A DNA stretch of 36,185 nt, taken from positions 1 to 36,185 of the forward strand of contig SKGQ01000140.1 of NCBI GenBank assembly GCA_007117515.1, in the 5' to 3' direction. The notes beneath the pieces are model-generated. The model saw nothing but the letters and a program-made list of their open reading frames with translations, had not been told where the DNA came from and did not search any database. Source of the DNA: Ectothiorhodospiraceae bacterium. Lineage in GTDB: Bacteria > Pseudomonadota > Gammaproteobacteria > Nitrococcales > Aquisalimonadaceae. The position numbers and the translations under genes were made by a program. This document shows, piece by piece, positions 1-36,185 of this stretch. Position 1 is the stretch's first letter; each line of letters opens with the position of its first letter.

Positions 1-124
1 ATTTTTCCCGACTGCTGCGTTGCGCTGCTTGACCGCAGAATGACTGCGGCGCGGCACAGCGCGCCTTGCCTCGGAAAAAATGCGGACTCCAACGCAGGCG
101 TGCGAATAAATCAGTGCTTCCTTA
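1..124. repeat. Structured intergenic repeat, copy 1 (cut by the window edge)
   Basis: This stretch is non-coding and strongly self-complementary. TTTTTCCCG at 2-10 pairs with CGGAAAAA near 72-80 (one mismatch-free 8-9 bp arm), TGCGTTG near 15-21 pairs with CAACGCA at 90-96, and CCGCAG at 33-38 pairs perfectly with CTGCGG at 44-49. The right end, 105-124, carries the motif AATAAATCAGTGCTTCCTTA, which recurs at 835-854 and in degenerate form at 34935-35004. The motif is followed by AAGGAAAC, so TTCCTTAAGGAA forms a palindrome that may mark the junction with a second, decayed copy. The architecture resembles a MITE or REP-like element. I cannot name the family, and the left end lies outside the window. 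Confidence 0.55.
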
Positions 125-162
125 AGGAAACTCCCGGTTTTTCTCTCCTGGGACTTTAACGG

Positions 163-480
163 TTAGTCCGAATCCCGCCAGTAATTGTTGGCCTGCGCAA
201 CAATGTCGAAATACGCCGCCGCCACATGCGATGCGGCGATAAGCTGCGCCGAGTCCCTGGAATAGATTGGTCGCAACGCGTGCAACACTTCGCGGTCCGT
301 CTGGATTGTGGTCACGCTGCGCCGTGCCAGGCGAAGCGCCAGCGCGAAGCCCTCCGCGGGCGTCTCGGTGATCAGGGAATCAAACCATTCCTCGGCAACT
401 GCCGGCGCCATCTGCTCGGCCAGCAGGGTATTGGGGGAAACGAGTACAGCGGCTAACACCAGGCTCATCAGAATCTTCAT
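163..480 (-). CDS. Small hypothetical secreted protein
   Basis: This encodes a 105-residue protein that I do not recognise. The first 24 residues form a signal peptide: a Lys, a hydrophobic core MSLVLAAVLV and a cleavage-like LLAEQ. The mature part is mainly predicted helix, with a Trp-Phe pair in AEEWFDSL and an Asn-Tyr-Trp near the C-terminus, and has no cysteines. I chose the ATG at 480 over one eight codons upstream because GAGGAG lies about seven bases before it and the signal peptide then begins correctly. A periplasmic location is inferred. The gene stands alone between two copies of the intergenic repeat. Confidence 0.6.
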   Translation of the reverse strand: MKILMSLVLAAVLVSPNTLLAEQMAPAVAEEWFDSLITETPAEGFALALRLARRSVTTIQTDREVLHALRPIYSRDSAQLIAASHVAAAYFDIVAQANNYWRDSD

Positions 481-628
481 GGCGACTCTCCTCTTGTAAC
501 CCAATCAATGTTCCAGAAGGTCTTTGTTGTCCGCCGCCTACGGCAAATGCCTTGGCGCCTTCCAGCGGATTCCTGCGCTCAGTCCTCTACGGGTACGGCT
601 TCCAGGTCGCGTCAAGCGCAATAGAAGC

Positions 629-657
629 TTGCACTCCAAACCAGTATTTCCTATACA
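629..657 (+). promoter_or_regulatory. Weak candidate sigma-70 promoter
   Basis: TTGCAC at 629-634 and TATACA at 652-657 are separated by exactly 17 bases. The -35 box matches consensus at 3 of 6 positions and the -10 at 4 of 6. It would read towards nnrS with a leader of more than 250 bases, so it is tentative. Confidence 0.2.
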
Positions 658-779
658 TCTAAAAAACCAGATGTCTGCCCCGAACGCCGACAAACGTCCT
701 TTCGGGGGACCCCCATACGAAACAGCACACTTGAAGTGCCTGCGGCGCGAGTATCGCAACCTGCGGAACTTGCTGGATC

Positions 780-854
780 AGCGCTGCCGGCCTGCGCCAG
801 CCCCCAAGCAGAAGGGCCCGGCCGCAGACGCGGGAATAAATCAGTGTTTCCTTA
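780..854. repeat. Structured intergenic repeat, copy 2
   Basis: The end motif AATAAATCAGTGTTTCCTTA at 835-854 differs from copy 1 (105-124) at a single base. The GC-rich bases before it, including CCGCAGACGCGG, parallel the segment before the motif in copy 1 (AACGCAGGCGTGCG), but the rest has diverged and I could not define the left boundary. It ends about 80 bases before the nnrS start. Confidence 0.5.
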
Positions 855-933
855 GTGCCGCATGGGCCTGGGGCGATGCCAAACTGTCAGGGAGAAAAAC
901 AAGATCGTGGACTCGGGGGCGGAAGTGAGGCAG

Positions 934-2112
934 ATGCGTAGCTCAGGGCTGAATCCACCGGCGATCCTCTCCATCGCTTTCCCGCCGTTTTTCCTCTCGG
1001 CCGCCCTGTTCACTTCCGTTTCGCTGCTGCTCTGGGTCGCCTGGCTGCTCGGCTGGGCGTCCCCCAATCCCGCGCTACCGATGCCGCTGTGGCATGGGCA
1101 CGAAATGCTGTTCGGGTTCACCATGGCGGTGGTGATCGGCTTCGTGCTGACGGCCGCACAGAACTGGACCGGTCGAACAACCACGACACCGGGTTTGCTG
1201 GCACTGCTGGTCAGCCTCTGGTGGGCCGCCCGAGCCGGCTTCCTGTTTCCGGCAGTCGTTCCGCTCTGGCTGACCACCACACTGGACCTCATCCTGCTGC
1301 CCATCGTCGCGATCCTGATGGCCCGCGTCCTGATCGCCACGCGAAACCGCCGAAACTATGCGCTGCTGCTGATCCTGTGTGCCTTTGCCGTACTAAACGG
1401 CCTCACGCATCTAACCTTCCATGGCCTGATTCCAATCCATCTCATGCATCGAGCGATGGACACAACGCTGCTACTGATCGCCGTGCTGCTGGTATTCATG
1501 GGCGGGCGGGTGATTCCGTTCTTCACGGCACGGCGTCTGCCGACAGTGGACCCCCGGCGATGGCCGGCACTGGACTGGACGGCCACAATCCTCGCCGCTC
1601 TATGCTGCGTCGCGGTACTCGTTGCCGGGCGACATCCGGATCTCGCATTGCTGTTCTTCCTTGCCGCGACCGTCAATCTGGCTCGCCTGCTGGCCTGGCG
1701 ACCGTGGCGGGTGCTGCAGGAGCCCATGCTCTGGGTTCTGCACCTGGGTTATGCGTGGATCCCGGTCGGCTTTCTACTCCTCGGCCTGCACCTGGCGGGT
1801 GCGCCGCTGAGTTGGTCCGCTGGTGCGCATGTACTTGCTGCGGGAGCACTCGGCACCCTGGCCATTGGCATGATGTCCCGCGTGGCCCTGGGTCACACGG
1901 GCCGACCGCTGCAGGCACCACCGCTCATGCATACTGCATTCGTCGTCCTGAGCATCGCGGTTCTCCTTCGCCTGGTCGCGGCATTGGCGCCCAACCTTCC
2001 ACTTGTGCTCGCTTTGTCAGGATTACTCTGGGCCGGCGCCTTTCTTCTCTACGCCCTGGTGTTTACCCCGATTTTCCTTCGCCCCGCCGTGGATTCGGGG
2101 GCGGTGAAATAG
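934..2112 (+). CDS. nnrS: NnrS family membrane protein
   Basis: This encodes a 392-residue polytopic membrane protein of the NnrS family. NnrS is a haem- and copper-containing inner-membrane protein associated with nitric oxide or nitrosative stress and often found near denitrification genes. The family signatures are visible: PPFF near residue 17, WHGHEM at 53-58 with two histidines that are likely metal or haem ligands, NWTGR at 77-81, GGRVIPFFTARRL mid-protein, and about twelve hydrophobic segments. I place the start at the ATG at 934, preceded by GTGAGG, because it gives the usual family length; an ATG at 862 would add a non-hydrophobic 24-residue tail. No denitrification genes are nearby, so its job here is inferred only from family membership. 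Confidence 0.88.
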   Translation: MRSSGLNPPAILSIAFPPFFLSAALFTSVSLLLWVAWLLGWASPNPALPMPLWHGHEMLFGFTMAVVIGFVLTAAQNWTGRTTTTPGLLALLVSLWWAARAGFLFPAVVPLWLTTTLDLILLPIVAILMARVLIATRNRRNYALLLILCAFAVLNGLTHLTFHGLIPIHLMHRAMDTTLLLIAVLLVFMGGRVIPFFTARRLPTVDPRRWPALDWTATILAALCCVAVLVAGRHPDLALLFFLAATVNLARLLAWRPWRVLQEPMLWVLHLGYAWIPVGFLLLGLHLAGAPLSWSAGAHVLAAGALGTLAIGMMSRVALGHTGRPLQAPPLMHTAFVVLSIAVLLRLVAALAPNLPLVLALSGLLWAGAFLLYALVFTPIFLRPAVDSGAVK

Positions 2113-2251
2113 CGAGGCAGATCGCCCTGAAACGAGGACGGACCCCGCCAGTAACGAGACCGGAACGGTTTCGGAACCAACTCCTTCAAGGCATCGCCGC
2201 CAGCGTAGGCCTAAGCGGGACCGGGAGGTATTTCCGAACTGACACACAGGG

Positions 2252-2860
2252 CTATTTCTGCTGCCAGTTGCCGGAACGGTCCTGGTAATACCAGCCACCG
2301 CGGGCGTTGGCGACCCAGCGCTCGGCAAAAGTCCGACGGATGTCCGACTCCCATTCCGGGTGACCATTGGCAACTGCGATCTGTCGGTACAGGGCCTGCC
2401 GGTCACTGTTCTCGTCGGAGACCAGCTGGCGCACGGCGTTGCGGTCCGCCAGCGGAATCTCGCCCTGATCACGCACGGCAACCAGTCCGTCCCGCGTCAG
2501 ACCCACAGCACCGGCTTCATACCACGGGCGCAACTGGCTGTGGCGGGCTTCCATCGAAGCGGTGAGCTGGCGGATAGCCGGAGAACTGATATCGATATCG
2601 GGCTCGGCCGCCTGAGCTGCCGGCACCAGTCGCTCAAGCAGAGCCATGAGCGCAGGAGCCTGCTGCATCTGCTGGCCCTGCGGTCCTGGTTCGGCGGCGG
2701 GCGGCGCCTCTGACGGCCGGTTTTCCCGGCCCCAGACATCATGAATGATCCGGTCGGCCGCCTGTTCGGCCGCAGCCGCCGGGAAGTACACATTGATGGT
2801 GACGCAGGCCGCCAACAGGAACATGGCCATGACCACCGGAAACGCACTCATTTTAAGCAT
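2252..2860 (-). CDS. YdbL-like DUF1318 lipoprotein
   Basis: This is a 201-residue protein of the YdbL/DUF1318 family. The N-terminus is a lipoprotein signal ending in LAAC, with Cys19 as the lipidation site, followed by TINVYFPAAAAEQAADRII, a block typical of the longer DUF1318 proteins. The C-terminal half holds the DUF1318 core with its final aromatic glycine-rich GGWYYQ and SGNW. E. coli YdbL is about half this size and belongs with YdbH and YnbE in outer-membrane lipid homeostasis. No ydbH or ynbE homologue is in the window. The ATG at 2860 is preceded by AAGGGTGG; an upstream ATG at 2902 would bury the signal peptide. A hyphenated palindrome (ACTCT-N4-AGAGT, 2901-2914) lies upstream. Confidence 0.82.
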   Translation of the reverse strand: MLKMSAFPVVMAMFLLAACVTINVYFPAAAAEQAADRIIHDVWGRENRPSEAPPAAEPGPQGQQMQQAPALMALLERLVPAAQAAEPDIDISSPAIRQLTASMEARHSQLRPWYEAGAVGLTRDGLVAVRDQGEIPLADRNAVRQLVSDENSDRQALYRQIAVANGHPEWESDIRRTFAERWVANARGGWYYQDRSGNWQQK

Positions 2861-2960
2861 TTCATCCACCCTTGATGTTCTCTGGGGCAGTTTCCACCCC
2901 ACTCTACGCAGAGTATGACAACAAACCTTGCTGAGACATTAATTCCGGGATGTATAAACG

Positions 2961-3791
2961 CTATCTGCCAAGATGATCGTCCAGAAAATCGTCCAGCCCT
3001 TGCTGATAAATCTGCCGATGGCGGAGGAAGCCCGTGTTGTGATCACCGCGCAGTTCCAGGAAGTATCTTGGCTCGGCGGCGGCGTCATACAGACGCTCGC
3101 CATGGGCGAAGGGGATGATTTCATCCTCGGGACTGTGAATCACCAGCACCGGCGCCTGACTCCGCGCCAGCCCGGCGCGGGTGTCATAGCTAAGCCGCGC
3201 CAGCCAGCGCACCGGGTAGATGGGGTACAGCTCGGCAGCCAGATCCGGCACCGAGGTAAAGGCGGATTCGACAATGACCGCGGCCAGCTCCCGTTCCGCC
3301 GCAAGATCCGCCGCCAGGGCGCCACCAAGGGAACGGCCGAAAACGACGACCTGCCCTGCGGCACGGCCGCGATCGTCCAGCAGATAATCAAGCGCCACGC
3401 GGGCGTCCTGTTTCAGCCCCGCCTCGCTGGGCCGGCCCTCGCTCTGGCCGTAACCACGGTAATCGATGATCAGCACTTCCAGACCCAGATCGTGGAAGAT
3501 TTCAAGCGAGTCCAGCCGGTGACTGATGTTGCCGGCGTTACCATGCAGAAACAGCAGCGTGCCGCGCGCCTCACCATGGGGCAACCACCAGCCGTGCAGA
3601 CGCGCGCCGTCGGGTGTCTCCAGCGCCACATCGTCATAGGCCAGCCCGATTCGCTCCGGCGTTGCCGTGAGGTCACGCCCGGGTATCCCGGGAAGATGCA
3701 CCAGGCGATCCTGGAACACGTACAGCAGCGCCAACGGCACGAGATAGACGAGCGCCAGACCGATGATCAGAATCTTCAGCATGCGCGGCAT
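2961..3791 (-). CDS. Membrane-anchored alpha/beta hydrolase (BEM46/ABHD13-like)
   Basis: This is a 276-residue serine hydrolase. Residues 5-26 form one hydrophobic segment that should anchor it in the inner membrane with the hydrolase domain outside. The oxyanion motif HGNAGN is at 83-88, the nucleophile elbow GRSLGG at 152-157 (Ser154), the acid in SPED (Asp223) and the histidine in GDHN (His251), so the triad is complete. This layout matches the BEM46/ABHD13-type family; the substrate is unknown and may be an acyl ester or peptide. The gene is divergent from the next hydrolase gene, with only about 50 bases between their starts, and lies 100 bases upstream of the DUF1318 gene on the same strand. 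No strong ribosome binding site is visible, and the ATG at 3782 is an alternative start. Confidence 0.85.
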   Translation of the reverse strand: MPRMLKILIIGLALVYLVPLALLYVFQDRLVHLPGIPGRDLTATPERIGLAYDDVALETPDGARLHGWWLPHGEARGTLLFLHGNAGNISHRLDSLEIFHDLGLEVLIIDYRGYGQSEGRPSEAGLKQDARVALDYLLDDRGRAAGQVVVFGRSLGGALAADLAAERELAAVIVESAFTSVPDLAAELYPIYPVRWLARLSYDTRAGLARSQAPVLVIHSPEDEIIPFAHGERLYDAAAEPRYFLELRGDHNTGFLRHRQIYQQGLDDFLDDHLGR

Positions 3792-3843
3792 GAGTAGTGC
3801 AATCCGGAGGTGGCACGAATCAATCTCATGCTACCGTTTCCGT

Positions 3844-4974
3844 ATGCAAATGCATGTCAGGCCATTATTGATGGCGCTACTCCTTGGCGCCCTCGCGCTC
3901 AGCGGCTGTGAGTCATCTGGCCGCGCGATGGATGCCGCGCTGCTGTTGGGGGATGTCCGGGCCGGGGCCGAGGACAGCCGTCTGAAGCGTCGCACCGAGA
4001 CTCCACAGCGGCAAACTATCCGCTATCGATACGACAATGAGGAGCGCGTCGCAGACCATTATCGCAGTGGCGATTCGGCCCGCGGACGCTTGATTCTGGT
4101 GCATGGCTTCACCGAACAGGGTCGCCGCGACCCGCGGCTGGTCGAATTCGCGCACAGCATGGCACGCAGCGGCTTCGAGGTGATCGCGCCAGAGGTTCCC
4201 GGACTGACCGATCTGTCAATCAGCCAGGACGAAAGCCGTGTCATCGCCGATGCCGTACGCCACGCGACCGACGATGGCGCACCTGTCGCCCTGGCTGCCA
4301 TCAGCTTTGCCGTTGGCCCGACAATGCTGGCGGCCATGGAGGCGGATACCGCCGAGGCCGTGGACATCATCCTTGCGGTTGGCCCTTACTACGATCTGAT
4401 CGACGTGATCCGTTACGCCAGCACCGGTGATGATCCGGGACGCGCCGACGACGCAGAAGCGATGCAACCGCGGCCCGAAGGGCGCTGGATCATACTGCTC
4501 GCGCAACGCCACCGGCTGGATGATGCCGGGGATCGAGAACTGCTTGGCAAGATCGGCGAACGTCGCCTGGAGAACCCCCAGGCGGCGATCGAGGATCTCG
4601 CCGAAAAACTCGGCGCAGAGGGCCGAGCCCTGCTGGACCTGGTGCGCAACGAGGATCCGGACGCCGTCGAAGGCCTTGTCGCCGCGCTACCGGCTGCCAT
4701 CCGTGATGATCTGGCCGCATTGAACCTGGCAGAACGTGATCTGTCGCCGCTGAGCGCGCGGCTGATCCTGATTCACGGACCGGAGGATCGTGTTATCCCG
4801 ATCAGCCACAGCGAGCGGCTGAAACAAGCGCTGCCGGACGGACAGGCACAACTTTACCGGGCAGGCGGTCTCGATCATGTGGATGTCTCGACCGGATTCT
4901 TCGACGGCATTCAACTCTGGCGTGCGACCCGCCACCTGTTCCGCCTGGCTGACCAGCGCGGCGACAGCGAGTAA
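3844..4974 (+). CDS. Alpha/beta fold hydrolase lipoprotein
   Basis: This is a 376-residue putative lipoprotein. A hydrophobic signal leads to lipobox LSGC with Cys22. The hydrolase domain shows ILVHGF near residue 84-89, a nucleophile elbow AISFA with Ser154, an acid in HGPEDRVIP (Asp315) and a histidine in GLDHVD (His345). The elbow has alanine at both positions normally occupied by glycine, so activity is uncertain although the triad residues are present. An insert rich in Asp and Glu (about 195-300) separates core and C-terminus and may be a lid. I chose the ATG at 3844, or the one at 3850; the open frame extends upstream but would place the signal peptide internally. The substrate is unknown. 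Confidence 0.75.
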   Translation: MQMHVRPLLMALLLGALALSGCESSGRAMDAALLLGDVRAGAEDSRLKRRTETPQRQTIRYRYDNEERVADHYRSGDSARGRLILVHGFTEQGRRDPRLVEFAHSMARSGFEVIAPEVPGLTDLSISQDESRVIADAVRHATDDGAPVALAAISFAVGPTMLAAMEADTAEAVDIILAVGPYYDLIDVIRYASTGDDPGRADDAEAMQPRPEGRWIILLAQRHRLDDAGDRELLGKIGERRLENPQAAIEDLAEKLGAEGRALLDLVRNEDPDAVEGLVAALPAAIRDDLAALNLAERDLSPLSARLILIHGPEDRVIPISHSERLKQALPDGQAQLYRAGGLDHVDVSTGFFDGIQLWRATRHLFRLADQRGDSE

Positions 4975-5096
4975 CCGGACGCCGAAGCTGCCAGCCCCCC
5001 GGAACTCGCAACTCCGGATCCACTCCATCTGACTGATGCCGCAACGGCGGGTGCAGAAACCGCGGAAAGCTGCACAGAAACGAAGCGCACGGTAGG

Positions 5097-5126
5097 TTAG
5101 TGTTTCCTTGAGGCCCCTGCCAGGGG
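5097..5126. repeat. Degenerate repeat end motif and short hairpin
   Basis: TTAGTGTTTCCTTG at 5097-5110 matches the end motif of the intergenic repeat (TCAGTGTTTCCTTA) at 12 of 14 positions, but the AATAAA part is missing. It is followed by CCCCTG at 5114-5119 and CAGGGG at 5121-5126, a small hairpin. This may be a decayed copy or coincidence. Confidence 0.25.
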
Positions 5127-5156
5127 TAAGTTGCGAGGGGAGCGATCAGCACTGTC

Positions 5157-5783
5157 ATGAAATCGATCTGGATCATTGCCGGCGTTGTTACCGCACTGCT
5201 GTTTTCCAGTGTTGCCCAGGCAGAACTCTACCGCTGGGTCGACGAGGACGGCGAAGTGCACTACAGCGACCGCCTTCCGCCGGAGCGCGCCACCGACCAA
5301 CGGCGAATCTTCTCGCGCGGCGGCGACACCCTGCGCGACGTGGAGCGTATGCCCGCGGCTGAGGAACTGAAGGCGCTGGAAGAAGCGCGCAGGGCGGCAG
5401 AGGACGAGGAGCAACGCGCCGAGGAACAGCGTCGTCGGCAGGCCGAGTACGATCAGATGCTGCGGCGGAGCTACACCAGCGCTGACGACGTGGAACGCAG
5501 CCGGGAGCGACGCATTCAACCGCTGCAGACCCAGCTGGAGAATGCTGAACGCCGCCAGAAACGCCTGGAAGACCGCATTGAGGAGCTACGCAATGCGGCA
5601 GCCGAAGCCGAGCGCGGCCAGCGGGATGTGGCGCCGTACGAACGACGTCTGCAGCAGGCCCGTCAGTTACGCCAGCGGGAAATCGAGCGGATCCGGCAAC
5701 GGCAGGAGGATATCGAAGCGGTGAACACCGAATTCGATCGTCATCTGGAACGCTTTCTGATTATTCTGGGCGAGCGCGATTAG
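5157..5783 (+). CDS. DUF4124 protein with coiled coil
   Basis: This is a 208-residue secreted protein. A signal peptide (cleavage near VAQA, residue 22) precedes the DUF4124 motif LYRWVDEDGEVHYSDRLPP, residues 24-42, a short beta-sheet module of unknown function common in Proteobacteria. From about residue 65 to 200 the chain is almost entirely charged and helical, rich in Glu, Arg and Gln with heptad-like spacing, so a long coiled coil is likely. The role is unknown; a periplasmic envelope protein is the safest reading. AGGGGAG lies about 14 bases before the ATG. It converges with argB and shares a small inverted repeat with it at the 3' end. Confidence 0.82.
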   Translation: MKSIWIIAGVVTALLFSSVAQAELYRWVDEDGEVHYSDRLPPERATDQRRIFSRGGDTLRDVERMPAAEELKALEEARRAAEDEEQRAEEQRRRQAEYDQMLRRSYTSADDVERSRERRIQPLQTQLENAERRQKRLEDRIEELRNAAAEAERGQRDVAPYERRLQQARQLRQREIERIRQRQEDIEAVNTEFDRHLERFLIILGERD

Positions 5784-5799
5784 CGGCTCGCCAATCGCG
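5775..5799. terminator. Possible shared hairpin between convergent genes
   Basis: CGCGATT at 5775-5781 and AATCGCG at 5793-5799 form a perfect 7-bp stem with an 11-base loop, spanning the stop of the DUF4124 gene and ending one base before the argB stop. There is no T-run on either side, so this is not a classical intrinsic terminator; it may still slow both transcripts. Confidence 0.3.
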
Positions 5800-9013
<3,214 letters not shown>

Positions 9014-9016
9014 CGC

Positions 9017-9475
9017 TCAGTCAGTCCCCGTATGACCGAAGCCGCCGTCGCCACGGACCGAAGCATCGAATGTGGACACCTGCTCCAGACGCGGACGCAG
9101 CACTGGCACGAAAACCAGCTGCGCGATCCGTTCGCCGGCGGCAATGGCGTAAGTATTCTGGCCTCGATTCCAGCAGGACACGAACAACTGCCCCTGGTAG
9201 TCGGAATCGATCAGCCCCACCAGATTGCCAAGCACGATGCCGTGTTTATGCCCCAACCCCGAACGGGGCAGAATTACCGCCGCGACGTTGGGATCTCCGA
9301 TATGAATTGCCAGACCACTCGGGATCAGCAGCGTCTGGCCCGGCGCCAACTCCACATCCCCCTCCAGACAGGCCCGCAAATCGAGGCCGGCGGACCCGTC
9401 GGTGGCGTAGTCCGGCATCGGAAACTCACGGCCCAGACGGGGATCGAGCACCTGCATCTGAACGGATTGCAGCAT
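9017..9475 (-). CDS. dut: Deoxyuridine 5'-triphosphate nucleotidohydrolase
   Basis: Dut hydrolyses dUTP to dUMP and pyrophosphate, keeping uracil out of DNA and supplying thymidylate precursor. The 152-residue product has the five trimeric dUTPase motifs in order: [10 protein letters not shown] at 24-33, PRSGLG at 70-75, GLIDSDYQG at 87-95 with the catalytic Asp, GERIAQ at 114-119 and the glycine-rich C-terminal [10 protein letters not shown] at 141-150. The length equals the usual bacterial form. The start at 9475 lies two bases after the coaBC stop, so the two are probably translationally coupled; a longer in-frame extension inside coaBC was rejected. Confidence 0.96.
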
Positions 9476-9477
9476 CC

Positions 9478-10683
9478 TTACTCCCTGCTCATTCGGTCGG
9501 CGATGAAGGCAATCAACTCGGCTGCAACTTGTGCCTTCGAGGCCGGGCCCAGCCAGCAATCACCATCCTGCCAGCGCAACCACAGGCGATTGAGGTCAAC
9601 ATCGAAACCGCTATCCGGCTGCCCCACCAGATTGGCAGCAATCAGATCCAGCCCCTTACGCCGGCGTTTGTCCTCGGCATGGCCCTGCAGATCTTCCGTT
9701 TCGGCTGCAAAACCAACCGTGAAGGGCCGCGGTGAGGCAGCGGCAACACTAGCGAGAATATCCGGATTACGCTCCAGCGCCACCTGCATCTGTTGCTCGC
9801 GCTTCTTGATCTTCTCCGCCGCCACCTGCTTCGGTCGGTAATCCGCCACGGCCGCGCAGCCGATGAACAGATCACAGCCATCCAGCAACCCCAGCACTGC
9901 ATCGTGCATCTGTCCGGCGGTTTCAACGTCAGTGCGATGCACCCCGATAGGCGAATCCAGCGTCACTGGCCCGGCAACCAACTCCACCTCGGCGCCGGCA
10001 TCGCGCGCCGCCGCTGCCAGGGCGAAACCCATACGGCCGGAGCTGCGGTTACTGATGAAGCGTACCGGATCCAGCGCCTCGCGGGTCGGCCCGGCGGTCA
10101 GCACCACGCGTTTACCCTGCAGCAGCCGCGGTCCGAAAAGACCCCCGACATGCCGCACCAGTTCCAGCGGCTCCAGCATGCGGCCAGCGCCCTGCTCACC
10201 GCAGGCCTGATCACCAACACCCGGTCCGAATATGGCAACGCCGCGTTGTTCGAGGATGGCTACGTTGCCGCGCACGGCCGGGTGCAGCCACATGACGCGA
10301 TTCATTGCCGGCGCCACGGCCAATGGTGCCTCGGTAGCCAGACACAGGGTCGTCAGCAGATCGTCGGCCTGACCATGCGCCAGACGCGCCAGTACATCGG
10401 CGCTGGCTGGAGCGATCAGCACGGCATCCGCCCAGCGGGCAAGGGCAATATGTCCCATTGCCGCCTCGGCCTCGGGATCCAGCAGACTCGTGTGCACCGG
10501 CTGACCCGATACCGCCTGGAATGTCAGTGGCGTAACAAACTCGGTGGCCGCGCGGGTCATGACCACCCGCACCTCGGCGCCGGCCTCGCGCAGTCGACGC
10601 ACCAGATCGGCACCTTTATAGGCAGCAATGCCTCCGGTCACACCAAGAATGATATGCCGCCCCTGCAGCGAACTTCGCGTCAT
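9478..10683 (-). CDS. coaBC: Bifunctional phosphopantothenoylcysteine decarboxylase/synthetase
   Basis: CoaBC joins cysteine to 4'-phosphopantothenate using CTP and then decarboxylates the product to phosphopantetheine, two middle steps of coenzyme A synthesis. The 401-residue protein has the FMN-binding CoaC half ([10 protein letters not shown] near 14-23, catalytic His78 in [13 protein letters not shown] at 125-128, the flap Cys161 in [10 protein letters not shown]) and the CoaB half ([23 protein letters not shown] near 197-219, then AVADYRP and EKIKK). The final step enzyme, coaD, is also in this window but in another operon. The start codon has no strong ribosome binding site; 140 bases separate it from the upstream small gene, enough for its own promoter. 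Confidence 0.96.
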
Positions 10684-10823
10684 TTAAGCATCCAGAATCG
10701 TGCCAATGAAACGCTCATTCGTTCCGACAACGCGCTGCAGCCATTGCCACGTCACGACGCCAACGAATCAGCATGGCGTTCAGTGTAGGGAAACTGGCGG
10801 TTGCCGGCATCCACGTAAGTCAG

Positions 10824-11060
10824 TCACCCATTGAGCTGCGGCTGCTCCCATGGCACAGAAGCCTCCAGGCGCTCGCGCAAATCCGACTCGGAAAGGGCCT
10901 GCAATTCCTGTTGGGCTTCAAGCCGCGTTTCGGCCGCAAGCATCGCCTTGCGCACGCCATCGCCGCCTTCCGGCACCAGCAGCACGACGAGCATGCCGTA
11001 AGATTCTCGGCCGATACTGGCAGACCAGGACTGCCCCTGCTCATCACGGAAGGCTCGCAT
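10824..11060 (-). CDS. Small conserved-looking protein between radC and coaBC
   Basis: This encodes a 78-residue acidic protein that I cannot assign to a named family. The start is well supported: AGGAGG sits four bases before the ATG. The N-terminal half looks like small beta strands with the pattern RDEQGQSW-x6-ESYGMLVVLLVPEGG, and the C-terminal half is a charged helix (AETRLEAQQELQALSESDLRERLEA). There is no signal peptide or metal site. It is co-directional with radC, ending the gap before coaBC. The composition resembles its neighbours, so it is likely a real gene; its function is unknown. Confidence 0.65.
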   Translation of the reverse strand: MRAFRDEQGQSWSASIGRESYGMLVVLLVPEGGDGVRKAMLAAETRLEAQQELQALSESDLRERLEASVPWEQPQLNG

Positions 11061-11100
11061 GCTACCTCCTGCCTCGGGGAAAAGCTGAGTAAGGCGATGT

Positions 11101-11775
11101 CTACATCATGCCACGCTCGGCCAGCGAGACCGGCTCGCCGTCGCCAATCACGAAATGATCCAGCAGGCGAATGTCCACCAGACCGAGGGCATCCCGCAGC
11201 CGTTCGGTGATGCGCTGGTCGGCGCCGCTGGGCTCGGCCACACCGGACGGATGATTGTGAGCGAGGATCACTGCTGCCGCATTCAGCGTCAGCGCCCGCT
11301 TCACTACCTCCCGCGGATGCACACTTGCCGAATCGATGGTGCCGCGAAACATCTCCTCGAAGCGCAGCACCCGGTGTCGATTGTCGAGAAAAAGCACCGC
11401 GAACACTTCATGCGGATAATGCCGCAGGCGAGCAGTGAGAAAGGATGCGGTCTGACGCGGCGAGGTCAGACTCTGGCCACGCTGCAACTCGCCGTGCAGG
11501 TGCCTGCGGGCGATTTCGAGCACGGCCTGGAGCTGCGTGAACTTGGCATCGCCGAGTCCGGGCGAGGCACAGAAGGTGTCGCGATCCGCCTCCAGCAAAG
11601 GCCGCAGCCCGCCGAAGTGCTGCAGGAGCTGGCGCGCCAGATCGACGGCACTCCTGCCGGCAATCCCGGTGCGCAGGAAGATGGCGAGCAGTTCGGCATC
11701 GGACAGTGCCGCAGGCCCCTGGGCCAGAAGGCGCTCTCGCGGCCGCTCCGATGCCGGCCAATGATTGATTCCCAT
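11101..11775 (-). CDS. radC: RadC family JAMM/MPN domain protein
   Basis: This is a 224-residue RadC protein. The N-terminal helix-hairpin-helix-like part ([30 protein letters not shown]) is followed by the MPN domain carrying the metal motif HNHPSG at 173-178 and the downstream Ser-x-x-Asp in PSGAD (Asp186). RadC was once linked to DNA repair, but its molecular activity is not established; the JAMM motif suggests a zinc hydrolase. It shares the strand of coaBC, unlike E. coli where the two genes are divergent. It follows rpoH after a 78-base gap containing two hairpins, and the ATG at 11775 has a GGAGAACG-like binding site. Confidence 0.93.
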
Positions 11776-11807
11776 GCAGACGTTCTCCTTCCCTGGAGTG
11801 ACGCCGC

Positions 11808-11847
11808 GGCGGACATGCTGTCCGCCGATCCATTGCCCTGGGGCAAT
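11808..11847 (-). terminator. Tandem hairpins between rpoH and radC
   Basis: Two perfect stems follow the rpoH stop codon: ATTGCCC (11832-11838) with GGGCAAT (11841-11847), and GGCGGACA (11808-11815) with TGTCCGCC (11819-11826). Neither is followed by a T-run on the minus strand. They may attenuate transcription, stabilise the rpoH mRNA 3' end or mark an RNA processing point between rpoH and radC. Confidence 0.4.
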
Positions 11848-11853
11848 CCCGGT

Positions 11854-12717
11854 TTACACCATTGCTGCGCGCAGCTTTCCCATGGCGTTCTTTTCCAGCT
11901 GCCGGATCCGCTCGGCGGACACCTGGTACTGGTCGGCAAGCTCCTGCAGGGTCGTCTTGTCGTCCAGCAACCAACGGCGCTGCACGATGTCCCGGCTGCG
12001 CTCATCCAGACCGTCCAGCGCCTGGCGCAGGGAACTGGTCTGATGGGCGTTCCAGTCCGACTGCTCGGTGGCGGCGGCCGGATCCATTGAGCTGTCCTGC
12101 AGGAAAGCGGCCGGCGAGCGCACCACCGCGTCCTCGTCGTCGGACTCGGGTTGCGGGTCGAAAGCGATATCGTGACCGCTTAGCCGGGACTCCATCTCCA
12201 CAACGGTTTCCGGCTTGACGCCGAGATCTCCGGCAACGCGTTTGACTTCGTCCGCAGACAGCCAGCCGAGCCGCTTCTTGGAACTGCGCAGATTGAAGAA
12301 CAGTTTGCGCTGGGCCTTGGTCGTGGCGACCTTGACGATGCGCCAGTTACGCAGGATATATTCGTGGATCTCGGCACGGATCCAGTGCACGGCGAACGAA
12401 ACCAGGCGTACCTTGACCTCGGGATCAAAGCGCTTGACCGCCTTCATCAGACCGATATTGCCTTCCTGAATCAGGTCAGCCAAAGGCAAACCGTAGCCGT
12501 TGTAGCCACGCGCGATGTGCACCACGAAGCGCAAATGCGCCAGCACCAGCTGACGGGCGGCCTCCAGATCCTCGTTCTGCCGATAGGCGATGGCGAGCGA
12601 CTGTTCATCCTCGACGCTCAATACCGGAATCTGGTTGACGGCCTGGATATAGGCCTCTTCACTGCCCGATCGCAGGGGCAGCTGCTGATAATTGGTCGTT
12701 GCCACGGCAGTTGCCAT
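11854..12717 (-). CDS. rpoH: RNA polymerase heat-shock sigma factor (sigma-32)
   Basis: RpoH directs RNA polymerase to heat-shock promoters. The 287-residue product has region 2 ([26 protein letters not shown] split over 61-86, then KRFDP), the RpoH-specific box QRKLFFNLR at 136-144, which separates it from RpoD and RpoS, and a region 4 helix-turn-helix near 254-281. The length is close to the 284 residues of E. coli RpoH. GGGGG lies nine bases before the ATG. The upstream region holds a near-perfect CIRCE operator over a candidate promoter, implying HrcA control. It follows ftsX by about 175 bases, the conserved ftsY-ftsE-ftsX-rpoH order. Confidence 0.97.
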
Positions 12718-12753
12718 GTTGATATACCCCCGATTAGGAATTTGATGCTCTAA

Positions 12754-12783
12754 ATTTTAGCAGTCACTGGCTTAGAGTGCTAA
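12754..12783 (-). promoter_or_regulatory. CIRCE (HrcA) operator overlapping the candidate rpoH promoter
   Basis: TTAGCAGTC at 12757-12765 and GAGTGCTAA at 12775-12783 are separated by exactly nine bases. The CIRCE consensus is TTAGCACTC-N9-GAGTGCTAA, so 17 of 18 defined bases match. On the minus strand a -35-like TTAGCA (12783-12778) and a -10-like TAAAAT (12759-12754) have an 18-base spacer, and the inverted repeat covers both. A repressor bound here would block polymerase. The predicted transcript would have a leader of only about 30 bases before the rpoH ATG. HrcA is the known CIRCE-binding repressor; no hrcA gene is in this window. Confidence 0.82.
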
Positions 12784-12821
12784 GAGGGCAAAAGGGTTCC
12801 TAACAAAAAGGGCAGGGCGCG

Positions 12822-12865
12822 GTTTTACGTGTAACGTTTTACGCCAACCACCTAAAACGTAAAAC
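12822..12865. promoter_or_regulatory. Three GTTTTACG repeats upstream of the rpoH promoter
   Basis: GTTTTACG occurs at 12822-12829 and 12836-12843 as direct repeats 14 bases apart and in inverted form (CGTAAAAC) at 12858-12865. The first and third copies can also form a 9-bp stem. They lie in an AT-rich patch between ftsX and the CIRCE element, so they may be activator sites for rpoH. No known regulator was matched. Confidence 0.35.
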
Positions 12866-12891
12866 TCTTACCCCTAAAACTTTTCGTTAAT

Positions 12892-13881
12892 CTACTTCGG
12901 CTCAATCGCTGCCAGATGACGACCGACAGCGAGCCAGGAACCGGTCAATCCAAGACCGATGCCGACCAGACAGAGCAGGCCAAAGCCGCCGAGGCCGGGG
13001 CCGACCAGGATGGGACCTGTCTGGTAGAGCCGGGCCAGTTCAGACGCCGGCCCGTCCAGGGCAAGTCGCACACCGCCAACCAGAACCGCCGACGTCAGAC
13101 CGCCCAGAGCCCCGTACCAGAGACCCTCGTAGAGAAACGGACGGCGGATGAAACCATCGGTCGCGCCAATGAGCTTGGCAATGACGATCTCCTCACGTCG
13201 GTTCTGGATCGCCAGCCGAATCGTGTTGCCGACCACCAGTACCACGGTCAGACCGAGCAGCGCGGCAATGAGCCAGACCGCGCGACGCAACAGATCGGAA
13301 ATACTCTGCAGTCGCTCCACCCAGGCCAGATCCAGACGCACGCTATCGACGCCGTCTGCGGCCTGCACTTCGGCACCGAGGGCCTGCAGGCCTTCTGCAC
13401 CCAGGCCGGGATCCGGAATCAGCACGATAACCGCCGGCAGCGGATTGTCATCCAGCAGGTCCAGCGCCTCGTCCATGCCCGCCATGCGCCGGAAATCAGC
13501 CAGCGCCTGATCGGGCGAAATAATGGTCGCTGCCTGCACCGGGGGACTCTGAGCGAGTTCGTCAGCCAGACTCTGGACGCGGGATTCCTCTACCGACAGA
13601 TCCAGAAACACGGATAGCGAGGCACCGCGGTCCCAGTCGGCGCTAAGACGCTCGACGTTCTGCAGCAGCAACAGGAACAGCGCTGGCAGGGCCAGGGAAA
13701 TGGCGAGCACGCCGACGGTCATCAGCGCCGACAACGGCATACTGACCAACCGACCCAGAGAACTCACCAGGGCGCGGCCATGGGCGATGGCCCATGCCGA
13801 CAGCCCAGCGCGCAGGCGAGCCAGTCCGCCGTGCCCACGGCGGGCCGCACCGCGCGAAGGCCTGGCTGTCGGCCGCTTCAT
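12892..13881 (-). CDS. ftsX: Cell division protein FtsX
   Basis: FtsX is the membrane partner of the ATPase FtsE; together they activate periplasmic murein hydrolase regulators at the septum. The 329-residue protein has an Arg-rich cytoplasmic N-terminus, a first membrane helix near 48-75, a periplasmic domain of about 140 residues, and three further helices (near 220-242, 265-290 and 298-320), the usual four-helix FtsX plan. The cytoplasmic loop RREEIVIAKLIGATDGFIRRPFLYEG is the conserved FtsE coupling region. Its ATG overlaps the ftsE stop by four bases. Confidence 0.95.
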   Translation of the reverse strand: MKRPTARPSRGAARRGHGGLARLRAGLSAWAIAHGRALVSSLGRLVSMPLSALMTVGVLAISLALPALFLLLLQNVERLSADWDRGASLSVFLDLSVEESRVQSLADELAQSPPVQAATIISPDQALADFRRMAGMDEALDLLDDNPLPAVIVLIPDPGLGAEGLQALGAEVQAADGVDSVRLDLAWVERLQSISDLLRRAVWLIAALLGLTVVLVVGNTIRLAIQNRREEIVIAKLIGATDGFIRRPFLYEGLWYGALGGLTSAVLVGGVRLALDGPASELARLYQTGPILVGPGLGGFGLLCLVGIGLGLTGSWLAVGRHLAAIEPK

Positions 13882-14558
13882 GCCGCCTCCCCGGCAGCCA
13901 GGTCCGAGGCCAAACGACCGTCCAGCAGGCCAATTCGACGAAAGCCGAGCCGCCCCACCAGTTCCATGTCGTGGCTTGCGATCAGCGTGGTCACCCCGAC
14001 GCGGTTGAATTCAATAAAGAGTTGCATGATTTCGCCGGACAGGGCCGGGTCGAGGTTGCCGGTGGGCTCATCGGCGAGCAGGATCGGCGGCCGCGTGACC
14101 ACGGCACGGGCTATCCCGACACGCTGTTGCTCGCCACCGGAGAGGGTCACCGGGTAGTACTTCTCGCGCCCGAGCAGACCGACCTTGTCCAGTGCCGCGC
14201 GCACGCGCCGGGAAATTTCCCGATGATCGGCAATGCCATTGATGATCAGTGGCAGGGCAACATTGTCGAACACCGTGCGGTCGTGCAGCAGCCGATGGTC
14301 CTGAAAGATCATGCCGACCCGGCGACGGAGGTAGGGAATATGGCGCCGTCGCAAGCGCGACAGATCGATGTCCGCAACCCGGATATGGCCGCGACTGGGC
14401 CTTTCCAGCAGGGCAATCAGCCGCAGCAGGGTGCTCTTGCCGGCACCCGAGGGGCCGGTGAGAAACGCCAGCTCGCCCTGCACCAGCTGGAAACTGAGGT
14501 CCTGCAGTGCCTCGTAACCACCGTCGTAACGCTTTCCCACATGCTCGAACCGAATCAT
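13878..14558 (-). CDS. ftsE: Cell division ATP-binding protein FtsE
   Basis: FtsE is the ABC ATPase that works with FtsX at the division site. The 226-residue product carries Walker A GPSGAGKST at 35-43, Q-loop FQDHRLL near 85-91, signature LSGGEQQR at 139-146, Walker B ILLADEPTGNLD ending at 170 and the H-loop ASHD. The length is typical. It overlaps both neighbours by four bases (ATGA), so ftsY, ftsE and ftsX are almost certainly translated from one message. Confidence 0.97.
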   Translation of the reverse strand: MIRFEHVGKRYDGGYEALQDLSFQLVQGELAFLTGPSGAGKSTLLRLIALLERPSRGHIRVADIDLSRLRRRHIPYLRRRVGMIFQDHRLLHDRTVFDNVALPLIINGIADHREISRRVRAALDKVGLLGREKYYPVTLSGGEQQRVGIARAVVTRPPILLADEPTGNLDPALSGEIMQLFIEFNRVGVTTLIASHDMELVGRLGFRRIGLLDGRLASDLAAGEAA

Positions 14559-15577
14559 GCGTGGGTGGCCCCGTCCTCCTCCTTCAGCACATCACCCAGC
14601 AAGGCATCGACGAAATCGGCGGCATTGAACGGGCGCAGATCATCGACACCCTCGCCAACGCCGATAAAGCGGATCGGCAAGCCTAGCTGCTGCGCCATGG
14701 CGAAGATCACACCACCCTTGGCGGTGCCATCCAGCTTGGTCAGCACCAGCCCGGTGACACCGACCGCCTCCTGAAAATGCCGCGCCTGGGACAGTGCGTT
14801 CTGACCGGTGCCGGCATCGACCACCAACAGGGTCTCGTGCGGCGCGGTTTCGTCCAGCTTGCCGAGCACGCGCCGCACCTTGCGCAATTCATCCATCAGA
14901 TTGCTCTGGGTATGCAGGCGACCGGCGGTATCGGCAATCAGCACATCGGCGCCGCGGGACTGACCCGCCTGCAAGGCATCGAAGATGACCGAGGCCGAAT
15001 CGGCGCCGCTATGCTGGGCGATCACCGGGATCCCGGTGCGCTCGCCCCAGCGCTGCAGTTGCTCGACGGCGGCGGCGCGGAAAGTATCGCCGGCCGCCAG
15101 CAGGACCTTGTGGCCTTCGCCTTTCCAGCGACTGGCGAGCTTGCCGATAGTAGTGGTCTTGCCGACGCCATTGACCCCCACCGTCAGCACCACCCAGGGC
15201 CTGTGCGTCACCGGGTCCGGTACCAGCGGCGCCTCACAGGGTTGCAGAATCGCCAGCATGTCGTCGCGCAGTGCGCGCATCAGGCTGTCCATGTCCTGCA
15301 GCTCATGCCGCTTCAGCCGAGCAGTCATGCCGTCAATGATGCGGCTGGTTGCCTCGACCCCGACATCGGCCATCAGTAGTCGGGTTTCCAGTTCCTCCAG
15401 CAGATCTTCATCAATGGTCTTGCGACCGAGGAAGACCGTCGCGAGACCCTCGGTCAGGCCACTTCGCGTCTTGCCCAGACGTTCGCGCAGGCGCCCGAAG
15501 AACCCGGGGCGTGACGGCTTTTCTGCCTCGCTGACGGAGCCTGCTTCCTGTTTTCCGCGTTTTCTGAAACCTAGCAT
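14555..15577 (-). CDS. ftsY: Signal recognition particle receptor FtsY
   Basis: FtsY is the SRP receptor GTPase that delivers nascent membrane proteins to the translocon. The 340-residue product has a short charged N-terminus (about 20 residues), the N domain helices (FFGRLRERLGKTRSGL onward), and the G domain with GVNGVGKTT at 134-142, AAGDTFRAAAVEQL at 161-174, DTAGR at 216-220, TKLDG at 280-284 and the closing GxGE segment. The acidic A domain of E. coli FtsY is essentially absent, as in many other bacteria. I chose the ATG at 15577; the frame stays open far upstream, but that part is antisense to the M16 gene. Confidence 0.96.
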   Translation of the reverse strand: MLGFRKRGKQEAGSVSEAEKPSRPGFFGRLRERLGKTRSGLTEGLATVFLGRKTIDEDLLEELETRLLMADVGVEATSRIIDGMTARLKRHELQDMDSLMRALRDDMLAILQPCEAPLVPDPVTHRPWVVLTVGVNGVGKTTTIGKLASRWKGEGHKVLLAAGDTFRAAAVEQLQRWGERTGIPVIAQHSGADSASVIFDALQAGQSRGADVLIADTAGRLHTQSNLMDELRKVRRVLGKLDETAPHETLLVVDAGTGQNALSQARHFQEAVGVTGLVLTKLDGTAKGGVIFAMAQQLGLPIRFIGVGEGVDDLRPFNAADFVDALLGDVLKEEDGATHA

Positions 15578-15649
15578 CGCTCTCACGGTCACTACGGTGG
15601 CTGGTGTGCGTATCCTATCACCGAGATTACCCCGCGGGAGTTGAGACTT

Positions 15650-17068
15650 ATGAACGGCATGTTGCAGCGAATCTGGCGGCCACTCGGCCTGCTTCTGATC
15701 GCAGTCCCTCTTGCCGCCGGCGCCGTTGAAAGCGGCGTCCACGAATACACGCTGGACAACGAGATGCGCCTGCTGGTGAAGCCGGATGCGCGGGCCCCGG
15801 TGGTGGTGACCCAGCTCTGGTTCCCGGTGGGTTCCAGCCACGAGCCGAGCGGCCTGACCGGTGTCTCCCACGTGCTCGAGCACATGATGTTCAAGGGCAC
15901 GAGCACCAGGGAGACCGGCAGCTTTTCGCACATCATCTCGCGGGAGGGCGGTCGGCTGAACGCCTTCACCGGCCAGGATTTCACCGGGTATCACGAGCAA
16001 CTCGGCGCCGACCGGCTGGAAATTGCGCTGGAGTTGGGCGCCGACCGTCTCGCCAACATCCAGTTCGACGAGGAGGAATACGCCCGTGAACTGGAGGTGG
16101 TCAACGAGGAGCGGCGTGAGCGCGTTGACGACAATCCGCTCGGAGTGGCCCGGGAGCGCTTCAATGCCATGGCCTGGGACACCAGCCCCTACCGACAGCC
16201 CATCATCGGCTGGCAGCACGACCTGGACCAGCTCTCGCTGGACGACGTCCGGCAATGGTACGAGGACTGGTACGGCGTCAACAACGCCATTCTGGTGGTG
16301 GCCGGTGACGTCGAACCGGATGCAGTTTACGAACTGGTCAAGGAGCACTTCGGTTCACTGGAACCGCGACCTACACCGACACTCAAGGACCAGCCGGAAA
16401 TTCCGGGCCTGGGGGAAAAACGTGCCAGCCTGCGGATCACCAACGCCACGCCATTCCTGATGATGGGTTACCACGTACCATCGCTGGCGACTGCGGAAGA
16501 GCGCGAGGAGTCCTATGCCCTGAGCCTGCTCGCCAGCATTCTCGACGGCGGCGACAGCGCGCGTCTGCCACAGCGCCTGGTGCGCGACCAGGAGGTGGCC
16601 AGCAGTATCAGCGCAGGCTATCGAGGCCTGGCGCGATTGGATACCCACTTTTCATTGAACGGCAGGCCGTCCCGGGACGGCAACCTGGACGATCTGGAAG
16701 CGGCACTGCGCGCGGAAATCGAACGCCTCATTGACGAGGGCGTCAACGAAGACGAACTGGAGCGAGCCCGGGTTCAGGCACGGGCAGACTACGTCTACCG
16801 GCTGGATTCGGTGTTCTACCAGGCCATGGAGATCGGCCTGCTGGAAACAGCCGGTCTGGGTTGGCAGATGATGGACGAGTTCCAGCAGGCCATCGAAGAG
16901 ATCACGCCGGAGCAGATCCAGGAGGTCGCGGTCCGTTACCTGGTGGATGACCGCCTGACCGTGATGCACGTTCTGCCGGCGGACGACGACGGCGCCGGTC
17001 GCATGCCGATGATGCCCTCACCTGCCGGTGACACCGGCTCCGCCCCCGCTGAAGACTCCGGATACTGA
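15650..17068 (+). CDS. M16 family zinc metallopeptidase, catalytic subunit
   Basis: This is a 472-residue secreted M16 (pitrilysin/processing peptidase type) protease. A signal peptide ends near AAGA (residue 25). The inverted zinc motif HVLEH at 74-78, with Glu77 as base, and the downstream ligand region VVNEERR (Glu154, about 76 residues later) are intact, so it should be active. The C-terminal half holds the second, non-catalytic M16 domain, and the last 20 residues are a low-complexity acidic tail. It is followed five bases later by an M16 gene lacking the zinc motif, a known two-subunit arrangement. Substrates are unknown. The ATG at 15650 follows GGGAG; a TTG three codons earlier is possible. 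Confidence 0.93.
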   Translation: MNGMLQRIWRPLGLLLIAVPLAAGAVESGVHEYTLDNEMRLLVKPDARAPVVVTQLWFPVGSSHEPSGLTGVSHVLEHMMFKGTSTRETGSFSHIISREGGRLNAFTGQDFTGYHEQLGADRLEIALELGADRLANIQFDEEEYARELEVVNEERRERVDDNPLGVARERFNAMAWDTSPYRQPIIGWQHDLDQLSLDDVRQWYEDWYGVNNAILVVAGDVEPDAVYELVKEHFGSLEPRPTPTLKDQPEIPGLGEKRASLRITNATPFLMMGYHVPSLATAEEREESYALSLLASILDGGDSARLPQRLVRDQEVASSISAGYRGLARLDTHFSLNGRPSRDGNLDDLEAALRAEIERLIDEGVNEDELERARVQARADYVYRLDSVFYQAMEIGLLETAGLGWQMMDEFQQAIEEITPEQIQEVAVRYLVDDRLTVMHVLPADDDGAGRMPMMPSPAGDTGSAPAEDSGY

Positions 17069-17073
17069 GGTCG

Positions 17074-18420
17074 ATGACCATGCCGCTTATGACCCTGCGC
17101 AGATCCATTCCGCTAATCCTGTTCGCCACGCTGAGCCTGTTGCTGGCGGGCCGCGCACTGGCTGGTGGACCGGAGATCCAGCACTGGACCACCGATAACG
17201 GTCTCGACGTCTATTACGTGCAGACCGACACCCTGCCGCTGGTGGACCTCAGCCTGATGTTCGATGCCGGCAGCGCCCGCGACGGCGAGCTTCCCGGCCT
17301 GGCCGCGCTCACCAGCAATCTGCTCGGAGAAGGTGCGGACGGACTCAACGCCGGCGAGATCGCCCGCCTGTTCGAGGATCAGGGCGCCCGCTTCTCCAGC
17401 AGCAGCGGCCGTGATTACGCCTCCGTGGAACTGCGCAGCCTGAGCGACCGCGACACCCTGGATGCGGCCCTGGATGCCCTGGTGCGCGTTGTCTCGAAAC
17501 CGGACTTTGACGCAGACGTGCTCGACCGCCAGCGGCGGCGCATGCTGGTCTCGTTGGAGAATTCGGCGCGAAATCCGGGCGCGGTCGCCGGCCGGGAATT
17601 CTGGAAGGCCGCCTACGGTGATCACCCCTACGCCAGCAACCCTGGCGGCACCGAAGACAGCCTGGAGGCCATCGGGCGCGACGACGTGGTCGACTTCCAC
17701 CAGCGGTTCTACGTTCGCGAGAACGCGACCCTGGCGGTAGTCGGCGATCTGGATCGGGGACAGGCCGAGCGACTGGCCGAAATGCTTGCCGGCGCCTTGC
17801 CCTCGGGCGAGAAACCGGAGGCCATTCCCGAGCCGTCGCTGCCGGAGTCGGCGCAGACCATCCGCATTCCGTTCCAGACCTCACAGACCCACATCATCAT
17901 GGGGCACCCTGCCTATGCCCGTGGCGATGAGGCTCACTTCCCCCTGCATGTCGGCAACCACGTCCTGGGTGGCAGCGGTCTGGTGTCACGGCTGGCCATC
18001 GAGATGCGCGAGGAACGCGGTCTGTCCTATGGCGTCTCCAGCAGTTTCCTGCCCATGCGGGCCCGCGGACCATTTCGCCTGAGCACGCGCGTGCGAACGG
18101 ATCGCACAGAGGAAGCCCTGGAGGTGCTGCGGAGCGAGCTCCAGTCGATCCGCGACCACGGCCCCGGCGACGAAGAACTGGACGATGCCCTGCGCAATAT
18201 CACCGGCAGCTTCCCGTTGAACCTGGACAGCAATTCCAAGATCGCCGGCTACGTCGCAAGCATCGGCTTCCATGGCATGCCGCTGGACTATCTCGACACC
18301 TTCATAGAACAGGTCGAGGCGGTAGACAGGGAGAGTATCGTCCGGCACTTCCAGGAACAGGTGGATCCCGAGCGGATGATCACCATCATCCTCGGGCCCG
18401 AGAACAATGACGACGACTGA
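17074..18420 (+). CDS. M16 family peptidase-like protein, non-catalytic subunit
   Basis: This is a 448-residue secreted M16 homologue with a signal peptide (LLLAGRALAGG, residues 22-32). At the position of the zinc motif the sequence reads LAALTSNLLGEG (77-88), with no HxxEH, so it should not bind zinc. The segment EERGLSYGVSS in the C-terminal half resembles the Arg/Tyr pair region that helps hold substrate in M16 enzymes. With the active paralogue immediately upstream, it is best read as the partner subunit of a periplasmic heterodimer (inference from family precedent). The order ftsY / M16 / M16 / rsmD is shared with Pseudomonas. Confidence 0.92.
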   Translation: MTMPLMTLRRSIPLILFATLSLLLAGRALAGGPEIQHWTTDNGLDVYYVQTDTLPLVDLSLMFDAGSARDGELPGLAALTSNLLGEGADGLNAGEIARLFEDQGARFSSSSGRDYASVELRSLSDRDTLDAALDALVRVVSKPDFDADVLDRQRRRMLVSLENSARNPGAVAGREFWKAAYGDHPYASNPGGTEDSLEAIGRDDVVDFHQRFYVRENATLAVVGDLDRGQAERLAEMLAGALPSGEKPEAIPEPSLPESAQTIRIPFQTSQTHIIMGHPAYARGDEAHFPLHVGNHVLGGSGLVSRLAIEMREERGLSYGVSSSFLPMRARGPFRLSTRVRTDRTEEALEVLRSELQSIRDHGPGDEELDDALRNITGSFPLNLDSNSKIAGYVASIGFHGMPLDYLDTFIEQVEAVDRESIVRHFQEQVDPERMITIILGPENNDDD

Positions 18421-18508
18421 CAGCCTCGCGCCGCCGCAGTAGAGTCATCGCCTGAGCCAGGGCAAGGCTGACTGAGTTCCATGTCCGCGTTGCCATCGAG
18501 GGAAGAGC

Positions 18509-19081
18509 ATGGCCGGGCGGGGAAAACAGCGGTTGAGGATCATCGGCGGTCGCTGGCGCGGTCGGCGTCTGGAGATTGCCGATCTGCCCGGCCTGCGGCC
18601 AACCGCCGACCGCAACCGCGAAACGCTGTTCAACTGGCTGCAGCCGGTATTGCCCGGGAGCCGCTGTCTGGACCTCTTTGCCGGCAGCGGAGCATTGGGC
18701 CTGGAAGCCGCCTCCCGCGGTGCAGAGCGGGTCGTGCTGGTGGAGCAGGCGGTGCCGGCGGTACGGCAGCTACGCGAGGCCATCCGCCTGCTGCAAGCTG
18801 ACAACGTCAGCGTCTGGCCCGGCGATGCGCGCGAATTCCTCCGCGCGCAATCCCAGGCCTTTGACATCATCTTCCTCGACCCACCGTTCAGCAGCGGCCT
18901 GCTGACATCGATCTGCGAGCAGCTGGAACAGGCCGGCTGGATGGCGGCCGATGCCCGCATTTATCTGGAACACGCTGCCACCGAAACACCGCCCCCATTG
19001 CCCGAGAACTGGCAGCTCCTGCGCGAGAAAACCGCCGGCCAGGTGCGGTACGCCCTGTATCAACGGGTAGTCCGGCCCTGA
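18509..19081 (+). CDS. rsmD: 16S rRNA (guanine966-N2)-methyltransferase
   Basis: RsmD methylates N2 of G966 in 16S rRNA during 30S assembly, using S-adenosylmethionine. The 190-residue product has the family N-terminus LRIIGGRWRGRRL, the RPTADRNRETLFNWL segment near 30-44, the SAM-binding DLFAGSGALGLEA at 55-67 and the catalytic DPPF at 124-127. The length is usual. It starts 88 bases after the M16 pair and precedes coaD, a very common neighbour of rsmD. Confidence 0.95.
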   Translation: MAGRGKQRLRIIGGRWRGRRLEIADLPGLRPTADRNRETLFNWLQPVLPGSRCLDLFAGSGALGLEAASRGAERVVLVEQAVPAVRQLREAIRLLQADNVSVWPGDAREFLRAQSQAFDIIFLDPPFSSGLLTSICEQLEQAGWMAADARIYLEHAATETPPPLPENWQLLREKTAGQVRYALYQRVVRP

Positions 19082-19139
19082 AACTGGTTTTGCAAAGCGC
19101 TGCCGATACTGGTGTGATTTGCGCTCGAGAAACCGCTGA

Positions 19140-19646
<507 letters not shown>

Positions 19647-19651
19647 AGACC

Positions 19652-21340
19652 ATGCAGGCCCGCCAGAGACTGACCCGATTATTTGCCGCAATGCTGCTGC
19701 TCGTCGCCGCCGCCGTCCCGGCCGCGGAAAGGCCCCCCGGCGCAGCGATTGCCACAGCCCATCCGATGGCCACCCAGGCCGCCCGCGAGATACTCGAACA
19801 GGGTGGCAATGCCTTTGATGCGGCGGTGGCGGTGACTGCATCACTGGCCGTGGTCGAGCCCTACAGTAGCGGTATTGGGGGCGGCGGCTTCTGGTTGCTG
19901 CATCGGGCCGACGACGGCCACCAGGTCATGGTGGACGGTCGCGAAACCGCGCCGGGTGAGGCTCACTCATGGATGTACCTGGATGCGGACGGTGAACCGG
20001 TCAGCGGGGCCTCACTGAACGGCCCGCTGGCCGCCGGCATCCCCGGAACCCCGGCGGCGCTGGCGCACATCACCGAACAATACGGCCATCTCAGCCTGAG
20101 CCAGAATCTGGCGCCGGCCATTCGTCAGGCCCGCCACGGATTCCCGGTGGATCGGCACTATCGACGATTGATGGGCTTCCGCAAGGACGCCGTCAGCGAG
20201 TGGCCGGATGCCGCAAGAATCTTTCTGCTCGATGGCGAGATCCCGCGCGAGGGGCATCTGATCCGCCAGCCGGACCTGGCGCGGACGCTGGAGCGCATCG
20301 CGGAGCAGGGTCACGCGGGGTTCTATCACGGCGAACTGGCAGAGAAGCTGGTGCGGTCGACCCGCGATGCCGGCGGCATCTGGCAACTGGAGGATTTCGC
20401 CGATTATGCCATCGTCGAACGGGATCCGGTGATCATCGACTATCGCGATATGCGGATCACCGCCGCCAGCCTGCCCTCTGCCGGCGGCGTGGCCCTGGGC
20501 ACGATGTTCGGCCTGCTGGCCGAGCATGATCTGGACAGTCTGGACCGCGTCACCCGCATTCATCTGATCGCCGAGACCATGCGCCGCGCCTACCGGGACC
20601 GCAGCCTGTTCCTGGGTGACCCCGACTTCATCGAAGACCCCACCGCGCAACTCACCGGTGAGGACCATCTGCGCCTGCTGGCCAGCGATCTGGACCTGGA
20701 ACGCGCTACCGACTCCGGTGATCTGCCGGCGCCCCGGCAACAGGGCGAGGACACGACACACTTCTCGATTATCGATGCAGACGGCAACCGGGTTGCCGCG
20801 ACACTTTCCATCAACTATCCGTTTGGTTCGGGCTTTGTCGCCGCCGGCACCGGTGTGCTGCTGAACAACGAGATGGACGATTTCGCGACCCGACCGGGTG
20901 AGCCCAATGCGTATGGCCTGATCGGCGGCGAACCGAACCTGGTGGAACCGGGGAAACGTCCGCTATCGAGCATGACCCCAGCCTTTATCGAGACCGATGA
21001 CCGCATTGGCATTCTCGGCAGCCCGGGTGGCAGTCGCATCATCACCCAGGTCATGCTGGGAATTCTGGCCTTCGCCGAGGGCGAAAGCGCTGCAACCTGG
21101 GTCAGCCGCCCCCGCTATCATCATCAGTACGCGCCGGATCGCATCCAGCATGAACCCGGTGCCTTTGACCTGCACACAATCAGGGCGCTGGAAGCGCTTG
21201 GCCACAGCGTCGAATCCGCCGGCCGCCAGTACGGCGACATGCAGGCGGTGCTCTGGCATCGTGGCGAGAATCGGCTTGAGGCGGCGAGTGATCCGCGTGG
21301 CGGCGGCGAGGCGATCGTGCTGTCGCGGGAGCAGCACTGA
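19652..21340 (+). CDS. ggt: Gamma-glutamyltranspeptidase
   Basis: Ggt is a periplasmic, self-cleaving enzyme that hydrolyses glutathione or transfers its gamma-glutamyl group. The 562-residue precursor has a signal peptide ending near PAAE (residue 26), the GGNAFDAAVA motif near 51-60, the gamma-glutamyl-binding Arg97 in DGRETAP, and the autoprocessing site DTTHFSIID, where Thr368 would become the N-terminus and nucleophile of the small subunit. RPLSSMTP and GSPGGSRI line the active site as expected. I chose the ATG at 19652; a GTG at 19631 overlaps coaD and would distort the signal peptide. Confidence 0.95.
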   Translation: MQARQRLTRLFAAMLLLVAAAVPAAERPPGAAIATAHPMATQAAREILEQGGNAFDAAVAVTASLAVVEPYSSGIGGGGFWLLHRADDGHQVMVDGRETAPGEAHSWMYLDADGEPVSGASLNGPLAAGIPGTPAALAHITEQYGHLSLSQNLAPAIRQARHGFPVDRHYRRLMGFRKDAVSEWPDAARIFLLDGEIPREGHLIRQPDLARTLERIAEQGHAGFYHGELAEKLVRSTRDAGGIWQLEDFADYAIVERDPVIIDYRDMRITAASLPSAGGVALGTMFGLLAEHDLDSLDRVTRIHLIAETMRRAYRDRSLFLGDPDFIEDPTAQLTGEDHLRLLASDLDLERATDSGDLPAPRQQGEDTTHFSIIDADGNRVAATLSINYPFGSGFVAAGTGVLLNNEMDDFATRPGEPNAYGLIGGEPNLVEPGKRPLSSMTPAFIETDDRIGILGSPGGSRIITQVMLGILAFAEGESAATWVSRPRYHHQYAPDRIQHEPGAFDLHTIRALEALGHSVESAGRQYGDMQAVLWHRGENRLEAASDPRGGGEAIVLSREQH

Positions 21341-21421
21341 AACGAACCGGCGTTGTCCAAGATACCGGGGACGGCCGGACGGGTACTCCGGTCGCTATCA
21401 ATCTGCAACGGGATAGTCAGC

Positions 21422-22078
21422 ATGAAAACACGTTATCGGGGACTGATTGCCGCTGGCCTGGCGGTGTTGCTACTACTGGCAAGTTTCGGTGCGCAGGCCA
21501 AGAAGAATCCGGAAGAATTGATCCAGGGGCTGTTCGACGAGGCCGTGGACGTTCTGCTGGAGAATCGGGATGCCATTACCGAAGATCGCCGGGTCGCCTT
21601 CGATCTGATCGACGAAATTCTGTCGCCGCATGTCGAGTACAACCTGATGTCGCGGCTGATACTCGGACGCCATGCGCGTGGCGCCTCGGACGAGACCATC
21701 GACCGCTTTGCCGATGCCTTCCGCGAGAACGCGATCCGCACCTATTCCGGCACGCTGTCTGACCATGTGGACGACGTCGTGCGGGCGGTGGACGGCAACG
21801 GCCAGGTCATGGAGATCGTCCGCGTAAGCGATCCGGATTCGCGCAACCGGGTGCAGGTCCAGACCCGACTGAACATCGACAATCCGGCGGTACCGGTGAA
21901 TTACGAATTAATCCTTGATGAGGAACACGACGCCTGGCGGATCTACAACATCAGCCTTGAGGGCTTCAATTTCGTCATCAACTACCGCAATGAATACGGT
22001 TCCGTTGCCGACCGGCATGGGCTCGACGGCCTGATTGAGCGACTGGAGGACCGTAACGCGCGGGCCTGGTCGAACTAA
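21422..22078 (+). CDS. MlaC/Ttg2D-like phospholipid-binding protein
   Basis: This is a 218-residue periplasmic protein of the MlaC (toluene tolerance Ttg2D) family. A signal peptide ends in AQA (residue 26). The mature chain follows the family pattern: an N-terminal helix, the DEILSPHVEYNLMSRLILGRH region, RFADAFRENAIRTYSGTL, and the C-terminal strand block WRIYNISLEGFNFVINYRNEY. MlaC proteins shuttle phospholipids between the outer membrane MlaA complex and the inner membrane MlaFEDB transporter. No other mla gene is nearby, so this may be a stand-alone paralogue or serve a distant transporter. The ATG at 21422 follows GGGAT; the frame is open 23 codons upstream. Confidence 0.87.
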   Translation: MKTRYRGLIAAGLAVLLLLASFGAQAKKNPEELIQGLFDEAVDVLLENRDAITEDRRVAFDLIDEILSPHVEYNLMSRLILGRHARGASDETIDRFADAFRENAIRTYSGTLSDHVDDVVRAVDGNGQVMEIVRVSDPDSRNRVQVQTRLNIDNPAVPVNYELILDEEHDAWRIYNISLEGFNFVINYRNEYGSVADRHGLDGLIERLEDRNARAWSN

Positions 22079-22103
22079 TAAGGGACAAGACGGATAACGG
22101 AAC

Positions 22104-22214
22104 CAAAAAAAGCCTCCGGGCATCAGCCCGGAGGATAAGGTTACGCGCCAGGGTGGGCGGACGCGTCCTGTGATCGGGATGTCGCCAAGACGTCCCGACG
22201 GTGTTCTACACGGT
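22104..22214 (-). ncRNA. Candidate small RNA ending in an intrinsic terminator
   Basis: The minus strand has an extended -10-like TGC-TATACC (22229-22221) with a weak -35 upstream (TTTTGC, 17-base spacer). About 15 bases downstream begins a strong stem, TCGGGACGTC with GACATCCCGA (22198-22189 and 22183-22174, one G-U pair, five-base loop), and the transcript would end at the terminator at 22134-22105. The predicted length is about 110 bases. No open frame with a ribosome binding site fits, and no known RNA family was recognised. It could equally be the 3' untranslated region of the SDR message. Confidence 0.3.
22105..22134 (-). terminator. Rho-independent terminator
   Basis: On the minus strand CCTCCGGGC and GCCCGGAGG form a perfect 9-bp GC-rich stem with loop TGAT, followed by C and seven T residues. 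It is a canonical intrinsic terminator for minus-strand transcripts arriving from the SDR gene or a small RNA. On the plus strand the same stem lies 34 bases after the MlaC-like stop but lacks a T-run. Confidence 0.9.
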
Positions 22215-22308
22215 CAGGTAGGTATAGCACAGGGTTGGGGGCCGCAAAAGAGTCCAGCCGGTGCAATCTGCACGCTTCGCTTTCAGATCGGGCAATCGCC
22301 CGGCCGAC

Positions 22309-23070
22309 TCAGACGGCATCGCCCCGACGCCACATGGCCTGCTGCTCAGGGTCGGTAAACGTCCACTCACTGCGGGAAAAGCCTTCGTTGCTGACATCGA
22401 GCAGCAGCCAGCTGACGAATCCGGCCACCTCGCCCGGGTTTTCCAGCTTGCCCTGGGCATGCAGATCGAGAAACTTGTCGATGGCAGGGAAATCCTCACG
22501 CCGTTGCTGGCGCAGCAGAGTCTGCATCGGTGTATCAACCACCCCCGGACGAACACTGCCAACGGCAATTCCGCGCTCAGCCAATTCCAGCGACCAGACC
22601 TGATACAGCATGTACAGGGCCGCCTTGCTGGTGCAGTAGGCCCCCCAGCCGCTGTAACCGCTATGGGCGGCGCCCGATGAAATATGCAGAATCCGACCAC
22701 CGTCCAGCCGGGGCAGCAGGGCCTGTGTCAGAAACAGCGGTGCCTCGACATTGATCGCCTGGCTGCGACGCCAGTCGGCCAGCGTGACATCCGCCAGCGG
22801 TGCCACGGGTTCGAGAACTCCGGCATTGTGCACCAGCACTGTCAGCGACCGCTCGCCCACCGCAGCAACAATCTCCTCCCGGCCCGAATCCGTCGCCACG
22901 TCCGCGGACAGAACGCTGATCCGGTCAGGATTCGCGCTTCGGGTTTCCGCCAGCGGTTCCTGCCGGCGCCCCACTGCCAACACGTCCAGATCACGGTCGG
23001 CCAGCGCATGGCACAGCGCCCGGCCAAGTCCCGTGCCGCCTCCGGTTACAACTGCAAGCGGGTTATTCAT
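22309..23070 (-). CDS. Short-chain dehydrogenase/reductase
   Basis: This is a 253-residue classical SDR oxidoreductase. It has the cofactor motif TGGGTGLG at 9-16, with Gly-Arg-Arg at 34-36 suggesting NADPH preference, NAG at 82-84, and the catalytic Ser (131/132), Tyr145 and Lys149 in ISSGAAHSGYSGWGAYCTSK. The overall pattern resembles sepiapterin/benzil-reductase-like SDRs, but the substrate cannot be read from the sequence. The ATG at 23070 is preceded by AGGAGG six bases upstream. It is divergent from the acyl-CoA synthetase gene and probably ends at the terminator at 22105-22134. Confidence 0.88.
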   Translation of the reverse strand: MNNPLAVVTGGGTGLGRALCHALADRDLDVLAVGRRQEPLAETRSANPDRISVLSADVATDSGREEIVAAVGERSLTVLVHNAGVLEPVAPLADVTLADWRRSQAINVEAPLFLTQALLPRLDGGRILHISSGAAHSGYSGWGAYCTSKAALYMLYQVWSLELAERGIAVGSVRPGVVDTPMQTLLRQQRREDFPAIDKFLDLHAQGKLENPGEVAGFVSWLLLDVSNEGFSRSEWTFTDPEQQAMWRRGDAV

Positions 23071-23100
23071 CAAGCCTCCTGAAAACTATTGACAGATCAA

Positions 23101-23265
23101 TGCGGAAAACTGCCCGGATTTGGTGCTACGGTCAAAGCAGTATCACGGTCTTCCGCAGGAGCCGGGTCGGCATCGGGACCGTGGTCGGAAAGCATAACAA
23201 GTCCGGCTTCGAGGCCGGGCAACCCCATGGCGGGATGATCCATCATCGCCATGACATGGAGGAGA
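23101..23265 (+). promoter_or_regulatory. Structured leader of the acyl-CoA synthetase gene
   Basis: Several inverted repeats fill this 165-base stretch. TGCGGAA (23101-23107) pairs with TTCCGCA (23151-23157). CACGGTC (23144-23150) pairs with GACCGTG (23177-23183), which crosses the first stem, so the two are alternatives or a pseudoknot. CCGGC (23203-23207) pairs with GCCGG (23214-23218). ATGGCG...ATGA (23228-23239) pairs with TCATCGCCAT (23244-23253) around the loop TCCA, five bases before GGAGGAG. These could be RNA control elements or, for the two 7-bp repeats, operator sites. No known riboswitch was recognised. Confidence 0.35.
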
Positions 23266-23271
23266 CGAATC

Positions 23272-25164
23272 ATGTCCTATCAGGACCTCTATCAGCGTGC
23301 TGTGCGTGATCCGGAAGGGTTTTGGCGGGAGCAGGCGGAAAAGCTGCCCTGGCACCAGACACCCCGGAAGATTCTGGGGAAAGACGACCAGGATCACTAT
23401 CGCTGGTTTGCCGGCGGCCAGCTGAACATCTCGGAACTGGCACTGGACCGCCATGTGGAGGCAGGTCGTGGCGACCAGGCGGCGATCATCTATGACTCAC
23501 CGGCCACCAACAGCCAGAGCCGATTGAGCTTCCGAGAGCTGCGTGACCGGGTCGCGCTTCTGGCCGGTGGGCTACGCGATCTGGGGGTTGCCAAGGGTGA
23601 CCGGGTGGTTATCTACATGCCGATGGTGCCGGAGGCCGTAATCGCAATGCTGGCCTGCGCCCGGCTGGGTGCCATCCATTCCGTGGTTTTCGGTGGCTTC
23701 CAGCCCCATGAACTGGCGGTGCGCATCGACGATGCCCGCCCCAAGGTGCTGCTGACGGCAAGCTGCGGCATCGAGTTCAGCAAGGTCATCCCCTACAAGC
23801 CGCTGGTAGACGAGGCCATCCGCCGCAGCGCCGAGCCGCCACCCCGTACCGTGGTGCTGCAGCGGCCTGAGTGCCACGCCGACATGGACCCCGAACGGGA
23901 CCTGGACTGGCAGGACGTTGTGGCGAAGGCGAAACCCGCCGATCCGGTACCAGTAGACGCCACGCATCCGCTCTACATCCTGTACACCTCCGGCACCACC
24001 GGCAAACCGAAGGGCGTGGTCCGCGACACCGGCGGTTATGCCGTAGCCCTGAATTTCAGCATGAAGTACGTCTATAACCTGGATCCGGGCGACGTCTTCT
24101 GGACCGCCTCGGATGTGGGATGGGTGGTTGGCCATTCCTATATTGTCTACGGTCCGCTGATCTACGGCTGCACCACGGTGGTGTTTGAGGGTAAGCCGGT
24201 GAGGACGCCCGATGCCGGGACCTTCTGGCGGGTCATCGCCGAGCATCAGGTCAAGGTGTTCTTCACCGCGCCGACCGCGTTCCGTGCCGTGAAGAAGGAA
24301 GACCCGGAGGCGAAACTGCTGGCCGACTACGACATCAGTTGCCTGCGGGCGATCTACCAGGCCGGCGAGCGGCTGGATCCTCCCACTTACGAATGGCTGA
24401 AACGGATCACCGGCCTGCCAGTAATCGACCACTGGTGGCAAACGGAAACCGGCTGGCCAATTGCCAGCAATCCGATGGGCATCGATCCGCAACCGGAGAA
24501 AAGCGGCTCGGCGACGTTTCCGGTACCCGGTTATCAGGTCGAGGTGCTGGACCCCAAGGGACAACCGGTGGAGGCCGGGACACAGGGCAACCTTGCCATC
24601 CGTCTGCCGCTGCCACCGGGGTGCCTGCCGACGCTGTGGAATGACCCGGCCCGGTTTCACAGCGCCTACCTGGAGCGCTTCCCGGGCTATTACGACACCT
24701 CCGACGGCGGTTTCATCGATGAGGACGGCTACATCTTCGTCATGGGCCGCATGGACGATGTGATCAATGTGGCCGGCCACCGGCTATCCACCGGCGAAAT
24801 GGAAGAGCTGATCGGCGGCCACAGCGCGGTTGCCGAATGCGCGGTTGTGGGCCTGCGCGACGAGATGAAGGGCGAGACGCCGATGGGCTTTGTGGTGCTG
24901 AAGAACGGCGCCGATATCGACCATGCGACACTGGAGCAGGATCTGGTGGACATCGTGCGCAACGAAATCGGTGCCTTCGCCTGCCTGCGTCAGGTGGCGA
25001 TCGTGCAGAAGCTGCCGAAGACCCGCTCCGGCAAGATCCTGCGCAAGAGCATCCGTCAGCTATCGTTGGAGAAGGACGTTTCGGTGCCGTCGACCATCGA
25101 CGACCCGAGCAGCCTGGAAGAGATTCGCAGCGCCATGGACAAGGCCGGCCTGCGCCAGTTCTGA
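23272..25164 (+). CDS. prpE: AMP-forming short-chain acyl-CoA synthetase (propionyl-CoA synthetase type)
   Basis: This 630-residue enzyme activates a short-chain acid, most likely propionate, with ATP and CoA. It has the ACS N-terminal segment (FWREQAEKLPWHQTP), the P-loop-like YTSGTTGKPKG at 238-248, the DVGWVVGHSYIVYGPL block, WWQTETGWP with a Trp in the acyl pocket region, and the C-terminal hinge and Lys588 in PKTRSGKILRK. The PrpE/ACSS3 subfamily is favoured over acetyl-CoA synthetase by length and motif wording. Lys588 is the residue that Pat-type enzymes acylate to switch such synthetases off, and a Pat-like gene follows 92 bases later. GGAGGAG precedes the ATG at 23272. Confidence 0.92.
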   Translation: MSYQDLYQRAVRDPEGFWREQAEKLPWHQTPRKILGKDDQDHYRWFAGGQLNISELALDRHVEAGRGDQAAIIYDSPATNSQSRLSFRELRDRVALLAGGLRDLGVAKGDRVVIYMPMVPEAVIAMLACARLGAIHSVVFGGFQPHELAVRIDDARPKVLLTASCGIEFSKVIPYKPLVDEAIRRSAEPPPRTVVLQRPECHADMDPERDLDWQDVVAKAKPADPVPVDATHPLYILYTSGTTGKPKGVVRDTGGYAVALNFSMKYVYNLDPGDVFWTASDVGWVVGHSYIVYGPLIYGCTTVVFEGKPVRTPDAGTFWRVIAEHQVKVFFTAPTAFRAVKKEDPEAKLLADYDISCLRAIYQAGERLDPPTYEWLKRITGLPVIDHWWQTETGWPIASNPMGIDPQPEKSGSATFPVPGYQVEVLDPKGQPVEAGTQGNLAIRLPLPPGCLPTLWNDPARFHSAYLERFPGYYDTSDGGFIDEDGYIFVMGRMDDVINVAGHRLSTGEMEELIGGHSAVAECAVVGLRDEMKGETPMGFVVLKNGADIDHATLEQDLVDIVRNEIGAFACLRQVAIVQKLPKTRSGKILRKSIRQLSLEKDVSVPSTIDDPSSLEEIRSAMDKAGLRQF

Positions 25165-25256
25165 CGATTACGCGGACAATAGCGAGGCTACCGGATGCGG
25201 CACTGCAGCATCCCGCAGTATGATGGTGTCAGGATGGGAAACGGAGCACCTGCGCC

Positions 25257-27956
25257 ATGAGCAGCCATTACCTGGACCGTTTCTTTCGGCCCGGTTCGAT
25301 CGCCTTGGTGGGGGCCAGCGACGAACCGGGCTCGGTGGGCGCGCAGGTGCTGGAGAACCTCCAGCAGGCAGGCTTCGCCGGTACCTTGCTCGCAGTCAAT
25401 CCGTCGCACCGCCAGATCGGCGATCTGCCCTGTGTCGCCTCGGTGCTGGACCTGCCCGAGACGCCGGATCTGGCGATCATCAGTATCCCGGCGCGGGCCA
25501 TTCCGCAGGTCATCGACCAATGTGGCCAGGCCGGCATACGCGCGGCAGTGCTCCTGGCACCCGACCTGGCGGAAGGTGACCAGTCAAGTTCGCTGAACCA
25601 CATCGAAGCGCTGCGGCTCGCGCGTTTGCACGGCATCCGGCTGATCGGGCCCGACTGGGCCGGCCTGCTGCGGCCCTCCTCCGGACTGGTTGCCAGTTTT
25701 GGCACCGCCATGGCCCAGCCCGGCCCGCTTGCTCTGATCTCGCAATCCGGCGCTCTCAGCGGTGCAATACTGGACTGGGCCCCAACCCGTGGCATCGGCT
25801 TCTCCACCGTGGTTTCCCTGGGCGAGACCACCGATGTCGATGTGGATGAAATTCTCGATTATCTGGCACTGGATCCGCAGACCCGCAGCATTCTGCTGTA
25901 CCTGGAACGGATCAACGACGCCCGCGGATTTCTCAGCGGCCTGCGGGCCGCGGCACGCCTGAAACCGGTAATCGTCATGAAGTCCGGCCGCGCGCCGACA
26001 GAAATCTGCCCCAGCCGCTCGCACGCCAGAGCGCTGATCGATCCCGACAAGGCGTTCGACGCCGCGATTGCGCGTGCCGGTGCCGTGCGCGTGCCCAACA
26101 TGACGCAATTGCTGTCGAGCGCGCTGCTGCTGGCCGGCGGGCGGCGCCTGGCGGGCGATCGCATCGCGGTGCTGGCCAATGGTCACGGTCCGGGCCGGAT
26201 TGCCGGCGACGTCATCGACAGGCGGCACCTGTCGCTGGCCCCTCTCAAGGAGACCACACGGCAGGCGCTGCGCCTGCGCGTTCCGCGTTCACACTCGGTC
26301 GCCAATCCGGTGGACATGCCCTGCGAAGTGGCGCCAGGCGATTACGCCGCCTGTCTGGACGACTGCCTTCGGGACAAGGGGGTCAACGGCGCCATCGCCA
26401 TCTTCACGCCACAAAGCCGTATCGAAGCCGCTGAGACAGCACAGAAGGTGACTGATGTCGCCAATACCTCGCAGAAACCGGTACTGGCCTGCTGGATGGG
26501 CGGTGATGCCGTGGAGCCCGCTCGTCGCCATTTCAGTGCCAGCCATTTTCCCAGCTATGGCACACCGGAGAACGCGGTCGAGGCACTGGCGGCGCTATCC
26601 CGCTACCGCCGTAGTCAGGCGCTGCTGGCCCAGCTCGCAAATGCACCGGGGGATCTGGAGAGTCCGGATATCCAGGCCGCCTCATCGATTGTCGACAAGG
26701 CGCTGCGGGCCGGGCTGGACCGATTGACGCCGGAGCAGGCCAAGGCCGTACTGCAGGCCTTCCGTATTCCGGTGACCCCGACCTACGTGGCGCGCAGTCG
26801 TGCCGAGGCCTGTGAGCAGGCTCGTTCGCTTGGCTTTCCGGTGGCACTGAAGATCAACAGCGCAGCCATTATCCGCAAACTCGCCGCCGGCGGCGTGCAC
26901 CTGAATCTGGTCGATGAGGACGCGGTGACGCAGGCATGGGACGACATCATGCAGGCCATGGCGCAGCGCTATCCGGGAGTTGCCACCGATGGCTGCTCGG
27001 TGGAACCCATGCACACGCCCCGCAACGGCCATGAGGTCATGCTCGGGGTCGCCAGGGATGCGGTTTTCGGCCCGGTGATCGGCTTTGGCGCCGGCGGCTC
27101 GATGGTCGAGGCAATCCGCGACATCGCTGTTTCCCTGCCACCGTTGAACGACTTCCTGGCCCGGGATCTGGTCCGCCGCACCCGCCTGTCACGCTATCTG
27201 GACGACGGCGAGGGGCTGCCGCTGGCAGCCCTGGAGCAGGTTCTCCTCCAACTCTCGGATCTGGTCTGCAGCCTGCCGTCGGTCACCGATATCGACATCA
27301 ATCCAATGATCGTTGACCACGGCACCGCGATCGCCGTCGATGCCCGGATCCATATCAGCCCGGCGAAAGTCGACACCGGTTACGGGCACATGGCCATCAT
27401 GCCCTATCCGGCGAATCTTGCGCGTGAAGTCGAGCTGCGGGACGGCAGCGTCGTGCTGCTACGCCCGATACGTCCGGAAGACGCCGACATGGAGGCCGCC
27501 TTCGTACGGTCCCTGTCGCCGCGGTCGCGCTATCTGCGCTTCATGGAACACATGAGCGAACTCAGCACATCAATGCTTGTCCGCTTCACACAGATCGATT
27601 ACGACCGGGAAATGGCCCTGGTTGCCCTGGCGCCGGGAGACGGCGGTGAAGAGCTCACCCAGGTCGGCGTCAGTCGCTACATCATCAATCCGGACGGCAA
27701 CAGTTGCGAGTTCGGGCTCGTCGTCTCCGACGACTGGCAGGGCCGCGGTCTGGGTCGCGCGCTGATGGAGGCATTGATGCACTGCGCGCAACAGAGGGGA
27801 CTGAGCCGAATAGAAGGTCAGGTGCTGGCCGCCAACCAGGGCATGCTTGCGCTGATGCAGCGACTGGACTTCATCCGGCGACCGGACCCGGACGACGACT
27901 CCATGGTTCTGGTGGAACGAACACTGACCGCAGAGACCGCGACGAACATGACATGA
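25257..27956 (+). CDS. Pat/PatZ-type protein lysine acyltransferase (acyl-CoA synthetase-like plus GNAT)
   Basis: This 899-residue protein combines an NDP-forming acyl-CoA synthetase-like module with a GNAT acetyltransferase. Residues 1-460 hold the CoA-binding and ligase domains (FRPGSIALVGAS, SQSGALSGAILDWA), about 490-715 an ATP-grasp domain (GFPVALKINS, IDINPMIVDHG), and 724-895 the GNAT domain with acetyl-CoA motif DDWQGRGLGRALMEAL near 824-839. In active NDP-forming synthetases a phospho-histidine sits in a Ser-His-Thr-Gly context; here it is Ser-His256-Ala-Arg, so the synthetase part may only sense ligand. Family members (Pat, PatZ/YfiQ) acylate and inactivate acyl-CoA synthetases. Its place directly after prpE fits that role. 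Confidence 0.92.
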   Translation: MSSHYLDRFFRPGSIALVGASDEPGSVGAQVLENLQQAGFAGTLLAVNPSHRQIGDLPCVASVLDLPETPDLAIISIPARAIPQVIDQCGQAGIRAAVLLAPDLAEGDQSSSLNHIEALRLARLHGIRLIGPDWAGLLRPSSGLVASFGTAMAQPGPLALISQSGALSGAILDWAPTRGIGFSTVVSLGETTDVDVDEILDYLALDPQTRSILLYLERINDARGFLSGLRAAARLKPVIVMKSGRAPTEICPSRSHARALIDPDKAFDAAIARAGAVRVPNMTQLLSSALLLAGGRRLAGDRIAVLANGHGPGRIAGDVIDRRHLSLAPLKETTRQALRLRVPRSHSVANPVDMPCEVAPGDYAACLDDCLRDKGVNGAIAIFTPQSRIEAAETAQKVTDVANTSQKPVLACWMGGDAVEPARRHFSASHFPSYGTPENAVEALAALSRYRRSQALLAQLANAPGDLESPDIQAASSIVDKALRAGLDRLTPEQAKAVLQAFRIPVTPTYVARSRAEACEQARSLGFPVALKINSAAIIRKLAAGGVHLNLVDEDAVTQAWDDIMQAMAQRYPGVATDGCSVEPMHTPRNGHEVMLGVARDAVFGPVIGFGAGGSMVEAIRDIAVSLPPLNDFLARDLVRRTRLSRYLDDGEGLPLAALEQVLLQLSDLVCSLPSVTDIDINPMIVDHGTAIAVDARIHISPAKVDTGYGHMAIMPYPANLAREVELRDGSVVLLRPIRPEDADMEAAFVRSLSPRSRYLRFMEHMSELSTSMLVRFTQIDYDREMALVALAPGDGGEELTQVGVSRYIINPDGNSCEFGLVVSDDWQGRGLGRALMEALMHCAQQRGLSRIEGQVLAANQGMLALMQRLDFIRRPDPDDDSMVLVERTLTAETATNMT

Positions 27957-28040
27957 GGCTTCGCGTATCCTTTTGGCAACGCTTGCGCAGGGCATCGCCT
28001 GGCCTCAGCATTGCGTCATTTCGTTTCGCCGGGAGTTTCC

Positions 28041-28601
28041 ATGTCTGATTATCTGCTGCCCGCCCTGATAATCGGTGGCGTGCTGCTCGTTGCGCTGGTG
28101 CTGCTGTTGGCGCTTCGCCGACGCCGCAGGTTGCGCCTGGCCGGTCGAGCCCTGCTGGCGCCGGCACATGCCGGTTTCTTCCACATCCTGCGCGAGGCGC
28201 TGCCAAACCACGCGGTGCTGGTGCATGTGCCGCTGAGTGCCTTCATCGAGCCCAGCGGCCTGTCCGCGCGCCGCAGCGAACAGCAGATGCGGGAACTGGA
28301 TCAGCAGGGCACGGATTTCCTGATCTGCGATGCACAGATGCGTCCCGTGGCGTGCATCGGTCTCGACTCAGAGCCGGACAAGGCCACCAGAGCCTCGCTG
28401 GAGGCGGCGAAGATCCCCTTCCTTGGCTGGCGCAGCAGTGCCCTGCCCACGCGTCAGGAGATTGCCGACACCGTCGCTGCACTGCGGAGCCCGGTTGCCG
28501 CCCCGGCCACGCGGGATCCGGCTGCGGAACGCGTCGAGCCCGGCCTGGGCATGGACGATCTGCCTGATCTTGATGAGGGTCGGCGCGAACCGAGGCTCTG
28601 A
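28041..28601 (+). CDS. DUF2726 membrane-anchored protein
   Basis: This is a 186-residue protein with one N-terminal membrane helix (residues 4-25) followed by an Arg-rich stop-transfer RRRRRLRL. The DUF2726 core runs from about 40 to 145: FFHILREAL, VHVPLSAFI, then FLICDAQMRPVACIGLDSE and AKIPFLGW. DUF2726 resembles nuclease-related domains in some annotations, but no firm function is known. The last 45 residues are proline- and acid-rich and probably disordered. The ATG at 28041 follows GGGAG. It stands 84 bases after the Pat-like gene and converges with the dehydrogenase gene. Confidence 0.82.
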   Translation: MSDYLLPALIIGGVLLVALVLLLALRRRRRLRLAGRALLAPAHAGFFHILREALPNHAVLVHVPLSAFIEPSGLSARRSEQQMRELDQQGTDFLICDAQMRPVACIGLDSEPDKATRASLEAAKIPFLGWRSSALPTRQEIADTVAALRSPVAAPATRDPAAERVEPGLGMDDLPDLDEGRREPRL

Positions 28602-28616
28602 TCGCGGACCTGGCTG

Positions 28617-29573
28617 TCAGAGCAGCGTGCGGATCGGTGCGCCAGCGCGCCAGGTGCGGATGTTTTCCGCAACCTGGTCACAGATGCGCTGCCGCGCCTC
28701 ACGACTCGCCCAGGCGGTATGGGGCGTGACGATCAGGTTCGGTATACCGCCTTCCAGCAGCACATTGCCGTTCCTTGGAGGCTCTTCGCTGAGCACGTCA
28801 AAACCCGCACCGCCCAACCGCCCCGCGCGCAGCGCCTCAGCCAGCGCCCCCTCGTCCACCAGTCCGCCACGGGCGGTATTGATGAGAAGGGCATCCCGCT
28901 TCATCGCGGCCAGTTCCGGGGCACCGATCAGATTCCGGGTCGCCTCGGTAAGGGGACAATGCAGACTCAGCACATCCACCTGCGGCAGGAGCTCCGCCAG
29001 CGGTAACCGTCCGGGAGTCTCGCCACCACTGCCCGGCCGCTGCGCCAGCAGGACCCGCATACCAAAGGCCTCGGCGAGCAGCGCAACCCGCTTGCCCAGG
29101 GTTCCATGGCCAACAATGCCCAGGGTCAGGCCGGCGAGTTCACGGACCGGATAATCGAGCAGGCAGAATTGCGGGGCCTGCTGCCAGTCGCCGCGCGCCA
29201 CCGCGGCGGAATAGTCGAGCAAGCGGGTGCTCAGCGCCAACATCAGTCCCAGTGCGTGCTGGGCCACCGCGTCCGTGCCGTAGCCACGCGCGTTGCAGAC
29301 CTGGATTCCGGCATCGGCACAGGCGTCGAGGTCAATATTGTTGGTCCCGGTGGCGGCAACGCAGATCAGTTTCGGGGGCTTTTCCAGCGCCTGTATCTGC
29401 GGACGCCGGATGATGACCTTGTTGCTGATTACCACATCATGGCCGCGCATGCGTGCAACGGTGGCCTCTGCGTCGGTGCGGTCATGACAGTGCAGACTGT
29501 CGACGGCATCGCGCACGGCATCAAGGCTGACGCCCTCACCCACCGTCTCGCTGTCCAGAAACACCGCCTTCAT
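28617..29573 (-). CDS. D-2-hydroxyacid dehydrogenase (hydroxypyruvate/glycerate reductase type)
   Basis: This is a 318-residue NAD(P)-dependent D-2-hydroxyacid dehydrogenase. The substrate-domain signature AATGTNNIDLDAC is near 73-85, the nucleotide-binding GHGTLG at 155-160, and the catalytic Arg235 (NTARGG), Glu264 (SEEPP) and His285 (TPHTAW) are all present. AATGTNNID and the overall wording favour glycerate dehydrogenase/hydroxypyruvate reductase over lactate or phosphoglycerate dehydrogenase, but substrate choice is inferred. AGGAGG lies seven bases before the ATG at 29573; a longer frame starting at 29648 lacks support. Confidence 0.9.
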   Translation of the reverse strand: MKAVFLDSETVGEGVSLDAVRDAVDSLHCHDRTDAEATVARMRGHDVVISNKVIIRRPQIQALEKPPKLICVAATGTNNIDLDACADAGIQVCNARGYGTDAVAQHALGLMLALSTRLLDYSAAVARGDWQQAPQFCLLDYPVRELAGLTLGIVGHGTLGKRVALLAEAFGMRVLLAQRPGSGGETPGRLPLAELLPQVDVLSLHCPLTEATRNLIGAPELAAMKRDALLINTARGGLVDEGALAEALRAGRLGGAGFDVLSEEPPRNGNVLLEGGIPNLIVTPHTAWASREARQRICDQVAENIRTWRAGAPIRTLL

Positions 29574-29782
29574 CAATACCTCCTGCCCCGCCAGTAGCGG
29601 TCTTGGCGGACACGGGCCAGTTGTACACACCTTTGACAAGGCGCGCATCAGACCCGAGACACGACGCGGAAACCCGAGAACGCCGATAATTTAACGAAAT
29701 TTCATTGCCTTAGGGCCGCATTTACAAGCCCTTTTCCATGCGTCGGGCCGACGAACCCGGTTCGGGCAGCGCCAGCCCGACT

Positions 29783-29803
29783 TTGTCCACACAGTTATCC
29801 ACA
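29783..29803 (+). promoter_or_regulatory. Tandem DnaA-box-like 9-mers upstream of dusB
   Basis: TTATCCACA at 29795-29803 is a perfect DnaA box. TTGTCCACA at 29783-29791 differs at one base, in the same orientation 12 bases upstream. They lie just before the candidate dusB promoter, so DnaA could modulate transcription there. The 293-base gap (29574-29866) also has an AT-rich patch at 29687-29730 but no array of boxes. Confidence 0.45.
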
Positions 29804-29808
29804 GATGC

Positions 29809-29836
29809 TTGCACCACGAATTTGCGAGGGTATCAT
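29809..29836 (+). promoter_or_regulatory. Candidate dusB promoter
   Basis: TATCAT at 29831-29836 matches the -10 consensus at 5 of 6 positions. TTGCAC at 29809-29814 is a weak -35 with a 16-base spacer. The predicted start of transcription is about 24 bases before the dusB ATG, and the DnaA-box-like sites end five bases upstream of the -35. Confidence 0.35.
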
Positions 29837-29866
29837 CCCCGAGGAATCCTCCCAGATTTCTTGCCC

Positions 29867-30847
29867 ATGCAAATCGGACCGTATCGCTTCTGCGGCCAGG
29901 TCGTGCTCGCCCCGATGGCCGGCGTCACCGACCTGCCTTTCAGGCAACTCTGCCGGCGTCTCGGCGCGGCCATGGCGGTGTCCGAAATGCTGACGGCGAA
30001 CCCGGACCTGCAGGATAGTCGCAAGACACTTCTGCGCGCCGCCCACGCCGGTGAGCCCGAACCGCGCAGCATCCAGATCGCCGGCGCCGAACCCGCGATG
30101 CTGGCCAATGCCGCTCGGCATAACGTCGCTCACGGAGCCCAGATCATCGACATCAACATGGGCTGCCCGGCGAAGAAGGTCTGCAACCGCCTTGCCGGCT
30201 CCGCGCTGCTGGCCGAACCGGATCTGGTCCGCGATATTCTGCAGGCCGTCACCGAAGCGGTGGAGGTGCCCGTGACGCTGAAGATCCGCACTGGCCCCGA
30301 CCGCGACAATCGCAATGCCGTGGAGATTGCCCGCCTGGCCGACGCCTGCGGCATTCAGGCGCTGGCGGTGCACGGTCGCACACGGGCCGATGCCTACCGC
30401 GGCGAGGCAGAGCACGAGACCCTGCGCGCGGTGCGCCAGGTCTTTTCGCGGACCCTGCTCGCCAATGGCGACATCGCCTCGCCGGAGCGGGCATCAGAAG
30501 TCCTGGCCTCCACCGGTGCGGACGGCGTGATGATCGGTCGTGGTGCCCAGGGGCGGCCATGGATCTTTCGCGAGATCCAGCACTTTCTCGATACCGGTGA
30601 GCACCTGCCAGCACCCGCAGCGGATGAGATCGAGCAGCACTTCCTCGCCCACATCCAGGCACTGCACGCATTCTACGGGGAACGCCAGGGGCTGCGGATC
30701 GCACGTAAGCACATCGGCTGGTATCTGGCAGGCCAGCCTGGTGGCGAGGCCAGTCGCAAACAGTTGATGGCGGCTCAGTCCGGCACCGAGCAACTGCGCC
30801 AGATCCGCGACCACTTCGCCCGCCTGACGCGCGCCGAGGCCGCCTGA
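29867..30847 (+). CDS. dusB: tRNA-dihydrouridine synthase B
   Basis: DusB reduces uridine to dihydrouridine at a D-loop position of tRNA using FMN and NADPH. The 326-residue product has the Dus signature LAPMAGVTDLPFRQL near 14-28, the catalytic-loop NMGCPAKKV with Cys100, the tRNA/FMN motif VHGRTRADAY, ANGDIASPE and GVMIGRGAQGRPW. The wording matches DusB rather than DusA or DusC. The start is the ATG at 29867; the frame is open 43 codons upstream but that part covers the promoter region. In enterobacteria dusB is followed by fis; here a J-domain gene overlaps its stop codon and no fis is seen. Confidence 0.94.
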   Translation: MQIGPYRFCGQVVLAPMAGVTDLPFRQLCRRLGAAMAVSEMLTANPDLQDSRKTLLRAAHAGEPEPRSIQIAGAEPAMLANAARHNVAHGAQIIDINMGCPAKKVCNRLAGSALLAEPDLVRDILQAVTEAVEVPVTLKIRTGPDRDNRNAVEIARLADACGIQALAVHGRTRADAYRGEAEHETLRAVRQVFSRTLLANGDIASPERASEVLASTGADGVMIGRGAQGRPWIFREIQHFLDTGEHLPAPAADEIEQHFLAHIQALHAFYGERQGLRIARKHIGWYLAGQPGGEASRKQLMAAQSGTEQLRQIRDHFARLTRAEAA

Positions 30848-31236
30848 TGCAGTCGCTACGCTGGCTGGCTATGATCATGGGCATGCTGTTCGGCTACAGC
30901 CTGGCCGGTCCTATCGGTGGTCTGGTGGGGCTTGCAGGTGGTTGGTGGCTGTGCCGTCGCAATGTGCTGAAGGCACCGCCACCGCCTCCTCCCCGGCGGC
31001 AGGCGGCCAGCCAATCCAGCGACAGAGTGAATGCCGCCTACCGGGAACTGGGAGTCGATCCGCATGCCTCAATGGAGGAGGTGCGGACGGCCTATCGGCG
31101 ACGACTCAGCCGGACACACCCGGACAAGCTCGCTGCCAGCGGGGCCGACAAGGCGACACTGGACGCCGCAGCCGGTCGCACCCATGCCCTCCGAGAGGCC
31201 TATGACACAATCCGCAAGGCAAGAGCCGGTGAATAA
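30847..31236 (+). CDS. Membrane-anchored J-domain protein (DjlA-like, short)
   Basis: This is a 129-residue protein with a Gly-rich hydrophobic N-terminus (residues 7-36), a proline run at 44-49 and a C-terminal J domain. The domain shows AYRELGVDPHASMEEVRTAYRR and the invariant HPD at 91-93, so it should stimulate a DnaK-type ATPase at the membrane. The plan resembles DjlA, which has a membrane anchor and C-terminal J domain, but the central TerB-like domain is missing. The ATG overlaps the dusB stop by one base, indicating coupling. The partner Hsp70 and client are not in the window. Confidence 0.87.
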   Translation: MQSLRWLAMIMGMLFGYSLAGPIGGLVGLAGGWWLCRRNVLKAPPPPPPRRQAASQSSDRVNAAYRELGVDPHASMEEVRTAYRRRLSRTHPDKLAASGADKATLDAAAGRTHALREAYDTIRKARAGE

Positions 31237-31263
31237 CCGACAGCCCGGCAGACGGGAGACGAT

Positions 31264-32265
31264 ATGACGCGACTCAAGGACATCCCGGTGGTGGTGGCCA
31301 GCGGTACCAAATTCGAGACCGAACAGGGGTTCCGCGCCATCAAGAACGGGGTAAAGCAGCAGCCCCAGGCAACGCCGGTTCCGCGCGGCCAGAAGCCGTC
31401 ATGGCTGCGAGCCCGGATTCCGGCTGGCGCTGGCTATGAGTCGGTCAAGCGCAACGTCCGCGAGCACCGGCTGAGCACCGTCTGCGAGGAATCCATGTGT
31501 CCCAATATCGGCGAGTGCTGGAACGCCGGTACCGCGACCATCATGCTGATGGGTTCGGTCTGCACCCGGGCCTGCCGCTTCTGTGCCGTCGACACCGGCA
31601 ATCCGAAAGGCTGGCTGGACACACAGGAACCGGCCAACACCGCCGAATCCGTGCAGTTGATGGGACTCAACTATGTGGTGCTGACCTCGGTGGACCGGGA
31701 TGATCTGGCAGATGGCGGCGCCGGGCACTATGCAGCCTGCGTGCAGGCGGTCAAGGCACTGACCCCGGACACCGCGGTGGAAGCGCTAACACCGGATTTC
31801 TGCGGTCGCCTGGCGGATGTGGAAACCGTGGTCGACTCCGGCCTGGAGGTATTCGCCCAGAACGTCGAGACCGTGCGCCGCTTGACCCATCCGGTGCGCG
31901 ACCCCCGTGCCTCCTACGAACAGACCCTGGCCGTGCTGGCCCACGCCAAGCAGCATCGACCGGAGGTGCTGACCAAGACCAGTCTGATGCTGGGGCTCGG
32001 TGAGACCGAGGACGAGATCCGGCAGACACTGGAGGATCTGCGTGCCGCCAGCGTGGATATCGTGACCTTCGGTCAGTACCTGCGGCCGACGGTGAATCAC
32101 CTGCCGGTGGAGCGCTACGTGACACCGGACGAATTCGCCCGCTATCGGGAATGGGGGCTGGCGATGGGCTTTCTCGAGGTCGTCTCCGGACCGCTGGTGC
32201 GCTCCAGCTACCGCGCCGACAAGGTACTGGAGAAAAACAACGTGGGCCTGGGCGACGCCGTCTGA
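31264..32265 (+). CDS. lipA: Lipoyl synthase
   Basis: LipA inserts two sulfurs into octanoyl groups on lipoyl domains using radical SAM chemistry. The 333-residue protein has the auxiliary cluster cysteines in [12 protein letters not shown] (Cys74, 79, 85) and the radical SAM cluster CTRACRFC (Cys100, 104, 107), followed by VDTGNP and conserved [18 protein letters not shown]. The C-terminal SSYRADK with the conserved Arg-Ser-Ser-Tyr is present. The N-terminal extension of about 45 residues is a little longer than in E. coli. GGGAG precedes the ATG. lipB, often adjacent, is not in the window. Confidence 0.97.
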
Positions 32266-32339
32266 AGCATCGCCCCGACCGACGTTCAGGCCCAGGCCCC
32301 GCATAGGGGAGCGCCGGTCTATCCGGCACCCGTGTTTCC

Positions 32340-33734
32340 CTACAGCACCGCCTCTGCTTCCAGCGCCAGCCGCGAGCGTTCCACATCCTGCAGCGTGACG
32401 TGCGCGGCGTGGGGCCAGCGGCGGAAGCGCTGCACCAGGTAGGTCAGCCCGCAGGTGGTCGCCGTCAGGTACGGGCTGTCGATCTGATTGACGTTACCGA
32501 TGCAGACGATCTTGGTGTTGCGACCAGCGCGGGTGATCAGGCTCTTGATCTGTTTCGGTGAAAGGTTCTGGGCCTCGTCGATGATCAGCAGGGTGTCATT
32601 GAAAGTGCGGCCGCGCATGAAGCCCGGCGCCCGGAACAGGATCCGACCGGACAGCATTTCCCGTGTCGCCGCCGCCGCCCAGCCGTCATCGGTACGCAGC
32701 AGGCTCTCCAGGTTGTCCTGGATGCCGCCCATCCAGGGCGCCATCTTTTCCTCTTCGGTGCCGGGCAGGAAGCCGATGTCCTCACCCATGGAGACCGTCT
32801 CACGGGTGACGATAATGCGTTCGAAACGCCGATCCTCGTAGACCTGGTACAGTGCCGCCGCCAGCGCCATGTAGGTCTTGCCGGTACCGGCCACACCGGC
32901 CATCGTGACCAGATCGATTTCGCTATCAAGCAGTATGTTGAGGGCGAAATTCTGCCGCGCATTGTGCGCCGTCACGCCCCAGACGGCGTGCCGGTCGTTG
33001 CGGAAATCCCGACACACCTCAAGTTCTGCGACATCTCCCTCCAGGCTGCGCACAATCGCCTCGAAACCGCTGCCCTCGCTCTCGCAGACGAGCTGCCCGG
33101 GGGTCCAGTCCCGGACCAGGCTGCCATGAACGCGATACCAGCTGCGGCCGTTACGGGTCCACGATTCGACACCCTCCGACAGTTCCTCCCAGAAGGCCTC
33201 GCCAGCGACCGTGACGCCGCTGCTCATGGCCTCGATGTCGTCGATCACCCGGTCGTTGCGGTAGTCCTCCACCGGTATCTGCAACGCGGCGCATTTGACC
33301 CGGAGATTGATGTCCTTGCTGACCAGAATCACGGTCTCGTCCGGCCGTGCGTTCTGCAGCGCCTGCACCTCGGCGATGATGCGATTGTCGGCGGACGACC
33401 GATCGAGGACCGGGCTGAGCGGCACATCCGAGGCCAGCGGGAAGTACAGCCGACCGCTGGCGCCGGCCGCATCGGGGTGCAGGTTTACCGGTACGCCGTC
33501 ACGTACCTGATCCTGGTCCACCTGATCGAGCAACAGACCCAGACTGCGGGTCGCCTGACGGGCACTCCGGGAGAGATCGGTGGTGCCGCGCTTGAGCCGA
33601 TCCAGCTCCTCGAGCACGGTAATCGGGATGATGACGCTGTGTTCTTCAAAACGGCAGATCGAGGCGGGGTCGTGAATCAGGACGTTGGTGTCGAGGACGT
33701 AGCTGCGGCGGGCCTTCTTCTCGATTCTGACCAT
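32340..33734 (-). CDS. PIN domain plus PhoH-like ATPase
   Basis: This is a 464-residue fusion of an N-terminal PIN nuclease domain and a C-terminal PhoH ATPase (the YlaK/PhoH2 type). The PIN part has YVLDTNVLIHD with Asp15, further acidic residues in LEEL (42-43) and SSADNR (Asp116), and VSKDINLR (Asp141), so the metal site looks complete. The PhoH part has Walker A GVAGTGKT at 280-287 and Walker B LLIIDEAQN with Asp386-Glu387. Related mycobacterial PhoH2 proteins act as RNA helicase/ribonucleases and pair with an antitoxin; no small antitoxin gene is visible beside this one. The ATG at 33734 is preceded by GGAGG. Confidence 0.92.
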   Translation of the reverse strand: MVRIEKKARRSYVLDTNVLIHDPASICRFEEHSVIIPITVLEELDRLKRGTTDLSRSARQATRSLGLLLDQVDQDQVRDGVPVNLHPDAAGASGRLYFPLASDVPLSPVLDRSSADNRIIAEVQALQNARPDETVILVSKDINLRVKCAALQIPVEDYRNDRVIDDIEAMSSGVTVAGEAFWEELSEGVESWTRNGRSWYRVHGSLVRDWTPGQLVCESEGSGFEAIVRSLEGDVAELEVCRDFRNDRHAVWGVTAHNARQNFALNILLDSEIDLVTMAGVAGTGKTYMALAAALYQVYEDRRFERIIVTRETVSMGEDIGFLPGTEEEKMAPWMGGIQDNLESLLRTDDGWAAAATREMLSGRILFRAPGFMRGRTFNDTLLIIDEAQNLSPKQIKSLITRAGRNTKIVCIGNVNQIDSPYLTATTCGLTYLVQRFRRWPHAAHVTLQDVERSRLALEAEAVL

Positions 33735-33958
33735 TGCACCTCCAGTGGCCGGGTGACGAATCTGGCGAAACCGTGGTTCGAGAATACCCCCTGCATGTGA
33801 CAGGAACCAGCATGGTTTCAAAGCCTGACATGCGGATTTTGGTCCGCCCCAGGGAACTGCGTCAGAACCCGATATCGTCCTGCAAGCCAAGTTCATTTAC
33901 GAAAAACGGTGAGAGATGCGGAGTCCCGCACCTATTCCGATAGCGCTGGGGCCAGTGC

Positions 33959-34012
33959 AAGCTTTTTCTTGGCCTGACGTCCCGTTGGTCCAACAGGGCC
34001 AAGAAAAAACTT
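33959..34012 (+). repeat. 54-base hairpin unit, copy 1
   Basis: AAGCTTTTTCTTGGCC (33959-33974) pairs with GGCCAAGAAAAAACTT (33997-34012) at 15 of 16 positions, around a 22-base loop that starts TGACG and ends CAACAG. T-rich left and A-rich right arms are the reverse of an intrinsic terminator. A second unit in opposite orientation lies at 34116-34170. Confidence 0.75.
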
Positions 34013-34115
34013 CCACTGTCCATGATGTTGCTCCGTCGGGACTGCGGTCATCGGGCCTCATCGGCAGCCGCACAAGCGCCGCCGTCCCGGCTTGCACAGA
34101 GTGCCGGGGGAGGAG

Positions 34116-34170
34116 AAGGTTTTTCTTCGGACCTGTTGAACCGGAGGTTCGTCAGTCCGAAAAAAAGCTT
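34116..34170 (-). repeat. 54-base hairpin unit, copy 2 (inverted)
   Basis: Read on the minus strand, this unit starts AAGCTTTTT, has loop ends TGACG and CAACAG, and a 22-base loop, as copy 1. The loops agree at 16 of 22 positions. The inner stem differs from copy 1 at two positions on both sides (C-G to A-T and T-A to C-G), so pairing is kept. The outer stem has two mismatches and a one-base bulge. Within this loop GAACC and GGTTC form an extra small stem. Confidence 0.72.
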
Positions 34171-34264
34171 GTCCTCACACGGCACGAAGCCTGGTGAGGT
34201 CCGAGATCGGCTAGGCGAGCGAAAGTTCTCGGGGATCCCGCCAGGCTGGGAGATCCGGAGTAAT

Positions 34265-34834
34265 TCAGCGTTGCCCCAGGAGCTGGCGCTTCAGGCTGCT
34301 GGACAGCGGTTCCTCGCCGAGCCAGATGCCGAAATAGGCGCGGGCGAAATCCTCGCCTTCGACGTTGCCCACCGCCTCGCCGTTGAAATACAGGGTGCCG
34401 CCCTCGCCCGGGATGTATTCAAAGGCGTAGCGGTCTCCCTCCCCGACGTCTTCGTACAGGCCGGCGAGGTAGGCGAAACGATCCTCGACCCGGGCGTAGG
34501 TTTCCTCGTCGAGCTGACGCTCCAGCATCTGCCGGGTGGCCTCGTTGATGTCATCGGCATCGATGCTGCGCAGGTACTCGATCTCCAGCCGCCGCGTGAC
34601 ATCCCTCGTCAGCACCTCGTCCCGCTCGATGTCCTGCGGCCCGTAAAAGCCGGCAACATAAACCTTGAATACCCGCGCATAGCGGGCCGTGCCATAGCCG
34701 TAGAGGTCCAGCACCTGGCCGTTCACGGTCATTTCCCGCGCCAGGCTAACGCCATCCTGGGTCGCCTTCCCAGCGAATGCAGGCGAGGTGCCAAGCAGAA
34801 GCACCAGCATCAACAACAGCCATCGATTACTCAT
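34265..34834 (-). CDS. Chalcone isomerase-like periplasmic protein
   Basis: This is a 189-residue secreted protein of the chalcone isomerase-like family. A signal peptide (LLLMLVLLLGTSPAFA, cleavage near 21) precedes the domain: GVSLAREMTVNGQVLDLYGYGTARYARVFKVYVAGFY split over 28-64, then YLRSIDADDINEA and the C-terminal FARAYFGIWLGEEPLS that typifies this fold. Bacterial members lack evidence of flavonoid chemistry and may bind fatty acids or other lipids; function here is unknown. GAGG lies seven bases before the ATG at 34834; the longer open frame is antisense to nothing known but lacks a signal peptide. Confidence 0.87.
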   Translation of the reverse strand: MSNRWLLLMLVLLLGTSPAFAGKATQDGVSLAREMTVNGQVLDLYGYGTARYARVFKVYVAGFYGPQDIERDEVLTRDVTRRLEIEYLRSIDADDINEATRQMLERQLDEETYARVEDRFAYLAGLYEDVGEGDRYAFEYIPGEGGTLYFNGEAVGNVEGEDFARAYFGIWLGEEPLSSSLKRQLLGQR

Positions 34835-34934
34835 ATTCAACCTCGTTGTCCTCGTCCGTCGTCTGGCGATGGACGCTGATGGAGACAAGGATTTCCTTCT
34901 CTGCAGACCACGAATCATGAATAAGGTGCGACGC

Positions 34935-35004
34935 AAGGAAACCCTGATCCAATGCCACGTTTCCGCCCGAGATCGACATTCGGGAATCGTTCGGTGTTTC
35001 CCTA
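34935..35004. repeat. Intergenic repeat, short copy with both ends
   Basis: AAGGAAACCCTGATCCAAT at 34935-34953 matches the reverse complement of the repeat end motif at about 15 of 19 positions, and GGGAATCGTTCGGTGTTTCC (34982-35001) resembles the forward end. Together they bound a roughly 70-base element with inverted ends, as expected for a small MITE-like unit. The right end runs into the stop codon of the AEC transporter gene. Confidence 0.4.
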
Positions 35005-35880
35005 ACCCATCAGCCAGAACAACAAGGGCGGCAGCGTGAACACCGAGAGCACGGTAGAGACCACGACGAGGCCTGCGGTGGTTTCCGGATCCCGGTTGTA
35101 ACGCACCGCGAACAGGTAATTGAAAACGGCCACCGGCATCGCCGACTGCAGGATCAGGACGCTGCGGGCCACGCCCTCCATCTGGAAGGCCTCGGCAATC
35201 AGCACGCCGACCAGGAGGCCGCCACCGATCCGCACCACCGACAACCACAGCGCCCGCGGCAAGCGCGTCACCCGCAGACGCGCCAGCGACACGCCGAGCA
35301 TGACCAGCATCAGCGGGATCGTGAAGGCGCCCAGCAGACTGGTGGTGCTGTCCAGCCAGACCGGCGGCTGCAGGTCCGCCAGCAGAAAGATGACAGCCAC
35401 CACGGTCGCCAGAATCATCGGCTGCCGCCAGAGGTGGCCGGCACTACCGGAGCCGGCATACAGCCAGATGCCGAGGGTGAAATTCACCACCGAGAACACC
35501 GCCAGCACCACGATGGCCAACGCCAGGCCCTCATCGCCAAAAGCAAACAGGCAAAGCGGCAGCCCCATATTGCCGATGTTTGCGAACATCAATGGCGGCA
35601 GATAGGTTCGGTAAGGCAGTTTCAACGGCAATAGCACCGCCAGGCCGATCAGACCGAAAGCGACGATGCTGAGCAGCGTTGCCAGCGCCATCTGCCAGAG
35701 CTGATCCGCTGGCAGGGCAACGCCGGTCAAGGTGGAGAAAATCAGGCAGGGCGTACCCACCAGGGTGATAAGGTCTGCCATGCCACGGGTATCGAAGGGT
35801 CTGCTCTGGCGTGCCCAGACCCAGCCCACGGCAATGCAGAGCAGCACCGGCGTGACAACGTTGAACAAGGCCGCGGTCAT
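35002..35880 (-). CDS. AEC family transporter (auxin efflux carrier type)
   Basis: This 292-residue inner-membrane protein has about ten hydrophobic segments in two groups of five, split by a short charged region, the plan of the AEC/bile-acid-type carriers. The conserved FANIGNMGLPL motif in the first half and SAMPVAVFNYLFA in the second half (where the crossover usually is) are present. Bacterial AEC proteins export or import dicarboxylates such as malate or other small acids; the substrate cannot be predicted. The ATG at 35880, preceded by GAGGACAG, gives a normal N-terminus; the longer frame adds a hydrophilic stretch. The stop lies within the right end of the short repeat element. Confidence 0.88.
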   Translation of the reverse strand: MTAALFNVVTPVLLCIAVGWVWARQSRPFDTRGMADLITLVGTPCLIFSTLTGVALPADQLWQMALATLLSIVAFGLIGLAVLLPLKLPYRTYLPPLMFANIGNMGLPLCLFAFGDEGLALAIVVLAVFSVVNFTLGIWLYAGSGSAGHLWRQPMILATVVAVIFLLADLQPPVWLDSTTSLLGAFTIPLMLVMLGVSLARLRVTRLPRALWLSVVRIGGGLLVGVLIAEAFQMEGVARSVLILQSAMPVAVFNYLFAVRYNRDPETTAGLVVVSTVLSVFTLPPLLFWLMG

Positions 35881-36132
35881 GGCTGTCCTCATGGAGTCGG
35901 CGAGCGCTCGGCGAACCGCGACAAGGCAATGTGGACAGGAGTGCCGCACAGGTACACTTGCACAGTCCGCTGAAGCGCCCACAATTCAGGCGGGCATCGG
36001 CCGCGTTGGATCGGCGCGGCGGGAACCATACCGCAAACTCGGAACGCGGCAACATGCGCAGCCCTGGGCTTCGACCAGCGCTTCGCGAGTGCGCGTCATG
36101 ATTTCCGCCACGATCTGTTTCTGGAGACCTGT

Positions 36133-36185
36133 ATGACACCCAGGCTGTCTACCAGCCTTTGCCTGCTCCTCCTGCTCTTGTTCCC
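36133..36185 (+). CDS. N-terminus of a secreted protein (cut by window edge)
   Basis: An ATG at 36133, with GGAGACC about six bases upstream, opens a frame reading MTPRLSTSLCLLLLLLF to the window end. This is a typical signal peptide start with a polar head and a leucine core. The rest of the gene lies outside the window and the product is unknown. It is divergent from the AEC transporter gene, with about 250 bases between them in which I see no other gene. Confidence 0.55.
   Translation, partial: MTPRLSTSLCLLLLLLF

Follow-up and report, generated by a model that had tools for sequence, protein, structure and literature searches.

Textbook accounts of sigma-32 control derive from Escherichia coli, in which promoter P3 of rpoH is a sigma-E promoter; the form of such sigma-E (RpoE) promoters is GGAACTT-N16-TCNAA. 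The operator CIRCE and its repressor HrcA are found at groESL and hrcA-grpE-dnaK, and the site before rpoH described here has the same operator, the same repressor and the same presumed feedback through GroEL. A 2003 paper by Permina and Gelfand reportedly treats the sigma-32 and HrcA regulons of beta-, gamma- and epsilonproteobacteria, and rpoH may be among the genes it lists. For Geobacter sulfurreducens, a CIRCE before rpoH was predicted by Rodionov et al. in 2004 (PMC545781, Table 8). The RpoE-like factor SigE of Bordetella bronchiseptica drives in vitro transcription from the rpoH (fam) promoter, in a study that also used an rpoHP3 reporter (PMC3490749). A CIRCE before rpoH is not new, but its nesting with sigma-E- and sigma-70-type promoters, and the breadth of that layout, appear undescribed in the open literature; our search there (most subscription papers fell outside it) found no description of HrcA at rpoH combined with sigma-E.

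A CIRCE operator before rpoH

In the window (the whole stretch of DNA analysed, 36,185 nt), rpoH occupies 11854–12717 on the minus strand and encodes a sigma-32 of 287 aa, identified above cut-off by TIGR02392 (410 bits, cut-off 323) and NF005143 (429 bits). A GGGGG at 12727–12731 (minus strand) is its likely Shine-Dalgarno sequence. Upstream on the same strand lie ftsX (12892–13881) and ftsE, and no terminator-like site was found in 12650–12950. Between ftsX and the rpoH promoter, at 12822–12880, GTTTTACG/CGTAAAAC motifs recur; among them is an inverted pair, exact over 8 bases and separated by 14, and they are possibly a site for another regulator.

The initial annotation placed a near-perfect CIRCE over the rpoH promoter, and this is borne out. 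Compared with consensus arms TTAGCACTC-N9-GAGTGCTAA, the operator at 12757–12783 (no strand assigned; arms TTAGCAGTC-N9-GAGTGCTAA) reads TTAGCAGTC ACTGGCTTA GAGTGCTAA on the plus strand, with one mismatch among its 18 arm positions. The window contains no other CIRCE match at three or fewer mismatches, and 100 shuffles of the sequence yielded none. The interval originally quoted, 12754–12783, corresponds exactly to the minus-strand -35/-10 pair discussed below, the CIRCE itself being three bases shorter; that pair is indeed present, but the gap between its -10 and the rpoH ATG (12717) counts as 36 bases rather than 37, and the gap from CIRCE to the ATG is 39.

The source draft genome (2.4 Mb, 97% complete) contains one hrcA (E = 2e-65) preceded by a perfect CIRCE, as well as rpoE (320.6 bits against a cut-off of 236.15). 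The initial annotation had made its reading depend on an hrcA in the same genome, which is thus present, and had suggested a scan for further CIRCE sites; when three mismatches are allowed the draft has two, the one before rpoH and the perfect one before hrcA. A search of the same 97% complete draft for groEL gave no match, probably owing to an assembly gap or missing contig, because most same-family relatives have groESL with a CIRCE.

Conservation and distribution

We searched the RpoH protein against 40 genomes to collect rpoH loci. CIRCE is present at rpoH, with 17–18 of 18 arm positions matching, in all 13 loci of the same family (Aquisalimonadaceae) with readable upstream sequence, a count that includes the source genome's own locus, and hrcA was found in 14/14 same-family genomes. 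Conservation in close relatives, the absence of which the initial annotation would have counted against itself, is therefore complete in this sample. The arms vary in a single respect, a repeated GAGTGC-to-GACTGC substitution confined to the arm nearer rpoH, and the spacer and flanks drift. At rpoH in three Lysobacterales loci (L034, L103 and L105) the canonical CIRCE gives way to a symmetric variant, TTAGCAGTC-N9-GACTGCTAA; the same G/C swap at arm position 7 is seen again, on one arm, in lineages unrelated to these and in the window. A genome available as a single contig (G004) has two CIRCE sites at no more than one mismatch, at rpoH and at groESL.

Outside the family the picture within the order is different: none of 17 loci from its other families has a CIRCE at rpoH, the best score of 10–12 being background, and we count it against our main reading that these families manage rpoH without the operator. 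One such locus (L018) has TGAACTC-N16-TCTAA and, at the place of the left arm, TTAACACTC without a right arm, which looks like a decayed CIRCE left arm beside a retained promoter; another locus of the order without CIRCE at rpoH (L020) has a sigma-E-like pair, GGAACTT-N17-TCCAA. These few loci suggest that the operator was lost and the promoter kept in sister families.

To place the arrangement more widely, 84,980 species genomes were scanned with a pattern that joins CIRCE to a start codon and to rpoH codons for DLIQEG. It occurs in at least 119 stretches; among the matches listed, most are from beta- and gammaproteobacteria, and they include Dyella and other Lysobacterales, Woeseiaceae, Halieaceae, Pseudoalteromonas, Rheinheimera, Rhodocyclaceae, Burkholderiaceae, Nitrosomonas, Methylocaldum, Thioalkalivibrio and a Geobacteraceae bin. 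Many cultured species carry the rpoH site, for example in Dyella, Thioalkalivibrio and Rheinheimera. In an even sample of 143 genomes from the class, the arrangement was found in 31, a lower bound given that the pattern restricts leader length and codons, and a reversed control pattern was found in none. An hrcA is present in 29 of these 31 genomes versus 72 of the 112 without the arrangement (Fisher p = 0.0014, relatedness uncorrected); the two genomes with the arrangement but no hrcA match are drafts, 85% and 97% complete. The placement of CIRCE at rpoH, presented in the initial annotation as unusual, is thus widespread in beta- and gammaproteobacteria, and had been predicted for G. sulfurreducens in 2004.

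A chance match was rejected on the strength of the empty shuffles and the conservation in 13/13 same-family loci. That the site is a chance or relict CIRCE without function is very improbable: one arm does carry a mismatch, and the decayed-looking left arm TTAACACTC in L018 indicates that the site can be lost, but a score of 17–18/18 persists at every same-family locus where spacers and flanks have diverged, and the arrangement recurs in many families. We regard the operator at rpoH as real, conserved and probably functional.

Predicted promoter elements overlapping the operator

For comparison of the surrounding sequence, 93 rpoH loci (13 same-family and 80 named) were aligned on CIRCE. The operator's own arms supply a sigma-70-type promoter: on the minus strand the left arm forms a -35, TTAGCA (12778–12783), and the end of the right arm plus three bases forms a -10, TAAAAT (12754–12759), so that TTAGCA-N18-TAAAAT matches at 9 of 12 positions and has a TG before the -10. 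Across the alignment CIRCE is most often followed by (A/T)(A/C)T, the T being present in 90/93 loci; joined to the TAA that closes the right arm, this triplet completes TAAAAT or TAATAT, for which the left-arm TTAGCA stands as -35 at a distance of 18 bases.

A second, sigma-E-type promoter also overlaps the operator. Its -35, GGAACCC (12794–12800, minus strand; 5/7 to GGAACTT), has a conserved position in the family and among the 93 loci, and 17 bp on lies its -10, TCTAA (12772–12776, minus strand), which, read on the rpoH strand, runs from the left arm of CIRCE into the spacer as far as its third base. The sequence has the elements of a sigma-E (RpoE/ECF02) promoter, a GGAACTT-like -35, a 15–17 bp spacing and TCNAA, although with its 5/7 -35 and full -10 the GGAACCC-N17-TCTAA of the source species is a weaker sigma-E match than that of many relatives. 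In 55/93 loci the 24 bases before CIRCE contain GGAACTT at 6/7 or better, against a mean of 1.4 and a maximum of 7 loci in 1000 trials with shuffled upstream sequence, and neighbouring windows give 0–3 matches per 80 loci. At 5/7 or better it occurs in 71/93 loci, 70 of which have 15–17 bases between it and the final TC of the left arm; after this TC, NAA is favoured (A at spacer position 2 in 54/93 and at position 3 in 72/93). The other 22 loci, Pseudoalteromonas and a Geobacteraceae bin among them, have no 5/7 GGAACTT at that place. In Advenella kashmirensis (L068) GGAACTT lies about 30 bases before CIRCE and is followed 16 bases on by TCTAT, a sigma-E-like promoter shifted upstream, such that CIRCE would sit near the predicted start site. 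Within the family, GGAAC or GAAC is kept at a near-fixed distance while the other flanks drift. The initial annotation had missed this overlapping promoter.

These observations bear on whether HrcA and CIRCE act on the sigma-70 promoter only, with the GGAAC motif inherited or unused here. The 9/12 pair with its TG, the retention of the T of the -10 in 90 of 93 loci and a -35 that in this species matches the sigma-E consensus at just 5/7 would all fit such a reading. We nevertheless consider it unlikely, given the near-fixed distance of GGAAC/GAAC in the family, the strong enrichment of GGAACTT over the 93 loci, the presence of rpoE, and the in vitro transcription of fam by Bordetella SigE (PMC3490749).

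RNA structure in the rpoH leader

In E. coli most of the rpoH thermometer falls within the coding region, and for this reason the initial annotation's argument that a short leader speaks against an RNA thermometer is weak. Folding speaks neither for nor against one: the leader and early coding region fold with a z-score of -0.47, no covariation indicative of a conserved leader structure was detected among 13 relatives, pairing of the start codon varies from 0.26 to 0.98, and Rfam has no match in the window. CIRCE lies within the transcribed leader in some genes, and in the source species the start codon folds into a small hairpin, both of which would suit a palindrome acting as an RNA hairpin (for stability or as a thermometer) and not as a DNA operator. 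We rejected this candidate on position, as the left arm would lie outside the transcript from either predicted start and the hairpin could not form; with the z-score, the lack of covariation and of an Rfam match, and the association with hrcA, it is very improbable.

Proposed regulation of rpoH

What the genomes contain is an operator, its conservation, hrcA and rpoE, and promoter motifs with near-fixed spacing. From these we infer HrcA binding, promoter use, start sites and GroEL titration, and we put at roughly three in four the probability that an HrcA operator controls rpoH transcription from within a composite sigma-E/sigma-70 promoter. HrcA, kept active by GroEL, would sit on CIRCE and exclude polymerase from both promoters, for which start sites are predicted near 12766 (sigma-E-type) and near 12747 (sigma-70-type); because both promoters overlap the operator, bound HrcA should exclude either polymerase. 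Under cytoplasmic protein stress, unfolded protein would occupy GroEL, HrcA would weaken and rpoH would be transcribed, which makes the cascade from GroEL titration to RpoH put forward in the initial annotation plausible. Under envelope stress, sigma-E would add to rpoH transcription, possibly limited by HrcA. On this arrangement of motifs rpoH probably combines two protein-damage signals.

Comparison with known systems

In most same-family relatives groESL is preceded by a perfect CIRCE, 55–59 bases before groES, and there the arrangement is clearly different from that at rpoH. Of 17 groESL CIRCEs from this family and neighbouring ones, none has a GGAACTT match reaching 6/7; TTGAC and TATCAT or TATTAT stand before the operator, and in no case is a T found three bases beyond it. 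The groESL operator thus follows its TTGAC/TATCAT promoter, whereas at rpoH the sigma-70-type promoter is built from the operator's arms, and the operator is also overlapped by a sigma-E-type motif. Near hrcA, six of 14 same-family genomes have a CIRCE with perfect or near-perfect arms and a spacer of 8 bases, not 9 (L208:939, L209:2522, L210:2670, L211:929, L212:929 and L214:1126), and in two genomes (G001 and G008) the CIRCE near hrcA scores 16/18; the exact 8-base-spacer form was found in 0/143 genomes across the class, and hrcA may be autoregulated differently in the family.

The predicted G. sulfurreducens site, at -51 relative to the rpoH start, is a perfect CIRCE accompanied by CIRCEs at groESL and hrcA-grpE-dnaKJ (PMC545781). 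It is a prediction only, in a deltaproteobacterium, and the Geobacteraceae match in our scan (L047) has no GGAACTT-like motif before its CIRCE. Use of the fam promoter by SigE in B. bronchiseptica resembles our proposal and, by analogy, supports sigma-E use in a betaproteobacterium; HrcA is unmentioned in that work (PMC3490749).

More broadly, and with somewhat less confidence than for the locus itself, we think it likely that a composite rpoH promoter is common to many beta- and gammaproteobacteria, and that its operator doubles as the sigma-70 -35/-10 and covers the sigma-E promoter, so that HrcA/GroEL, reporting on the cytoplasm, and sigma-E, reporting on the envelope, would meet there in setting sigma-32 synthesis. 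The repressor and sigma-factor systems would then be stacked rather than parallel, with HrcA controlling sigma-32 synthesis besides its direct targets groESL and hrcA, and through a conserved sigma-E overlap a single operator would bring together cytoplasmic and envelope stress. At E. coli P3, sigma-E likewise transcribes rpoH but control by an HrcA operator is absent, since a control search of E. coli gave no hrcA match; the composite promoter, if true, would be an alternative to this E. coli wiring that lacks HrcA.
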